Assembly: GCF_900187405.1 (NCBI RefSeq)
Contig: NZ_LT896716.1
Coordinates: 1,426,001-1,490,000 of the forward strand
Length of the DNA: 64,000 nucleotides
Direction of reading: 5' to 3'
Origin: Geobacter sp. DSM 9736
GTDB lineage: Bacteria; Desulfobacterota; Desulfuromonadia; Geobacterales; Geobacteraceae
In this document: positions 1-64,000 of the stretch, piece by piece
How the letters are laid out: each line of letters opens with the position of its first letter
How positions within the stretch are numbered: position 1 is the first letter of the stretch
Notes under the pieces: generated by a model
Told to the model about the DNA's origin: nothing
The model's input: the letters and a program-made list of their open reading frames with translations, nothing else
Databases searched by the model: none
Made by a program: the position numbers and the translations under genes

Positions 1-17
1 CGGCCTGCCCTTTTTTT
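1..17 (+). terminator. possible 3' half of a terminator cut by the window edge
   Basis: The window opens with CGGCCTGCCC followed directly by seven T. This is what the descending arm and U-run of a Rho-independent terminator look like, with the ascending arm lying outside the window. It would end a plus-strand gene upstream. The other arm cannot be seen, so this is tentative. Confidence 0.35.
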
Positions 18-556
18 AGTCCGACACCGGTAAGTTTCACTCCCCTATAGAGCCAGCATAGAAGGGAATTCAACTGTCGTTTTCGGTTGATTTTTCGAGT
101 AATGGGAGACCTTTTGTTTGGTGTAAGTTTTTTGAGGGCTATTTACCAATGCAACGCCTGGCACAATGGTACCCCCCCCTCTTATTTTTTCACTTTTGCC
201 TAAGTAGCTGTAGGGGATAGCGTAGCTAAAGCCCGCTACAATAAAGGTTTTGCAACCTTGTCGTACTCGACAGCCTTGTGCGTTTTTGCGTACCTCACTA
301 CAGGTATTAGAGCAATTCACAGCCTTCTTCTAAAAAATGTGGCGCACCCAGAGAGGTTGTAGACGCAAAATCTAGCAACCTATGCAAGGCTACCCCCTAA
401 GTTCCGCTTCTAAAGCCATTTAACACGGGGTATCTTTGGGGGTAACAGCAACATCATCAGCTGATATTTCTTTTTTATTCCGAAGATTTACAAAGCATTT
501 TGTATTCCCATGTGCTCCGCCAATCAACATCCAACCCAATCACGATGCAGTGAGGC
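18..556. other. AT-rich intergenic stretch without a recognised gene
   Basis: About 540 bases that are clearly richer in A and T than the kinase gene that follows. A 91-codon frame on the minus strand (45-320) has low-complexity, Cys-scattered content and no family resemblance, so I do not call it. There is a short palindrome ATCAGCTGAT near 455. I found no tRNA and no riboswitch that I recognise. An unrecognised small RNA ending at the hairpin at 557-584 is possible. Confidence 0.4.
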
Positions 557-584
557 AACCCGCTAAAATGGCGGGTTTTCTTTT
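557..584 (+). terminator. terminator-like hairpin overlapping the first codons of the kinase gene
   Basis: A seven-base-pair stem (AACCCGC / GCGGGTT, arms 557-563 and 571-577) with a seven-base loop is followed by TTCTTTT. The proposed kinase start codon at 568 lies in the loop. It could end an upstream transcript, act as an attenuator, or hide the start codon. It is also possible that the gene truly starts elsewhere. Confidence 0.55.
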
Positions 585-3500
585 AACGAACGCCGCGCTG
601 TGCCTGCTGCTGGCGGCAGTGGCGCTGGTTCTAGTGGCACTTGGTCCCGGCAGCAGAGTGAGACGGACCATCAGTCGGGTCTTGGCGGCGGTAGTGATGA
701 CCGTGGGATCACTTACTTTTCTGGAGCATATCCTGGGGATAAATTTCGGCATCGACCAGTTTCTTGCCCATGAGCCCCCCGGCGCTCTCGGAATACTTCA
801 CCCGAACAGGATGGGACCGCCCGGAGCTATTACGTATGCGACTGGCGGACTATCCCTTCTTCTCCTGCTGCGGAGGAACGAGAGATCTGTGAGGGCGGCT
901 CAATGGCTTGCGATAATGATCTGCATTGTTGCGATGTTGGGTATCCTCGGATACTTCTACAGTATCAAAGGCCTTTACGGGGCCGCCCGTTTTACGGTTA
1001 TCGCCCTGCCGGCAACCATAGGCAACCTGCTCTTCGGCATAGGCTTGCTGTGCGCGCGGCCAAGGGATGGGATAATGGCCGGAGTAACATCTTCCGACCA
1101 GGGAAGCGCTATCGTCAGACGGTTGCTGCCTGCGGCGGTCCTGCTTCCCATCTTACTTGGATGGCTTCGGTTGCAAGGAGAGTGGCACGGCCTGTACGAG
1201 TTGCAGTTCGGCACCGCACTTCTCATCATTTCCTGGATCATCATCTTTTCCATTCTCATCTACAAGACCGGTGCCTGGCTCAGACAAGCCGCCGAAACTG
1301 AGCGGCTGGCTTTGGAAGAGGTACAGACCCAGCGGCAACTTCTCGATTCGGTTGTTGCAAACATACCTGCCGGGATATTCCTCGCCCGCGCCGAGGACCT
1401 GCGGATAGAGCTGGCAAATCAGCAGTACAAGGAGTTCGCACCGGGAAAAGAGATGGTAGGCAAAACGGTCGAGGAGGTATGGCCGGAGATCCAGCCCTGG
1501 TTCGGAGACATCCAGCGCAGGGTAGCTGCCACCGGAATTCCGCATCACGCGGTGGATGATCGGATTCTGCTGGCCCGCTCCCATGGTGCTGCACTGGAGG
1601 AACGTTACTTCACCTGGTCGACGGTCCGGGTTCCTCTCCCCGAGGGGCAAGAATGGGGAGTACTGACCACTGCCTGGGAGACGACCCAGCGGAAGCGGAC
1701 CGAAGATGAGCTGAAACAGGCCCGGGATCTGCTCAAAGGCATTCTGGAAGGAACCACTTCCTATATCGGCGCTGTGGACACTAAGTACCGTTTTATGGCC
1801 ATGAACAGCGCCTACCGAGAGACATTCTCCGACTTGTTCGGTGTGGAAGCAAAGATAGGAGATTGCATCGCAGACCTTCTCGCCCATGTGCCTGAGCAAA
1901 AGGCAACAGCAATGTCGGTATGGCAAAAGGCATTGCAGGGGGAGACATTTGTAGTGGAGGAGGAATTCGGCGTTCCCGGACGCAGTCGCCACTTCGAGAT
2001 CCGCTTCAGCCCCATAAAGGATCGAGAAGGGACCATTGTCGGCGCCGCCCAGATCTCGTCGGACATAACAGCCAGAAAAGAGGCCGAGGAAGCGCTCAGG
2101 CAGAATGAAGAACGACTGCGCACAATATTTGATAATGCGGGGATAGGAATCGTCGAGGTGGCGGAAGGAGATCGTTTCGTAGCCGTAAACGACCGCGTCT
2201 GCGAGATGCTCGGTTATGCACGCGACGAGCTGCTGACAATGGATGTGCATCGGCTGACATCGCCGGAGGACCGCCCACTGAGCGACGAGATGAACCGCAA
2301 GGTGCACGAGGGAGTACTTGCCCGGGCGGTCTATGACAAGCGCTACCTAAAACGGGATGGTTCCGCCCTGTGGGTTCACGTCAGTGTCACCGGTATCCGA
2401 GACTCGGGCGGCCGCTGGATTCGTTCCATCACCACAGTCGAGGATATTTCCGAGCGGAAGCAGGCCGAGGATGCCCTTCGACGGAGCGAGCAGAAATTTC
2501 GCGCAGTGTTCGAACAGGCAGCTGTGGGGATCGCCAGGGTCAGTTTCACCGATGCCCGTTGGATGGATATAAATGAGGCATTTTATCAAATGCTCGGCTA
2601 CACCGTGGAGGAGATGCTGGCGACGCCATGGCCGGATATCACACACCCGGAAGATGTTGATCTGGACCTTGTTCCTTTCCGCAGAATGGCAGTCGGAGAA
2701 CTGGAAAATTACAGTGTTGAGAAGCGCTTTATCCATAAGGATGGTCACCACGTCTGGGCAAGGCTTACCCTGTCGCTGGTAAAAGATGTTGCCGGCAATC
2801 CGGACTACGAAATCGCCATTATTGAAAATATCAGCGAATATAAATACGCGGAGAATCGTTTGAGGGAAAACGAGGCACGCTTCCGTGGCATTTTTGAAAA
2901 TGCAGCTGTCGGCATCAGCCTCTTCGACCGGTCCGGCAGGCTGATGCAGGCAAACGATAAGCTCTGCGACACGCTCGGCTACCAGGAGAGCGAACTGAAG
3001 GGGCGGAGCTTCGAGGACTTCAGTTTTGCCGAGGATATGGAGCCGGATCGAAGCAACTACCGGCACATGATGGACGGGGAACTCCCATATTACGTGGTGG
3101 AGAAACGGTATGCCCGGAAGGATCGTACCCTCGTTTGGGTGCGGGTGACGCGGGCAGTGCAACGGGGTCCTGATGACGAACCGCAGTATTCCATAAACAT
3201 TGTCGAAGATATTTCCGCCCGCAAGGAAGCAGAGAGCGAGTTACACAGGACAGCTGCGCTCCTGCGAACAGTGACAGAAAACACACCCGATTTCATATTT
3301 GTGAAGGACCGGCAGGGGCGAATGCTCATGGCGAACCCGGCAACGCTGAATGATCTCGGAAAACCTCCTGAAGAAGTGCTGGGCCGTACTGACGACGAGT
3401 TCCTTGGTGGAGAAGGAGCTTTAAAGATCATGGAAAACGATCGCATGGTCATGGAGCGGGGTGAGACGCTGGTTTTGGAGGAGATTCCGCACCCCCAGGG

Positions 3501-4341
3501 CGACAGGCGCGTGTACCTCTCTTCGAAGAGCCCCTACCTTGACGAGAATGGGAAGGTCATCGGTCTGATCGGCATATCCCGCGACATCACCGATATCAAG
3601 CGCGCCGGTGAGGAAAGGGAGCGCCTGCTGGCGGAAGTGCAGCGTTCGAACCAGGACCTGCAGCAATTCGCCTATGTCGCCTCCCACGATCTTCAGGAGC
3701 CGTTGCGCATGGTGTCGAGCTATATGCAGCTGCTCGAACGGAAGTACAGGGATCAACTCGACGAGAAGGCGCAGAAATACATTCACTACGCAGTAGACGG
3801 AACTAAGCGGATGCAGAACCTGATAGACGGTCTCCTGAGATATTCGCGGATTTCAAGGGAGAAAGAGCTTGTACCTGTCGATACGAACGCCACGTATGCA
3901 GCCGCCATTGCCAATCTCGCCAAAGCAATCGGGGAAGCAGGCGGTAATGTGACGGTAGATCTCCTTCCTACGGTTCCCGGAGATGAAATCCAGCTAGTAC
4001 AGCTCTTCCAGAACCTGATCGGCAACGGGCTGAAGTACCGGAAGCCCGGATCAGCGCCGAAGGTCCATGTTTCGGCACGGCAGCTGGGAGAAGAGTGGAT
4101 CTTTTCCGTTACGGACGACGGCATCGGCATCCCGCCGCAGCACTTTGACCGGATATTCCAGATCTTCCAGCGCCTTCACACAAAAGATGAATATCCGGGC
4201 ACGGGAATAGGCCTCGCCTCCTGCAAGAAGATCGTTGAACGGCACGGCGGAAGGATCTGGGTCGAGTCAGAACCAGGAAAAGGTTCCACCTTCTATTTTG
4301 CTCTACCGGCGAAAGAACCGGCACACGAACCACGGGATTAG
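568..4341 (+). CDS. membrane-anchored multi-PAS sensor histidine kinase
   Basis: A 1257-residue protein. The first ~240 residues are hydrophobic helices of the kind that precede PAS arrays. Six PAS domains follow, each opening with a motif such as IFDNAGIGI, VFEQAAVGI or IFENAAVGI. The C-terminal kinase has the phospho-acceptor His in SHDLQEPLR and an ATPase domain with NLIGNGLKY, DDGIGI and GTGIGLA. There is no receiver, so the partner regulator must be elsewhere. The ATG at 568 has GTGAGG 13-18 bases upstream. The frame is open back to 436, but that part reads as non-protein and contains a terminator-like hairpin. Related proteins usually have another membrane helix before the LTNAALCLLLA segment, so the N-terminus may be shortened. 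Ligand unknown. Confidence 0.85.
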   Translation: MAGFLLTNAALCLLLAAVALVLVALGPGSRVRRTISRVLAAVVMTVGSLTFLEHILGINFGIDQFLAHEPPGALGILHPNRMGPPGAITYATGGLSLLLLLRRNERSVRAAQWLAIMICIVAMLGILGYFYSIKGLYGAARFTVIALPATIGNLLFGIGLLCARPRDGIMAGVTSSDQGSAIVRRLLPAAVLLPILLGWLRLQGEWHGLYELQFGTALLIISWIIIFSILIYKTGAWLRQAAETERLALEEVQTQRQLLDSVVANIPAGIFLARAEDLRIELANQQYKEFAPGKEMVGKTVEEVWPEIQPWFGDIQRRVAATGIPHHAVDDRILLARSHGAALEERYFTWSTVRVPLPEGQEWGVLTTAWETTQRKRTEDELKQARDLLKGILEGTTSYIGAVDTKYRFMAMNSAYRETFSDLFGVEAKIGDCIADLLAHVPEQKATAMSVWQKALQGETFVVEEEFGVPGRSRHFEIRFSPIKDREGTIVGAAQISSDITARKEAEEALRQNEERLRTIFDNAGIGIVEVAEGDRFVAVNDRVCEMLGYARDELLTMDVHRLTSPEDRPLSDEMNRKVHEGVLARAVYDKRYLKRDGSALWVHVSVTGIRDSGGRWIRSITTVEDISERKQAEDALRRSEQKFRAVFEQAAVGIARVSFTDARWMDINEAFYQMLGYTVEEMLATPWPDITHPEDVDLDLVPFRRMAVGELENYSVEKRFIHKDGHHVWARLTLSLVKDVAGNPDYEIAIIENISEYKYAENRLRENEARFRGIFENAAVGISLFDRSGRLMQANDKLCDTLGYQESELKGRSFEDFSFAEDMEPDRSNYRHMMDGELPYYVVEKRYARKDRTLVWVRVTRAVQRGPDDEPQYSINIVEDISARKEAESELHRTAALLRTVTENTPDFIFVKDRQGRMLMANPATLNDLGKPPEEVLGRTDDEFLGGEGALKIMENDRMVMERGETLVLEEIPHPQGDRRVYLSSKSPYLDENGKVIGLIGISRDITDIKRAGEERERLLAEVQRSNQDLQQFAYVASHDLQEPLRMVSSYMQLLERKYRDQLDEKAQKYIHYAVDGTKRMQNLIDGLLRYSRISREKELVPVDTNATYAAAIANLAKAIGEAGGNVTVDLLPTVPGDEIQLVQLFQNLIGNGLKYRKPGSAPKVHVSARQLGEEWIFSVTDDGIGIPPQHFDRIFQIFQRLHTKDEYPGTGIGLASCKKIVERHGGRIWVESEPGKGSTFYFALPAKEPAHEPRD

Positions 4342-4452
4342 AAAGGCTCCCGGTATCGGTTTTGCAGCCGAAGCAAGAAATATTGCCATAATCCCACGGC
4401 CTAATGATATAAACCTATAATTTCGACGTAAGTAGCAGAGGAGCAGCAGGAA

Positions 4453-6348
4453 TTGAACAGGCATAAAGAAACAATAATTAACGACGTTGTCAAAAATTTG
4501 CGGTCATTCGAGTGCCTGCTACCGTCAAAGGAACGACAACGGTACAATTTTTTGCTTCAGAAAGTAATAGCCTTTAACAAACATGGCGAAAAAATTCTCT
4601 CGCATTTAAATAATTCACTGAAAGAAAACAAGGAACAGTACGAATCCCTGATAAATAACATTGATGTCGGCATAACCCTCATCGATGACAATTACCGGAT
4701 TCTGATGGTGAGCAACTCCAATATGCAGATGCACAACATCAGCGGCCAGAAAGTCCTGGGGAAGGAATGCTTTTGCGTTTTCGCTAAAAGGGACTCGGTA
4801 TGCGCGACATGTCCCGGCACTGTTGCTTTGGCAACAGGAAAGCCCGCAGTTGTGGAAGATGAAGGGGTACGTGATGACGGCACCAGGCTGACGGTGAGGA
4901 TCAAGGCTTTTCCGGTTTTCGATTCAGACGGAAAAGCGAGAAAATTCATCGAAGTCGTTGAAGATATAACGGACCGCAAAAAAAGCGAGCGGGAAATAAG
5001 GCAGCTGGCATATTTCGATACCCTTACCGACCTGCCCAACAGGACCCTTCTGAAGGACAGGCTTAACCAGCTTCTGATTCACGCGAAAAGGTTCGACGAA
5101 AAACTGGCGGTTCTTTTTATAGACCTCGACAATTTCAAGGGCATCAACGATACGAAGGGACATGCCATAGGAGATAAGCTGTTGACGGCCGTCGGAAAGA
5201 GGCTGGTGAAATGCGTCAGATCAAACGACACGGTGGCTCGCCTGGGAGGGGATGAATTCGTTATCGTCGCGTCCGACATACAGCAGGAGCAGGATGTAAC
5301 ACATATCGGCCAGAAGATTCTCGACATGCTCGGAGAGCCCCTGGAGATAGAGGGCAACGAACTGTTCACATCGGCCAGCATCGGCATAGCGCTCTTTCCC
5401 CTGGACGGGCAGACTGTGGGCAAGCTCCTGAAAAACGCCGACACCGCAATGTACGCGGCGAAAGAGAGCGGCAGAAACAACTATAAATTCTTCTCCCGCG
5501 AGATGAACAGGAAAGCGGTGGAAAGAATGGAAATCGAGACAAGCCTGCGCAGGGCACTGGACAAGGAGGAGTTTTATCTTCTCTATCAGCCTCAGGTAAA
5601 TGTCCGGACCGGCAGCATAACGGGCGTCGAGGCTCTTCTGAGGTGGAACCACCCGGAGCGGGGACTGCTTCTGCCGGACAAATTTATTCCTGTTGCGGAA
5701 GACACAGGGCTGATAATTCAAATCGGGGAGTGGGTCATAAGGACAGCGTGCCGGCAGCTGAAGGAATGGCACGATCAGGGACTGGGGCCCCTTCGGCTGG
5801 CACTCAACATCTCCGGCAAGCAGTTCAAAGAGAGCAACTTCGGAAAAATGCTTGAGGGAGTCATCAAGGAAGTCGGCATCAAGCCGCAAAATGTAGAACT
5901 GGAACTGACGGAAAGCGTTCTGATGGCGAATGCAGCACATACCGTAAAAATGCTTAAACGGATAAAGAATACCGGCGTCACCCTCGCTATAGACGACTTC
6001 GGAACCGGCTACTGCTCCCTGGCGTATCTGAAAAATTTCCCCATAGCCCGATTGAAGATCGACAAGACATTCATTTCGGAAGTAACCACTACCAAAAGCG
6101 ATGCTTTGATAACCGAGGCAATCGTAGCTTTATCCAGAACACTGGGACTCCAGGTCATAGCTGAAGGAGTTGAGAACATCGAGCAGATGCATTTTCTTGC
6201 AAGCAGGGACTGCCATGAAATGCAGGGGTACCTCTTCAGCAAGCCTAAGTTGGCCGACGAAATCGATATGCTGCTGCGCCGGCAGGGCACTTCTCAACTA
6301 CCTCCCCTCTTCCCGGAGAGCGAATTTCTGCCAATAGCCTCTCCTTAG
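4453..6348 (+). CDS. PAS-GGDEF-EAL cyclic-di-GMP enzyme
   Basis: A 631-residue soluble protein. Residues ~66-175 form a PAS domain with a Cys cluster (ECFCVF ... CATC) that could bind metal or sense redox. The GGDEF domain has an intact RLGGDEF signature and an RxxD inhibitory site (RSND) five residues before it, so cyclase activity with product inhibition is plausible. The EAL domain keeps EALLRW, LNISGKQF, ELTES, DDFGTG, LKIDK, AEGVE and MQGY, so phosphodiesterase activity is also plausible. The start is a TTG at 4453 behind AGAGGAG. It follows the kinase by 111 bases on the same strand and may be co-transcribed with it. Which activity dominates cannot be told from sequence. Confidence 0.9.
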   Translation: MNRHKETIINDVVKNLRSFECLLPSKERQRYNFLLQKVIAFNKHGEKILSHLNNSLKENKEQYESLINNIDVGITLIDDNYRILMVSNSNMQMHNISGQKVLGKECFCVFAKRDSVCATCPGTVALATGKPAVVEDEGVRDDGTRLTVRIKAFPVFDSDGKARKFIEVVEDITDRKKSEREIRQLAYFDTLTDLPNRTLLKDRLNQLLIHAKRFDEKLAVLFIDLDNFKGINDTKGHAIGDKLLTAVGKRLVKCVRSNDTVARLGGDEFVIVASDIQQEQDVTHIGQKILDMLGEPLEIEGNELFTSASIGIALFPLDGQTVGKLLKNADTAMYAAKESGRNNYKFFSREMNRKAVERMEIETSLRRALDKEEFYLLYQPQVNVRTGSITGVEALLRWNHPERGLLLPDKFIPVAEDTGLIIQIGEWVIRTACRQLKEWHDQGLGPLRLALNISGKQFKESNFGKMLEGVIKEVGIKPQNVELELTESVLMANAAHTVKMLKRIKNTGVTLAIDDFGTGYCSLAYLKNFPIARLKIDKTFISEVTTTKSDALITEAIVALSRTLGLQVIAEGVENIEQMHFLASRDCHEMQGYLFSKPKLADEIDMLLRRQGTSQLPPLFPESEFLPIASP

Positions 6349-6390
6349 GCAAGAGCATCTGTCTAAAGGCTGAAGCTCCGCGACCCTCTA

Positions 6391-7398
6391 TCAGCGCTTC
6401 AGGAATCGCGCCTCCACGAATAAAGCGACAGCCTCCGGATCGTTCAGGTCGAGGAGCGGCACGTCAACGTCCAGTTGCATATCACTGGCAACGGCAATCA
6501 GGGTGGGATCATAATTCTCGCCCCGGCAGAGGAGCTCGCTGCTTCGCTCCCGGCGGTGCACCTCGATCTTAGGCAGGTCCCCCAGCTTGAAGCCCTCCGT
6601 AATGACGATGTCGACGTCACCGAAGTAGGTAGCAATGAGTTCCCTGATGGGAGGGGATGCAGCATGCCGCTTAACGAGGGCCAGTTTCTCAGGGGAAGAG
6701 ATGAGCATCGTATCGGCCCCGGCAGCAGTCAGGCGGTGGCTGTCCTTTCCCGGATGATCGATATCGAAGCGGTGGGCATCATGCTTTATTGCTCCAACCC
6801 GCCATCCCCGCTTCTTCAGCTCCGCTATCACCTTTTCAAGCAGGGTCGTCTTTCCGGTGCCCGATTTGGCGACGAATGACACGGCTTTCAGCCCTTCTGG
6901 CGCCACAAGGGCGCTTCCGGCACAATCCTCCGGATCCCCCTTGATCTTCGCCACCGCATGGGGCACCGCAGGCCAGACCGCTTCCAGGTTTTCCACCGCT
7001 CCCTTCGGGCTGCCGGGAAGATTGATTACCAGACACCCTCCCCGGATTCCGGCAATGGCCCGGGAGATCATGGCGTGGGGGGTCTTCGTGAGGCTCTTTG
7101 CCCGCATCACCTCGCCAAAGCCTGGGATAACACGGTCCACCACACCAAGTGTGGCGTCAGGAGTGACATCCCGAGGGGAGACGCCGGTGCCGCCACAGGT
7201 AAGGATGAGGTCGTAAGCACCGCTGTCGGACCACTCCCTGAGTCGCTGGGCAATGAGTGAGGCCTCGTCCGGAACCACCTCAGTCCTGAGCACCGCCGCG
7301 CCCTGCTCCGCCAGCCACTTTTCCAGCGCCGGCCCGCTCGTATCAACACGCTCCCCACGAGCTCCCTTGTCGCTCAGAACCAGAATCGCCACATTCAT
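6391..7398 (-). CDS. MogA/MoaB-MobB fusion for molybdenum cofactor maturation
   Basis: A 335-residue two-domain protein. Residues 1-160 are a molybdopterin adenylyltransferase-type domain (MogA/MoaB family: TCGGTGVSPRD and NLPGSPKGA). Residues ~170-335 are MobB, a P-loop GTP-binding protein with SGTGKTT at 179-185 and the DIVITEGFK motif, linked to molybdopterin guanine dinucleotide formation. It is the last gene of the tup-moe operon. Its ATG overlaps the moaC stop by four bases (ATGA), which suggests translational coupling. Joining the adenylylation step and the dinucleotide helper in one chain may aid hand-over of the cofactor (inference). Confidence 0.9.
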   Translation of the reverse strand: MNVAILVLSDKGARGERVDTSGPALEKWLAEQGAAVLRTEVVPDEASLIAQRLREWSDSGAYDLILTCGGTGVSPRDVTPDATLGVVDRVIPGFGEVMRAKSLTKTPHAMISRAIAGIRGGCLVINLPGSPKGAVENLEAVWPAVPHAVAKIKGDPEDCAGSALVAPEGLKAVSFVAKSGTGKTTLLEKVIAELKKRGWRVGAIKHDAHRFDIDHPGKDSHRLTAAGADTMLISSPEKLALVKRHAASPPIRELIATYFGDVDIVITEGFKLGDLPKIEVHRRERSSELLCRGENYDPTLIAVASDMQLDVDVPLLDLNDPEAVALFVEARFLKR

Positions 7399-7904
7399 AA
7401 CCCGCTCCCCTCCTCACTGTCGGTGTCGTACCCTTCCCGCCGGTACGTTCCGCTCTTCCCCCCCTCCTTGTAGAGGAGGCACACTTCGCCGATGCTGATT
7501 CCCTTGTCGCTCCCCTTGCACATGTCGTAGATGGTGAGAGCTGCCACGGAGGCTGCGACCATGGCCTCCATCTCCACCCCGGTCCGCTCGAAGGCCCGCA
7601 CCGTTGCAATCACCGATACCTCCCCTGTTGCCGGAACGGGGAAAAAATCGACGGCAGCATGATGAATGGCGAGAGGATGGGACAGGGGAATGAGCTCGGG
7701 GGTTTTCTTGGCGGCGCTTATCCCTGCGAGCCTGGAGACGCCGAGGACGTCCCCCTTGCTCATGCAGCCATCTAGAATAGCCTGCAGCGTCTCGGGCTTC
7801 ATCCGCACTACGCCCCGCGCCCGTGCCGTCCGCAGCGTCGGCTGCTTTCCGCTCACATCCACCATGATCGCCTGGCCATTTTCGTCGAAATGGTTGAATG
7901 ACAT
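7395..7904 (-). CDS. moaC: cyclic pyranopterin monophosphate synthase MoaC
   Basis: A 169-residue protein. MoaC converts the 3',8-cyclo-GTP made by MoaA into cyclic pyranopterin monophosphate, the first stable molybdopterin precursor. It has the family length and recognisable blocks: a conserved N-terminus (FNHFDENGQAIMVDVSGK), the IPLSHPL active-site region and MCKGSDKG near the C-terminus. It sits between moeA and mogA-mobB in the tungstate/Moco operon. No moaA, moaD or moaE is in the window. Confidence 0.95.
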   Translation of the reverse strand: MSFNHFDENGQAIMVDVSGKQPTLRTARARGVVRMKPETLQAILDGCMSKGDVLGVSRLAGISAAKKTPELIPLSHPLAIHHAAVDFFPVPATGEVSVIATVRAFERTGVEMEAMVAASVAALTIYDMCKGSDKGISIGEVCLLYKEGGKSGTYRREGYDTDSEEGSGL

Positions 7905-7912
7905 CTGACCTC

Positions 7913-9130
7913 CTATCGCTCCGTCATTGTTACATCGTCCCGCAGAAGCTGAACTTTCACCTCTTCCCCCGCTGCTAGATTGCCGGACTCTTTGGGGATG
8001 AAGGCCACGGCATTGGCGCGCAGCATCGTCCTCAGGATGCCGGTCTGCTGGTTTCCAGAAGTACGGGCCACCAGCTTTCCGTTCTCCATCTCGACGCTTA
8101 CACGGATGAATGTGAGCTTCCCCGGCTTCTTCCGGACATCGTCGAGAAGAGTTGCGGTAACAAGGGGCCTGAAGACCCGGCTGTGCCCCATCATCCTGAG
8201 GAGCGCCGGCCGCACGAACTGGTCAAATGTAATCATGGTCGATACCGGATTCCCCGGCAGAGCAAACACCGGCCTGCCCTCTTTAATGCCGAAGGCTGTG
8301 GGTCCCCCCGGTTTTATGTCCACCTTCCAGAAGACCTGCTCCACCCCGAGTTCAGCCAGGCAGTCCCGCACGAAATCGCGATCGCCGGCCGAAACGCCGG
8401 CCGACGTGATGAGAGCGTCCGCTTTAAGTCCTTCGATCATCAGTTTGCGGTGACTTTCCATGTTGTCTCTGGCGATGCCGAGAATAATCGGCTCTGCGCC
8501 TGCCTCTCGGACGGCTGCGGCCAAAGACAGCGCATTGCTGTTGATGATGCTACCCTTGCGTGGGGTTTCCCCCAGCTCGATCAGTTCGTCCCCCGTCGAG
8601 AGGATAGCCACCCGCGCCCTCCTGAAGACCGACAAGAATGCCTTTCCGAAGGAGGCAAGCATGCTCACCTCCGGCGGGCCGATCAGCGAACCGGCGGTTG
8701 CGAATGTCTCACCATGGGGCACGTCCTCTCCTCTGAAGCGGATGTGCTGGCGAGGGATCACCCTCTCCCTCAGGAGCACCATCCCGTCCCGCTCCTCCGT
8801 TTCCTCCACCGGCACGACAGCATCTGCGCCCGGCGGGATCGGCGCCCCGGTCATTATCCTTATTGAACACCCCGGCTGCAATTCCTCATCGGCCACTTCT
8901 CCCGCCGGAACAAAACCGGCCACCCGCAGGGTCGTCCCCTCGCCGGTGCACTCAGCAGCTCTCACCGCAAAACCGTCCATGGCGGAATTGTCGTAGAGGG
9001 GCATGTCCCAGGGCGCCGTCACATCCTCGGCCAGTACCCTTCCCACAGCGTCCAGGAGCGGGACACGCTCGCAACCGATCGGAACGATTTTTCCGAGAAT
9101 TATGCTGCGTGCTTCTTCGAAGGTAGGCAT
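7913..9130 (-). CDS. moeA: molybdopterin molybdenumtransferase MoeA
   Basis: A 405-residue protein that inserts molybdate or tungstate into adenylylated molybdopterin. Family signatures are PLYDNSAMDGFAV, SIRIMTGAPIPPGADAVVPVEE, STGDEL, ITSAGVSAGDRDF and ALPGNPVS, with a complete C-terminal beta domain. I start at the ATG at 9130, which has AAGGAG seven bases upstream and matches the usual MoeA N-terminus. The frame stays open further up but would run into the ABC gene. Its place directly after a tungstate transporter suggests that it may act as the metal-insertion step for tungsten enzymes (inference). Confidence 0.95.
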   Translation of the reverse strand: MPTFEEARSIILGKIVPIGCERVPLLDAVGRVLAEDVTAPWDMPLYDNSAMDGFAVRAAECTGEGTTLRVAGFVPAGEVADEELQPGCSIRIMTGAPIPPGADAVVPVEETEERDGMVLLRERVIPRQHIRFRGEDVPHGETFATAGSLIGPPEVSMLASFGKAFLSVFRRARVAILSTGDELIELGETPRKGSIINSNALSLAAAVREAGAEPIILGIARDNMESHRKLMIEGLKADALITSAGVSAGDRDFVRDCLAELGVEQVFWKVDIKPGGPTAFGIKEGRPVFALPGNPVSTMITFDQFVRPALLRMMGHSRVFRPLVTATLLDDVRKKPGKLTFIRVSVEMENGKLVARTSGNQQTGILRTMLRANAVAFIPKESGNLAAGEEVKVQLLRDDVTMTER

Positions 9131-9143
9131 GGTGGTATCTCCT

Positions 9144-10247
9144 TCAATGGTTTTTTTTTGTGACATGCATGAGATGAACTGCAGCAGCCTTGAACGACGC
9201 AAAGACGGCCGTTCCTTTCTCCAGGTGGAGGTCACCGAAGGACTGGCTCGTCACGTAGGCAACGAGGGGAAAGCCGCAATCGAGGCTAACCTTGTCGAAA
9301 ACGCCGGCGTGCGACGTCCCTCCGATAAAGGCGGGGATGACATTTCTGGCGCTGGTGCTTCCGTGGGTGTCGGTGGTTGTGATGGTGACGTGTTCCGGAC
9401 GGATGCAGAAAAGGGCGGTGTCTCCGGGGTCCGCGCTGCCGGGAAACTGGACTCTCTGCCCCCCCAGCTCTACGGTAAGCATTCCGCGGCCTGTCTCCAC
9501 GACGTCGCCTTCGAACATGTTTTCCATTCCGACAAATGTTGCGACGAACTGGTCAACGGGCCGGTTCATGATTTCGAAAGGAGTCCCCGTCTGGACAATC
9601 CTCCCATTGTTCATGACGACCATTCGGTCCGACAGACGGATGGCCTCCAACTGGTCATGGGTAGCAAGCACGGCCGACGTCGATGTCTTGGTCAGAATAT
9701 GCGCGAGATCCTCTGTGAGGGCCTGCCTGGTTGGAGGGTCCAGGGCTGAAAAAGGCTCGTCAAGGAAGATGATATCCGGGCGGATTGCGAAAGCCCGCGC
9801 CAGGCTTGTCCGCTGGGCCTCACCGCCGGAGAGCTTCCTGGCGGAGCGCTCAGCTAAATAGCTTATATCGAAAAGCTCCAGGGTCTCGGCGACCCGCGCC
9901 GCGATCTCTTTCCGCGAAAATTTGCGGATTTTCAGCCCCGCGGCCACATTGTCGAACACAGTCCCGTCGAACAAGAGCGGCTCCTGGAAAACCATCGCCA
10001 TCCGCCTACGGTATGCGAAGGTGGCGCGATCCGAAGATATCGCCTCACCGCGACATCGGATCTGTCCCGACGCCACCGGCAGAAGGCGCGCCAGGGCCAG
10101 CAGAAAGGTTGATTTCCCCGCGCCGTTGGGGCCGACAAGAGAAACCACCTCTTTATCTCCGAGAACAAAAGAGGGGACGCTAAGCACCCGAACACCCCCC
10201 CGGACCACCTCCAGCTCGCTGGCTTCAAGAAGATGGGGCGCCGTCAT
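9144..10247 (-). CDS. tupC: tungstate ABC transporter ATP-binding protein with TOBE domain
   Basis: A 367-residue ATPase. The nucleotide-binding domain has Walker A GPNGAGKST, the signature LSGGE, Walker B IIFLDEP and the switch His in LATHDQ. The last ~110 residues are a TOBE-like domain, which in this family binds the oxyanion and senses it on the cytoplasmic side. It overlaps the permease gene by four bases and ends 13 bases before moeA. The TupA-type binding protein upstream argues for tungstate over molybdate. An alternative name would be modC- or wtpC-like. Confidence 0.88.
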   Translation of the reverse strand: MTAPHLLEASELEVVRGGVRVLSVPSFVLGDKEVVSLVGPNGAGKSTFLLALARLLPVASGQIRCRGEAISSDRATFAYRRRMAMVFQEPLLFDGTVFDNVAAGLKIRKFSRKEIAARVAETLELFDISYLAERSARKLSGGEAQRTSLARAFAIRPDIIFLDEPFSALDPPTRQALTEDLAHILTKTSTSAVLATHDQLEAIRLSDRMVVMNNGRIVQTGTPFEIMNRPVDQFVATFVGMENMFEGDVVETGRGMLTVELGGQRVQFPGSADPGDTALFCIRPEHVTITTTDTHGSTSARNVIPAFIGGTSHAGVFDKVSLDCGFPLVAYVTSQSFGDLHLEKGTAVFASFKAAAVHLMHVTKKNH

Positions 10248-10942
10248 CTCGGCCTCTCCCTCTGCTGGATTTTCGTCAGGGCGTAATTTACCGAAAAGCA
10301 GAGCAGCAGCAGGATGATACTTAGCGCAATTGCGACGTCGAAATTTCCCCGGCCAGTCTCCATCACCGTTGCCGTAGTCAGTACTCGGGTGTATCCCTTG
10401 ATGTTACCACCCACCATGATGGATGCTCCCACCTCGGATATGACACCGCCGAATCCTGCCATCACCCCGGCGAGAAGGGGAAGTCGAGCCTCGCGCATGA
10501 GGATCAGTATCATCTGCACCCTGCTCGCGCCGAGAGCGAGAATCTGCAACTTCAGGTTTGCAGGGAGGTTCTGTATCGAAGCGATGGTGATGCCCGTTAC
10601 GATTGGAGTAGCGATGACTGCCTGCGCAATGACCATAGCAGCCGGGGTGTACAGCATGTCGAGAAATCCGAAGGGGCCGTTGCGCCAGAGGAAGATGGAG
10701 ACAAAAAGTCCCACCACCACGGGAGGAAGCCCCATCCCGGTGTTCACGAGGCTCACAAGGAGACGTTTTCCCGGAAAATCGGAAAGGGCGATGGTGGTGC
10801 CCGAAGTAAGTCCGAGAAGGAGGCTGATAAACGTTGCTGTCCCTGAGACCTTAAGTGAAAGCCACGCTATTCCCAGCACTTCCCGATCAAGGCTCCCGAT
10901 AAGAGAGAATGCCTTGGCGATCCCTTCTGCGATTATATCCAT
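10244..10942 (-). CDS. tupB: tungstate ABC transporter permease
   Basis: A 232-residue inner-membrane permease with about five to six hydrophobic helices. The cytoplasmic coupling loop reads LALGASRVQMILILMREARLP, a recognisable EAA loop, followed by GFGGVISEVGASIMVGGNI, typical of TupB/ModB-type permeases. It probably works as a homodimer with two TupC ATPases and receives tungstate from TupA. Its start codon overlaps the tupA stop by one base. Confidence 0.88.
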   Translation of the reverse strand: MDIIAEGIAKAFSLIGSLDREVLGIAWLSLKVSGTATFISLLLGLTSGTTIALSDFPGKRLLVSLVNTGMGLPPVVVGLFVSIFLWRNGPFGFLDMLYTPAAMVIAQAVIATPIVTGITIASIQNLPANLKLQILALGASRVQMILILMREARLPLLAGVMAGFGGVISEVGASIMVGGNIKGYTRVLTTATVMETGRGNFDVAIALSIILLLLCFSVNYALTKIQQRERPR

Positions 10943-11793
10943 TACAGTCCCAAAGACTCCGGTTTCTTACCCGCATCCGGGAAAAATAGAGGAGAGCCGA
11001 ATTTGGCGACGCCGTAGCTGCCTATAATTTTCTGAGCCTTGGCAGACACCATGAAATCTGCAAATGCCCGCGCACCTGGGCCGTTTACCGTAGACCATCT
11101 TGCCGGGTTCACTTCAATCACGTGGTAGACATTCAGAAGCTTGAAGTCTCCTTCCACAAGGATGTCGAGCCCCAACGTCTTCTTCAGGGACAGGTATGTA
11201 CCCCGGTCAGCCAGCGTGTAGCCCCTTTTCTCAGCAGCAACGTTCAGGGTCTGACCCATGCCGAGCCCCGTCTGCTGGTACCACCTTTGACCCTCCGGAT
11301 TTACTCCCGCGGATTTCCATAACCCTTTCTCTTTCGCATGAGTTCCGGAATTATCCCCACGGGAAAGAAAGAGTGATCCAGCGTCGGCGATCTTTTTCAT
11401 GGCTGCTGCAGCATCTTTCATTCCGCGTAACTTGGCAGGATCGGTTCCGGGGCCGACTACTATAAAATCATTATGCATGACAAGCCGCCGGTTGATGCCT
11501 GCTCCCCTTTCGATGAACTTCTTCTCGGCATCGGGTGAATGGACCAGCAGCACATCCGCCTCCCCCTTTTCCCCCATTGCCATTGCCTGTCCGGAGCCAA
11601 CCGCAATGGTCTTAACGAAATAGCCGGTCTCCTTCTCGAACAGAGGGAGGAGAACGTCAAGGAGCCCAGAGTCCTGCGTACTCGTAGTGGTGGCAAGAAT
11701 GACGTTCTTCGACGCAGCCTCGGCAGACCCGGCGGAAAACACCACCACAAGAAGAAATAAAGCTGATACCACTGTGTGTCTGAAAAATGTCAT
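10942..11793 (-). CDS. tupA: periplasmic tungstate-binding protein
   Basis: A 283-residue exported protein. Residues 1-26 form a signal peptide with a likely cleavage after AEA. The mature protein opens with ILATTTSTQDSGLLD, the hallmark of TupA tungstate-binding proteins, followed by VGSGQAMAMGEKGEADVLLVH. It is the first gene of the operon and lies behind a structured leader with a terminator. GGAGG precedes the ATG. Specificity for tungstate rather than molybdate is from family knowledge. Confidence 0.92.
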   Translation of the reverse strand: MTFFRHTVVSALFLLVVVFSAGSAEAASKNVILATTTSTQDSGLLDVLLPLFEKETGYFVKTIAVGSGQAMAMGEKGEADVLLVHSPDAEKKFIERGAGINRRLVMHNDFIVVGPGTDPAKLRGMKDAAAAMKKIADAGSLFLSRGDNSGTHAKEKGLWKSAGVNPEGQRWYQQTGLGMGQTLNVAAEKRGYTLADRGTYLSLKKTLGLDILVEGDFKLLNVYHVIEVNPARWSTVNGPGARAFADFMVSAKAQKIIGSYGVAKFGSPLFFPDAGKKPESLGL

Positions 11794-11856
11794 TTTCCCT
11801 CCTTAGCACCATTTGTTCTTTCAAGCTGGCAAGCCCGTCGATTCGGGTCAGAGATG

Positions 11857-11891
11857 AAAATAAAAAAGGACTTCTCCGAATGGAAAAGTCC
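11857..11891 (-). terminator. leader terminator in front of tupA (riboswitch expression platform)
   Basis: On the minus strand a ten-base-pair stem (GGACTTTTCC / GGAGAAGTCC, one G-U pair) with a four-base loop is followed by TTTTTTATTTT. It lies about 65 bases before the tupA start and just after the folded leader, so it is placed to stop transcription before the operon when the aptamer is in its OFF state. Confidence 0.85.
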
Positions 11892-11892
11892 C

Positions 11893-12030
11893 CTATGCCA
11901 ATACCCCTATGCGAGTACGGCCTGAAGGTCTCCTTTCCAGAAGGGAGGCGCCACCGTTTCCAGCGGCACCCGTTGGCCTGGCGTCATGAGGTATCCTTTT
12001 AGACGCTGCGGCTCGGAGAGTTCGATATTC
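11893..12030 (-). promoter_or_regulatory. probable Moco-type riboswitch aptamer upstream of tupABC-moe operon
   Basis: Read on the minus strand, the leader holds CTCCGAGCC, then an arm GCGTC...GACGC, then CCAGGCCAACGG. A ten-pair stem GGTGCCGCTG / CGGTGGCGCC follows, capped by a GAAA tetraloop, and then a further small hairpin. From memory, a GNRA-capped arm, the CGAGCC and AGGCCAACGGGUGCC strings and a position before molybdate/tungstate genes match the molybdenum cofactor riboswitch (MOCO_RNA motif). A terminator follows directly. Whether it senses Moco or the tungsten form cannot be told here. Confidence 0.75.
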
Positions 12031-12068
12031 AGTTGCTGGCGTGCAAGAGCGGTTGTAGCAGAAAAGCT

Positions 12069-12097
12069 CTAATAGCAAAACCATGTATACATATCAA
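12069..12097 (-). promoter_or_regulatory. candidate sigma-70 promoter of the tungstate/Moco operon
   Basis: On the minus strand TTGATA (-35, 12092-12097) and TATTAG (-10, 12069-12074) are separated by 17 bases. The start would be near 12062, giving a leader of about 270 nt that carries the aptamer and terminator. The spacer contains the perfect palindrome ATGTATACAT (12083-12092), a possible operator. Confidence 0.55.
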
Positions 12098-12155
12098 CCT
12101 GTCCTGAAAAGCGCTGTTGTTGCAGAATCGGACTATTGGCAACAGGTCGAAGTCA

Positions 12156-12183
12156 AAGAAAAAAGCCCCTGATTTCAGAGGCT
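12156..12183 (-). terminator. terminator of the tmRNA gene
   Basis: On the minus strand, 32 bases after the CCA end of the tmRNA, AGCCTCTG / CAGGGGCT form an eight-pair stem with loop AAAT, followed by TTTTTTCTTT. Confidence 0.85.
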
Positions 12184-12214
12184 CTTCTCACGCCGGTAAA
12201 GCCGGCATTTAATT

Positions 12215-12800
12215 TGGTGGAGGTGGCGGGACAGTGATCCTGGGGTTTCCCCAAGGGCTGGACTATCTTTTCATCTCATTGAGATGCCGGGCGCTCTAGC
12301 TGGTCATTAAGAGGACTAGACCTCTCCAGTAGTCTCTGCACCTTCCAAGACTGCAGTCTTGGCTCGGCTCAGGGTTGCCATGCCGTAATTACGGTTTAGG
12401 GTTCCCTGAATTCACCCGGTTTTCACCTGCGGATCGCTCCGCAGGGCGACCATTTCGTTAATCGAACCCGCGTCCGAAAGTCATACGCAGAAGGCGTCTA
12501 CATGCTTGTTTCGGTTTTTAAGGTTTAGCGGACTTCGTCTCCACCGAACAGGATACTCGGACCGCGATCCTGCTTCATTTCACCTTCCCGCCGCAGGCAT
12601 TCGGGTCGGCTATCTCACGTAAATGACGTCCACTCCGGGCCCATGAGAAGAACTCGGGTGGACGGTAGCAGGTTATTAAGCTGCTACAGCGTAGTCATAA
12701 TTGTCGGCATTTATAGCCGTGGAGGATTTTTAACGAGGCCAACCCCCATCCCCGGCATGCAACCTTTGCTTCCTACCCCCGTCGAAACCTTTACACCCCC
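12215..12800 (-). ncRNA. ssrA: tmRNA (ssrA) gene interrupted by a group I intron
   Basis: Transfer-messenger RNA rescues stalled ribosomes by acting first as alanyl-tRNA and then as a short message. The 5' end reads GGGGGTGTAAAGGTTTCGAC and pairs over seven bases with the 3' end CACCTCC before ACCA. The tag frame at 12708-12679 encodes ADNYDYAVAA and is followed by two TAA stops. The T-arm is split: exon 1 is 12461-12800 (340 nt), ending GCGGGTTCGAT, and exon 2 is 12215-12231 (17 nt), starting TCCCGCC. Joined, they give a normal T-loop and a 357-nt RNA. Its partner SmpB is encoded just upstream on the same strand (13088-13543). The gene has its own terminator at 12156-12183. Confidence 0.93.
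12232..12460 (-). mobile_element. 229-nt group I intron in the tmRNA T-loop
   Basis: The insert separates GGGTTCGAT from TCCCGCC. Core elements, 5' to 3' on the minus strand: P1 with the 5' exon CGAT pairing to GTCG and a U-G wobble at the splice site; a P2 hairpin CCTGCGGA-GCGA-TCCGCAGG; P4 from TCAGGG with CCCTGA; a P5 hairpin CCGTAATTACGG; a P6 hairpin CCAAGACTGCAGTCTTGG; the R segment GGTGCAGAGACTA and S segment AAGATAGTCC forming P7; a P9 hairpin TGGGGAAACCCCA; and a terminal G. There is no open reading frame, so no homing endonuclease. Self-splicing is inferred from the structure. Confidence 0.9.
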
Positions 12801-12820
12801 TTTTGTGAAACGCCACTTTT

Positions 12821-13083
12821 GGCCGATTTCAGCGTAAGCTTCGTCGTTCGTTGTGCGGCGTAGCTTCCGCTACGCCTCCGCCTCACTCCTCACCTTCCAC
12901 TGACCTCGACTCAAAAATTGTCGTTTCTTTAACCCTGCTTTGTTTGGCCGATCTAAGCGTCAGGCTCGTCGTTCATTGTGCGGCGTAGCTTCCGCTACGC
13001 CTCCGCCTCACTCCTCACCTTCCTTGACCTCGACTCAAACTTGTCGTTTCCTAGTCCTGTCTTGTTTTGGCCGATCTCAAACC
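12821..13083. repeat. tandem ~124-bp intergenic repeat between ssrA and smpB
   Basis: The string GGCCGAT recurs at 12821, 12946 and 13069 (periods 125 and 123). The two full units share a long nearly identical core containing GGCGTAGC-TTCC-GCTACGCC, a perfect eight-pair hairpin, then TCCGCCTCACTCCTCACCTT and GACCTCGACTC. The third copy is only a ~15-base stub. Short frames that cross it (for example 12940-13203) are artefacts of the repeat. Confidence 0.85.
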
Positions 13084-13087
13084 TGCT

Positions 13088-13543
13088 TTATCTATTCCTC
13101 TCCTTCATCGCCTGCGCTACGTCTCGTTTCATATCCTTCTTTTTCATGTCCTCGCGCTTGTCGTAGAGTTTCTTGCCTTTTGCCAGCCCGAGCTCAGCTT
13201 TGACCATGCCATTCTTGAAGTATAGTCGAAGGGGGATGAGCGTGTATCCCTGCTCTCTGATCTTTCCAAAGAGCTTGGCGATCTCCTTTTTATGAAGAAG
13301 GAGTTTCCTCATCCGGTCCGGATCATGGTTTTCACGGTTTCCGAAGTCGTAAGGAGAGATGTGCAGATTATTAAGAAACGCCTCACCACTCTTCACCTGT
13401 GCAAAGGCGTCATTAAGGTTTGCCTTTCCCTGGCGAAGTGATTTTACCTCCGTTCCTGTCAGCACCATCCCCGCTTCGAATTTCTCCTCGATGAAGTACT
13501 CGTGGAAGGCCTTCTTGTTGTTGCAGATCAGCTTTTCTCCCAT
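13088..13543 (-). CDS. smpB: tmRNA-binding protein SmpB
   Basis: A 151-residue protein that binds the tRNA-like domain of tmRNA and delivers it to stalled ribosomes. Family features are [32 protein letters not shown], the HISPY segment and the basic C-terminal tail ([16 protein letters not shown]...). I start at the ATG at 13543, which gives the usual N-terminus; an in-frame start 14 codons upstream is possible. It lies on the same strand as ssrA and about 290 bases upstream of it, separated by the tandem repeats. Confidence 0.95.
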
Positions 13544-13604
13544 GTTTCGATCATAACAGATACCTTTCGGGAAGGGAAGAGGCAAGCCGGTTTGTTCCGA
13601 CAGA

Positions 13605-14849
13605 TCAGATCGTCACATGGCGTCCCGCGATGAAGACCTCCTCGATGCCGCTCTCCTCGATGACTGCATCCATCACTTCATCGCCGTCAGGCAACGTCTT
13701 CGGCCGCACAACTATAAAATCCGCCCGCTTTCCGACATCGAGGGAACCTGCCTCTCCGAGGTGAAGGATCTCTGCGGCATTGCAGGTGACCATTTCGAGA
13801 AGCTCTCGCGGGGTAAAGAGACCGGGATGCTGGCTGCGCAAAAAACGCATCTCGTCCCAGAGGGAAAGCGAGTCGTTGCTGGCCAGGGAATCAGTGCCGA
13901 GGGCGAGCAGAATGCCCGTTTTCTTGAAATTCCGTACCGGGGCAGTCCCCACCACGAGCCGGTCGTTACTGCGAGGGCAGAGGACCACCGGCACGCAGCG
14001 CTCCCGAAGAAGTTCCGCATCGGCAGCCGACACGTGCACGCAATGCACGGCAACAGTATCCTTGTCGAGGACACCTATGTCATCCAGGAAGCGGACCGGC
14101 GTCGTATGCCGGGGACGGGGAAGGTACGCCTCCCAGTGGACGAGGGGGTAAAGCTCCTCGGCAATGCGGCCGGACGTATCATGCAGGAATGCCGATTCCT
14201 CACGGGACTCGGCTACATGAATCATGACAGGGAGAGAGTGCCGGGCAGCAAAGAGCTTGAGGTCCCGGAGGTAATCCGGAGCCACGGTGTGGGGAGCATG
14301 CGGGGAGATGCCTGGAGATATACTGTTGGAAAAACGGAATGCAATAGCTTCTTCCAGGCCGCGAAGCTGTTGCAGGTTCTGGACAGGGTCCTGTCCCAGC
14401 GCTTCGAAAAACAGGCGCCCGAAAAAAGGAGCCGTCTCGTAATGGGGAAGAAGCCGCCGGTCACTCATGATATCACCAACGGCTGTCGTCCCGGCTTCCA
14501 GGGAGATGCGAAAGCCCTCACGGAGGGATAGTTCGAGCTCTTGCTGTGTGAGGGCCCGCTTTATTTTTATGACCTGGACTACCCAATCGACGTAGGTGCG
14601 GGGGGAGTAATCGATTCCCTTCCGTATCTTCCATGCAGGAAAATGTGTAAGCTCAAGGTGAGTATGAGCGTTGACCAGCCCCGGCATGATAACGCAGCCC
14701 GGAAATTCGTGAATGGTAGCGGTATGCTGGCTTCGCAGCTCGGCAAGCGTACCCGTACCCACGACTCTCCCCTCTGACACCAGAAGAGCGTTACTTTTCT
14801 CCGGTGCGCCGGTCATGGTGAGCATGCGTGACGCTGCGAAGATCTCCAT
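13605..14849 (-). CDS. metal-dependent amidohydrolase, probable aminofutalosine-type deaminase
   Basis: A 414-residue cytosolic enzyme of the TrzA/ATZ-like amidohydrolase family, which removes amino groups from purine-type rings. Metal ligands are visible in [22 protein letters not shown] and LGTDSLAS, and the C-terminus has the usual [16 protein letters not shown] segment. Geobacter-like bacteria make menaquinone by the futalosine route, where such an enzyme deaminates aminofutalosine. The alternative is an S-adenosylhomocysteine or methylthioadenosine deaminase. No mqn genes are nearby, so the substrate is unproven. It lies between panD and smpB on the same strand. Confidence 0.8.
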
Positions 14850-14933
14850 GATAAGGTGTCCTTCCTAAACGGGAAGTGCACGGTCTGTGATATACAGTAG
14901 CGCGCAACCGGCGATTCGCAAGTAGTGCGGTCG

Positions 14934-15332
14934 TTACCAGACCACCTTTTTGAGGGTTCCCTGGCCCGGCTCTTCTTTTCTTGTGGGGAGCATTCTGTTC
15001 TTGTCGTCCACGAACACAAGCTTCGGCTCATGGCGAAGAGCCTCTTCATTGTTCATGTTGACGAAGCTGGCAATGATGACTAGATCACGTGGTGCGACCA
15101 TACGCGCAGCAGCACCATTGATGCAGATGACTCCCGATCCCCGCTCCCCCTCGATGGCATAGGTTTCGAAACGATTCCCATTATCCACATCCCAGATGCA
15201 TACAGCCTCGTAAGGAATGATGTCTGCCGCCTCCATAAGGTCCTTGTCGATGGTGATGCTCCCCTCGTAATGAAGATCTGCACCGGTCACCGTGGCACGG
15301 TGTATCTTGCTCTTCAGCATTTTTCTGTCCAT
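14934..15332 (-). CDS. panD: aspartate 1-decarboxylase (pyruvoyl enzyme) precursor
   Basis: A 132-residue proenzyme that makes beta-alanine from aspartate for pantothenate synthesis. The self-cleavage site is the Gly-Ser in LHYEGSIT, where Ser becomes the pyruvoyl group. SKIHRATVT and NGAAARMV are family signatures. GAGAGGAG lies at good distance from the ATG at 15332; a start four codons later (MLKSK) is the alternative. It follows panC by three bases, as the third gene of panBCD. Confidence 0.95.
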
Positions 15333-15335
15333 TTC

Positions 15336-16184
15336 TCACTCCTCTCCCAATATGGTATTGTCGATCAGTCTCGTTGTTCCTATTCGAACTGCCAGAGCCA
15401 GAAGCGTCCCGGCACCGGCAGTCAGCACCTCATCCAGTGTATGCTTGTCGCAAAACTCGGCATAATCGACAACAGCCGAGGAAACCTTTGAAATTTCCGC
15501 CAGCGCCGTCTCACGCAACGCAGCCACCCGAAGTTCGCCGGACATGTATGATGTCCGGACCGCGTCCAGAGCCCTCTTCAGGCAGAGGGCCTCCTGTCGC
15601 TGGACCGGGGAAAGATAGGCATTGCGGGAGCTCATGGCCAGACCGTCCTCCTCCCGAACAATGGGCATTCCGAGAATCTCGATTCCCATGTTCAGGTCCT
15701 CCACCATGCGACGGATCACGGCCAGTTGCTGGAAATCCTTTTCTCCGAATAGTGCTATATGGGGCATGACAATATTGAACAGTTTGCAGACTACTGTCGT
15801 CACCCCACGGAAGTGACCCGGACGGCTTGCCCCGCACAGAGGGAGTGTGAGGCGCTCAACATCCACGTACGTCTCGTAACCCCGGGGATACATTGCAGAC
15901 GCTTTGGGAGCAAAAATAATATCGACGCCGGAAGCCTCGGCAATGCTCTTGTCCCGCTCCATGTCCCGTGGATACGCGTCGAAATCTTCTCCTGCTCCGA
16001 ACTGGGTCGGATTCACGAAGATGCTGGTCACCACTATGTCCGATAGCCTGCGTGCCTCGCGCATGAGGGAGGCATGTCCCTGATGTAGGTACCCCATGGT
16101 GGGAACGAAGGAAATCCTTCTACCTTCACTACGAGCGGCGTTTGAAAACGCCTGCATTTCCTGTATCGATTCGATGATCCGCAT
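15336..16184 (-). CDS. panC: pantothenate synthetase
   Basis: A 282-residue ligase joining pantoate and beta-alanine with ATP, via a pantoyl-adenylate. Signatures are [14 protein letters not shown] (nucleotide-binding HxGH), [30 protein letters not shown] and [13 protein letters not shown]. It has the typical length and lies one base after panB and three bases before panD. Confidence 0.96.
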
Positions 16185-16185
16185 G

Positions 16186-16989
16186 TCAGCTGAATGAGTG
16201 CCCTTCTGTTGGGAACTCCCCCTCCTTTACCTCCCGTATGTACTGCTGCACCGCGTCCGTCATAAGTGTCCGCGCATCCCCATACCGCTTGACGAATTTT
16301 GGTGAATATTTCTCGCAGAGGCCCAGAATATCGTGAATGACGAGGACCTGGCCATCACAGCAGGGGCCCGCGCCGATGCCGATGGTGGGGATGTCTATTT
16401 CCGCAGTTATCCTTTCGGCCAGAGCACGAGGAATCCCTTCCAGGACGACAGCAAAAGCCCCCGCCTCGGCAACAGCGTGGGCATCCTTTACCAACTGTTC
16501 GGCCTGCTCGTCCCTCTTCCCCTGCACCCGGTATCCACCCATTCTGTGAATTGACTGCGGGGTAAGGCCAATGTGGGCCATAACGGGAATATCCATGTCG
16601 ACGATGGCCCGAATGGTGGCTGCTATGTTCCCCCCCCCTTCAAGCTTCACCGCAGCAGCTCCCCCCTCCTTTATCAGACGGCCGGCATTCAGGCGCGCCT
16701 CAGCAACCTCCACCTGGTACGAAAGAAAGGGCATGTCCGCCACTACCAGCGCTTTCGGTTGGGCACGAACAACTGCACGGGTATGGTAGATCATTTCATC
16801 CATTGTAACGGGCAAGGTCGTTTCGTACCCGGAGAAGACAACCCCCACCGAATCTCCGACAAGCAGCATGTCGATGCCGCAGCCATCGATAATTCGGGCA
16901 GTGGGGTAGTCATAACAGGTAAGAACGGTGATCTTCTGCCCCTCCGCCTTCATCTTCTGGAAGTCCTGAATTGTCCGTTGCTTTCTCAC
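16186..16989 (-). CDS. panB: 3-methyl-2-oxobutanoate hydroxymethyltransferase
   Basis: A 267-residue enzyme that adds a hydroxymethyl group from methylene-tetrahydrofolate to 2-oxoisovalerate, the first committed step to pantoate. Signatures are [33 protein letters not shown] and [15 protein letters not shown] start at the GTG at 16989, with TGGAG eight bases upstream. The frame runs on to 17211, but that part is a leader with a terminator and does not resemble PanB. Confidence 0.93.
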
Positions 16990-17001
16990 AAGTAACTCCA
17001 C

Positions 17002-17030
17002 AAAAAAAGCGCCTCGGAATCGAAGGCGCT
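17002..17030 (-). terminator. terminator-like hairpin just before panB
   Basis: On the minus strand AGCGCCT / AGGCGCT form a seven-pair stem followed by six or seven T, ending only 12 bases before the panB start codon. Because a promoter candidate lies 170 bases upstream, this may be an attenuator of the pan operon rather than the end of another gene. Confidence 0.65.
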
Positions 17031-17171
17031 TGTGCATACGAAAGAGGTAATCCTCTCCTGCATGTTCGGCTATTGCCTCCGTCCCGGTCCTTGATGAATC
17101 CTGGCGGTATTGCGATAAATGCGGATTGCTGAGGGCTCCACTGGAGTAGCGGGCCGATCCGCAGGGGTAGC

Positions 17172-17200
17172 ATGTATCAGATAATAATAAAGAAGTCCAA
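17172..17200 (-). promoter_or_regulatory. panB: candidate promoter of the panBCD leader
   Basis: On the minus strand TTGGAC (17195-17200) and ATACAT (17172-17177) are 17 bases apart; TGATAC with a 15-base spacer overlaps it. It lies just after the MCP terminator. The resulting leader of roughly 170 nt ends in the terminator at 17002-17030. Confidence 0.4.
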
Positions 17201-17223
17201 CTTTTTTTCAATCCGGTGCATCA

Positions 17224-17254
17224 GAAAAAGAAAAGCCGGCTTGTCGCCGGCTTT
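17224..17254 (-). terminator. terminator after the MCP-like gene
   Basis: On the minus strand AAAGCCGGC / GCCGGCTTT form a nine-pair stem with loop GACAA, followed by TCTTTTTC. It lies 30 bases after the MCP stop codon. Confidence 0.85.
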
Positions 17255-17283
17255 CAGGAGGGGTACATGCAGCAGTCTGGGCA

Positions 17284-19275
17284 CTACCCGGCGATCTCCT
17301 TGATGGTTTGCAGCTCCTTCACCACCTCGCCACTCTCCTCACGCCGCTTTTCCAGATCGTCGAATAGCCCGACAATCATCGATCCCAGAGCTTCCACAGT
17401 CTTCTGTATATCATTACCGTCCCGAACCTGCCGGCCGGTGGCATTCACCATCTCCTGAGTCATCTCCTTGATGGAATCGATAGCACGGGCGATATTCTTT
17501 GTGGAATTGGACTGTTCCTTCGAAGCATTGAAAATCTGAGAGGTCATGGTGCTGATATCCTCGATGGAACGGGTGACCAACTGAACGCTCTTCGCCTGCT
17601 CTTCCGTTGCAACATTTATCTCTTCGGTCATCTCCATGGCGTTCTGCGAACTCTCTACGATAACCTGGAGAGCTTCACCCGTTTCCTGACCGAGCTTGAC
17701 CCCTCTCCTGACGAGTTCCTTTGTAAGGGTGATGGTGTCAGCGGCATCCTTCGACTCCCCCATTATCTCTTCTATGATGCCCGTTATTTCACCTGTGGAC
17801 TGCCCGGTCTGGAGAGAGAGATTCCTGATTTCATCAGCTACGACTCCGAAGCTTTTTCCGTATTCCCCTGCCTGGGCAGCTATGATCGACGCATTGAGGG
17901 CCAGAAGATTAGTTCGCTTCGTTATATCGTTGATGACACTCACAATCCCTTCGATCCTGCTGCTGTTTTCGCTGAGACGCTTGATGCCCCTGTACGAAAG
18001 GTCGACCGAGCTCTGTATCTCGTCGAGGGCGGAAATGGTTTCCTTTACGATCGCGCTACCCCGGTCTGCCTGCTCTCGCACCCGGCGGGATATCTGGTGT
18101 GATATCACCGTGTTTTGCTCAACGTTCTTGATGGAGGCGTTTATCTCCTCCATTGCCGAAACAGACTTATCCACGTTTTCAGAAAGAGCGTCCAGGTTGC
18201 GGGCCACCTGCTCGATGGCTACGAGTATCTCTGCAACGGCGGCGCTGGTTTCGTCCACGGAAACCATGACGCTCTGGGAAGCGGAAGCGATGCTTGTGGT
18301 GTTGTCGCTCAACGAGTCTACTGCAGACTTCAGACTGAATACGTTGCGAGAGAAGAACTCACGGTTTTTGAGCAGCCCGGAAAAGGTCTTACCAAGTTCA
18401 AGAGTAAGGGTATCGATGGATTGAAGGAGGTTGATGCGGGTGATTGCGGAGGCGGCCTGATCTGCAAACAGTTTGACTGTATCGACATCCGTGTCGTTGA
18501 GCGTACGGTGGCTGAACTTGTTATCGATGCCGAAAACACCCACGGATTCACCTTTGACTACTATGGGGCACAACACGAAATTACGCGAGCGCAGCGGCTT
18601 TATGCTGTCGAAAGGGGGATGAAGGTGGAACTCGGAGGAGCATTTAGAGATATCTTCAATCAGGTATACCTTCCGCTCCTGAAAGCATTTGTATATTACA
18701 CCGCAGCGACGATCTAGCGGCAGCTGGATTCCGGTGGTGTCGAATCCTTCGTTACCCGTCGAGGTGGTGAATAGCAGGTTCTCCCGAGCGTCGTCCACCA
18801 GGAGGATGTTTACTCTCTCATATCCCAGCACCTCGCTCAGCCCCTCGGCACATAAAGCAAGCACTTCGCGGATATTTATGGATTTCTGGATCCGACTGCT
18901 GATCTGGTGGAAGTTCTTGATGTTATTGTCGAGGACCTTGTATCTGTTCTCGAAAATCTCCTTCTGTGAAGCGACCTCCTTATGGAGAGCGTCGAGCTCG
19001 GCCGCGCGCCGGTGAAGTTCGTCACTCACCTTGCCGATGCGCCGCCCGAGAAATCCCATCACAAGCGCGGTTCCGATTCCCATATAACTGTAAAGAGCGA
19101 TGTTGTATGAATCCTTGACGATGTCGCCATAAACAAGCTGGCTCAACGAAAGGGAAGTATCGCGAAAGAAAATGATACGCAGAACAGTCCAGACAACCGG
19201 AGCAGAGACACCCAGCATGAGCCCGAGCAGGGAATACAGCGTCTTCCTGTCAGTTAATTCCATGGTAGCCTGCAT
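17284..19275 (-). CDS. membrane GAF-domain methyl-accepting chemotaxis-like protein
   Basis: A 663-residue protein. Two hydrophobic helices (~12-35 and ~60-78) enclose only a short periplasmic loop, so the sensing domain is not outside. A coiled coil leads to a GAF domain (~120-290), which would sense a cytoplasmic ligand or redox state. The rest is a chemoreceptor signalling helix pair with the tip [28 protein letters not shown]. The tip deviates slightly from the usual NAAIEAARAGE, which may affect CheA/CheW contact. GGAGG precedes the ATG by 12 bases. No che genes are adjacent. Confidence 0.9.
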
Positions 19276-19350
19276 CGTAGTTTACAACCTCCTTCGGGCC
19301 TTCCCACTCCTGACTGGAGCGGATACAGGAAAATGACTACAGGTGCGACA

Positions 19351-20436
19351 TCATCTTCCCAAAGCAATTCCCAATTCCTCGGCACAGGTAACCATTTCGC
19401 CAGAAGCATTGACCAACTTTAGCTTCCTTATGGCCCTCTCAATGGGGACGGACCTGATCTCCCGCCCCTTCAGACAAGCCATTTGTCCGAAATTACCATC
19501 CTCCAGCAATTCGACAGCCTTTATTCCGAAGCGGCTACCGAGACACCTGTCGAACGTGGAGGGGGAGCCGCCGCGCTGAAGGTGGCCGAGAACGGTTACA
19601 CGCGTATCCATATCGAGGAGTTCCCCAACCTCTTTTGCAACAAATTCTCCGATTCCACCGAGGCGTTCCACCGCATGCCTCGCATCCGGCCCGGCCTTAA
19701 CCCGGCGCCCTCCACCACGGGGAAAAGCTCCCTCTGCGGCGACGACTATGCTGAAGCGGCTCCCTCTGCGGCGTCGCTGTTCTATGGCATCGCAAATTCT
19801 CTGAAGGTCGAAAGGAATCTCGGGAATGAGAATGACATCGGCACCACCGGCAATTCCCGATTCGAGTGCTATCCAACCCGCATATCGTCCCATGACTTCC
19901 ATCACCATTACCCGATGGTGACTCTCTGCAGTGGAGTGAAGCTTGTCGAGAGCGTCGGTAGCGGTCTCCAGAGCGGTATTGTAGCCGAACGTGACATCCG
20001 TCTCGAGAAGGTCGTTATCGATCGTCTTAGGGACACCGACAATCGGAATGCCGTGGTTCATAAGCTCCAGGGCGATCTTGAGCGACCCTTCTCCACCGAT
20101 GACAACGATGGCATCGATACAACGCTTCTTGATGTTAGCCAGCACCCTCGCCGAGAGATCGACCGTCTCGATTCTTCCGTTGCGTTCGACGGCAGAAGAA
20201 AATGGATTACCTCGATTGGTAGTTCCGAGGATCGTGCCCCCTCGGGGAAGTATGCCGCGGACATCGTCAAGGGTTAAACCCCTCATTTTTTTCTGGTCGA
20301 GCAGCCCGTCGAAGCCGTCCTCTATTCCAACCACTTCCCAGCCCCTGCCGATGATCGCTCCCTTGACGACCCCCCTGATGACTGCGTTAAGTCCGGGACA
20401 GTCACCACCCCCCGTGAGTATGCCGATCCGCTTCAT
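19351..20436 (-). CDS. pfkA: 6-phosphofructokinase
   Basis: A 361-residue glycolytic enzyme. Signatures are GILTGGGDCPGLNAVIRG, GGEGS (114-118), PKTIDND, MGRYAGW and GHLQRGG. Gly in GGEGS points to ATP as the phosphoryl donor, whereas pyrophosphate enzymes have Asp there; the Lys of PKTIDND (residue 137) is shared with the pyrophosphate-using branch. This Gly/Lys mix is known in the mixed-substrate clade of PFKs. It lies 75 bases upstream of the MCP-like gene on the same strand. Confidence 0.93.
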   Translation of the reverse strand: MKRIGILTGGGDCPGLNAVIRGVVKGAIIGRGWEVVGIEDGFDGLLDQKKMRGLTLDDVRGILPRGGTILGTTNRGNPFSSAVERNGRIETVDLSARVLANIKKRCIDAIVVIGGEGSLKIALELMNHGIPIVGVPKTIDNDLLETDVTFGYNTALETATDALDKLHSTAESHHRVMVMEVMGRYAGWIALESGIAGGADVILIPEIPFDLQRICDAIEQRRRRGSRFSIVVAAEGAFPRGGGRRVKAGPDARHAVERLGGIGEFVAKEVGELLDMDTRVTVLGHLQRGGSPSTFDRCLGSRFGIKAVELLEDGNFGQMACLKGREIRSVPIERAIRKLKLVNASGEMVTCAEELGIALGR

Positions 20437-20506
20437 GTCTTCCTCCTCGTGCTACCTATCGGCAGTTTGGTAATTGGAATGAAGTGGCGGGAAACAGCGG
20501 AAGCTG

Positions 20507-21004
20507 TTATGGTAGATTCCCGGCGGGTTTCGGGAACCTGCGGATCAGTGTATCGTAGGTTGTAAGGAGATTCTCCGGCATGACACGCACATCTGACAGA
20601 ACTGACATATAGTTCGTATCGCCGCTCCATCGGGGGACGATATGCATGTGGAGGTGTTCATCCACACCGGCTCCGGCAGCTTTCCCCAGATTCATGCCTA
20701 TGTTGTATCCATCGGGAGATGCAACCTCATGTAGTACATTGCGTGCAAGCGTTAGGGTTTCGAACAGGTCGAGCATCTCGTATTCTGCAAGATCGTTCAG
20801 GTCGGCGGTGTGTCTGTACGGGACGATGAGGAGGTGGCCGTTGGTGTACGGATATCGGTTGAGCATTATGAACGAATGCTTACTGCGGTAAAGGATCAGC
20901 CTCTCCCGGTCCCCGGTGGACGAGTCGATACCGCAGAAGATGCAGCCGGAAGGCTTTTCATTGAGGATGTATTCCATACGCCACGGAGCCCAGAGCCTTT
21001 CCAT
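20507..21004 (-). CDS. HIT-family nucleotide hydrolase or phosphorylase
   Basis: A 165-residue protein with the histidine triad HLHMHIVPRW near residue 110 and the Zn-type motif CIFC near residue 22 (start MERLWAPWRMEYI). This resembles the Ap4A phosphorylase-like branch of HIT proteins, which act on dinucleoside polyphosphates or AMP derivatives. I start at the ATG at 21004 because GAGGAGGAA lies immediately upstream. It precedes pfkA by about 70 bases on the same strand. Confidence 0.88.
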   Translation of the reverse strand: MERLWAPWRMEYILNEKPSGCIFCGIDSSTGDRERLILYRSKHSFIMLNRYPYTNGHLLIVPYRHTADLNDLAEYEMLDLFETLTLARNVLHEVASPDGYNIGMNLGKAAGAGVDEHLHMHIVPRWSGDTNYMSVLSDVRVMPENLLTTYDTLIRRFPKPAGNLP

Positions 21005-21132
21005 GCTTCCTCCTCTCCCAACATCAGATTTCAAACGGGGAGAAATTATCGTTCAAACAGGCACTTTTGACAACGATAAAAACCGCGGCATTTTTTGTAA
21101 AATCTTTTTTTATTTTACTCGGAATAAAATTC

Positions 21133-21161
21133 TTGACAGGACAAAACAAAGGGAATAATGT
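21133..21161 (+). promoter_or_regulatory. sigma-70 promoter of the malic enzyme gene
   Basis: TTGACA (21133-21138) and TAATGT (21156-21161) are separated by exactly 17 bases, close to consensus. The start would be near 21168, about 90 bases before the ATG. No other plus-strand gene lies nearby. Confidence 0.75.
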
Positions 21162-21257
21162 CTGTCAAATTCGAGACTTTGCTTAATTGGATTGCGCGAG
21201 ACATTTGTTTGAGTGGAATAAATTTTACCAAAACTAAAGAACCAGAAGGAGGAGGAA

Positions 21258-23513
21258 ATGAGTAAAAAGCAGGAAGCCTTGGATTACCATTCCAGTGGGC
21301 GTAAAGGAAAGATTGAGGTCATATCCTCCAAGCCGTGCTCGACCTCCCGCGATCTTTCGCTCGCCTACTCGCCAGGCGTCGCCGAGCCGTGCCTTGAAAT
21401 AGAGAAGAACCCGGAAGATGCGTACAAATATACCGCCAAGGGCAACCTCGTAGCCGTCATTTCAAACGGGACCGCCGTCCTTGGCCTTGGTAACATCGGC
21501 GCTCTCGCAGGAAAACCGGTGATGGAAGGAAAGGGAATACTCTTCAAGAGGTTTGCGGATATTGATGTCTTCGATATAGAAATCAACAGCGAAGACCCCG
21601 ATGAAGTCATACGTACATGCCAGCTCCTCGAACCCACCTTCGGCGGCATCAACCTGGAAGACATCAAAGCTCCCGAGTGCTTTTACATCGAGGAGGAGCT
21701 GAAGAAAACGATGAACATCCCTGTCTTCCACGATGACCAGCACGGCACCGCCATCATATCCGCAGCCGGACTGATCAATGCGCTGGAGCTGATCGGCAAG
21801 AAAATGGAGGAGATCCGGCTGGTCGTCAACGGCGCCGGTGCCTCCGCCATCGCGTGCGCCAACCTTGCCATATCTCTCGGATTGAAGAAGGAAAACCTCA
21901 TAATGTGCGACACCAAGGGGGTCATCTACAAGGGGCGCACAGACGGTATGAACAAGTACAAAGAACGGTTCGCGGTCGACACCCCGCTGCGAACCCTGGA
22001 AGAGGCTGCGGAAGGCGCCGACGTGCTGTTCGGGCTCTCGTCAAAGGGTGCCTTCACCCCCGACATGGTCCGCAAAATGGCCGCCAATCCCATCATCTTC
22101 GCCATGGCTAACCCGGATCCGGAGATCACTCCGGAAGAAGCGCGTGCGGTACGTGGCGACGTCCTTGTCGCCACCGGCCGTTCCGACTACCCGAACCAGG
22201 TGAACAATGTCCTCGGCTTCCCCTTCATCTTCCGGGGCGCACTTGATGTACGTGCGACAACCATCAATGAGGATATGAAAAAGGCAGCCGTCTTCGCCCT
22301 TGCCGACCTGGCGCGAGAGGAATGCCCCGACTCCGTCTGCCGGGCATATGGAAATAAGAAATTCACTTTCGGCCCAGAATACATCATACCCAAGCCCTTC
22401 GATCCCCGGGCGCTTCTGAGGGTTGCCCCGGCAGTAGCCAAGGCCGCCATGGACTCCGGGGTTGCCCGCCAACCGATACAGGACCTGGCGAAATACGTAG
22501 AGCAACTCGAATCGCTCCAGGGAATGGCGAAAGAAACCCTCAGAATGATCATCAACAAGGCGAAGAGCGACCCGAAACGCATCGTCTTCGTCGAAGGTGA
22601 CAACGAGAAGATACTGCGCGCAGCTCATATCCTGGTGGAAGAGGGAATCGCACATCCGATACTCGTCGGGAACGAGGAGAAGATACGGAGCGTCATCGCT
22701 GAACTTGGCCTTGATCTGAACGGCAACGTCCAGGTCATCAATCCCGCCACCTTCGAACGGGCGGAAGAGTACGCACAGGAGCTCTTCCAGCTGCGGCAAC
22801 GGAAGGGAATGACGCTGTCCGAAGCGCGGCGGCTGGTGACGCGGAAATCCCGCACCCATTTCGGCTGTATGATGGTCCGCATGGGAGACGCTGACACCCT
22901 TCTGTCGGGCATCGACACCCACTACCCAGAAACGATACGTCCCGCCCTGGAAGTTATAGGGAAGCAGGAGGGGCTTTCCAGCGTCCACGGCCTGTACCTC
23001 ATGGTATCGAAGAAAGGAATTTTCCTGCTTGCGGATACCACAGTCTGCATCGAACCCACACCGGAAGAGTTGGCCGAGACCGCCATTCTCGCCGCGGAAA
23101 AAGCGAGAATGCTGGATATAGAACCGAAGATCGCCATGCTCTCCTTCTCGAACTTCGGTTCGGTGCAGCATCCCCAGACGCTCAAAGTGAAGCGTGCCGT
23201 GGAGATCGTCAAGGAACGCGCTCCGGGACTCATTGTAGATGGCGAAATGCAGGCCGACACCGCAGTGATAACAGAGATGCTCGAGAAGAGCTTTCCCTTT
23301 GCGGCTCTCAAAGCACAGGCCAACACCCTCATCTTCCCCGACCTAAACTCCGGGAATATCTGCTACAAGCTCCTTCATCATATAGGGGGAGCTGAAACTG
23401 TAGGCCCGATCCTGATGGGAATGAAAAAACCTGTGCACGTGCTGCAGCGTGGAGACGATGTATCGGATATCGTAAACATGGCTGCCATTGCGGTGGTCGA
23501 CGCACAAGGATAA
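21258..23513 (+). CDS. maeB: NADP-type malic enzyme with C-terminal phosphate acetyltransferase-like domain
   Basis: A 751-residue two-domain protein. Residues 1-430 are malic enzyme, converting malate to pyruvate and CO2: [23 protein letters not shown], the dinucleotide fold [13 protein letters not shown], and ANPDPEITP. Residues ~430-751 resemble phosphotransacetylase ([36 protein letters not shown]); in MaeB enzymes this part usually regulates in response to acetyl-CoA rather than catalysing. AGGAGGAGG lies just before the ATG. In an acetate-oxidising metabolism it would link the TCA cycle to pyruvate and NADPH (inference). Confidence 0.94.
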
Positions 23514-23536
23514 GCAACACGAAATATGCGAACCCG

Positions 23537-23564
23537 GGAGGCGCCGTCAGGCGCCTCCTTTTTT
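23537..23564 (+). terminator. terminator of maeB
   Basis: GGAGGCGCC / GGCGCCTCC form a nine-pair stem with loop GTCA, followed by six T, 24 bases after the maeB stop. Confidence 0.93.
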
Positions 23565-23641
23565 AGTTGGGTGGCCTTTTTCTTGCTAATGAAAGGTGAG
23601 ACCGCTGCCGGATAGGCAGCATTAAGTTAAAAGGAAGACTG

Positions 23642-24346
23642 ATGAATCGAGAGCAGACGTCCCAATTCCCCCTGTTCGCAAACGGAGGGGGCAATGAGCG
23701 TTTCAGCCGTATGGTGGTGTTTTCGCTGCTGGTGCACGTGTTTTTCTCTTTTGCATTTCTCATGATGCAGAGAGGATCGGGGGGAGCCCCGGTGGTGCAA
23801 TACTTGGACTTGAAGATGATGGAACCGGTCGCGGCCCCTGCCGAACAGGCAGCGCCCGCCGTACCTGCAGAAAAAACGCCTGCTCCCGCTGAGATCCAGG
23901 AAGAGCAACCTGCCCCGCCGGCTGAAACAGCCGCGGAAGCCGCCCCCCCCCGTCAGCAGGGGTTTCAGCAGGCGTCCCTCCAGTTCGGCATCGCCAATGG
24001 TCATTTCGGCAGCATTTCCGATGGCAGGACGCTGCGCGATGACATGCGGGAGTACTATCTCTCGATGCTGGCACAGTTCAACGAAAGCTGGTGGGAACAA
24101 AAAGGGAAGGAAACTGTTGTACAGCGCGGCGCAGTAATGATGGTGACCGTATCACGAGATGGTGCCATCGTCGACATGAAGCTGCTGCAAGGCTCCGGAA
24201 ATGTGGCTGAGGACCGCCTCATGGTGCAGGCGCTGCAGGCGGCAGGACCGCTTGCCCCGCTGCCGGACAGCTACGAAGGGGACTTCTTCACGGCACCGCT
24301 CCGTTTCGTTCCGCCATTGAACCTGATGGCACCCTTCTCAGGCTAG
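23642..24346 (+). CDS. TonB C-terminal domain protein
   Basis: A 234-residue inner-membrane protein. One hydrophobic segment at ~23-42 anchors it; residues ~60-105 are a Pro/Ala/Glu-rich linker typical of TonB-like proteins that span the periplasm. The C-terminal ~100 residues form a TonB_C-type fold (RGAVMMVTVSRDGAIVDMKLLQGSGN). No ExbB, ExbD or outer-membrane receptor lies next to it. It may energise a receptor elsewhere or act in envelope or TolA-like work. AAGGA precedes the ATG. Confidence 0.8.
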   Translation: MNREQTSQFPLFANGGGNERFSRMVVFSLLVHVFFSFAFLMMQRGSGGAPVVQYLDLKMMEPVAAPAEQAAPAVPAEKTPAPAEIQEEQPAPPAETAAEAAPPRQQGFQQASLQFGIANGHFGSISDGRTLRDDMREYYLSMLAQFNESWWEQKGKETVVQRGAVMMVTVSRDGAIVDMKLLQGSGNVAEDRLMVQALQAAGPLAPLPDSYEGDFFTAPLRFVPPLNLMAPFSG

Positions 24347-24388
24347 GTCTGCGTCTTTAAACACTAAAACGGGTTTCCCCCCCCCTCT

Positions 24389-26260
24389 CTACCGAACGTG
24401 CAGATCTCGAAAGTCGGGAGAGAGGGAAGCTGCCTGTTTCAGTAGGAGTTCCGCTTCCTCCGAACGGCCAGCGGCTGCGCAGAGCCTAGAGAGCTCGTAT
24501 GAAGCTCCGGCTGCCTCCTCCTGGGTTGCCCCTTCTCTGGAGAGGGCCGCACGCAAAACCTCCTCCGCTTTCTGTGCCTCACCCTTCTCACGGTAACAGA
24601 TGCCTTCAAGAACAAGACACACGCCTTTCTTGAGTGGGTCTCCAGCCGCCATCCTGAACTCCGCGATCGCTTCGTCGAAAAGCCTCATTTCCTTGTAAGC
24701 CAATCCGAGGTCGTAGTGCGCCTGAGCATCGTCCCCTCCCCGCTCTTCCCCGCTTGTCGCGCCTGGGGAAAGCTGCAAATCACCTGAAAAGCCTTCCCCT
24801 GGGGACCCGCCTGCGAACCCTCCACCAAAGAGATTATCTACTGCATCGGAGAATTCAATGAAAGTAGGCAGGTCAGCATCTCCGGAAACAGGGCCGCTTC
24901 CATGAACCGACTCTTCATGCATCATCCCCCAGTCTTCGCCGAAATCGACCTCGACCTCAACAGCATCTGAAGGGGGATTAGAAGATTCCGCTCTTCCCGT
25001 ACAGCTGTCACTTCCACCAACCTGATCGTGAAATGCCGGCGTAATGACACCCGGGCCGCCTCCCTGAGCTACTTCATCGATGAGAGAGAGGTCAAGCTCC
25101 TCTTCCCACTCATCCTCCGGCTCCTTGGCAACGTACGGTTCTCCGGGGTCTGCGGCAGAAGATACAGGAGACCCATTTTCCGCAAGGGCATCAGGTCCCT
25201 TCAGCAGCTGAAGTCTCCGTACTGCTTCTTGGAGCTTAGCCGTATCCCCCCCTGCCTCGTACAACTCCGACACGGATTGAAGAATTCTTGCCTGGTACTC
25301 CGGATACCTTTCGGACAGGGCAATATATAGGCGCTCGGGCACATCGAACTCGGAGATCCGTATGAAGTCGGGTACGAAAATATCCAACTGGGACAGGGCC
25401 TCTTCCCCCCCTCCGTCTTCAAGCATCAGCTCAATCAGGGCTTGACGCGGATAGGGATCGGTGATGAACTGGGCGGACATCTTGCGGAAGAGGCTCTTCA
25501 GACCAGCGCGATCTGCTGTGCTGCGGTAGGCATCTGCCAGCAGACGCCATGGCTTCGGATCATCCGGGGCAGTCGCCACCAGATCCCTGAGCTGCGGCAG
25601 AACCCCTGCGGCATCGCCCTGATCAATCCTTACAGAAAGCATGTTCAGCAGGTAATCATTCCGGTCCGGGAAGAGCTTCTGAATTCGGGCACAGGCTCTG
25701 TCATAGGCAGGCATCTCACCTCGCCTTAGAAGCAACATCGCATGGGCAGTGAAGTCGCCGTAAGCCTCCTCAGTGAGTCCTGAATCGTACCGTGTTTCAG
25801 CCAGCAGCAGCCGTGTATCAGGATTATCGGAGTCGATCTGAATCATCTTCTCCAGGACAGCCACGGAGCCTTCGAGATCCCCGGCTTCCCGATAACGGAG
25901 AAGAACGACTCCATACTCGCTAAGGGCATTTCCGGTAAAACCATATTCACGGTTCAGCTCTGCAAGTTTGAAAGCGGTGCGGATATCGGCCGGATCGAGC
26001 TTCTGGATTTGCTTGTAGACCGCTATAGCCTTCAAGTGGTAGCCGTTGTCGGCGTAGAAAGTCCCTATCGCTTCGTATGCAGCGATTGCCTCTTTGTGGC
26101 GGCCCACACGGACCAAGAGCTCCGCAAGCTTCTGGCGGGCCTTGATATCAGCAGGATCAAGACCTACGACCTGTTCGTACTCCCTGATCGCGCGATCCAA
26201 CTGCCCTTTGGCGATCAATTTTCCGGCACTCTCGATCAATTTATCTTTGCGTGTGCTCAC
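24389..26260 (-). CDS. large tetratricopeptide-repeat protein
   Basis: A 623-residue protein with TPR helices in residues ~1-330 (for example YEQVVGLDPADIKARQKLAELL) and again at the C-terminus (~530-615). Between them is an acidic, low-complexity stretch (~370-520) with little predicted structure. It has no signal peptide, so it is probably cytoplasmic and a scaffold for protein contacts. The start is a GTG at 26260 preceded by GGGGAG. It converges on the TonB-like gene with 42 bases between the stops. Partner unknown. Confidence 0.8.
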   Translation of the reverse strand: MSTRKDKLIESAGKLIAKGQLDRAIREYEQVVGLDPADIKARQKLAELLVRVGRHKEAIAAYEAIGTFYADNGYHLKAIAVYKQIQKLDPADIRTAFKLAELNREYGFTGNALSEYGVVLLRYREAGDLEGSVAVLEKMIQIDSDNPDTRLLLAETRYDSGLTEEAYGDFTAHAMLLLRRGEMPAYDRACARIQKLFPDRNDYLLNMLSVRIDQGDAAGVLPQLRDLVATAPDDPKPWRLLADAYRSTADRAGLKSLFRKMSAQFITDPYPRQALIELMLEDGGGEEALSQLDIFVPDFIRISEFDVPERLYIALSERYPEYQARILQSVSELYEAGGDTAKLQEAVRRLQLLKGPDALAENGSPVSSAADPGEPYVAKEPEDEWEEELDLSLIDEVAQGGGPGVITPAFHDQVGGSDSCTGRAESSNPPSDAVEVEVDFGEDWGMMHEESVHGSGPVSGDADLPTFIEFSDAVDNLFGGGFAGGSPGEGFSGDLQLSPGATSGEERGGDDAQAHYDLGLAYKEMRLFDEAIAEFRMAAGDPLKKGVCLVLEGICYREKGEAQKAEEVLRAALSREGATQEEAAGASYELSRLCAAAGRSEEAELLLKQAASLSPDFRDLHVR

Positions 26261-26415
26261 CGGGCTCCCCTACCGAAATCTGAAGGGGAAGGTACTGTAA
26301 ACACATAGTCCTGTCAAGGTGGAAGGGGTGATGATCGAAAGCCAGCAAAACCGGAAAACTGTTGAGAATTGCTCCACAACCCCCTATAGTAGCCGGCACC
26401 AACAATGGAGGGGAC

Positions 26416-27210
26416 ATGATCTATTGGATGGCCTATCTGCTAGTCGGATCGTGCGCAGGGATTCTTGCCGGACTTCTGGGGGTCGGAGGAGGAATCATCA
26501 TAGTACCTATGCTGACCTTTCTCTTCAGCATGGAGAACATGCCTGCGGAACATATCGCTCATCTTTCTCTCGGTACGTCCCTCGCCAGCATCGTCTTTAC
26601 CTCGATATCCAGTTTCCGCACCCACCATGCACATGGGGCAGTGAAGTGGCAGATCGTAAGGAGGATTTCTCCCGGCATCGTCGCCGGCACCCTTTTCGGC
26701 TCCTGGGTTGCCGCCCGTCTCACCACCGGATTCCTCAAGGGATTCTTTGTCCTGTTTATCTACGTCGTGGCCGTTCAAATGCTCCTAAACGTCAAACCCG
26801 CTCCTCACCGTGAACTTCCGGGAGTGCCAGGGATGTCGTTTTCGGGTAGCATCATAGGCTGCATTTCGAGCCTCGTCGGTATTGGCGGTGGGAGCATGTC
26901 CGTGCCCTTCATGCTCTGGTGCAATACGCCTCTGCACATCGCCATCGGCACATCTGCAGCCATAGGGCTCCCAATCGCCGCAGCCGGAGCCATCGGTTAT
27001 ATCGCCAACGGTCTCGCTGCTTCCAATCTACCCTCGATGAGTGCAGGCTTTGTTTATATTCCAGCATTGATAGGTATTTCCGGTGCTAGCATCTGCACCG
27101 CCCCCATAGGAGCAAGGCTCGCCCACAGGCTGCCGGTGCTTCACCTTAAAAGGATCTTCGCGATCATGCTTATCGGGATCGGAACGAAGATGCTGCTCTC
27201 TCTCGGTTGA
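26416..27210 (+). CDS. TauE/SafE-type anion exporter (TSUP family)
   Basis: A 264-residue integral membrane protein with about eight hydrophobic helices in two homologous halves, each opening with a glycine-rich motif (GLLGVGGGIIIVPML and SLVGIGGGSMSVPFML). The family moves sulfite, sulfonates or other sulfur compounds. The ATG at 26416 sits four bases after GGAGGGG. There is no sulfur gene next to it, so the substrate is open. Confidence 0.88.
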   Translation: MIYWMAYLLVGSCAGILAGLLGVGGGIIIVPMLTFLFSMENMPAEHIAHLSLGTSLASIVFTSISSFRTHHAHGAVKWQIVRRISPGIVAGTLFGSWVAARLTTGFLKGFFVLFIYVVAVQMLLNVKPAPHRELPGVPGMSFSGSIIGCISSLVGIGGGSMSVPFMLWCNTPLHIAIGTSAAIGLPIAAAGAIGYIANGLAASNLPSMSAGFVYIPALIGISGASICTAPIGARLAHRLPVLHLKRIFAIMLIGIGTKMLLSLG

Positions 27211-27805
27211 GACCATCGGCGTTGCGAGGTGGAATGGTTCGGGGGTTGCCATATCGGCTCCTGGTCGACTGAGCCTCAATGACGAAGCAGTCAATTACCG
27301 GTCAAATCTCCGGCATTTTCAGCCCTTGTCAACTTTTTGGAGCACTGTATAAATATTAGGCATACTGCAGAAATTACGATTGCGACAACAGTATTACGCA
27401 TAATCAACAGAGTTATGAAAAAGTTTTCCACAGGTCTTGTGGAAAAACAAAATCCTGCGCATAAAAACTCTATATTTCACAATAATTACGCAAGCATGCA
27501 ACAAATTGCATACAATCAGCCACGTGGATAAACAGTTGACAGAACTGCAGAATTCGTGGTCGAGCAAGATGTCTGCCTACAAAAACTGCGGAATCAGAAG
27601 TAGCGCCAACGCTTTCAATTCAAAAAACAGAGGTACCCAAGTTTAAGAGATGGAGGGATATTTCGTTTGACAGGATTTAGTCAGATGCGAGTCGCTTGAA
27701 GCTTTCCCAGCAATGCAGCCAAGAGGTTACTCTGTTGATCAGGCAGAGAGAGGCAGTATTCCTGCCTCTCCCCGCTTGGTCATATTGTGGAATTTTCGGT
27801 GGGGG
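27211..27805. other. AT-rich intergenic region with DnaA-box-like sites
   Basis: About 595 bases without a credible gene. It is AT-rich at 27330-27560. It contains TTTTCCACA (27424-27432), its exact inverse TGTGGAAAA (27438-27446) five bases away, and CGTGGATAA (27523-27531), one base off the inverse of the DnaA box TTATCCACA. Nearer the end, GAGAGGCAG / CTGCCTCTC (about 27749-27771) form a hairpin without a T-run between this region and the lipoprotein gene. Confidence 0.5.
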
Positions 27806-28798
27806 TTAATTTGAATCGGCAGTCTTCTCAGTTGTCAGAGTAACTGCTGGGGCATCAGGGGCCAAAGCCTTATCTATTTCAGCCTTAAATGTCTTTTTCT
27901 TTGTTTCGGACATAAGGGACATCGCCTTCTTTTCGATACGAAGGGAATCGGCCTCGAAGCCCAGCTTGCTTAAGGACATCAAATCCCTGGAAAGAACGGT
28001 CAGATCGACCTTCTCAACATCCTGGGGGTTAGCTTCGTTAAAAACGAGGGTTGTATATTTCTTGGTAATGACGCTGGCCTGCTCCAATTGATTCCTTAAC
28101 TGCCTCGACACATCTATTTCCTTTTCGCCGAACACATCCTCAGCCTGTGCAAGGATTTTGATCCGATCTATGTTGTTACTGACCGAGCTAAGCTTGATCA
28201 GGCTTATTTCCGCCTTGCCGTTCTGATCAAGCGTGATCTTCATGCGATCATCATCTCCAGCAACAACTATGATCTCCTGGTTAAACAATGGCTTCTTTAT
28301 ATGCTCTTCTTTTTCGTCAAGCAATTTCTTGTCGGATTTAAGAACTGTACGCTCAGTACGTTCCTCGGATTCGATATTCAGAAACGGATTCACACCTGCA
28401 AAGCTCCAGTCCAACAAGCTGTCCGTGAATTTGTTTGGAACTAATCCAAAAAGAAGAAAATCAGTCATATTTACTACAACGGCAACGGGTAACGCTGCAA
28501 CACCCACGGGAAATTCATAAAGCTCGCGCGCACCCTGGTATGGGGTTACAACATCGTAATCCGTCTTCAATTCATAAGTCGCCACCTTAAAGGCTTTGTT
28601 CTCTTGCACACTTGCATTTATAACTGGAGAGGTCACCAATGATCCGGTATTAGTTTCAATATCTATAGTATGACTTAGCTTTGTTCTAACAACATTTGCT
28701 TCTACTATCGTATCTACCTTGACGTGATTTGCACATCCAAACGAATAAGCACAAAGATTAACCACAACCACGGCCAGCAAACATTTTTTGATACTCAT
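27806..28798 (-). CDS. predicted lipoprotein of unknown function
   Basis: A 330-residue protein that I do not recognise. A signal peptide with lipobox (MSIKKCLLAVV...YSFGC) predicts lipid attachment. The middle has a hydrophobic stretch (PVGVAALPVAVVVNMTDFLLFGLVP), followed by a charged region, and the C-terminal half is rich in Lys and Glu. The ATG at 28798 has GGAGGG eight bases upstream (a second ATG is one codon earlier). The gene is more AT-rich than its neighbours, so it may be a later acquisition. It could belong to a cell-envelope or stress function. Confidence 0.7.
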   Translation of the reverse strand: MSIKKCLLAVVVVNLCAYSFGCANHVKVDTIVEANVVRTKLSHTIDIETNTGSLVTSPVINASVQENKAFKVATYELKTDYDVVTPYQGARELYEFPVGVAALPVAVVVNMTDFLLFGLVPNKFTDSLLDWSFAGVNPFLNIESEERTERTVLKSDKKLLDEKEEHIKKPLFNQEIIVVAGDDDRMKITLDQNGKAEISLIKLSSVSNNIDRIKILAQAEDVFGEKEIDVSRQLRNQLEQASVITKKYTTLVFNEANPQDVEKVDLTVLSRDLMSLSKLGFEADSLRIEKKAMSLMSETKKKTFKAEIDKALAPDAPAVTLTTEKTADSN

Positions 28799-29146
28799 CA
28801 TAATCCCTCCATTCACATTATATTTAGTTGAAGCATGCCTTGTCTTCCACAATCCCTCAAGTTTGGCATAGTGACAAACTGAAGTCATAACTGCCCTGAA
28901 CTCCTATTAACGTGATGTCCACTATCGCCTAGAATGCATCTTAAGAAAAAAATTTGTCCCGCTTTGTAACAGATAGATTGGGCAAAATCAATTGGCTTTT
29001 TTTCTTAAAATGCTCAACATAACCACCATTGGATTACAGGGTGCCTGAAAAGCTGAAGGAACGGCAAGACAGGTCATTGAGGAGAAAGAACGGCAGATCC
29101 GGGAAAAGAGGGGGCAGAAAAGATATACGGGGATTTTTTAGTCAGG

Positions 29147-29187
29147 AAAAAACAAATCCCCGGTTCCGTATGGGTACAGTACCGGGG
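29147..29187 (-). terminator. terminator after tRNA-Gly
   Basis: On the minus strand CCCCGGT / ACCGGGG pair across a 16-base loop and are followed by ATTTGTTTTTT. It lies ~50 bases after the CCA end of the tRNA. Confidence 0.75.
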
Positions 29188-29235
29188 AGAGTCGTGAAAG
29201 GTTCGTGAAAACTTCCTGAACCTGAATTGTTTTTC

Positions 29236-29310
<75 letters not shown>

Positions 29311-29349
29311 TCAACGAGCTTCTTTATATAACAAAGCTTGTTTATGTCG

Positions 29350-30090
29350 TCAACACTTTTTCGGAACTTTTTTATACGCGATGGAAAGGCGGCAAGCCTT
29401 CCGCGGCTTTACCCCCTCCTCTTCGGCCACTACCTTCCCGTCGCGGAGGAAAATCGTCCGGTCGGAATAGGCGCAGTTCTCAGGGTTGTGCGTCACCATT
29501 ACCACCGTCTGCCCTTCGCCGTTCAGATCCCGGAAAAGAGCCATGATTTCCTCGCTGTTCTTGGAATCGAGATTCCCGGTCGGCTCGTCGGCAAGAATTA
29601 TGCGCGGCCGGTTGACGATGGCGCGTGCTATGGCCACACGCTCCTGCTCTCCCCCCGAAAGCTGATTGGGGAGACGCCCCCCCTTTCCGGCAAGGCCGAC
29701 GCGCATCAGGGCTTCCCTGGCTGCCGAGATCTTCTCGCTACGCTTCATTTTCTTGATGGCGAGGGGCAGCATTACGTTTTCGAGGGCTGTCAGGTAGGGA
29801 ACAAGGTGAAACGACTGGAAGACGAATCCCAGGTTTTCAGCCCTGAAATCGGCAAGCTTCTCCCCGCTCAGGGCGTAAATGTCTGTTCCGGCCATCTCCA
29901 CCGTACCGTCCGAAGGGGTGTTCATGCCGCCGAGGACGGCCAGAAGGGTGCTTTTCCCCGAGCCCGACTGGCCCATGATTGTCACGAACTCACCCTCGTC
30001 GATTCCGATACTGACGCCTGAGAGCGCCTCGACCGTTTCGTCGCCGCTCCGATACTGCTTGCTGATATGATTTACCGCTATTATTGCCAT
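29350..30090 (-). CDS. MacB/LolD-type ABC transporter ATPase
   Basis: A 246-residue ATPase with Walker A GQSGSGKST, Q-loop FQSFHL, signature LSGGEQERVAIARA, Walker B ILADEPTGNLDS and switch MVTHNPE. The DEPTGNLDS string is typical of the MacB/LolD/FtsE group, which pairs with FtsX-like permeases. The permease gene is 30 bases upstream. It is the last gene of a metal-related operon (29350-32623). Confidence 0.92.
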   Translation of the reverse strand: MAIIAVNHISKQYRSGDETVEALSGVSIGIDEGEFVTIMGQSGSGKSTLLAVLGGMNTPSDGTVEMAGTDIYALSGEKLADFRAENLGFVFQSFHLVPYLTALENVMLPLAIKKMKRSEKISAAREALMRVGLAGKGGRLPNQLSGGEQERVAIARAIVNRPRIILADEPTGNLDSKNSEEIMALFRDLNGEGQTVVMVTHNPENCAYSDRTIFLRDGKVVAEEEGVKPRKACRLSIAYKKVPKKC

Positions 30091-30121
30091 AGCAACCTTC
30101 CTTTATAAGCTGGTTCAGCCG

Positions 30122-31282
30122 TTACAGTGCACGCAGCGCTTCCGTAGGATCCATCCTGCTCGCGTGCAGAGCAGGGTAAAGGCTCGCAAGCAGGCCGAGA
30201 ACAAGAGAAAGCGCTACCGCCCCGGCAGCAACGGTGGCATCCCAGACGAGCGCGGCGCTGCCGCTTTCAGCCATGAAGGGGAGCACCGCCTTCGCCACTC
30301 CCATGCCGGAAGCATATCCGAGCAGTCCCGCCAGCAGCCCAACCAGAGCCGCCTCCAGAAGGATGATTCGCATGATATGGCTGCGGCGGAACCCGATGGC
30401 ACGGAAGACGCCGATCTCGGTGGTCCGCTCGTTCACGCTCCCCATCATGGTCACAAATATGATAAGCGAGCCGATAAAGCCGACAACTCCGGCCATTGCG
30501 TATGAGAACCGCCTGAACTGATCGAGGGCGTGGAGGCGGCTGGCTACGACCTGCTGAATTGCCGAGACCTTGGCTTCAGGAAGTTTTTCCGCTATCTGCG
30601 TCACCATATCTCCGATGGGACAGCCGGAGCAGAGAGCCGCAACCTCCACAAGCGTGATCTTCCCTTCCTTGCCCAGCACCTTCTGAGCCTTGGCAAGAGC
30701 CATGAACACCAGAGAATCATCCTGTGATCCGGTCTGATCGAGAATACCCGCCACACCGAACTCTTCTCCCTTTATCGTGACCTTGTCCCCCGTCATCACG
30801 TTGAGAGCCTTTGCCGCATCGCTTCCCAGCAGAAGATCCTGCTCTTTTTTGGGGGTTTCGCCGAAGACGCTCCACCACTGCTTCATCTTCAGTTCCATAT
30901 CGAAGTCGACCCCGACGAGCAGGACATTCCTGTCCCCGATGCGGACTCCCCCCAAGACCTTCGGAGAGACGGCGGAGATATTGCGATGGTTCGGGATAGT
31001 CTTTATCTTCGCCAGGTCCTGCTCGTGGATCTCGCGCTGGTCGAACGTTATGCCGCCGAGGCTGATCCCCCCGTAGTTCATCGCCAGATCCTGGCTCTGG
31101 GGTGTTATCAGGATATTGGCACCGAATTCCTCCATCTTCCGCTCGATGTCCTGCTCCATGGATTTGGTCAGAGTGATGAGGGTTACGATGGTGGCGATGC
31201 CGACCAGAAGCCCCAGGGTCAGGAAAGCCATCTTTCCCTTCCGCCGGCGCAGATTGTTGAGGGATATATTATGTAGCTTCAT
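30122..31282 (-). CDS. FtsX/MacB-type ABC permease
   Basis: A 386-residue permease with an N-terminal helix (~18-38), a large periplasmic domain (~45-250) and three C-terminal helices, the MacB/FtsX architecture of mechanotransmission transporters. The periplasmic part holds an extra CSGCPIGD motif near residue 210, a possible metal or thiol site not standard in LolC/E. It works with the ATPase directly downstream. In the P19 iron locus of Campylobacter an analogous permease sits next to DUF2318. Confidence 0.9.
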   Translation of the reverse strand: MKLHNISLNNLRRRKGKMAFLTLGLLVGIATIVTLITLTKSMEQDIERKMEEFGANILITPQSQDLAMNYGGISLGGITFDQREIHEQDLAKIKTIPNHRNISAVSPKVLGGVRIGDRNVLLVGVDFDMELKMKQWWSVFGETPKKEQDLLLGSDAAKALNVMTGDKVTIKGEEFGVAGILDQTGSQDDSLVFMALAKAQKVLGKEGKITLVEVAALCSGCPIGDMVTQIAEKLPEAKVSAIQQVVASRLHALDQFRRFSYAMAGVVGFIGSLIIFVTMMGSVNERTTEIGVFRAIGFRRSHIMRIILLEAALVGLLAGLLGYASGMGVAKAVLPFMAESGSAALVWDATVAAGAVALSLVLGLLASLYPALHASRMDPTEALRAL

Positions 31283-31311
31283 TCGCTTTTACCTTTTTCT
31301 CATTCTTCGGA

Positions 31312-31764
31312 TCAGAAGAAGCGGCTTCCCGTCTTCAGGTCGTTGACGCTGATGATGATGTTCCCTCCGGCTTCCCGGTGCGGCAGGTAGGAAGGATTGC
31401 AGCCGCCGGTAGCGTTGGGGCCGAGTCTGCCGATGGCGAACTTCATGTTGCAGTTGCGACATACCATTACCTCCCCCTTCTGCTCGTACCCTTTCTTCTC
31501 GCGGTAACAGGCATCGCAGGCATCGAAGGCGGCCTTGACGGAGCCGTCAGCCGCTCTGACTACGAAAAAGACGATCTCCTTTCCATTCTCGTTTATCTTG
31601 TAGAATCTGGCTTTGCCATCATTCAGGTTTGAGGAACTTATGGTTACCGCACCGTTGACTGCTTTCACCTTCTGGGCTTTTCCCATCCCCGGAATGGTGA
31701 ACGCCGCCGCCACTGCTGCCACCATCAGCACAATGATGGATATCGTAAGCGATTTCAGTTTCAT
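31312..31764 (-). CDS. DUF2318-domain membrane-anchored cysteine-rich protein
   Basis: A 150-residue protein with one N-terminal helix. The domain carries three cysteine motifs: FDACDACYREKKGY, CRNCNMKF and GGCNPSYLPHR. DUF2318 proteins occur next to iron or copper uptake genes (for example the P19 locus of Campylobacter jejuni) and are thought to bind metal or Fe-S and move electrons. It lies 29 bases upstream of the permease gene and 20 bases after the HMA protein gene. Confidence 0.88.
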   Translation of the reverse strand: MKLKSLTISIIVLMVAAVAAAFTIPGMGKAQKVKAVNGAVTISSSNLNDGKARFYKINENGKEIVFFVVRAADGSVKAAFDACDACYREKKGYEQKGEVMVCRNCNMKFAIGRLGPNATGGCNPSYLPHREAGGNIIISVNDLKTGSRFF

Positions 31765-31784
31765 GTCTCTCTCTCCCTTGACCT

Positions 31785-32183
31785 TTACTTGTTCTTGTTA
31801 CAGCAGCCGCACCCAGACTGTCCGGCAGAAGCGCCGGCAGATGCAGCATCATACCGCTCCGACGGAAGGACCTGAAGAATGCTGCTCCCATACCCCAGCG
31901 CCGTGACCCGCTCCGCGATAGCTTCCGGCTTGACGGCTCCGGAATCGTAGGCAACGGCAACCCGCCCTTCTCCCACCTCTACCTGTACCGAAGCTATGCC
32001 CCCCTTGCCTTCGAGAGCATCGGTGATTTTTCCCGCACAGGCGCCACATGTCATCCCCATCGTCCTGAGAACGACAACCGTATCCGCCGGAGGGGTACGC
32101 TTGACCAGAGCGAACACCGCACCTGCACCAAGGGCACTGATCACTAGAACCAGCGCCGCCAACCTCAACGAAAATCTCTTCAT
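31785..32183 (-). CDS. membrane-anchored heavy-metal-associated (HMA) protein
   Basis: A 132-residue protein. One N-terminal helix (~7-27) anchors it, a HMA fold follows with the metal-binding loop MGMTCGACAGK, and the C-terminus ends in a second Cys patch CGCCNKNK. This suggests metal capture on the outer face of the membrane and hand-over to a partner, here possibly the ABC system. I start at the ATG at 32183 with AAAGGAG upstream. Confidence 0.88.
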   Translation of the reverse strand: MKRFSLRLAALVLVISALGAGAVFALVKRTPPADTVVVLRTMGMTCGACAGKITDALEGKGGIASVQVEVGEGRVAVAYDSGAVKPEAIAERVTALGYGSSILQVLPSERYDAASAGASAGQSGCGCCNKNK

Positions 32184-32194
32184 TTCTTCTCCTT

Positions 32195-32623
32195 TCAACG
32201 AACCGTGGAACAGTTCCCACCGCAAGGCTTACCGCAATCGGGATTATCTCCCGAAGAGCGGCATGTACGGTAATACTGCTCAAGGCTTACGATTCTCTCC
32301 ATACGGCTGTCGACACCCCGCTCCCTGTACGCCGTTACCAGGTCCTGGGGTTTCACGGCTGCGTTATCGAAAGCCACCAGCGTCATTCCCTGTGCCTTGT
32401 CGTGCTGAACCCAGGCAACTCCTGGGCGGCACCTGAGATTCCTGCTCACGTCGGAAGAGCACCCACCGCAGCCGCCGCCGCACCCACCGACTGCATCCCC
32501 GGAAGTCCTGATATAGGCGACGGAGTTAGGGCCGCTCCAAGACCTGACAAGGAATGCTCCTGCTGAGAGAAAGACTATGACAGCAGCCACCAATATCCAG
32601 TCGATCATCCTTTTCTTCGTCAT
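32195..32623 (-). CDS. cysteine-rich HMA-like membrane protein
   Basis: A 142-residue protein with one N-terminal helix (~8-27). A glycine-cysteine motif GGCGGGCGGC takes the place where an HMA domain has its CxxC loop, and the rest (VAWVQHDKAQGMTLVAFDNAAVKPQDLVTAYRERG) follows the HMA fold pattern, so it looks like a divergent HMA domain. The C-terminus holds CRSSGDNPDCGKPCGGNC. It is the first gene of the operon, with AGAGG before the ATG at 32623. Eight or more Cys suggest metal binding. Not assigned to a named family. Confidence 0.75.
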   Translation of the reverse strand: MTKKRMIDWILVAAVIVFLSAGAFLVRSWSGPNSVAYIRTSGDAVGGCGGGCGGCSSDVSRNLRCRPGVAWVQHDKAQGMTLVAFDNAAVKPQDLVTAYRERGVDSRMERIVSLEQYYRTCRSSGDNPDCGKPCGGNCSTVR

Positions 32624-32826
32624 TTTACAACCTCTGCCATTGCGGCCCCCACGGACCACTTGCTCTATATCAAGCACCATGCCAATTGCCAAATAAACAG
32701 ACACAGCTGAGATTGCTGCACTTTTTACCGGTGAATGTGGAAGCTTGGGCAAACACGGAGAATATTACGCAAAGGGATGGGGAATTTTCTACACAGACAT
32801 ATTTAGGATATGGGGGAGGGAGACGC

Positions 32827-33789
32827 CTATCTGGTAGCCAATGGCGGCGTAAAAGGTAGGGCCCCGGCTTTTGTCGGAATCCGAGACGGATCGAAGGAGC
32901 CGAGAGCCCAGGAAAGTACTTCCGCCGTCGATGAAACGGCAAGCACTGCCGGAGGATTCTGGCCGAGAAAGCGTAATACTTCCCGGAGAAGACGGCTTCC
33001 ATCCCGGGCAAGGTCCATTCCCGCCGAAATCGAGACGGCGCAGTCCCGCTTCGACAGCTTTTCCCCATCGGGGCCGGTAACCAGCGGAAGATGGCAGTAC
33101 GCGGGGCTAGGGAGTTGGAGCAGGCGCTGCAGATGGATCTGACGAGGCGTCGATGAGAGGAGATCGGCACCCCGCACCACCTGTGTCACCCCCTGGGCGG
33201 CATCGTCAACAACCACCGCCAGATGATAGGCGAAAGGGCCGTCGGCACGCTTTACCACAAAGTCACCGCACGTCTCGGCCAGATTCTCGCTCACATCCCC
33301 GTGAATGCAGTCGCTAAAGGAGACCGGCTCCTCCTGAACCTTCAGCCGGATTGCCCGAGGGGGCTTTCCTGCTGCAAGTCCGGCGCGGCACGTGCCCGGA
33401 TAGGTTATCTCCCCGGCGGTACCGTGAGGAGCGGAGGAGATGCGGGCAATTTCGGCGCGGGAGCATCCGCAGGGATAGGCGCAGCCTCTTTCCACCAGGG
33501 CGTCGAGAGCCTCTTGGTAGAGGCTTGTTCGATTGCTCTGGTATACCACCTCTCCGTCCCACAGAAGACCCAGCGCCTCCAGCGTACGAAGAATATCGGC
33601 ATCCATCCCGGGGATGACTCGCGGAGTGTCGAGATCCTCCATCCGTACGAGCCACGCCCCCCCCTCACGTTTCGCCATTAGGTAGCTGCCGACGACCGCC
33701 ACTAGCGAGCCTACGTGGAGAGGCCCGGTCGGGGAGGGAGCGAACCTCCCCACGACCGGGGCGTATGAGACTTCCATGCGTTTTTCCAT
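32827..33789 (-). CDS. gluQ: glutamyl-Q tRNA(Asp) synthetase
   Basis: A 320-residue truncated class I glutamyl-tRNA synthetase without the anticodon-binding part. It attaches glutamate to queuosine in tRNA-Asp. It has the nucleotide motif APSPTGPLHVGS, the KMSKS-like KLSKRD, Zn ligands in YPCGCSRAEI, and GTCR. The start is uncertain: ATG 33789 (MEKRMEV...), ATG 33777, or TTG 33822, none with a strong ribosome site. Single gene, not in a clear operon. Confidence 0.9.
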   Translation of the reverse strand: MEKRMEVSYAPVVGRFAPSPTGPLHVGSLVAVVGSYLMAKREGGAWLVRMEDLDTPRVIPGMDADILRTLEALGLLWDGEVVYQSNRTSLYQEALDALVERGCAYPCGCSRAEIARISSAPHGTAGEITYPGTCRAGLAAGKPPRAIRLKVQEEPVSFSDCIHGDVSENLAETCGDFVVKRADGPFAYHLAVVVDDAAQGVTQVVRGADLLSSTPRQIHLQRLLQLPSPAYCHLPLVTGPDGEKLSKRDCAVSISAGMDLARDGSRLLREVLRFLGQNPPAVLAVSSTAEVLSWALGSFDPSRIPTKAGALPFTPPLATR

Positions 33790-33874
33790 AACAAATAGTG
33801 AAAAAAACTCGGGGTCGCTCAAAAGCAGTCAGATCGTCGCACCCGCAGAGAGCCCCCACACATCGAAGTAAGCA

Positions 33875-34110
33875 GCGGCGTCAGATTCGCGATGATTCCG
33901 ACGTCGGCGACCACCGATGGCCCGCAGGCTTGAGCCAAGCTACATCGAGGAGCAGGAGGAGAAGCCGGCGGCGGAAGGACGCAAGCGCTCCGGCGGCGTC
34001 AGATTCGCGATGATTCCGTCGTCGGCGACGACCGATGGACCGCAGGCGTAGCAGCGCTACGTCGAGGAGCCTGCGGAGGAGCCGGCGGCGGAAGGGCGCG
34101 AATATGGCGT
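33875..34110. repeat. tandem ~118-bp intergenic repeat
   Basis: Two adjacent copies start with GCGGCGTCAGATTCGCGATG at 33875 and 33993 (period 118). They differ by scattered substitutions and share CGGCGAC, ACCGATGG, CCGCAGGC and the end GCCGGCGGCGGAAGG. The second copy contains the palindrome CGTAGCAGCGCTACG. It fills the gap between gluQ and ppnP and codes for nothing convincing. Confidence 0.85.
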
Positions 34111-34116
34111 CGCCTC

Positions 34117-34425
34117 CTACAGGAAGGAACAGCAGTAGTCGACGACCGTTCTCACCCGCATCGTGAAGCTTGAGCCGGCAGGAACCTGGAAAGACTCACC
34201 CCCCTGCACCATCCGCCATTCCCCGTCGCCGATCTGCACATCGGTCTCACCCGACAGGATTTCCATGAATTCGGGTACCTGGGTGTTGAATGTGTATTCT
34301 CCCGGCTGGGCGATGCCGAGGGTCTTCTTGCTGCCGTCGGCAAAGAGCAGGGTGCGGCTCGTCACTCCGCCGCCGAAGAACATGTTCGCCTTTTTAACAA
34401 CGGTTACTCCCTTGAATTCAGCCAT
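34117..34425 (-). CDS. ppnP: pyrimidine/purine nucleoside phosphorylase
   Basis: A 102-residue cupin-fold protein of the former DUF1255 family. PpnP cleaves several ribonucleosides with phosphate to free base and ribose 1-phosphate. It matches over its whole length: ANMFFGGGVTSRTLLF, ADGSKKTLGIAQPGEYTF, MEILSGETDVQI, GESFQVPAGSSF and a short VDYCCSFL tail. GAGGA precedes the ATG. Single gene. Confidence 0.92.
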   Translation of the reverse strand: MAEFKGVTVVKKANMFFGGGVTSRTLLFADGSKKTLGIAQPGEYTFNTQVPEFMEILSGETDVQIGDGEWRMVQGGESFQVPAGSSFTMRVRTVVDYCCSFL

Positions 34426-34478
34426 AAATCCTCCTGTTCGTTTAAATTACTCTTCAATTTGATGAACGTGCAGAGCCG

Positions 34479-34925
34479 TCAGTGCGGGATATCCGCCTCG
34501 AAGCTGTGAAAAGCAGGTGTATCGGAAAGCTTTCCTTCTACAATGTGGTAGCTGACGAAGAACTGAATCCGCGAGGGGCGCTCCGTCTTCGCCCTTAGGG
34601 GGAAACTCAGGGTGAAGGGGTTCGTCTGGTTCGGGGCCAGCTTCGCAGGAAACGAGGTGTATGTTTCAGTGCCGAGACGTTTGCCGCTGGCATCCAGAAG
34701 GGTAGCCGTAATACTCAGCTCCTTCAGGTCGGAGTAGAGCTTGTCCCTGGCAAATCCCTGAACGGCAAGCCGGTCTTCCGTCATTTCCGTGCGCCAGACG
34801 AGTTCCAGATCACGGGTCGTGTAGTAACCCGGAGATGGAGCCCCTGGTGTGTCGGCAGAACGGTAGCCGGAACATCCGGTGATGAAAAGCGCCAGCAGAA
34901 CGACAAGGAAATGCAGTTTTCTCAT
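34479..34925 (-). CDS. small predicted lipoprotein
   Basis: A 148-residue protein with a signal peptide and lipobox (LALFITGC, Cys 18). The mature part is a beta-rich domain with segments such as LVWRTEMTEDRLAVQGFARD, which resembles the FxLyD or transthyretin-like envelope proteins only in general character. Function unknown. It lies 42 bases downstream of recG, on the same strand. Confidence 0.75.
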   Translation of the reverse strand: MRKLHFLVVLLALFITGCSGYRSADTPGAPSPGYYTTRDLELVWRTEMTEDRLAVQGFARDKLYSDLKELSITATLLDASGKRLGTETYTSFPAKLAPNQTNPFTLSFPLRAKTERPSRIQFFVSYHIVEGKLSDTPAFHSFEADIPH

Positions 34926-34967
34926 TTTGAGCCTCCAATAGATAATAACGACGGTAAGAGCTGCAGC

Positions 34968-37256
34968 TCAGGCGATTGCCGCCAGTTCGAGTCTACCCCC
35001 CCAGCGGCGCACAAGCTCTTCCCGAAGCCCTTCGTGCTCGGGCCATGACAGCGCCGAATCTTTCTCGACTATGCCGAAAGCCTCACGCCGCGCCTCCTCC
35101 AGTATCCTGGCGTCCCTGAGGATGCTAGCCACACGGAAATCGGGAATCCCCGCCTGCCGGGTCCCCAGGAAGTCGCCGGGGCCACGTATCTCCAGATCCG
35201 CCTCTGCGATCCTGAACCCGTCACTGGTCTGCTCCATCACCCGGAGGCGTTTTTCTCCATCCTCCGACAGTTTTCCAGGAGTGAGGAGGATGCAGCGGGA
35301 CCTTCCCCCTCCCCTGCCTACGCGCCCCCGCAGCTGGTGGAGCTGGGAGAGCCCGAAGCGCTCGGCATGCTCGATCACCATCACCGTCGCGTTTGGAACG
35401 TCGATTCCCACCTCGATCACCGTTGTCGCCACCAGGATGTCGAGGCGACGCTCCTTGAAGGCCCGCATAGTCTCTTCCTTCTCCTCCGGCTTCATCCGCC
35501 CGTGGAGAAGCCCCACCTTGAGATCCGGGAAGACCTCGGCCGTCAGGTGCTCCGCCATCTGGGTCGCCGCCTTCAGCTCCGACTTCTCCGTCTCCTCCAC
35601 GAGGGGGTAGATGACGTATGCCTGGTGCCCCTTCGCCACTTCCTCCCGGACAATCCCGTACACCTGGGCGCGGCGCGATTCGAAGGCGATCTTCGTCTCA
35701 ACCGGCGTCCTCCCCGGCGGCAGCTCGTCTATCACCGAGAGGGAGAGGTCGCCGAAAACCGTCATCGCAAGGGTCCGCGGGATCGGGGTCGCGGTCATGA
35801 CGAGGATATCCGGGTTGCAACCTTTCTTTTTAAGGATACCACGCTGGAGAACCCCGAAGCGGTGCTGCTCGTCGATGATGCCGAGGCCCAGGCGGTGAAA
35901 CTCCACCTTCTCCTGGATCACCGCGTGTGTGCCGATGACGATCTTGGCCTCCCCGGACGCGATGTCGTTCAGCCGTTCCGTCCTCACCTTCCCCTTGAGG
36001 GACGCGGTGAGGAGCGTCACCTTGATCCCGAGCTCTTCGCACCAGCGGTGGATGTTGAGGTAGTGCTGCTCGGCGAGTATCTCGGTGGGGGCCATGATGG
36101 CCACCTGATAGCCGTTCTCCACCGCCACGAGAGCGGCCATGAGCGCCACCAGAGTCTTCCCGCACCCGACGTCCCCCTGGACGAGGCGGTGCATCGGGTG
36201 GGGCGCCATCATGTCCGCCTTTATCTCCGAGAGAACCCGGCGCTGGGCCCCCGTCATCTGGAACGGCAGGAGCTTCAGAAGCTCCTTGGTGTAGCGGTGG
36301 GTGACCTCGAAGGAAATCCCCTCCTCCATGGCCACACCGCGCTTCTTGAGGGCGAGCCCCAGTTCCAGGTAGAAGAATTCGTCGAAGGCGAGGGTCTGAT
36401 GTGCAGGCGTCTTCTTCCCGTTCAGCTCCTCCAGCGGCAGCTCCTCGGGAAAATGGACCTCCCGGAGCGCGCCGGGCAGCGGCAGGAGCGCATGCGACTT
36501 CACCACCGGCTCGGGCAGGTGGCTCGCAGCGCTGTCGGCGAAATGGTCCACAACCTCCTTCATCACCTTGCGCATGAGCTTCTGGTTGAGCCCTTCGGTG
36601 AGCGGATACACGGGAACGATACGCCCGAAGTTGAAGGGGTCCCGCGCCATCACGGTATCGAGGTCCTCGGAAGCCGAAACCCATTCCACCTCGGGGTGGT
36701 GGACCTCCAGCATGAAGCCGTACTGCGACACCTCCCCTGTGAAGATCCCCCGCTTGCCGGGGCTCCATGCCTTCTTCATGAATGTCGGGTGGTAGCGGAA
36801 CCATTTGAAGGTGATCGACCCGGAGCCGTCCCGCACCACCGCCTCGAAAAACCGCCTCCCCCCCTTGGTCGTCACCGCGTCGGCGGTCACCACCTCCCCC
36901 TGGAAGACGCACGTCTCCCCCGGCTTGAGCTTCGCGATGGGAAGGATCGTGCGCCTGTCCTCGTACCGGTGAGGCAGGAGGTAGAGGGCGTCTTCAACCG
37001 TGGCGATCCCCTTTTTGGAAAGGGTCTCAGCAAGCTTAGGCCCGATCCCCTTGATGAACCGGATCGGCGTCTCCAGGTTCTTCCGGCTGATGGCCTGGCG
37101 AAGCGGCACAACCGAAGGCTCCGAAACCTTCACAAGCACGAGCCTCCCCTCCCCGTCCACCTCTACGTTCACACGGTCTCCGGGCTTGAGGCCGAGCTTC
37201 GAGAGGAGGTCGGCGGGAATGCTGAGGCTGTTTTTGTCGTCGAGTGTTATCTGCAT
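34968..37256 (-). CDS. recG: ATP-dependent DNA helicase RecG with N-terminal AbrB-like domain
   Basis: A 762-residue branch-migration helicase for stalled forks and recombination intermediates. Residues ~62-84 (PIRFIKGIGPKLAETLSKKGI) are the usual start of RecG. A wedge OB domain follows, then helicase motifs QGDVGCGKT (359-367), IIDEQHRFG, TATPIPRTL, ATTVIEVGID and GRVGRGGG. The first ~46 residues (LSIPADLLSKLGLKPGDRVNVEVDGEGRLVL) form an AbrB/SpoVT-type swapped-hairpin domain, which usually dimerises and binds DNA; this makes the protein longer than the ~690 residues usual for RecG. Long open frames on the opposite strand are composition artefacts. Confidence 0.95.
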   Translation of the reverse strand: MQITLDDKNSLSIPADLLSKLGLKPGDRVNVEVDGEGRLVLVKVSEPSVVPLRQAISRKNLETPIRFIKGIGPKLAETLSKKGIATVEDALYLLPHRYEDRRTILPIAKLKPGETCVFQGEVVTADAVTTKGGRRFFEAVVRDGSGSITFKWFRYHPTFMKKAWSPGKRGIFTGEVSQYGFMLEVHHPEVEWVSASEDLDTVMARDPFNFGRIVPVYPLTEGLNQKLMRKVMKEVVDHFADSAASHLPEPVVKSHALLPLPGALREVHFPEELPLEELNGKKTPAHQTLAFDEFFYLELGLALKKRGVAMEEGISFEVTHRYTKELLKLLPFQMTGAQRRVLSEIKADMMAPHPMHRLVQGDVGCGKTLVALMAALVAVENGYQVAIMAPTEILAEQHYLNIHRWCEELGIKVTLLTASLKGKVRTERLNDIASGEAKIVIGTHAVIQEKVEFHRLGLGIIDEQHRFGVLQRGILKKKGCNPDILVMTATPIPRTLAMTVFGDLSLSVIDELPPGRTPVETKIAFESRRAQVYGIVREEVAKGHQAYVIYPLVEETEKSELKAATQMAEHLTAEVFPDLKVGLLHGRMKPEEKEETMRAFKERRLDILVATTVIEVGIDVPNATVMVIEHAERFGLSQLHQLRGRVGRGGGRSRCILLTPGKLSEDGEKRLRVMEQTSDGFRIAEADLEIRGPGDFLGTRQAGIPDFRVASILRDARILEEARREAFGIVEKDSALSWPEHEGLREELVRRWGGRLELAAIA

Positions 37257-37576
37257 GGGTGGTCGTCGGTTCTCTTAGCCAGGGGAACTGGATGATGGCC
37301 GAGCATAGTAATACCCCAGAATTATGGTTTTTTCCAGATAACTGTAAGGCAGATGCTGAAGGTCGAGAGAAAAGCCCTAATGCGTGAGCTATTTTTAATT
37401 GGCCTGTATTGACTTTACCTGCGGCGTCATGTATATTCGCCCGAACCATTGAAGGAGGCCGTAAAGCTTGAGTTACAGTGTGTATGTAACAATCAAGCCT
37501 TGCGAGGCATCGTCCTGAATCATTAACATTAGTGAAAAATTGTTTTGGCTTTTTGAATTATCTACAGGGAGACTTT
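37257..37576. other. divergent intergenic region between recG and the cytochrome gene
   Basis: About 320 bases. It holds a strong promoter candidate at 37409-37437 and, behind it, GAAGGAGG followed by a TTG start at 37468 that would give a 16-codon peptide (LSYSVYVTIKPCEASS). That could be a leader peptide or chance. The gap is AT-rich around 37380-37420. I found no promoter for recG that I would name. Confidence 0.4.
37409..37437 (+). promoter_or_regulatory. sigma-70 promoter candidate for the c7 cytochrome gene
   Basis: TTGACT (37409-37414) and TATATT (37432-37437) are 17 bases apart. The start would be near 37444, leaving a leader of ~130 bases that includes a possible short upstream frame at 37468. 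Confidence 0.6.
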
Positions 37577-38644
37577 ATGAAAAGAATTATTTTTATTTTG
37601 ATATTAGTTTCTACAAGCAAAGCTCATGGCGATGTCCTCTGGTATAGCCTTGAACATGGTTCAAAGCTAGATATGATCAATGAAATGAGTGTCGATTTGA
37701 CAGGCCGTATAGGCATCCCTGAATGTGGAACTGTCGAGAGAAATGCAAATGAAGCAAAAGCAATGTATCCTTTAAAAGAAGTTTACTATGACAATATACC
37801 TGTAGCGATTCAACCTCATTTGTCCGCAAGAAGACATGAAATCCCGTTGTTCGGAGGCCCTGGAGTTGAACTATCCGCGACACCTGCAATGGATATTTAT
37901 CGAAATGGAACGGTTTCCAGCTTCAGCTGGCCTCTCCAGCAACTGCTGGAGAGCGATTGGGGAAGTGAGGCGTTGATCTACAGGCGACAGCTTGTGCTTG
38001 ACGAAGCACAGAATAGCTTTGCCACATTCAATGGGCAGCAGTGTCCGGAGACTATTAGGCTTAATTTGAAAGTAATTGATTCTTGGACGACTTATCAGCC
38101 TGAAATACAAAACCTTCCTGATGGGCAACAGGTAACCGTCTCCGCGATTAAAGGAGTTCGAGAAAGCCTACTCGGATACCTGACAATAATGGCGGCAGTG
38201 ATCCCCAATTCTTCGGAGAAAACACACGAAGAAGACCATGATCAGCTCAGGGGTCGGGTCGAACCCGGAATCAAGCTAAACGCGCGCCCGAATCTCAAGG
38301 TACAAGCCACAAGACCAAAGTACATTTCCCACGAAGAACTGCAAGGCAAACCCATTTCTTCACCTAAATTTATGCAACCGAACCGAGTGACGCCTGCCAC
38401 TCCTGGCGCTGGCCATTCAAGCACAATTTCACACGACCATGTACGGCTCAACGCCAAAAATGGGGCAGTTACATTTTCACATCCTCAGCACGGTAATAAT
38501 GCATGCAATTCATGTCATGAAGGACAAACTGGAAAGATAGCTGGAATAGGAAAAGAATGGGCACACAGAACCTGTAAGGGATGCCATTCAAAAGCAAATC
38601 GAGGACCTATCAAATGTGGTGAGTGTCACCGCAAGGGGGGTTAG
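37577..38644 (+). CDS. secreted c7-type triheme cytochrome with unrecognised N-terminal domain
   Basis: A 355-residue exported protein (signal peptide ~1-18, cleaved near AHG). The last ~60 residues form a class III cytochrome c7-type unit: VTFSHPQHG and three heme sites CNSCH, CKGCH and CGECH at about 310, 333 and 347, with extra His residues as axial ligands. The preceding ~250 residues have a globular-looking half (with sparse Cys) and a flexible Pro/Thr/Ser-rich linker, and match nothing I know. The gene is AT-rich compared with its neighbours. The likely role is periplasmic or outer-surface electron transfer coupled to an unknown binding or catalytic domain (inference). Confidence 0.85.
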   Translation: MKRIIFILILVSTSKAHGDVLWYSLEHGSKLDMINEMSVDLTGRIGIPECGTVERNANEAKAMYPLKEVYYDNIPVAIQPHLSARRHEIPLFGGPGVELSATPAMDIYRNGTVSSFSWPLQQLLESDWGSEALIYRRQLVLDEAQNSFATFNGQQCPETIRLNLKVIDSWTTYQPEIQNLPDGQQVTVSAIKGVRESLLGYLTIMAAVIPNSSEKTHEEDHDQLRGRVEPGIKLNARPNLKVQATRPKYISHEELQGKPISSPKFMQPNRVTPATPGAGHSSTISHDHVRLNAKNGAVTFSHPQHGNNACNSCHEGQTGKIAGIGKEWAHRTCKGCHSKANRGPIKCGECHRKGG

Positions 38645-39042
38645 CACACGGGAAGAATGATGACATTAACCGTAACAGAGTAATGGGGTCAGGCTTCAAA
38701 GTTGAAAAGTTGAAGCCCTAATGTCTATTCCAACCATCTCACGCAAACGCATCCCACTCCCGGGAGGAGCATTAGGAGAACCTAGGGACACTCAAGCTTC
38801 TGCGCTCCTACCCCCGTCCTGCCACTCGCCCACTTGGTCTGCAGAAAGTTTCGGCAATGTCCTCAATACGCAGGAGGAACTTGAAGCAGCACCGAAAAGC
38901 CGGCGCTACAGCCCCTCACGGCCAGGACTTCCCTCCCCTTTCCCCACACATACCCACCCCGGTTATTGACATATAATGAGCCAGGCCTTATCATCCTGCC
39001 ATCTCGGAATTCGGCGCGTCGGCCCTGAACCTCGGAGGGAAT
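38645..39042. other. intergenic region with a REP-like hairpin
   Basis: About 400 bases without a credible gene. It holds the hairpin at 38692-38717, weak coding potential in a short frame (38721-38969) and a consensus -10 box TATAAT (38972-38977) without a clear -35, which may serve the histidine kinase gene at 39043 (start GGAGGGAATATG). Confidence 0.45.
38692..38717. repeat. REP-like palindrome GGCTTCAA ... TTGAAGCC
   Basis: Eight-base arms (38692-38699 and 38710-38717) flank a ten-base loop, preceded by AATGGGGTCA. Similar strings flank REP-associated tyrosine transposases in many genomes, so this could be a REP element or a relic of one. No transposase is next to it. Confidence 0.4.
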
Positions 39043-40165
39043 ATGGATACCTACTTTGCCACCGCTGAACGCAACAGTGCTGATGACCTCAAGCAGGAAA
39101 TCGACACCATCATCAAGAATGAAGTAGTCCGGGAACTGCTGCATGCACTGAGCGGACTTATAGCGGTTCTGGATGAGCACAGGCAGGTTGTTGCTCTCAA
39201 TGATTCATTCCTGCAGATGCTCGGCGTCAGCGATCCGGCTGAGGTTCTGGGGCTGCGGCTGGGGGAAGCGCTGCACTGCATCCACTCCCACGAAGAGCCG
39301 CATGGCTGCGGAACCACTAAATACTGCGCTACCTGCGGAGCTGCCATCGCAACCGTCTCCGCCCTGGGCGAGGAGAAGCCGGCAGAAAGGATCTGCGCAC
39401 TTACCGCAGAACGTGACGGAGTCAGGCTGGACACCTCCCTCTCAGTCCGGGCCAATCCGATAAAGCTTGAAGGGAACAGGTTTGTCCTTGTGTTCCTGCA
39501 GGACATAACGCTCGAAGAGCTGCGGGCCTCCCTGGAAAGAACCTTTTTCCACGACATCAGCAATATGCTGACGGGTCTGATAGGTGCCAGTGAAATGCTC
39601 GCTGCAAAGAACAGGGAATCGACTCTGGCACAGGTGGTGTTTCAGTCCGCCTTACGCCTGTCGGATGAAGTCGCCATACAGAAAAGCATGTTCCAGAGCG
39701 GAGCCGAGGACTACCGGGTGACACGGCGCGAAGCCCTGGCCCCGCAGCTCCTCAACGACCTGAAGAACGTCTTCACGAGCCACCCGGCGTCGTTGAACAA
39801 GTACATGAAGGTGCGGGAGCCTGCACCGCAAATCTCCATCCGGACCGACCTATCACTGGCATTGAGGGTGATGTGCAACATGGTCACCAATGCCCTGGAA
39901 GCAACAGAAGAATCCGGGGCGGTCGAGATATGGTTCGAAGAAGAGGAAGCCTTCCTGATTTTCTGCGTATGGAATGGAACTGCTATCGCAGACCGGGTAA
40001 AGCTCAGGATATTCCAGCGGAACTTCAGCACCAAAAGAGGGGTCCGGCAGAGGGATCGGCACCTACTCGATGCTTCTTTTCGGTGAAAAACTGCTCGGCG
40101 GAAAAGTAACCTTTACGTCGTCGGAAGAAGAGGGAACAATCTTCAGGTTCGCGCTGCCCCGATGA
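39043..40165 (+). pseudogene. PAS-domain histidine kinase broken by a one-base frameshift
   Basis: The reading frame from 39043 gives 347 residues and stops at 40086. It has a PAS domain with a four-Cys cluster (Cys 79, 89, 95, 98: HC...GCGTTKYCATCGA), a phospho-acceptor helix FFHDISNMLTGL and an ATPase N-box NMVTNALEA. The last part, FSTKRGV..., goes out of frame. Removing one G from the GGGG run at 40039-40042 restores KRGSGRGIGTYSMLLFGEKLLGGKVTF and a stop at 40165, which is the normal ATPase end. So the gene is either a true frameshift (pseudogene or slippage-controlled) or a sequencing error. The four-Cys PAS suggests a metal or redox sensor. Confidence 0.8.
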
Positions 40166-40206
40166 CCGCCGTCCGGGGAACCTCCCTGCGCATTAAGGAG
40201 TATTGA

Positions 40207-40821
40207 GTGGAAAGAAAAAAGCTCACGTTACAGGAATATGAAGCGCTGGTTGAGCAATCTCCCATCCTGAGCTGGAGGGCCAACACCGAAGCCCTCTGCG
40301 ACTACTTCAACGAGCGCTGGCTCTCGTTCAGAGGCCGCTCGATGGCGGAGGAATACGGAAACGGGTGGGCAAAAGGAGTTCATCCCGAAGACTACGACCG
40401 CTGCCTGAAGATCTACCTGGGCGCATTCCACGCACGGGAGATATTCGAGATGGAATACCGCCTGAAGCGGTATGACGGTGAGTATCGCTGGATATTCGAC
40501 CGGGGGGTGCCTTTTACCGACGAGCGTGGCGAGTTTGCCGGCTATATCGGCAGTTGCATCGATGTCACCGAGAGAGTCGATGCACAGGAGGCGCTACGGG
40601 TCAAGATGGAAGCGGAGATCAAGGCTCTGAAGGGAATCATCCCTATTTGCTCGTACTGCCATAAGATAAGGAATGACGAGGAGATATGGCAACAGCTGGA
40701 AAGCTATATAACCGAGCATTCAGAAGCCCTGTTCAGCCATGGGATGTGCCCTGAATGCAGCGAGAGGGAATTGCGGAAGGTTCGGGAGATGAAAAGCGAG
40801 TTCGAATACCGTTTCCGGTGA
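40207..40821 (+). CDS. PAS protein with C-terminal cysteine-rich zinc-type motif
   Basis: A 204-residue protein. Residues ~10-130 are a PAS_3-type domain (SWRANTEALCDYFNERWLSFRGRS, HPEDYDRCLKIY, VTERVDAQEALR). The C-terminal ~60 residues carry PICSYCHKIRNDEEIWQQLE and FSHGMCPECSERELRK, a Cys4 motif often found at the end of PAS proteins and likely to bind zinc. It has no kinase or cyclase domain of its own. The start is GTG at 40207 with AAGGAG upstream. It follows the broken kinase gene by 41 bases and may work with it. Confidence 0.85.
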   Translation: MERKKLTLQEYEALVEQSPILSWRANTEALCDYFNERWLSFRGRSMAEEYGNGWAKGVHPEDYDRCLKIYLGAFHAREIFEMEYRLKRYDGEYRWIFDRGVPFTDERGEFAGYIGSCIDVTERVDAQEALRVKMEAEIKALKGIIPICSYCHKIRNDEEIWQQLESYITEHSEALFSHGMCPECSERELRKVREMKSEFEYRFR

Positions 40822-40863
40822 GAATCGTTTTCCAACCTTTCCCAAAGCCCCTTGGCCGCGCCT

Positions 40864-43551
40864 TCACAAGCTCCGCCCCTCCTGCCCCGGTACGCTTTCT
40901 CCGCTGAGAAGCCGATGAAGCTTCTGCTTCAGTTGCTCCATCCCGAAGGGCTTCTGAATGAATTCGATATGGGTCGCATTCAGGAACTGTTTCCCCACCT
41001 CTTGCTCGTGATAGCCGCTCGACAGCAAAATCGGCACATCCGGGTCAAGACCCCTTATTTCGGCCAGTGCTTCCTTCCCATCCAGATGCGGCATCGTGAG
41101 GTCAAGAAGGATGCACCTGACCTCGTCTCTTCGCGATTCGAAGACCCTTATACCCTCAGCACCATCTGCTGCCGTGAGGACGTCATAGCCTAAGGCCTGC
41201 AGCATCTCTTTTCCCAGGCTGCGGATCGACTCCTCATCATCGACAAGCAGCACCGTACCGCTTGCAGGTGCGGCATCCGACGTGGGGGGAGGCGGGAGAA
41301 CTTCGGGAGCCGGCTCGGCCGGAACGGGAAGAAGCACTCTGAAGGAAGCTCCCCTCCCCTTCTCGCTCCTGACCAGGATAGTCCCCTTGTGGCCCCGGAC
41401 AATGCCGAGGACCGTCGCCATCCCCAAGCCTCTCCCCGTAAACTTGGTGGAGAAGAAAGGATCGAATATCTTCCCCATTACCTCCGGATCGATGCCGGGA
41501 CCGGTATCGGAAACCTCCAGATACACATAGGAACCTTCGGGAAGCTGTTCAACCAGCCACCCCTGGGAAAAACAAGCAGCATCGCATTCGATGCGGCCCG
41601 CAGAGACATGGATATCCCCCACCGCATCGCCAAGGGCTTCGGAAGCGTTGATGACGAGGTTCATGATGACCTGACGGAGTTGCGTCGCGTCGGCTTCGAT
41701 CAGAGGCAGCTCGGAGGAGAAGCTGAGATGAAGGGCGGCTTTTTTCGATATCGACACCTCCAGAAGTTCCGTCATTTCCTCCACGACAGCCCGCAGGCTC
41801 ACCGGCTCGACCTGAAAGTGCCCCTTACCTGAATATGCGAGCATCTGCCGCGCCAGGTCCGCCGCCCTGCGTGCCGCTTTTTCGATCTGCCTGATGTTCT
41901 CCTGTGCGGGAGATTGAGGGTCCGTGTGTATGAGCGCCATGTCGGCGTTCCCGAGGACCGCCATCAGAATGTTGTTGAAATCGTGTGCAATGCCGCCGGC
42001 CAGTACCCCCAGGCTCTCCAGCTTCTGCACATGGAGCATCTGCGATTGAATCAGTTTTTTCTCGTCTTCCAGGGTTTTCTTTTCAGAGACGTCCATGGCG
42101 ATCACAAGCAGATGAGGGACGCCGTCATTCTCGAACCTGGAAAAGAGGCACTCAAGACAGACGGACTTCTTAAAGGAGCTGGCAAAGCACTTCTCCGCGC
42201 GTCGGGTAACGCCGTCAGCCAAAACCGATTCCGCCGTCAGGTCGAACCCCGTTTCCCGCCACGATGCTATGGTTCTGAAGTTCTGGGCCTCAATCTCCGC
42301 AACCGAACCGCCGATCATTCGTGCAACTGCATCGTTTGCAAGAACGCATTTTCCCGAAGCCCCCTCGTAAACCAGTATACCCGTCGGAGAAGATGCCAGT
42401 AGCGTACGGACGAATGAAAGCACCCGATTGGTGATCTGTTCCGCCTTCTTTCGCTCGTTCAGCTCCATATTCAGCTGTTCGTTCGCCGTGCAGAGCTCTA
42501 CGGTCCTCTCCGCAACACGCTCCTCCAGGTCCCTGTTGGCCCGCCTCAACTCCTCTTCCGCCTGCTGCTCGTTCTTCCACTTGAGGAATATCACCCTGGA
42601 AGAGTAGAGCGTACCCAGCGCAAACAGCACGACCAGAGACGACATGGTGAAAAGATCCCGCCACCAGTCGGCCAGGTAATCGCCGGTAGCCCGTCCGACA
42701 TTGACGTAGAGAGGATACTTCGGCAACTTCCGGTACGAAAACATCCGTTTCACATCGTCCAGGCTGCCGGAAGTGAGATATGTTCCGGAAGTGTGTCCCT
42801 GCTGGATCAGGCTGCGAAATTCACGGGAGACCTTTCTGCTGTTTATCGTGACCGTCCCTCCCTCGGCAGAAGGGTACCGTGCTACCACGTTTAGTTGAGC
42901 ATCACGCAGCGTCACTACGGGATCGCTCCCAAGTTCGAAGGAAGCAAAGAGACCGGTCAGCAGATCTATGGGGATGGTACCCTGAACGACACCGGCAAAG
43001 GAACCATCGGGCGCATCGATCCTGCGTGCGAACCCGAGGAGCCACCTTTTGCTAACCACGCCGAAGACGGGCCTGGAAATCACCAGTCCTGCATTCGGGT
43101 CTTGCCGCAACCGGATGAAATAATCCCGGTCGGAGATATTGAAGGTGCCCGACCCGTTTTCATAGCTGATGTTCCCGGCCTCGTCAGACACCCGAAGGCT
43201 GTATAGCTCGGCGACCCGCTCCCGCTGACTGTCAACAAACCGCACGAAAGAGGCTGCATCCATACCGCCGTTGCGTATCTGCCTCTGGGTCTCATCCGCC
43301 ACCGTGCGCAACACTATATCGATCTTGTCGATCATGCCGCTCAGGCTGGTTTCCAGAGCTCCGGCAAGGTTCTGGGTCTGCGTTCTCACCCGGGATTCAT
43401 GCTGCTGCCGGCTCTGAAAGACCGAAACACCTGCAAGGAGGAGGACGAACAGGTTTGCTGCAAGTACACCGAGAACCAGGCGTACAACAAAAGCCCGTTG
43501 AGCATCAGTTTTTATATCCGGTCCAGGCATAGAGGGTCCAATTGTTAACAT
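40864..43551 (-). CDS. hybrid histidine kinase with dCache-type sensor and receiver
   Basis: An 895-residue membrane protein. Two helices (~18-38 and ~310-330) flank a periplasmic double-Cache-like sensor domain (DRDYFIRLRQDPNAGLVISRPV). A coiled linker and a PAS domain follow, with a small Cys patch CFASSFKKSVCLEC. The kinase has His in [18 protein letters not shown]-box NLVINASEAL, DTGPGI and GRGLGMATV. A receiver at the C-terminus has LDLTMPHLDG as its phospho-Asp site and a KPF Lys. The frame extends upstream to a TTG (43626), but I prefer the ATG at 43551 or 43530; neither has a strong ribosome site. The kinase type is common in signal phosphorelays. Ligand unknown. Confidence 0.9.
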   Translation of the reverse strand: MLTIGPSMPGPDIKTDAQRAFVVRLVLGVLAANLFVLLLAGVSVFQSRQQHESRVRTQTQNLAGALETSLSGMIDKIDIVLRTVADETQRQIRNGGMDAASFVRFVDSQRERVAELYSLRVSDEAGNISYENGSGTFNISDRDYFIRLRQDPNAGLVISRPVFGVVSKRWLLGFARRIDAPDGSFAGVVQGTIPIDLLTGLFASFELGSDPVVTLRDAQLNVVARYPSAEGGTVTINSRKVSREFRSLIQQGHTSGTYLTSGSLDDVKRMFSYRKLPKYPLYVNVGRATGDYLADWWRDLFTMSSLVVLFALGTLYSSRVIFLKWKNEQQAEEELRRANRDLEERVAERTVELCTANEQLNMELNERKKAEQITNRVLSFVRTLLASSPTGILVYEGASGKCVLANDAVARMIGGSVAEIEAQNFRTIASWRETGFDLTAESVLADGVTRRAEKCFASSFKKSVCLECLFSRFENDGVPHLLVIAMDVSEKKTLEDEKKLIQSQMLHVQKLESLGVLAGGIAHDFNNILMAVLGNADMALIHTDPQSPAQENIRQIEKAARRAADLARQMLAYSGKGHFQVEPVSLRAVVEEMTELLEVSISKKAALHLSFSSELPLIEADATQLRQVIMNLVINASEALGDAVGDIHVSAGRIECDAACFSQGWLVEQLPEGSYVYLEVSDTGPGIDPEVMGKIFDPFFSTKFTGRGLGMATVLGIVRGHKGTILVRSEKGRGASFRVLLPVPAEPAPEVLPPPPTSDAAPASGTVLLVDDEESIRSLGKEMLQALGYDVLTAADGAEGIRVFESRRDEVRCILLDLTMPHLDGKEALAEIRGLDPDVPILLSSGYHEQEVGKQFLNATHIEFIQKPFGMEQLKQKLHRLLSGESVPGQEGRSL

Positions 43552-43638
43552 AGAAGGATTACTTTGAGAACCTATTATGATCACTCCCCACGCATCGGGA
43601 GAAATTCCGGTCAAGAACCGGCTCAAGTGACATAGCGT

Positions 43639-44091
43639 CTATTTCGTCCAGACAGTGCTCCTGCCGAACAGCGGGATTCCGATATAGCCCCTCAACTCCA
43701 GACGGCGGGGAGACACCAGCCTGATCTCGCTTTTGTAGGTCGCACCCGACTCCGGATCATAAATGCGCCCCTTCTCCCATAACCCATCACCAGCATAGCG
43801 GAACCCTTCCATTATCTGCAAGCCAAGCAGAGGACGATTCCGAAGCGCCGGGTCAGGGTTTTCCCTGTCCACCCGCGGCCTTCCCCCCATCCCTTCTTCG
43901 TCGTCGGGCGGATATTCCGGCATGCCGAGCCATACGATCTTCCCGCAATAGTGGAAACCGCAGCGATAGATGTCTATTTTCGCCCTGCCATCCTCGCTGT
44001 TCCATCTCCCTGTAATGCTTTCCGCACCCTCTCCAAACGCGCAAACTGCCGCAATACAAATAGCCGCCACCATGGCGAGGCTTTTGACCAT
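43639..44091 (-). CDS. DUF2147 family exported protein
   Basis: A 150-residue protein with a signal peptide (MVKSLAMVAAICIAAVCAFG). The mature domain fits DUF2147, a lipocalin-like beta barrel: GRWNSEDGRAKIDIYRC, FHYCGKIVWLGMPEYP, ILG-like LLGLQIMEGF, WEKGRIYDPESGATYKSEIRL, LRGYIGIPLFGRSTVW. Two Cys (YRCGFHYCG) may form a disulfide. GGGAGG precedes the ATG at 44091. Function of the family is uncertain. It ends 12 bases from the TTG upstream extension of the hybrid kinase. Confidence 0.85.
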   Translation of the reverse strand: MVKSLAMVAAICIAAVCAFGEGAESITGRWNSEDGRAKIDIYRCGFHYCGKIVWLGMPEYPPDDEEGMGGRPRVDRENPDPALRNRPLLGLQIMEGFRYAGDGLWEKGRIYDPESGATYKSEIRLVSPRRLELRGYIGIPLFGRSTVWTK

Positions 44092-44238
44092 GCCGTGTCC
44101 TCCCTTCGAGAAGTTGCTCGCGCCACCGTACCACAATCATTGTGCAAAGCGTCTCGAAGTCAATGGCCGGCCGCAGAGATCGACCTTGCGTAGCGGGCAT
44201 CCTCGTTTATCATTGTTTCGGCACACTGCGGGGAAATC

Positions 44239-45666
44239 ATGACTCAAAGGATACTGTTGATAAGCACCAACCGGGAACTGGCGCCGCAACCGGTCCTGCC
44301 GGCCGGGGCGGCGTTGGTCGCCCAGGCCCTTCAGGTCGCGGGATTCCAGGTCCGCCTTCTTGACCTCTGCTTCGAAAAGCGGCCGCTCAGGCGGATCGAC
44401 GACACCCTGAGAACCTTCGGGCCCGACGGCATCGGGATATCCCTCCGGAACCTCGACAACTGCGACCTTCTGTCACCCCGATCATACCTGCACGAGGTGA
44501 AGGAAGTTGTCGACTTCCTGAAGAGCCGCACCGATGCCCCTGTATTGATCGGTGGTGCTGGAGTGAGCATCATGCCCCGGCGGGTACTCGAATTTCTGGA
44601 ACTGGATTACGCAGTTGCCGGGGAGGGGGAGGCTGCTGCGGTTATGTTCTTTCAGGCCGGTGGAGCGGAGGAACGATCGCGGATACCCGGCGTCGTGTGC
44701 AGGAGGGAAGAAGCCGCCCCGGAGGCCGGCGAGCACCTGGGCCGAATCGGCGTGATGCCGCGGCTGCATCGATGGGTGGATACGAAGCTGTACCTGCGGT
44801 TCGAACCGGTCATCCCGGTACAGGGGAAGCGGGGATGCGCGAATCGCTGCCTCTACTGCACCTATCCCGCAATCGAGGGGAACCGATGGCGGTGCAGGGA
44901 CCCCGGAGAGGTGGCAGAGGAAATCGAAGCAGCGATGGCCGCCGGAGGGATGGAGTTCGAGTTCGTGGACAGCGTCTTCAATCAGCCGGAGGGATACATG
45001 GAGATGCTGCTGGAAAAAATTATACGGAGCCGGATCCGGGCCCGCTTCCATGTCTCATCCCTCTCCCCATCCGGATTGACCGGTTCGCAGGTGCGGCTCA
45101 TGGAAAGGGCCGGAGTGGTCTCGGTGGTGATCACGCCGGAAGCCGCCTCGGATGCAACCCTGGCTGCGCTTCGCAAAGGGTTCACCGCAGCAGAGGTCGC
45201 CCGCGCCGCCTTTCTCCTCTCCGGATCAGGCATCCGTGCGCTCTGGTGTTTTCTGCTCGGGGGGCCGGAGGAGGATGAAAATACCCTGGCGGAAACCATT
45301 GCCTTCATGAACCGGAAGATACCGGGAAAGGACAGGGCCTTCATCACTACCGGTATCCGGATCTATCCAGGCACCGGCATGCATGAGACGGCTCTGCGGG
45401 AGGAGGTCGTATCCCCGGCAGAGGATCTCCTTATGCCGGCCTTCTACTTCACGCCCCGGCTCACCCTCAAGCAGGCGCAGAAAATGCTGCGCTACGGCAT
45501 TGAGGCCCAGGAACGCTGCATATTCCCGTCCGACACCAGACTCGGGCCTGTGGGAGCATTCCGCCGCCTGGGCGCGGCACTGAAGCTGCCCACCCCCTTC
45601 TGGCGGTACTCCTCGTCCCTGAACAGGCTGATGCAAAGGAGCCGGGTCATTAACCGTTCCTGGTGA
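44239..45666 (+). CDS. B12-binding-type radical SAM enzyme (first gene of the polyketide-like cluster)
   Basis: A 475-residue enzyme. The N-terminal ~130 residues have the Rossmann fold of the cobalamin-binding class (PQPVLPAGAALVAQALQVAGFQVRLLDL, GGAGVSIMP, GEGEAA), and the radical SAM core has CANRCLYC (Cys 200, 204, 207) for the 4Fe-4S cluster. B12-dependent radical SAM enzymes methylate unactivated carbons or rearrange or cyclise substrates. The DxHxxG motif for base-off cobalamin is not obvious, so B12 use is unproven. It starts 67 bases before a methyltransferase gene and is the 5' gene of a four-gene plus-strand group. Confidence 0.85.
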   Translation: MTQRILLISTNRELAPQPVLPAGAALVAQALQVAGFQVRLLDLCFEKRPLRRIDDTLRTFGPDGIGISLRNLDNCDLLSPRSYLHEVKEVVDFLKSRTDAPVLIGGAGVSIMPRRVLEFLELDYAVAGEGEAAAVMFFQAGGAEERSRIPGVVCRREEAAPEAGEHLGRIGVMPRLHRWVDTKLYLRFEPVIPVQGKRGCANRCLYCTYPAIEGNRWRCRDPGEVAEEIEAAMAAGGMEFEFVDSVFNQPEGYMEMLLEKIIRSRIRARFHVSSLSPSGLTGSQVRLMERAGVVSVVITPEAASDATLAALRKGFTAAEVARAAFLLSGSGIRALWCFLLGGPEEDENTLAETIAFMNRKIPGKDRAFITTGIRIYPGTGMHETALREEVVSPAEDLLMPAFYFTPRLTLKQAQKMLRYGIEAQERCIFPSDTRLGPVGAFRRLGAALKLPTPFWRYSSSLNRLMQRSRVINRSW

Positions 45667-45733
45667 TGTGGCGCCTCGGGAAAATGATGGTACTATCAAT
45701 TAAGCTCGGCACCCCCTCCAGGCGAGGATTCCC

Positions 45734-46444
45734 ATGCTCCCCACCCCGAAGCGCAGGACCGAACGCGAACTGCTGGACCTCCCCCATGAAGCATACGCAT
45801 TCGAGGAACTGGAGGGAAGCCTCAAGGACATCAGCATCGTAAACAGGTACCTGGGAGACACCCTTGCGGTGCTGAAGCATCTTTCGGCGATGACCGGGGG
45901 GGCGAGCGGACGGATGACACTGCTGGATGTGGGGACAGGTTCGGCGGACATACCGGCCGCCATAGCCGGATGGTGTCGAAACCGAGGAGTCGGAATCGAG
46001 ATAACGGGAATCGACAACAATCCACACACCGTCGGAATAGCGCGGAAAAAGACCGGCCATATCCCCGAAATCCGCATTGCGGTTGCTGACGGGCTCGACC
46101 TGCCGTATCCCGACCGCAGCTTCGATTACGTTATCTGCTGCAAGACCCTCCACCACTTCGCAGATGAAGAGGCGGTGCAGCTCATCAGGGAAACGGCGAG
46201 GGTCGCGAGGAGGGGATACCTGATCCTCGATCTTCGGCGCAGTTGGACGGCGTGTTTCCTGATAAGCATCCTCACGAGGCTCTTCACCCGTAACCGGCTC
46301 ACACGAAATGACGGCCCCCTCTCCGTCCTGAGAAGCTACACTCCTGCCGAGCTTGCATCACTCGCCTCCTGCGCCGGCGTCCCTGCGTTCACAATTCACC
46401 GGGAGCCGTTCTGGCTGATGGTACTGAGAGGAGAGGCCGTGTGA
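45734..46444 (+). CDS. class I SAM methyltransferase
   Basis: A 236-residue enzyme of the UbiE-like fold. Motif I is LLDVGTGSADIPAA (63-76), followed by GIDNNPHTVGIA and VADGLDLPYPDRSFDYVICCKTLHHF; the last is the acidic active-site region typical of Methyltransf_11. The protein lacks a membrane domain. UbiE-like enzymes methylate ring carbons or oxygens of quinones, and class I methyltransferases of this kind accompany type III polyketide synthases in other bacteria. It overlaps the next gene by four bases (GTGA). Confidence 0.88.
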   Translation: MLPTPKRRTERELLDLPHEAYAFEELEGSLKDISIVNRYLGDTLAVLKHLSAMTGGASGRMTLLDVGTGSADIPAAIAGWCRNRGVGIEITGIDNNPHTVGIARKKTGHIPEIRIAVADGLDLPYPDRSFDYVICCKTLHHFADEEAVQLIRETARVARRGYLILDLRRSWTACFLISILTRLFTRNRLTRNDGPLSVLRSYTPAELASLASCAGVPAFTIHREPFWLMVLRGEAV

Positions 46445-47661
46445 TATTTTCAGTAGCAACGAATTTCAGGTCAGATTTTCTCGACGCCATGAAAGGCTTG
46501 CCGGTGGCGGAGCTCTTCGGAAAGCTCCCCGCCGACAGCATCGGCGGGGGGCGCGCCTCTTTCATGCTTTCCCCCCTCGGCCGGAAGGAGTTCAAGGAGC
46601 ACGTACGGCTGGCCGCAGAACGCGGCATAGGCTTCAACTATCTGGTCAATCCGGCATGCATGGACAACAGGGAGTACACCCGCAAAGGTCAGGCGGATCT
46701 GGAGCGCCTACTGGGTTTCATCGAGGAAGCCGGCGTCACTGCCGTAACGGTTTCCCTTCCCTTCCTGCTCCCCATAATCAAAAAGCGGCACCCACGGCTT
46801 AAAGTGAGAATCGGGGTGTATGCCCGCGTGGACAGCGTCGCCAAGGCACGATACTGGGAGGATCTGGGCGCCGACTGCATCACCCTGGAATCGATCTCGG
46901 TCAACCGCAACTTTCCGCTGCTGGCGGCTATACGGCGAAGCGTCCGGCTGGAGCTCCAGCTGATAGCCAACTCCAATTGCCTCATCTTCTGTCCGCTTTC
47001 GGGGCAGCACATGGTAAACCTCTCGCACGCCTCCCAGAAGGGGCACTCCAGCCGCGGCTTCATGATCGACTACTGCGCTCTCAGCTGCTCATTCCACAAA
47101 CTCGCCGACCCCTCCCACTATCTGCGGTCCGAATTCATCAGGCCGGAGGACATCCACCTGTACGAGGAGCTGGGATACACCTCCTTCAAGATCCTCGAAA
47201 GGGGTGCGCCGACCGCTCTCATGGAAAAGCGTGTTCGCGCCTATGCCGAGCGCAGCTTCGAAGGTAATCTGCTCGACCTGATCCAGCCGTACGGTTACAG
47301 GGGGAAACCGGGCTCCGGACTTGGAGGCATGAGGGATATCGGGAGGTTTCTAAGGTATTTCTTCAGACCGCGGACCATCAGCACATCGGGGATGCTGAAG
47401 CTGAAAACGCTTGCGGAAAAACGAGGGCTGATCGCGGCGACGGAAGGGGAGCCGGTCCGCATAGACAACAGGGCGCTGGACGGGTTTATTAGGGGAATTA
47501 AGGAGATCGACTGCCGGAGTACTGGATGCAGTGAGTGCGGCTACTGTGCGGCATGGACCGAAAGGGCCGTCACAGTGGACGAGACGTACCGTTCGGAGAT
47601 GCTTAGGCTATACTCGGAGGCGTTCAACGACATGTATTCGGGAAAGCTGTGGAGGCACTGA
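46441..47661 (+). CDS. U32-family protein with extra C-terminal Cys cluster
   Basis: A 406-residue protein. The barrel core has the U32 family layout (LVNPACMDN, VTVSLPFLLPIIKKRHP, ADCITLESISVNR, ELQLIANSNCLIFCP, YCALSCSF). Cys 180/184 and 212/216 are placed like the 4Fe-4S ligands of UbiU/UbiV and TrhP-type proteins. A second cluster C358xxxxC363xxC366xxC369 near the C-terminus looks like another Fe-S site. The family includes the oxygen-independent hydroxylases UbiU and UbiV, RNA hydroxylases TrhP and RlhA, and proteases. Start GTG at 46441, overlapping the methyltransferase stop. In this cluster it may hydroxylate the polyketide product without oxygen (inference). Confidence 0.85.
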   Translation: MIFSVATNFRSDFLDAMKGLPVAELFGKLPADSIGGGRASFMLSPLGRKEFKEHVRLAAERGIGFNYLVNPACMDNREYTRKGQADLERLLGFIEEAGVTAVTVSLPFLLPIIKKRHPRLKVRIGVYARVDSVAKARYWEDLGADCITLESISVNRNFPLLAAIRRSVRLELQLIANSNCLIFCPLSGQHMVNLSHASQKGHSSRGFMIDYCALSCSFHKLADPSHYLRSEFIRPEDIHLYEELGYTSFKILERGAPTALMEKRVRAYAERSFEGNLLDLIQPYGYRGKPGSGLGGMRDIGRFLRYFFRPRTISTSGMLKLKTLAEKRGLIAATEGEPVRIDNRALDGFIRGIKEIDCRSTGCSECGYCAAWTERAVTVDETYRSEMLRLYSEAFNDMYSGKLWRH

Positions 47662-47665
47662 ATCG

Positions 47666-48772
47666 ATGGGCACCGCAAAAGCTTACATAGCTTCCATTGC
47701 TGCCGTGGCTCCTGCCTTCAGCGCGGACCAGCAGTTCGTTGCCGACCTGATCCGGGACCGGTACTCCGCGATGCTGACCCCCCGTAGCCAGGGGCTGATC
47801 CGGGCCACCTTTTCGCACCCCAGCATCCGGAAACGACACTTCGCCCTGGACGACCCGTTACGCGTCATCGACGAATCTCCTGACGAAAGAATCGCCAGGT
47901 TCACCGAAAAGTCGATAGAGCTGTCTGGGGAGGCTGTTGCAAGCGCACTGGACAGGGCCGGCCTGGGAGTCGCCGACGTCAGGGGGCTCGTGGTCAACAC
48001 CTGCACGGGCTACATCTGCCCCGGCATATCCACCTATCTCCTTGAAAGGCTGGGGCTCCCCCGCAGCACCAGGGTGTACGACATGGTGGGGAGCGGCTGC
48101 GGCGGCGCCCTCCCGAACCTTCAGGTGGCCGAATCGATACTCGGAACCACCGGAGGCGCCGTGGTGAGCGTGGCCGTCGAGATATGCAGTGCCGTCTTTC
48201 AGATGGACAACAGCCTGAGCCTGATCATGTCCAACGCGATCTTCTCCGACGGAGCGGCTGCGGCTGTCCTATGGGAGAGGCCGGAGGGGCTGGAGCTGGT
48301 TGCTTCCGCATCACGATACGTCCCCGAGAAACGTGACGATATACGCTTCGTTCACCGGCAGGGACAACTTCACAACCAGCTCTCCCTGAACCTGCCGGGG
48401 GTCGTCAAGGTTGCCGCCGCGGAGGCCGTCGGTGAGGTTCTCTCCTGCCGGAGCCTTACGCCCGGCGACATCCGGCACTGGGCGCTCCACACCGGAGGGG
48501 AAAAGATCATCAACGCGGTGCGGGACGAAATAGGCATTCCGGAGGAGCGGCTCCGGGCAACCCGCCGCATATTGGAAGAGTATGGCAATATGTCGTCTCC
48601 CACAGTCTGGTTCGTTCTCGACGAACTGCTCCGGGAGGGGGTCCCTCCGGGAGACTGGTGTCTGATGGCTGCCTACGGAGCCGGCCTTTCGGCCCATGCT
48701 TACCTGCTGAAAAAATCCCCGGTAACTGCAGGCCCTTCGAACAGATTCCTCAGAACGTATGCCGGGATCTGA
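47666..48772 (+). CDS. type III polyketide synthase-like enzyme
   Basis: A 368-residue thiolase-fold enzyme. The catalytic triad is visible: Cys 145 in VGSGCGGALPNL, His 275 in WALHTGG and Asn 308 in YGNMSSPT. These fit chalcone/stilbene-synthase-like type III synthases of bacteria, which extend an acyl-CoA starter with malonyl-CoA into alkylpyrones, resorcinols or phloroglucinols; 3-oxoacyl-ACP synthase III is the alternative, but its motif around Cys is different. GGAGG lies 10 bases before the ATG at 47666, four bases after the U32 stop. Its 3' end overlaps the opposite-strand radical SAM gene by 23 bases. Confidence 0.85.
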   Translation: MGTAKAYIASIAAVAPAFSADQQFVADLIRDRYSAMLTPRSQGLIRATFSHPSIRKRHFALDDPLRVIDESPDERIARFTEKSIELSGEAVASALDRAGLGVADVRGLVVNTCTGYICPGISTYLLERLGLPRSTRVYDMVGSGCGGALPNLQVAESILGTTGGAVVSVAVEICSAVFQMDNSLSLIMSNAIFSDGAAAAVLWERPEGLELVASASRYVPEKRDDIRFVHRQGQLHNQLSLNLPGVVKVAAAEAVGEVLSCRSLTPGDIRHWALHTGGEKIINAVRDEIGIPEERLRATRRILEEYGNMSSPTVWFVLDELLREGVPPGDWCLMAAYGAGLSAHAYLLKKSPVTAGPSNRFLRTYAGI

Positions 48773-50162
48773 ACTGGTCCCCACTGAACCAGCCACGTAT
48801 ATGCTCAAGGGCGCTCAGCAGGACCTTCAGCGCCCCCTTCTCCCTCTTCCTCACGAAGTAATTCCCCCTGAACATCGACGGGCTGAAGAAGATCTTTATG
48901 TTCTCCCAGTTCATGATGCGGTTAAGCTGCTTCAGGGTAAGGTGCCTTGTGCGGACGTTGCAGATGAAGCCGGTATACCTGCTCAGATCGTCATGGTTTT
49001 CGACAAGTGCGGCATCAAGCAGCTCCTTCCGGATGACCGTTCCCGGATACGGCGTTACGCACTGGACGTACGGAAGATCCACCTTGAGCCTTCTGGCGAC
49101 ACGAAACACCTCACGGACATCCTCCCGGGTATCCTCCGGGTTGCCTACTATGAGCCCGCCCATGACGGCAATCCCGTGCGCCCTCAAGAGGGCTACCGCC
49201 CGCTCGGTCTTCTCCCGGATGTCCCCTTTCCTGAAGCGGCGCAGAGTCTCCTCACGCACCGCTTCTATACCCAGGAAAACGAGCCTGAAATTCGCCCGCG
49301 CCAGCACGGGAATCAGTTCCGGGTCTGCGACGATCCCCTCAACTGATGCCTGCACCAGATATTCCATTGCGTTTAGACCGTTTTCGATTATCGCTTCCCC
49401 AAGGCGCCGGAAACGGAGCGGGTCAAGAGTGACGTTATCGTCCACAAGCAGCACCGTCTCCGTCCCATGCCGCTGCAGCTCCTTCAGGTCCGCGATCACC
49501 CGGGAAAGAGGAAACCGGCGGAAGCTCGTACCGTACATTCCGTTGATGGAGCAGAAAGTACACGGCATCGTGCAGCCGCGGGATGTCTCCACACAGTCCA
49601 TCTTTCGTCCGAAATATGTGAATCCGTCCAGAACGCGGGCCTTCCTGTCGGGTAGAGGAAGGCGCTCAAGATCGAGAAGGCAGCCCGCCGGGTTGTGAAT
49701 GAAGCCTTCCTCCCGCGCCCATGAAAGTCCCGGCACCGATTCGTAACCTCTATCCCTCTCCAGGGCCTCCACCAGCAAAGGAAAAGCCCCCTCTCCCTCC
49801 CCGCGGATGAGGAAGTCGAAAGGCGCGCCCCGCGGCGTCAGTTCACCGCCGGCAAGTGTCGCGTGATAGCCCCCCAGGACAATCTTCGCTTCCGGGACCG
49901 AAGCCCTGCAGATGCCGGCCACCTCGACGGCGCTCCGGTACTGGAAGCTCATGCTGCTTATTCCGATCAGATCGGGACGGAATTCCTGCAGAAATTTATG
50001 AAGCCAGGGGCGTATCCTCCGGTGGACGAGAACCAGGTCCACGATCTTTACCTGGTGCCCCGGCAGGTTCCCGGCAATGGAGCAAAGACCGAGATTCGGC
50101 ACTTTTATTATGCGATTGAAATTGTTCGCCGCATCGGGCATTGCCAGAAGGAGAACTCTCAT
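48750..50162 (-). CDS. B12-binding-type radical SAM enzyme (converging on the synthase)
   Basis: A 470-residue enzyme. N-terminal Rossmann-like domain (NLGLCSIAGNLPGHQVKIVDL, VLGGYHATL, GEGEGAFPLL) and radical SAM core with CTMPCTFC (Cys 197, 201, 204), followed by VDDNVTLDP, a motif common in this subfamily. It resembles the BchE/HpnP/HpnR-type group that works on lipids, hopanoids or tetrapyrroles. It converges on the type III synthase with a 23-base overlap, so the pair probably shares a history. Its start is separated from the hybrid kinase gene (50301) by an unrelated gap. B12 use is not proven. Confidence 0.85.
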   Translation of the reverse strand: MRVLLLAMPDAANNFNRIIKVPNLGLCSIAGNLPGHQVKIVDLVLVHRRIRPWLHKFLQEFRPDLIGISSMSFQYRSAVEVAGICRASVPEAKIVLGGYHATLAGGELTPRGAPFDFLIRGEGEGAFPLLVEALERDRGYESVPGLSWAREEGFIHNPAGCLLDLERLPLPDRKARVLDGFTYFGRKMDCVETSRGCTMPCTFCSINGMYGTSFRRFPLSRVIADLKELQRHGTETVLLVDDNVTLDPLRFRRLGEAIIENGLNAMEYLVQASVEGIVADPELIPVLARANFRLVFLGIEAVREETLRRFRKGDIREKTERAVALLRAHGIAVMGGLIVGNPEDTREDVREVFRVARRLKVDLPYVQCVTPYPGTVIRKELLDAALVENHDDLSRYTGFICNVRTRHLTLKQLNRIMNWENIKIFFSPSMFRGNYFVRKREKGALKVLLSALEHIRGWFSGDQFRSRHTF

Positions 50163-50300
50163 CAGCCATCCTTGCGATTGCTTGCGCTGCTCGTTTGATC
50201 ATTATAGGGTACGGGAGGGGGAAGGCAAACGGCGTGAGCTGAATTTGAGGCAGAGGCAGGGCTTGAAGCGGGAGTAGCAGCAATTCCGGGTCAGTGAAGC

Positions 50301-53288
50301 TTACGAAATGACATTCTCGACCTTCTGCAACAGGTCGTGCACGGTGAAGGGCTTGTGGATGAAACTGACCCCTTCTTTCAGGACGCCATGGTGAACTATG
50401 ACGCTATCGGTATGACCCGACATGTAAAGAACCGGCAGGGCGGGATGTACCTCAAGCAGTCGGGTATGCAGCTCCGGGCCGTTCATGTGCGGCATCACCA
50501 CGTCCGTAACCAGCAGGTCCACCATCCGGTCCGCCGCTATCTCAAGAGCCTGAAGCGGGTTCTCCGCCAGAAGGACATTGAACCCCTGCATGAGCAATAT
50601 CTCGTTAGCAAGCTGACGAACCATTTCATTGTCCTCGACGAGCAGGACCGTGCAGCCCTTCCCGCCCCTGCGGGTGCCGTCTCTCGCCGGGGCATCCGCC
50701 TCAAGCACCTTCTCCGCGACCAGCGGAAAAAAGATCTTGAAGACAGTCCCTCTGCCGGGCTCGCTGTAGGTCCAGATACTGCCGCCGTGCTGCTTGACGA
50801 GGCCGTACACTGTTGCGAGGCCGAGGCCGGTACCATGACCTTTCGTGGTAAAGAAGGGCTCGAAAACATTCTTCACCGTCTCCTCGTCCATTCCGCACCC
50901 GTTGTCGGTGACTGCGAGCATGACGTACTCCCCCGGGACCATACCCGGATGCTGCCGGGCGTACTCCTCATCGATCAGCACCGGAGCCGTCTCGAATGTT
51001 ATGGTGCCGTGGCCGGATATGGCATCCTGGGCGTTGACAGCCAGATTCATGATGATCTGCTCCAGCTGGTTTCGGTCAGCCCTGATCCCGCAATGGTCCT
51101 GTGTCAGGAGCATTCTGATCTCGATATCCTCCCGGATTGTTCTGCGGAGGATGTCGTGGAAAGAGCTTATCACCTGGTTGAGATCCAGGGCCTTCATCTC
51201 CAGGATCTGTTTCCTGCCGAAGCCAAGGAGCTGCTGAACGAGCTTCTTCGCCTTGTGCGCCGCCAGCAGCATGCGCTCCATCTGCTGACCTTCGCTGCTC
51301 CCCTCCCGAAACCTCCCCCTGAGAATGTCGGCGTAGCCGATGATAGGGGTGAGGAGGTTGTTGAAATCGTGGGCGATTCCTCCTGCGAGCCTGCCTATGG
51401 ATTCGAGCTTCTGGGACTGGTTCAGCTGTTCGAGCAGTCGCTTTTTCTCCTCCTCCGCCTGCCTGTGCGAGGTCATGTCCCTGGCGATCGCACAGACATA
51501 CTCCCTGTCGTTATACCGGAAGTAGTTGGCGGCCACCTCGACGGGGAAGACACTCCCATCCTTCCTGCGATGGAAGGCGGCAAGGTTTTTGCTCCCCGCC
51601 ACCCTCATGTCTTCCCAGTACTGCTCCCATCTGGAGCTGCTGACTTCATTATCTATTTCGGAGACATGCCGTCCTATGAGGTCGGAGTATCTGTAGCCGA
51701 GCGTACTGCAGGCAGTTTCATTCACCTCCCAGATATGGCCGTCGGAAGAAACCCAGTAAACGCAGTCGGCGAAATTTTCGATGGTGAAATTCTTGAGTCT
51801 GAGATCTTCCTCCACATGTTTCCGCTCGGTTATGTCGCGCACTACCGCCAGTACCCGCCCCCGCCCGCCTATGGCGGTCGCGGACAGAACGACTTCACTG
51901 TAAAAACGGGATCCGTCCTTCCTGACGGAAATCCATTCGAAGCACTGAGGCTCGCCGCCCGAGGCACGCCCCATCAGACGCATGGCCTCATCCCTGGCGG
52001 AGGGGCGCTTACCGAAGCTCAGATCCTGCACGGAAAGCTGAATCAACTCCTCAGCAGTATACTGAAACATCTCCTCGGCGGCCCTGTTGACTTCGACTAT
52101 CCTTCCCGTTTCTCCTTCATGAACAAAAAGTGCATCCTTGGTGGCATTGAAAATTTCACGATAATTGCTCTCCCGCCGGCGCAACGCCTCCTCGGCCGCC
52201 CGCTGCTTCTCTTCTCGTGCCGCCAGTTGCATTGCCATATCGTCAAAGGAACGGGCAAGCTCTCCCAGTTCCCCCCCCTCAACCACCGTCGCCACCCGGA
52301 CATCCAGGTCTCCTGCCGCCAGCCGACGCGAAGCTGCCTGAAGCGCGCTTACTCGACCGATGATGGAATGCTCTCCCACTATCCAGCCGGCGGCGAGCGC
52401 CAGTGCGAGAAAGGCCGTAAGAACTATAAGATTGGCAATGATGGCATGGGTGCTTTCCGATACCACCGTCTCCACCGGAATCCCCACCCGGACATACATG
52501 TAGGATGTTGATTCGCCAGGAAGAAACAGCTTCCGGTACCCGAAAAAACGAGGAACCCCATCGAGGCCGGGAGCCATGAAAGTCCCCCGTTCGGCGCCGT
52601 TACGCATGATCTTCATAATCTCGGGGCGCTCGGGCGTCCCGATATACTGCCCTGGATTGAGCGCACTCTGGATTATGATACCGCGGTGGTCGGTCAAGAT
52701 GTAAGAGGAGCCTTCCGGTAGCTTCGCCCGCTCAAACATTCTGCGGCAATAGTCGAGGTTGAAATTAAGCGCTATGACTCCCCCATATTCCCGGGTGGGA
52801 GTCTTGAAGGGATATCCGAAGCTCATCGTGGGCTGTTTGAATATTCTGCCGATGATATGTTCCCCGGAGGAGAACCGACCGGTGGAAATTGCATTGATGA
52901 AGTAACGGCGGTCGGCGACAGAAAAGCGATTGTTCAGCGGGACTGCAGATCCCCACATCTTTCCGGCCGGGTCGGCAATGAAGATGTTCAGATACTGGGG
53001 GCTGAACCGCAGCACGTCAGCCAGCAGCCGTTCGACGCGGACGCTATCCCGTTGCCTCACATCAGGTAGCTGCGCCAGGGTAACCAGCAGCTGTTCCGCT
53101 GCGCTCACCAGCGAGTCCTGCTCTGCAGCTATCCCTTCGGCCACTTTCCGGGCTTCCTCATATGATTCCGAGATAGCCGCACGGCGCTGCTGGAAGCCTG
53201 AAAACATGATGATTCCGGCAGCGGGAAGAGCCACGATGGCAACCACCAGGAATAGCTGCACTCTGAGAGACATGGCGAACAATTTCAC
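50301..53288 (-). CDS. hybrid histidine kinase with periplasmic sensor, HAMP, PAS domains and receiver
   Basis: A 995-residue membrane protein. Helices near 12-30 and ~280-300 flank a periplasmic dCache-like sensor ([24 protein letters not shown]). A HAMP segment and two PAS domains follow ([23 protein letters not shown] and [19 protein letters not shown]). The kinase has His in [18 protein letters not shown]-box [16 protein letters not shown] and GTGLGLATV; the C-terminal receiver has [11 protein letters not shown]. The start is a GTG at 53288 with AAGGA six bases upstream; an in-frame ATG is five codons later. The opposite-strand frame of ~720 codons is a composition artefact. Confidence 0.92.
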
Positions 53289-53502
53289 AAAAGATCCTTC
53301 AATAGGAACTGCGGAGCCCCCACAGCAAAAAAATCGTCATGAGCGGTATCGGCAGAATGGTTAATTTTCTTTAGTCTTCACTCTCCGCCATTTACGGTGC
53401 GCCTGCGTCCTTTCCACCCGACCAGCGGAAGGATTAGCACTTGCCTCGGAAGGAGATTGTGCAATACTGGGATTGAACTTCTCATGAGTTGCGAGGAACT
53501 TT

Positions 53503-54447
53503 ATGTCCACCTCCCCAGCCATCGGTGTAAGCGCCTGCCTCCTCGGCGAACGTGTCCGTTACGACGGAGGGCACAAGCTCGACCACTATGTCGCATCTCT
53601 CGGCAGGTTTTTCAGGCTGGTTCCTGTCTGTCCTGAAGTCGAATGCGGCATGCCGATTCCTCGCGAAGCCATGCGCCTGGAGGTTGATAACGATGTCATC
53701 CGGCTGGTCACCGTCCGGACGAAGCTCGACAAAACCGAGCAGATGCTCTCGTTCTGTGAATCCAAGGTCCGGGAGCTCGAGAAAGAAGAGCTGTGCGGCT
53801 TCATTTTCAAGAAAAACTCGCCCAGTTCGGGGTTGTTCCGGGTGAAGATATATGGTGACGGCGGAGTACGGAAAAGCGGAAGAGGTTTCTTTGCAGATGC
53901 AGTCGTTCGGCGTTTTCCTTTGCTGCCGGTGGAGGAGGAAGGACGCCTCAACGACCCCCTGATACGGGAAAACTTTATCGAACGTGCCTTTGCATGTCGG
54001 CGGTGGAAGGACTTCACCTCCGGGAATCCCGATGCCGGCAAGCTGGTCCGCTTCCACACCGAACACAAGCTGTTCATGTTGGCTCACTCTCCTCAGATCT
54101 ACCGCGAAATGGGGAAGCTCGTCGCACAGGCAGGGGCATTCCCGCTGCCGGAGCTGTTACGACAGTACGAGAACCTGCTGATGAGCGGGAGCGCGTTGCA
54201 GGCAACGGTTAAGAAGAATACGAATGTGCTGATGCATGCAGCGGGATACTTCAAGAAGCGACTCTCCTCCGACGAAAAGGAGGAGCTGCTCCAGTTGATA
54301 AGCCAGTACCACGACCGGCTCATTCCCCTCATAGTCCCGGTCACTCTCCTCAAACATTACATCCGTAAGTTCGAGGAGGAATATTTGGAGAGACAGGTAT
54401 ACCTCTCCCCGGCTCCAGCCGAACTGATGCTGAGAAACCACGTATGA
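53503..54447 (+). CDS. DUF523-DUF1722 fusion protein with an altered cluster motif
   Basis: A 314-residue protein. Residues 1-150 are DUF523 (SACLLGERVRYDGGHK, VPVCPEVECGMPIPRE); TudS in this family is an Fe-S thiouracil desulfidase using three Cys. Here two are present (ACLLG, VCPEVECG), but the third site reads SPSSG where the family usually has SPSCG. Residues ~185-305 are DUF1722 (HTEHKLFMLAHSP, LMHAAGYFKKRL). The fused form is widespread and its function is unclear, with proposed links to DNA repair and RNA modification. It starts 23 bases upstream of the OsmC gene, with AGGAAC before the ATG. Confidence 0.85.
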   Translation: MSTSPAIGVSACLLGERVRYDGGHKLDHYVASLGRFFRLVPVCPEVECGMPIPREAMRLEVDNDVIRLVTVRTKLDKTEQMLSFCESKVRELEKEELCGFIFKKNSPSSGLFRVKIYGDGGVRKSGRGFFADAVVRRFPLLPVEEEGRLNDPLIRENFIERAFACRRWKDFTSGNPDAGKLVRFHTEHKLFMLAHSPQIYREMGKLVAQAGAFPLPELLRQYENLLMSGSALQATVKKNTNVLMHAAGYFKKRLSSDEKEELLQLISQYHDRLIPLIVPVTLLKHYIRKFEEEYLERQVYLSPAPAELMLRNHV

Positions 54448-54469
54448 TTTCAAAGTAAAAGGAGTTGGC

Positions 54470-54865
54470 ATGGACATAATTGTGACATTTCCCGGAGGGA
54501 AAAAGGTCCTAGCAGAGGTTGACGGCAGGGAAATCATGACGGATCAGCCGGTATCCAGTGGGGGTGAAGGAAGCGCCCCGACCCCCTTCGACTATTTCCT
54601 CGCATCCGTCGGGACCTGTGCCGGAATTTACGCCCTGAGCTTCTGCCTGGAACGAAACATTCCGACCGAAGGAATGAAGGTGACACAACGGGCCGAATTT
54701 GCGGAAAGTGACGGAAAGAAGCGGCTGGCAAGGGTTTCGCTTGAAATCACGCTTCCCGACGGGTTTCCCGATAAGTATCGGAATGCCATCGTGAAATCCG
54801 CTGAGCTTTGCGCGGTAAAAAAGGCGATTTTCGATCCACCCGAATTCTCGGTTACCGCCACATAG
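54470..54865 (+). CDS. OsmC/Ohr-family protein
   Basis: A 131-residue protein. OsmC-type proteins reduce organic hydroperoxides using two Cys. The family layout is present: TDQPVSSGGEGSAPTPFDYFLASVGTCAG with the first Cys, and SAELCAVKKAI with the second (positions ~50 and ~113). It belongs to the YhfA-like rather than the classic Ohr branch, so the substrate is open. AAGGAG precedes the ATG. Probably co-transcribed with the DUF523 gene. Confidence 0.9.
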   Translation: MDIIVTFPGGKKVLAEVDGREIMTDQPVSSGGEGSAPTPFDYFLASVGTCAGIYALSFCLERNIPTEGMKVTQRAEFAESDGKKRLARVSLEITLPDGFPDKYRNAIVKSAELCAVKKAIFDPPEFSVTAT

Positions 54866-54900
54866 CCACTGAATGCTTCGGAGCCGGCACGAAGGCCCCA

Positions 54901-55365
54901 TCACTTCCCCTCTTCGAGAATGAGAATGTCGGCAGAAAGGCGGGTCCCCTCTACATGCAGGAGCGCCACCGCAGCCGGGAGCCTGAATCTGCGCGGCCCT
55001 GCGCTGCCGGGATTGAGATAGAGGACACCCTCCTTCTCCCGCACACGGGGGGTGTGGGAGTGCCCGCTGATCACACCACAAACACCAGCCGAAACAGGTT
55101 CAAGGTCGAGCATCTCCAGATCGTGCAGCACACACAGGCATGCAGACTCTACCAGGACAATCTCCCGATCTGGCAGCGCATCAGCCCACTGGCCGCGGTC
55201 GCAGTTGCCCCGCACCGCCACCACCGGCGCTATCCCCCGCAGTTCCTCCAGCACGGCCGGTGCCCCCACGTCCCCGGCGTGTATTATCAGATCGCTCCCC
55301 TGCAAAGCAGCGACGGCCGCAGGTCGAAGAACCCCGTGGGTGTCTGAAATCACGCCGATTTTCAC
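54901..55365 (-). CDS. YfcE/MJ0936-type metallophosphoesterase
   Basis: A 154-residue metal-dependent phosphodiesterase. All core motifs are visible: GVISDTHG, IIHAGDVG, VVAVRGNCD and ISGHSHTP. The start is a GTG at 55365 (KIGVISDTHG) with AAAAG upstream; a TTG six codons earlier is possible. It converges on OsmC, with a 35-base gap. Substrate unknown; small cyclic phosphodiesters are typical. Confidence 0.9.
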   Translation of the reverse strand: MKIGVISDTHGVLRPAAVAALQGSDLIIHAGDVGAPAVLEELRGIAPVVAVRGNCDRGQWADALPDREIVLVESACLCVLHDLEMLDLEPVSAGVCGVISGHSHTPRVREKEGVLYLNPGSAGPRRFRLPAAVALLHVEGTRLSADILILEEGK

Positions 55366-55484
55366 CTTTTCCCCCGCTTTCAACTCAGGATGTCCGGAAA
55401 CAGGAATCTAGCATATCAGGAATATGAGGGGTAGCAAAAAGTAATCGTCTTTAATCGTTCCGCGCGCCAGGACCCTACCGAAGT

Positions 55485-55498
55485 GTGACGGCCGTCAC
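55485..55498. promoter_or_regulatory. perfect 14-base palindrome upstream of the serine hydrolase gene
   Basis: GTGACGGCCGTCAC is fully self-complementary and lies 91 bases before the start codon at 55589, within an intergenic gap of ~220 bases. It might be an operator. No regulator gene is next to it. Confidence 0.3.
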
Positions 55499-55588
55499 CG
55501 AATATCAAAGCTCATAAAGCTATAGTATCTCACCTGGCCGCCGATATGTAAGGAAGGTTCGGCAAGACTCCCCCAAGAAGGTTCCTGT

Positions 55589-56932
55589 ATGCCTGTTCTC
55601 GCATTCATAGCCACAATTTGCCTGCTGCTGTTTCCGGCAGTCTCCCCTGCACAGGGAGAGACACCGGCTGCGGAGCGCGCCGCCACCATCGGCCTGGTTA
55701 TGGAGCGAGCCATCGCCTCGAACCTGATTACGGGAGGCGTGGTCGTGGTCGGCAACCGCGACGGCATCATCCATACCGCGGCAAGCGGGCAGATGAGCAG
55801 GACACCCGGCGCTCCTTCCCTGAGCGATCGGACGATTTTCGATCTGGCATCTCTTACAAAAGCAGTGGCAACGGCTCCGGCAGTGATGAAGCTGGTCGAT
55901 GAGGGGCGCATCTCCCTCCTGGACCCGCTCTCCCGGTGGTTCCCCGAGTTCCGGCGATCACCTCGGGCGAACGTGACCATCATCAACCTGCTTACCCACA
56001 CGTCGGGCCTTGCCGACTTCGACCTGCGTCGCGGTGACGGCATCAAGACGGCAATCCGTAAAGCTGCAGCCGCAAGAATGAGGGAACCGGCCGGGAAAAG
56101 CTTCAACTACGCCGACATCAACTTCATTTTGCTTGGGGAACTCATCCAGAGGGCCTCCGGGAAAACCCTCGACAAATTTTGCCAGGAGGAAATCTTCGCC
56201 CCCATTGGAGCTACGGACACAATGTTTCTGCCGCCGCAAGGCCTTGCCGCCATGATCGCTCCGACGATAGATTACAGCAGCGGCGTAGTCCAGGACCGCA
56301 ATGCCCGCCGCCTCGGCGGTGTTGCAGGGCACGCAGGCCTCTTCGGTTCCGCAAGGGATCTCGCCCTCTTTGCGCGTCTCATGCTGGGTGGAGGAACCAT
56401 AGACGGAAAGCGTATCTTCTCGGAACGCGTCGTAAGCCAGATGACCACCCCCTATATCTCCGGCGGCAGTGTTCTGCGCGGCCTCGGGTGGGATATCACC
56501 TCGCCATATTCCGCGCCGAAGGGGGCGTTCTTTTCCGAATATTCATTCGGGCACACCGGCTACAGCGGCACCTCCATCTGGATCGACCCGAGACAGGACC
56601 TGTTCGTGGTTCTTCTTACCACGCGCCTGAACTACCGGGACACAAAGGTATTCAACCAGTTCCGGAGCGATGTCTCCACCATAGCTGCCGCCACCTTCAG
56701 GCCCTCCGGCGGACTTCCTTCAGTCCCAGCAACCGAAGTTGCCAAGGTTACAATGAATCTGATCCAGGCGACATATCAGCCGACACGGCCTGTCCGGGCC
56801 ACGCGGACCGCCGGCACCCGCTCGCGCATAATTCAGGTAGCCTCCGCATCTCCTGAAAAACGATCAGCCTACATGAAGAAGTCCAGCAAGAAACAGAAAC
56901 GCAAAGGTTACGTACGGAGCCGCCGGGCCTGA
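55589..56932 (+). CDS. exported serine hydrolase of the beta-lactamase (S12) fold
   Basis: A 447-residue protein with a signal peptide (~1-21). The penicillin-recognising fold has SLTK (active Ser-x-x-Lys), YADIN (Tyr-x-Asn) and FGHTGYSG (the HTG that replaces KTG in esterase-type members). So it is likelier an esterase or D-amino-acid/peptidoglycan hydrolase than a true beta-lactamase. The last ~80 residues are a basic Arg/Lys/Ser-rich tail, unusual for an exported enzyme. AAGAAGG precedes the ATG. Confidence 0.88.
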   Translation: MPVLAFIATICLLLFPAVSPAQGETPAAERAATIGLVMERAIASNLITGGVVVVGNRDGIIHTAASGQMSRTPGAPSLSDRTIFDLASLTKAVATAPAVMKLVDEGRISLLDPLSRWFPEFRRSPRANVTIINLLTHTSGLADFDLRRGDGIKTAIRKAAAARMREPAGKSFNYADINFILLGELIQRASGKTLDKFCQEEIFAPIGATDTMFLPPQGLAAMIAPTIDYSSGVVQDRNARRLGGVAGHAGLFGSARDLALFARLMLGGGTIDGKRIFSERVVSQMTTPYISGGSVLRGLGWDITSPYSAPKGAFFSEYSFGHTGYSGTSIWIDPRQDLFVVLLTTRLNYRDTKVFNQFRSDVSTIAAATFRPSGGLPSVPATEVAKVTMNLIQATYQPTRPVRATRTAGTRSRIIQVASASPEKRSAYMKKSSKKQKRKGYVRSRRA

Positions 56933-57093
56933 TTTTCACGCCGCACCCGGTGCCGCACCACTTCTTGGCCCCTTTCGGGCTCCCCCACCTCATTCCTTTC
57001 CTCCCGACAGCATCATATGCTAACCCGCATTAACTGCAACCCTCGCCATCCCGGAACATTTGAGCACGCAGCAACCTCAGTCGAGCCTGACAG

Positions 57094-57149
57094 ATGTTTA
57101 GCCGATGCAGAGCAGGGCGGCTAAACATGAGAGATAGCAGAGTTATCTC
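57094..57149 (+). promoter_or_regulatory. double hairpin in the leader of the CheR-kinase gene
   Basis: An 11-base perfect inverted repeat ATGTTTAGCCG / CGGCTAAACAT (57094-57104 and 57118-57128) is followed at once by a second one, GAGATA / TATCTC (57131-57149), in the ~280-base gap before the start codon at 57214. No T-run follows, so it is not a terminator. It may be an operator or a structured leader. It resembles no riboswitch I know. Confidence 0.4.
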
Positions 57150-57213
57150 CTTGCCTCTCCCCCTATCTCATGGTATTTGTTTACGATTTCAACAGCAGGA
57201 TCAGAGGTGCGCA

Positions 57214-60200
57214 ATGCCGCGAGGAATAGAACCGAAACAGGACCAGAACGGTCCCGTCAGGAGCCAGCAACTGGAGGCGATTTTCCGCATGGTAAAGGAC
57301 CGGACCGGCCACGACTTCGCCTCGTACAAGGCCAACACCGTCTTGCGCAGGATCGAGAGGCGGATGGCGGTAAACGACATCCTGGATGCGGAGAGGTACA
57401 TTTCTCTTCTGCAGCAGGACGAGCAGGAAGCGCACGCTCTCTGCCAGGAGATACTCATCGGCGTCACCAGTTTCTTCAGGGACCCGGAGGCTTTCGAGGT
57501 CTTGCGAAAAAGCGTCATACCGCGGATTTTCCAGCAGCACACCACCGAAGGCCCGGTGCGCATATGGCATGCATGCTGCTCCACCGGAGAAGAGGTCTAT
57601 TCCACGGCCATCCTGATCCGGGAGTACCTGACTGAGAATAAACTCTCGATTCCCGTCCAGTTCTTCGCCACAGACATCGATGAAGCAGCAGTCTCACAAG
57701 CACGGGCCGGTTTCTACTCCGGCGACGTAGCGGGCGAGGTCGGCGAAGAAAGGCTCAGGACCTGGTTCAGCAAAAAGGAAGGGGGCTGGCTGGTTTCGAA
57801 GCAGCTCCGGGAGATGGTCGTCTTCGCGCACCACAGCCTCATCAAGGACCCTCCGTTCTCTCGGCTCGATCTCCTCGTCTGCCGCAATTTCCTCATCTAT
57901 CTCAACCCGGAGATGCAGAAACGGCTGATCTCCCTGTTTCACCAGGTCCTCAGACCCTCGGGATTCCTCTTCCTGGGAAGCTCGGAAAGCACCGGACGTT
58001 CGTGCGACCTGTTCGCGCCGTTGGACAAGAAGTGGAAGATTTTTAAGCGGCTGGAGGGTAGCCGTACCTATGAACCGGCTTTCCCGTTTACTGCTACGAT
58101 CCGCAGGGTTCAGTACGGTCGGCAACAGCTGCCCTCCAAGGATGGGTCGCCCGGACCTGCTGCCGCCGCGGAAAAGCTGCTTCTTGAGCGATACTGCCCC
58201 CCCTGTCTGCTGGTGAACGAAAGATACGAGGTAGTCCAGGTCTCCACACGCCCCACAGATCTTCTTGAGGTGCCGGTCGGCGAGCCAACACGGGATATCC
58301 TCAAGATGGCGAGGGAGGAACTGCGCCCAGCCCTGCGAGCCGCAATATACAAAGCATTTTCGGAGCGTAAGGTGGTGACGTTCCGGGGAGTGGCTCTCGG
58401 GGGGGAACAGGAAAGCCGGACGGTAAACGTCATTGTCGAGCCGGTCGGAGGCGAATCATCTTCGGCGGACCTCGCCATGGTGATCCTGGAACAGGCCGCA
58501 CCTCCTCCCTTCCCGCTGTTGCAGAGTGCGGAAGAGGATGGTACCGGGGACGAAGCTTCAAAGGACATGCTGGTCCGGCAACTGGCGGAGCAGTTACGGG
58601 TCACCCACGAGCAGCTCCAGGCGACGACGGAGCAGCTGGAGACATCCCACGAGGGGTTCCTTTCGGCCAACGAAGAACTGATGTCCATCAACGAGGAATA
58701 CCAGTCCGCCAATGAGGAACTGCAGTCCACCAACGAAGAGCTGGAAACGTCCAAGGAAGAACTCCAGGCTCTCAACGAGGAACTGGTAACCGTAAACGCC
58801 GAGCTGCAAGCCACGGTGGAAGAACTGAACCGCGCCAACGCAGACATGGGAAATCTTCTCTGCAGTTCGGAGATAGCAACTCTCTTTCTCGACCGGCAGT
58901 TCATTATCAAACGCTTTACCCCCGCCATGGGGAAGCTCTTCAATCTGATCGAGGCCGACATCGGGCGCTCCTTCAGCCACTTCGCACGGAGCATCGACTG
59001 GCCTGTGCTCACACGTGACGCAGCATCGGTGCTGGAGACACTGACGCCCGTAGAGCGGGAGGTTTCGGGGGTCGAGGCGGGCCGCGTGCACCTGATGCGG
59101 GTTCTCCCCTACCGTGAACCCTCCGGGGAGGTGGACGGGGTGGTCATTACCCTCGTCGACCTGACCGAGCACAAACGGATGGAAGAGCGGACGCTTCACC
59201 TGGCTTCCTTCCCGCAAATGAACCCCAACCCGGTGCTGGAAACGGACCTGTCGGGGAAGGTCATCTTTCATAATCCTGCCGCAGAGAGGGCGCTGCAGGA
59301 GATGGGTCTGACGGCTGATGACATGGCGCTGTTTCTCCCCCAGGACATCAACGACATAATAAGAAACTGCGAACCCGACACCGAGTGCATCTTTTACCGC
59401 GATGTCGACATCAGGGACCGCGTCTACGGCGAGACGCTGCTCGTTGCTCCGCAATTCAATGTTGTTCGCATTTACGGCTACGACATTACCGAGCGGAGAC
59501 GCACAAAGGAAATGATACGCCGCCAGAACTCCCTGCTGCAGGGAATAAACCGGATATTCCATCAGGCGCTGAGCGCGGACTCCAAAGAGGAGCTGGGAGA
59601 GGCCGCCCTTGCGGTTGCAGGGGAGATCACCGGGAGCAGCTTCGGTTTCATCGGCGAAATCGGCGAAGATGGTCTTCTTCAAGATGTAGCAATAACAAAT
59701 CCCGGCGGGGATGCCTGTACCACGCATGCTTGTGCAGGTGAAAGCCCCACCCCCGCGAATTTCCACCTTCACGGGCTGTACAGGCAGGTGCTGCTGACGG
59801 GAAAACCGCTGCTGGCCAACAACCCGCAAAGCCTCCAGGCCTGCATCGGCCTGCCCCAGGGACACCCCAAGCTAACATCATTGCTAAGCGTTCCGCTGAT
59901 GGAAGAAGGTCGGGCAGTCGGTTTGATAGCAATGGGAAACCGGCCCGGTGGATACCGGCAGGAAGACATTGAAGCAGTGGAAGCCATCGCGCCGGTGATC
60001 ACGGAAGTCTTCCGGCGCAAAGAGGCGGAACAGGAGATTGCCAGGCTCAACCAGGATCTGCAAAGACGCCTTGCGGAACAGCAGGCTATATTCGACATGG
60101 TCCCCATGGGGCTCGCGATAGCGGAGGATGTCTCCTGCGCCCACATCCGCGCCAACAGGACCCTGGAGACATTTCTGGGCGTACCACAGGGGGGCGAGGT

Positions 60201-63200
60201 ATCCAAGAGTGCCGATCAGCCACCAGAGTACCGGGTGGTATGCGGAGAGCGCGAGCTGGCGGCGGGCGAACTCCCGATCCAACGGGCAGCCCGGGGGGAA
60301 ACGGTACAGGGAGATAGCTTCGACATCGTACGGGGGGACGGCCGGAGGATCGCCCTCTACAGCAACGCCGTTCCACTGCGGGACGAAAAAGGAAACCTTC
60401 GCGGAGCGGTCGGCGCATTTCTGGACATTACGGAGCTCAGGCGAGCGGAGGAGGCAGTGCGGAAAAGCCAGGCGCTTCTCTCGGAGGCAGAGCGCCTTTC
60501 CCACACGGGAGCATGGGAATGGGACCTGGAAACGGACGCCTGGAGCTTCTCCGAGCAATGGCTCGCCATCCACGGGGTTCAGCGGGAAAGCCTCTCGCCT
60601 GCTGAATTGCTGGATATTTCCCATCCCGAGGACCGGGATTCCGTGGCATCAGCCTTCCAGGATGCTCGGAGCGGAAAGAAAGCTTATGAGCTGGAGCACC
60701 GGATCATACGGCAGGATACGGGAGAGGAGCGATACGTGCGTGCCCGCGGGCAGTTCGTAACTGACTCGGCGGGAAAGATCATCAGGATGTACGGTTTCGC
60801 ACAGGACATCACCCAGCTCAAGCGCCGGGAGGAGGAGCTGAGACAGGCTCTATCTGAAGCCGAAGAAGGGCGCCGCATCCTGCAAGCGATCATGGAGTAC
60901 CTGCCGATGGGGCTCACCATTGCGGACGCCCCCGATGCAAAGATCCGCATGGTCAGCAGATATGGCCAGGAACTCACGGGCAGGCCACGGGAAGTTATCG
61001 AGGGAATTTCCGAAGATGAGCATTCGGAGAGATGGGGCATCTACTACCCGGACCGGGACGAGCTGGTGCCCCCCCAGGATCTGCCGCTCAGCCGTGCCGT
61101 GGCCACCGGCGAAGTCTCCCATGACGAGGAGTACCTCCTGAAACGTCCGGACGGAACCAGTGTCACAATCTCCACGCACGCCGGCCCCATCGAGGACAGA
61201 GACGGAAATGTCGTCGGAGGACTGATCGCATGGCACGACGTCACCGCACGGAAACAGACGGAACTGGAGGTGCGGAGAAGCGGGGAACTGCACCGTGAGC
61301 TGGCTGAAGCGCTGGAGGAAGAACGTGCGAAACTGAGCGCCGCCATCGACAATCTTCCCGTGGGGGTCTGCATCATAGACACCAGCGGAGCAATGACTTC
61401 CATGAATAAAACGGGCCTGCACCTGCACGGGTTCGACTCTCCGGAAGAGATGCTTCGCCAGTTGAGCGATTATGCCGGCAGCTTCGGTCTGTATCACCTG
61501 GACGGCCGGAAGATGGCGGTGGAAGAATGGCCGGCCTTCAAGGCGCAGCGGGGTGAGTTCGTACAGGACTACGAGGTGCGCCTGCGAAATACCCGCGCCG
61601 GTCTCGAAAGAATCATCTCCTACAGCGTCGCGCCGGTGTGCAACACCCAGGGCGATATCGTCCTGACCGTATACGTCATGCAGGACCTCACGGAACAGAA
61701 ACAGGTGGAAGAGGAATTGCGGGCCAACGAGGAACGGCTGAAACGTGCGCAAGAGATTACTCATCTCGGCAGCTGGGAACTTGACCTTGTGGAAAACGTG
61801 CTTACCTGGTCCGATGAAGTCTACCGGATTTTCGGTCTTCAGCCCCAGGAATTCGACGCGACGTATGAGGCATTTCTGGAAGCGGTCCATCCCGAAGACC
61901 GTTCCAGGGTCGCAGAGGCCTATTCAGCCTCCCTGCGGGACGGACGCGACTCGTACCAGATCGAGCACCGGATAGTGAGGCGCGGAACTGGGGAAGTCCG
62001 TTTCGTTCTGGAAAAGTGCGAACATCTTCGTGACCCCTCCGGAAAGATAGTCAGGTCGGTGGGTATGGCTCACGACATCACGGAACGGAAAGAGGCGGAG
62101 GATGCCCTGCTCGCCATCTCGGCACGTCTGAACCTGCTGGCGGAAACAGCCGGGGAGCTCCTGCGGACCGAATCGCCCCAGCAGATGGTGGAGTCCCTCT
62201 GCCGCAACGTAATGTCCTTCCTTGATTGCGACGTCTTCTTCAATTTCCTTGTGGATGAGGAGCAGGGGCGCCTGCATCTCAACGCCTGTGCCGGAATCCC
62301 CGAGGAGGACGCGAAGAAGATCGAATGGCTCGATTACGGCGTTGCCGTCTGCGGCTGTGCGGCACGCGATGCATGCCGCATCGTAGCTGAGGACATTCCG
62401 AACACATCCGACCAGCGGACGGATCTGGTAAGGTCATACGGGGTAAAGGCCTACGCCTGCCACCCCCTGTTGGCGGAGGGGCGCGCCCTGGGCACCCTAT
62501 CCTTCGGCACCCGCTCCAGAACGAAGTTCAGCTATGAAGATCTTGCCCTGATGAAAGCGGTTGCCGACCAGGTGGCGGTCGCAATGGTGAAGATACGGAA
62601 CCAGCAGGCGCTGGAAAAAGCGCGGGCATCCGCCGAAGCCGCAAACCAGGCGAAAAGCCAGTTCCTGGCCAACATGAGCCACGAGCTCCGCACTCCCATG
62701 AACGGTGTTCTCGGAATGCTTCAGCTGACCCTGGCGGGGACGCTGGAAGACAAACAGCGGGAATTCCTGGAGATGGCGGAGCACTCCGCGTCGTCACTGC
62801 TCAGGATAATCAACGATATACTGGATTTTTCCAAGATCGAAGCAGGGAAGGTCTCCATCGAGGAGAAACCGTTCCCGCTCCACGAGTGCATCACGGAAGC
62901 ACTGGATATCTTCTGCTACGAAGCTCGCCACAAGGGACTCGGCTGCAGCCTTGCCATTTCGGATGAAGTACCGGCGGGCGTAGTTGGAGACTATGTACGG
63001 CTCCGTCAGGTTCTCATCAATCTCATCGGCAATGCCGTCAAGTACACCGTGCAGGGAGAAGTATCGGTTTTCGTCACACCCACCGGAACGACTCCGGACG
63101 GTAAAACGGAGATCACGTTCAGCGTCCGGGACACCGGCATAGGCATTCCGCAAGACAAGATGCACCTTCTCTTCCGCTCCTTCAGCCAGGTTGACGATTC

Positions 63201-63807
63201 CAACACCCGCAGTTACGGAGGAACCGGCCTAGGGCTTGCCATCTCACGGCTCATTGTCGAGATGATGGGTGGAGAAATTTCGGTGGAGAGCGAAGAGGAG
63301 AAAGGGAGCACCTTCTCCTTTACGCTCCCGTTCCGTAAATCGGAGATAACGACTGCCTCCACCCCAGTAAAAACCCTCATTCCGGGAGCATTTGACGCCA
63401 ATGACGGGAACCCCCGAAAACCGCGCATCCTTGCGGCTGAAGATGATCCGCTGGCGGGGGAGTTCCTGAAAAACGCGCTTGAGCTTTTCGGTCTCGATAT
63501 GGATCTCGCGCTTACCGGCCTGGAGGCAGTCGAGATGTGGGAAAGAGGGGGATACGACCTCATAATCATGGACGTGCAGATGCCGCGGATGGATGGCCTT
63601 ACAGCAACCAAAATCATAAGGGAGAAGGAACAGGCGACAGGTAACCACATACCCATCCTGGCGATGACGGCGCACGCATTTCGAGAAGACGAGGAACGTT
63701 GCCTGGCGGCGGGAATGGACGCATACCTGACGAAACCCCTCAACCTGAACCAGGGGATGGATCTGATCACTAAACTGCTGGATAAGGATGGATCATCGGG
63801 CTCGTGA
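57214..63807 (+). CDS. giant CheR-PAS-GAF-histidine kinase-receiver protein
   Basis: A 2197-residue cytoplasmic protein. Order: CheR-type SAM methyltransferase (~15-275; [47 protein letters not shown]), a long heptad coiled coil (~480-590), a PAS domain, GAF (~800-960), about five PAS domains, a second GAF (~1650-1800), histidine kinase ([29 protein letters not shown]) and a receiver ([10 protein letters not shown]). CheB is usually fused before CheR in this class and is absent. The GAF near 1650-1800 has a Cys patch (CGCAARDAC). The start at 57214 has AGAGG upstream; the frame runs on to 57094 but overlaps the hairpins. It may methylate and sense at once, but targets are unknown. Confidence 0.92.
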
Positions 63808-63838
63808 ACCTGCTGCTTGACTATCCGAGACCGAAAAT

Positions 63839-63872
63839 GGCTGACCGGTCCCGATTCCCGGGACCGTCAGCC
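63839..63872 (-). terminator. long hairpin at the 3' end of the lipocalin gene
   Basis: GGCTGACCGGTCCCG / CGGGACCGTCAGCC form an almost perfect stem with loop ATTCC. On the minus strand it is followed by ATTTTCGG, a weak U-run. It overlaps the stop codon of the partial gene at the window edge and would also face the plus-strand kinase gene that ends at 63807. Confidence 0.45.
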
Positions 63873-64000
63873 CCCTTCGGGACGAACCGGCCCCCCATAC
63901 CCCGTCAACTCGACATAACCGTATCCTCCCGGTGAAGCACCCCTCCCCTTCACTGCCACAGCTCCCTCCCAGTACCTGAAGGTCATCCGCAGCTCCTGAT
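63867..64000 (-). CDS. C-terminus of a CrtC/AttH-like lipocalin hydrolase (partial)
   Basis: The last 44 residues on the minus strand can be read: [14 protein letters not shown] ... [13 protein letters not shown]..., ending at TGA (63867-63869). The YWEGAV ... GYVELTGY pattern is typical of the lipocalin-like family that includes carotenoid 1,2-hydratase and AttH. The rest lies outside the window, so the exact function is not accessible. Confidence 0.75.

Follow-up and report, generated by a model that had tools for sequence, protein, structure and literature searches.

A five-gene cluster in Geobacter sp. DSM 9736, which joins a type III polyketide synthase (T3PKS) gene to genes for a methyltransferase (MT), a U32 protein and two radical SAM enzymes, probably corresponds, as judged from sequence comparison, to the phenolic-lipid operons of the hid/srs type but works without O2. 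The evidence for this reading comes from comparative genomics, which points to an exchangeability of the U32 protein with an FAD monooxygenase. The recurrence of the gene set in relatives and beyond is more than chance. This small set, present in iron-reducing and many other bacteria, appears to make an aromatic lipid that receives a ring oxygen without O2 through a protein of iron-sulfur type.

Layout and genes of the cluster

The window analyzed is a stretch of 64,000 nt (contig NZ_LT896716.1, positions 1,426,001 to 1,490,000), to which the coordinates in Table 1 refer. Inspection of open reading frames and DNA places four genes on one strand in the order rsamA, MT, U32, T3PKS, with rsamB convergent. 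The GTG start of the U32 gene lies within a GTGA that overlaps the MT stop, and the ATG of the T3PKS gene follows the U32 stop after a spacer of four bases (ATCG), which confirms the tight coupling described in an earlier note on this DNA. The radical SAM gene claimed there on each side is likewise recognized by Pfam, and both enzymes contain CxxxCxxC; rsamB, however, stands tail to tail with the T3PKS gene with a 23-base overlap and, being convergent, belongs to a transcription unit separate from that of the other four. A DUF2147 gene adjoins U32, MT or rsamA2 in seven loci (L034, L036, L037, L042, L059, L185, and L187).

Table 1. Genes of the cluster and a possible accessory gene, in window coordinates
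Feature	Position	Strand	Basis
DUF2147 protein, possible exported accessory	43639..44136	-	PF09917, 127.2 bits
rsamA, B12-binding/radical SAM enzyme, TIGR04072 paralogue	44239..45666	+	Pfam B12-binding and Radical_SAM
MT, class I SAM methyltransferase, PRK06202/UbiE-like	45734..46444	+	Methyltransf_11, Ubie_methyltran
U32 oxidase-like protein, proposed O2-independent ring hydroxylase	46441..47661	+	PF01136
T3PKS, Cys145-His275-Asn308	47666..48772	+	Chal_sti_synt_C, triad
rsamB, B12-binding/radical SAM enzyme	48750..50162	-	Pfam B12-binding and Radical_SAM

The MT matches the Pfam families Methyltransf_11 (61.1 bits) and Ubie_methyltran (37.9 bits), and scores 142.9 bits with NF004851, under the cut-off of 243. 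It lies directly 5' of U32 in all 17 loci of a Geomonas-like genus, and rsamA copies with 55 to 61% identity are found in the same 17 of 17. With 348.6 and 348.3 bits against a cut-off of 360, rsamA was rejected as a member of TIGR04072, a family of lipid biosynthesis known from ladderane-type loci, and is a full-length relative of it; another protein of the same genome, encoded elsewhere in a cluster of acyl carrier protein and ketosynthase-like genes, passes the cut-off (378.7 bits). Similarly, rsamB falls under the equivalog cut-offs of both BchE (152.5 versus 481.35 bits) and HpnR (134.5 versus 650). Copies of rsamB with 68 to 80% identity are situated close to the T3PKS gene in most relatives within the order, with more distant copies (54 to 59%) in L236, L239, and L245; none was seen on contigs L042 and L189.

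Pairing with the synthase and exchange with a flavin monooxygenase

Of the 141 order genomes, 24 encode the U32 protein at an identity of at least 70%, and every one of these also encodes the T3PKS, itself found at more than 60% identity in 30 of the 141; the Fisher value of 7.7e-22 treats genomes as independent, and 17 of the 24 U32 genomes belong to one genus. A T3PKS is present in 50 of the 80 named U32 loci, which come from many phyla, and is accompanied by a methyltransferase in 45 of these 50; approximately 20 of the 80 lack a T3PKS or any other recognized aromatic-pathway gene, and some of those lie on short contigs. Metagenome bins account for several of the key genomes. The gene order is thus not unique to one genome, which the earlier note had named as a finding that would speak against its proposal; the set is conserved over many taxa. 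Among the papers listed in our searches of an open-access library, none describes a T3PKS-U32 pairing.

Six T3PKS genomes of the order lack the U32 gene. In four of them (G052, G065, G085, and G119) a flavin monooxygenase gene adjoins the MT gene, and the other two (G094 and G110) carry neither hydroxylase. The G065 enzyme matches PF01494, and the other three copies are 49 to 68% identical to it. Among the 141 order genomes, none was found with both U32 and the FAD enzyme; the chance of such zero overlap is 5e-4 with genomes treated as independent and with 17 of the 24 U32 genomes in one genus. The Geobacter sp. DSM 9736 genome holds no homologue of the FAD enzyme at E<=1e-20. The same exchange is seen in a distant T3PKS lineage (~28 to 33% identical), in which the synthase has the FAD enzyme as its neighbor in three genomes (G314, G360, and G215) and U32 in four (G202, G381, G495, and G361), with U32 ~3 kb off in a fifth (G477). 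At E<=1e-35 only 3 of 395 genomes of the phylum have the FAD enzyme, and in all three it neighbors a T3PKS. Numerous models of class A flavin monooxygenases match the FAD enzymes, none over the cut-off, including the UbiH/UbiF/COQ6 model TIGR01988 (87.9 and 147.8 bits, cut-off 224.65).

A T3PKS tree requires seven U32/FAD changes, and a single clade of the four FAD rows of the order is rejected (p-AU 3.2e-06). For this tree, 10 of 108 loci were skipped (aligned segment under 280 aa or a stop), and the remaining 98 gave 80 distinct sequences, thinned to 63 rows at 88% identity and equal label. Four rows took their label from the genome as a whole instead of from adjacency (L186 and L189 as FAD, L164 and L165 as U32, with L165 thinned out), and a long-branch warning applies to L282, L162, L232, L175, and the grouping of L100 with L259/L264. 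Neither hydroxylase is found in 14 of 64 tree rows, including L157 and L158 (69 to 72% identical), and the many T3PKS loci devoid of both indicate that the hydroxylation step is dispensable. Taken with the lack of any order genome carrying both genes, the exchange within one T3PKS family upholds the earlier suggestion that U32 occupies the place of a flavin-dependent oxidase.

Oxygen lifestyle was considered as the cause of the choice between the two enzymes and rejected, since genes for COX1 (haem-copper oxidase) are present in 41 of 43 genomes tested, all FAD carriers included, and the two misses (G092 and G501, both U32 carriers) are too few to separate the kinds. UbiUV can replace aerobic hydroxylases even with O2 present (PMC10470549), so this test is not decisive.

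A candidate oxygen donor emerges from U32 loci of another kind. In six loci, all among the 30 named U32 loci without a T3PKS, a DAHP synthase gene lies 55 to 440 bases from U32, and in five of the six the protein bears a domain of chorismate mutase, the enzyme that makes prephenate. A search of 170 loci, some of which overlap (2.55 Mb), gave no other match to the same DAHP synthase query. Prephenate is the proposed oxygen source of U32 oxidases (PMC11574389) and is also named as a possible one (PMC10470549).

The U32 protein could instead catalyze some other redox step (dehydrogenation, dearomatization, or sulfur chemistry), with the FAD enzyme performing an unrelated step toward different products. 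We consider this rather unlikely, even though U32 paralogues have diverse neighborhoods, LuxC-type acyl reductase loci among them, functions are known for few U32 members (PMC6747719), and the role of the FAD oxidoreductase of known operons, which may be of another kind than the present FAD enzymes, is still to be elucidated (PMC10896814). The repeated exchange between sister T3PKSs, with both genes found together in no order genome, argues for a common step, the exchanged enzyme belongs to PF01494, a superfamily of aromatic ring monooxygenases, and the adjacency of chorismate mutase in other U32 loci points the same way.

Identity of the synthase and of the U32 protein

The synthase scores 64.8 bits with Chal_sti_synt_C (cut-off 27) and is likewise over the Pfam cut-off for ACP_syn_III_C (61.5 versus 26.6). 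Its catalytic triad of C145, H275, and N308, expected in a type III PKS, is intact, as had been noted before. Sequence comparison with the PDB ranks type III PKSs highest, led by Pks11, and the fabH model gives only 82.2 bits against a cut-off of 292.1. Pfam and NCBIfam scores and PDB matches therefore identify a type III PKS rather than a 3-oxoacyl-ACP synthase III, another outcome that would have contradicted the earlier proposal. The best NCBIfam match, DpgA, was also rejected as an identity (174.8 bits, cut-off 425). This match, together with the naming of Pks11 as an alpha-pyrone synthase, leaves room for a product that is no phenolic lipid, namely an alkylpyrone or a small non-lipid aromatic acid like that made by DpgA (3,5-dihydroxyphenylacetate). 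Such a product seems unlikely: the DpgA score is far under its cut-off, none of the five genes bears a name that recalls DpgB, C, or D, related clusters have YceI and MMPL genes as neighbors, which favors a lipid, and alkylresorcinols are the products of the operons most similar in architecture among those with known products (PMC10896814).

The U32 protein matches PF01136 (Peptidase_U32) with 29.4 bits, over the cut-off of 22.4; two further U32 genes elsewhere in the genome score higher. Its single chain carries two four-Cys motifs, C180, C184, C212, and C216 (CX3CX27CX3C) and C-terminal C358, C363, C366, and C369 (CX4CX2CX2C), conserved in an alignment of 44 rows. The AlphaFold2 model (pLDDT 89.5) matches the barrel fold of the U32 structure 5d88 (Z 21.0, rmsd 2.8 over 228 residues; next row Z 13.1), the only U32 structure among the matches listed by Foldseek and VIA-align. 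In a quick tree with very long branches, a branch with SH-aLRT 100 separates it from four U32 proteins of E. coli and from one paralogue of its own genome; the row own_L001, translated in the wrong frame, was disregarded. Profile comparison of the alignment with single-sequence partners, which are poor, gives E 1e-4 over 131 columns for E. coli UbiU, 0.0023 for RlhA, and 0.16 for UbiV. The Cys spacing matches neither CX6CX16CX38C of UbiU nor CXnCX12CX3C of UbiV (motifs from PMC6747719). On this sequence evidence, the protein forms a branch of its own next to UbiU, UbiV, TrhP, and RlhA and is neither UbiU nor UbiV. The family placement of the earlier note accordingly holds for the U32 superfamily (Pfam, 5d88 fold) and does not hold for a grouping with UbiU or UbiV (tree, Cys spacing). 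A role as one half of a two-gene heterodimer of the UbiU/UbiV type was rejected, the cluster having a single U32 gene. We also observe tandem U32 pairs in the paralogous loci L102 and L103.

The neighboring genes suggest aromatic hydroxylation and not a protease role, a choice that the tree alone does not decide. Characterized U32 oxidases act in ubiquinone synthesis or RNA hydroxylation (PMC11574389), but a tRNA or rRNA modification enzyme like TrhP or RlhA, located here by chance, is highly improbable given that U32 tracks the T3PKS throughout the order and pairs with it across phyla, and that the genome has the two other, higher-scoring U32 genes.

Proposed pathway and known systems

In the phenolic-lipid pathway that we propose from enzyme families and operon type, the T3PKS would use malonyl units to lengthen a fatty-acyl starter and would cyclize the chain to an alkylresorcinol-like ring, which U32 would hydroxylate without O2, with oxygen that may come from prephenate, as proposed for other U32 oxidases. 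The MT would add a methyl group to a ring carbon or oxygen, and rsamA and rsamB might alter the ring or its chain, C-methylation being one possibility. YceI-like lipid-binding and MMPL-family proteins in relatives, and here perhaps the DUF2147 protein, may deliver the product to the outer envelope. A wider generalization is possible, though doubtful: the U32 branch might comprise single-chain, two-cluster, prephenate-dependent aromatic hydroxylases for natural products and lipid quinones in general, with this cluster making a polyketide-derived lipid quinone exported to the outer envelope for electron transfer in iron-reducing and many other bacteria.

These observations tie a U32 branch to aromatic polyketides over many phyla, beyond the ubiquinone and RNA roles, with several swaps against flavin monooxygenases. 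U32 and the FAD enzyme offer a defined pair for studying O2-independent ring hydroxylation, the possible part of prephenate as oxygen donor, and the role of the putative Fe-S clusters in a single-chain protein. A so far unknown class of phenolic lipids or quinones is also predicted for Geobacteraceae and further bacteria.

A parallel exists in srsABC of Streptomyces griseus, which combines an alkylresorcinol synthase (SrsA), a membrane methyltransferase (SrsB), and a ring hydroxylase (SrsC) that is a flavin monooxygenase, unlike the U32 protein here. An ICMT-type methyltransferase gene is found near the T3PKS-U32 pair in relatives L093, L099, L237, and L244 (by Pfam for L093). SrsC is presented as a stand-alone hydroxylase of a type III PKS cluster (PMC8086630). 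The cyanobacterial hidABC and a planctomycetal operon share with our cluster a type III PKS and a methyltransferase in one operon with a single oxidoreductase, in the order methyltransferase, oxidoreductase, synthase (PMC10896814). Hierridin B, the compound of the hidABC operon, is an O-methylated, ring-hydroxylated pentadecylresorcinol (PMC10896814). The oxidoreductase is FAD-dependent in planctomycetes (PMC10896814), whereas our cluster has no FAD-dependent oxidoreductase gene and U32 in its place; radical SAM enzymes, present here, are not mentioned for either operon in the available text of PMC10896814.

A further comparison is with UbiU-UbiV, which replace flavin enzymes of the UbiH/UbiF/COQ6 kind in ubiquinone synthesis (PMC6747719, PMC10470549). 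The likeness lies in the U32 family, a four-Cys motif in the barrel part, the replacement of a flavin hydroxylase, and a context of methyltransferase and aromatic lipid. UbiU and UbiV form a heterodimer in which each chain has one cluster (PMC6747719), in contrast to one gene with two four-Cys motifs here, and their substrate ring is shikimate-derived, whereas the ring in our cluster would be of polyketide origin.

The T3PKS cluster and its U32 protein

The genome of Geobacter sp. DSM 9736 is a single contig of 3.96 Mb; the organism belongs to the same family as Geomonas and Citrifermentans. In the window, the B12-type radical SAM gene rsamB lies tail to tail with the type III polyketide synthase (T3PKS) gene, the methyltransferase (MT) and U32 genes overlap by GTGA, and the gap between U32 and T3PKS is four bases. 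The synthase retains its catalytic Cys145, His275, and Asn308 and scores above the cut-off of models for type III PKS families; a FabH identity was rejected, the FabH model scoring under its cut-off. rsamA is closely related to a protein family whose name refers to lipid biosynthesis.

Coordinates of the cluster and of other features, in the window unless another source is named
Feature	Position	Strand	Assignment
Five-gene cluster	44239-50162		from ORFs
rsamA		+	B12-binding/radical SAM (Pfam)
MT		+	methyltransferase (Pfam)
U32	46441-47661	+	Peptidase_U32 (Pfam)
T3PKS		+	chalcone/stilbene synthase (Pfam)
rsamB		-	B12-binding/radical SAM (Pfam)
Exported-looking protein	37532-38644		several CxxCH near C-terminus; possible multihaem cytochrome
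Extra rsamA-MT protein (example)	L046:6399-7361		exported-looking by eye
FAD gene, L199	G119:C60:165484-166685		matched as two overlapping pieces in different frames
L193, own genome	C1:3394000-3413900		acyl carrier protein, ketosynthase, and short-chain dehydrogenase-like genes (by eye)

Across 44 diverse U32 rows, C73, C180, C184, C216, C358, C363, C366, and C369 are invariant. C212 is a cysteine in 40 of them, and the four exceptions, all linked to chorismate mutase (L261, L275, L279, and L281), carry His or Ser in its place and keep the remaining motif cysteines. The predicted model is confident (pLDDT 89.5) and matches U32 structure 5d88 with Z 21.0 and rmsd 2.8 over 228 residues, the next row having Z 13.1. 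In a quick tree the branch lies apart from E. coli UbiU, UbiV, TrhP, and RlhA; the protein is a member of neither UbiU nor UbiV, and on this evidence its working mode may be like that of UbiU-UbiV.

Conservation and exchange with a flavin enzyme

U32 relatives occur in 29 of 141 genomes of the order (at least 70% identity in 24, distant in five), and T3PKS in 30 at >60% identity, with 28 to 29% in two further genomes. All 24 genomes with the closer U32 also carry T3PKS. In a Geomonas-like genus the order rsamA, MT, U32, T3PKS, and convergent rsamB is kept in 17/17 loci, 13 of which have one additional protein between rsamA and MT (L046 and similar genes in 12 further loci) that gave zero matches in a Pfam search. 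In a second family, plus G052 and G058 of the first, rsamA is replaced by rsamA2, a different B12-type radical SAM gene (35 to 37% identical to rsamA), and in several of these loci a DUF2147 gene adjoins U32 or MT. Separately, L191 (G072) encodes a different T3PKS (~28% identical) with an ICMT-type methyltransferase beside a 73% identical rsamB, so that rsamB stays with a nonorthologous synthase.

Six T3PKS genomes of the order are without this U32 (G052, G065, G085, G094, G110, and G119), and their neighborhoods were examined except for the short G110 contig. In G065 a PF01494 flavin monooxygenase (FAD enzyme) adjoins MT, the rest of the cluster being DUF2147, rsamA2, T3PKS, and rsamB; a copy 63% identical occupies an equivalent setting in G085. 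The enzyme was matched in 6/141 genomes: G052, G065, G085, G119, G109 (a fragment; T3PKS not found), and G055 (weak, 28%). It is thus present in four of the six U32-less T3PKS genomes and in none of the 24 U32 genomes, and the search of the order found neither enzyme in G094 and G110. MT adjoins the FAD gene in all four, which lies on a different contig from T3PKS in G052 and ~26 kb from the synthase in G119, where it may be broken or reflect an assembly error.

Among 395 genomes of the phylum, T3PKS was found in 31 (E<=1e-25), the U32 relative in 43 (E<=1e-15), and the FAD enzyme in three only (E<=1e-35). In a synthase lineage ~30% identical to the window T3PKS, U32 is adjacent in G202, G381, G495, and G361 and separated by ~3 kb in G477; in those three FAD genomes (G314, G360, and G215) it is the flavin enzyme that adjoins the synthase. 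G401 and G440, from the family of G360, carry U32 on a contig other than that of T3PKS and gave no FAD enzyme match in the phylum search; the G401 protein falls among T3PKS-linked U32 proteins. Many phylum T3PKSs have neither enzyme within reach (e.g., L157-L162, L166, and L170-L175), and in L176 a flavoprotein of a different kind adjoins.

On a T3PKS tree of the window and the 63 loci that remained after thinning, seven changes are needed to account for the seven FAD rows. U32 and FAD loci are sisters at 100/100 (L164 and L167), 100/88 (L034 and L186), and 100/95 (L035 and L187), the labels of L164 and L186 coming from the whole genome. A single clade for the order's four FAD rows was rejected (p-AU 3.2e-06). 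By this tree, the synthase was retained and the hydroxylase was exchanged several times. Since several genomes are metagenome bins, single swaps could be binning errors, but the overall pattern would be harder to explain in this way. Oxygen lifestyle, as judged from COX1 genes, did not account for which hydroxylase is present.

U32 loci in a wider collection

As query for a scan of 84,980 species we used 14 aligned U32 proteins, almost all of them linked to T3PKS; 141 stretches were confirmed, of which the best 80 were retained. T3PKS occurs in the fetched DNA of 50 of these 80, a biased rate since the query favors T3PKS-linked copies. The two genes lie within 3.5 kb in 49 of the 50 (within 200 bases in 21) and share a strand in 45; a methyltransferase is also present in 45. 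By record titles, these loci include Geomonas, Citrifermentans, Desulfobacteraceae, Nitrospinales, Planctomycetota, Lentisphaerae, Kiritimatiellae, Verrucomicrobia, Bdellovibrionales, Riflebacteria, and others.

Among the 30 loci of the best 80 without T3PKS, six have a DAHP synthase 55 to 440 bases from U32. A chorismate mutase domain falls within the matched region in L261, L275, L279, and L281 and partly so in L273, and in L241 the match is confined to the DAHP part; Pfam was run on the genes of L273, L281, and L275. The DAHP query, which would miss other DAHP synthase types, had no other match in 170 partly overlapping loci (2.55 Mb). In L231, U32 is flanked by a gene for anthranilate synthase component I on one side and a TrpG-like gene (by eye) on the other, and in three Nitrospirae loci MT and U32 are followed by polyketide cyclase-like and ketosynthase genes. 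No aromatic-pathway neighbor was recognized in the other 20, some on short contigs.

Other U32 settings were also seen. Paralogs ~32 to 41% identical in L102, L103, L115, and L116 (tandem in the first two) have a LuxC acyl-CoA reductase family gene nearby, assigned by Pfam for L102, and in most of these loci a LuxE-like gene was recognized by eye. Near the distant U32 genes of L112, L118, L119, L121, L122, and L124, at no more than 6 kb, there are large genes of the molybdopterin-type oxidoreductase kind (by eye).

Proposed ring hydroxylation and lipid context

The exchanged PF01494 enzymes match class A monooxygenase models, the best being generic monooxygenase PRK08244 for G065 and UbiH/UbiF/COQ6 for G314, with no model scoring above its cut-off. 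Prephenate is the product of chorismate mutase, and the adjacency of the present U32 branch to this enzyme, which came up unsought, fits a prephenate donor. One account has prephenate supplying the oxygen for U32 oxidases (PMC11574389) and another gives this as a possibility (PMC10470549), and in ubiquinone synthesis U32 proteins replace such flavin enzymes without O2 (PMC6747719). The analysis shows the gene content, its conservation, the FAD-exchange pattern, the predicted fold, and the conserved cysteines, and we infer ring hydroxylation by U32, its oxygen donor, and a phenolic lipid.

In several lineages YceI-like and MMPL-family genes adjoin T3PKS or T3PKS-U32 clusters (Pfam on examples), as in the L239 run of rsamB, MMPL, YceI, U32, rsamA2, and T3PKS; these neighbors support an exported lipid as the putative product. 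Elsewhere in the same genome, L193 has a TIGR04072 B12/radical SAM member above cut-off (378.7 bits) and perhaps resembles FASII loci mentioned for Geobacter (PMC2649909).

Known methyltransferase-oxidoreductase-T3PKS operons make alkylresorcinols, and hierridin B bears an additional ring hydroxyl (PMC10896814). That paper leaves the role of the planctomycetal FAD oxidoreductase open. The gene order of these operons equals that of MT, U32, and T3PKS in the window.
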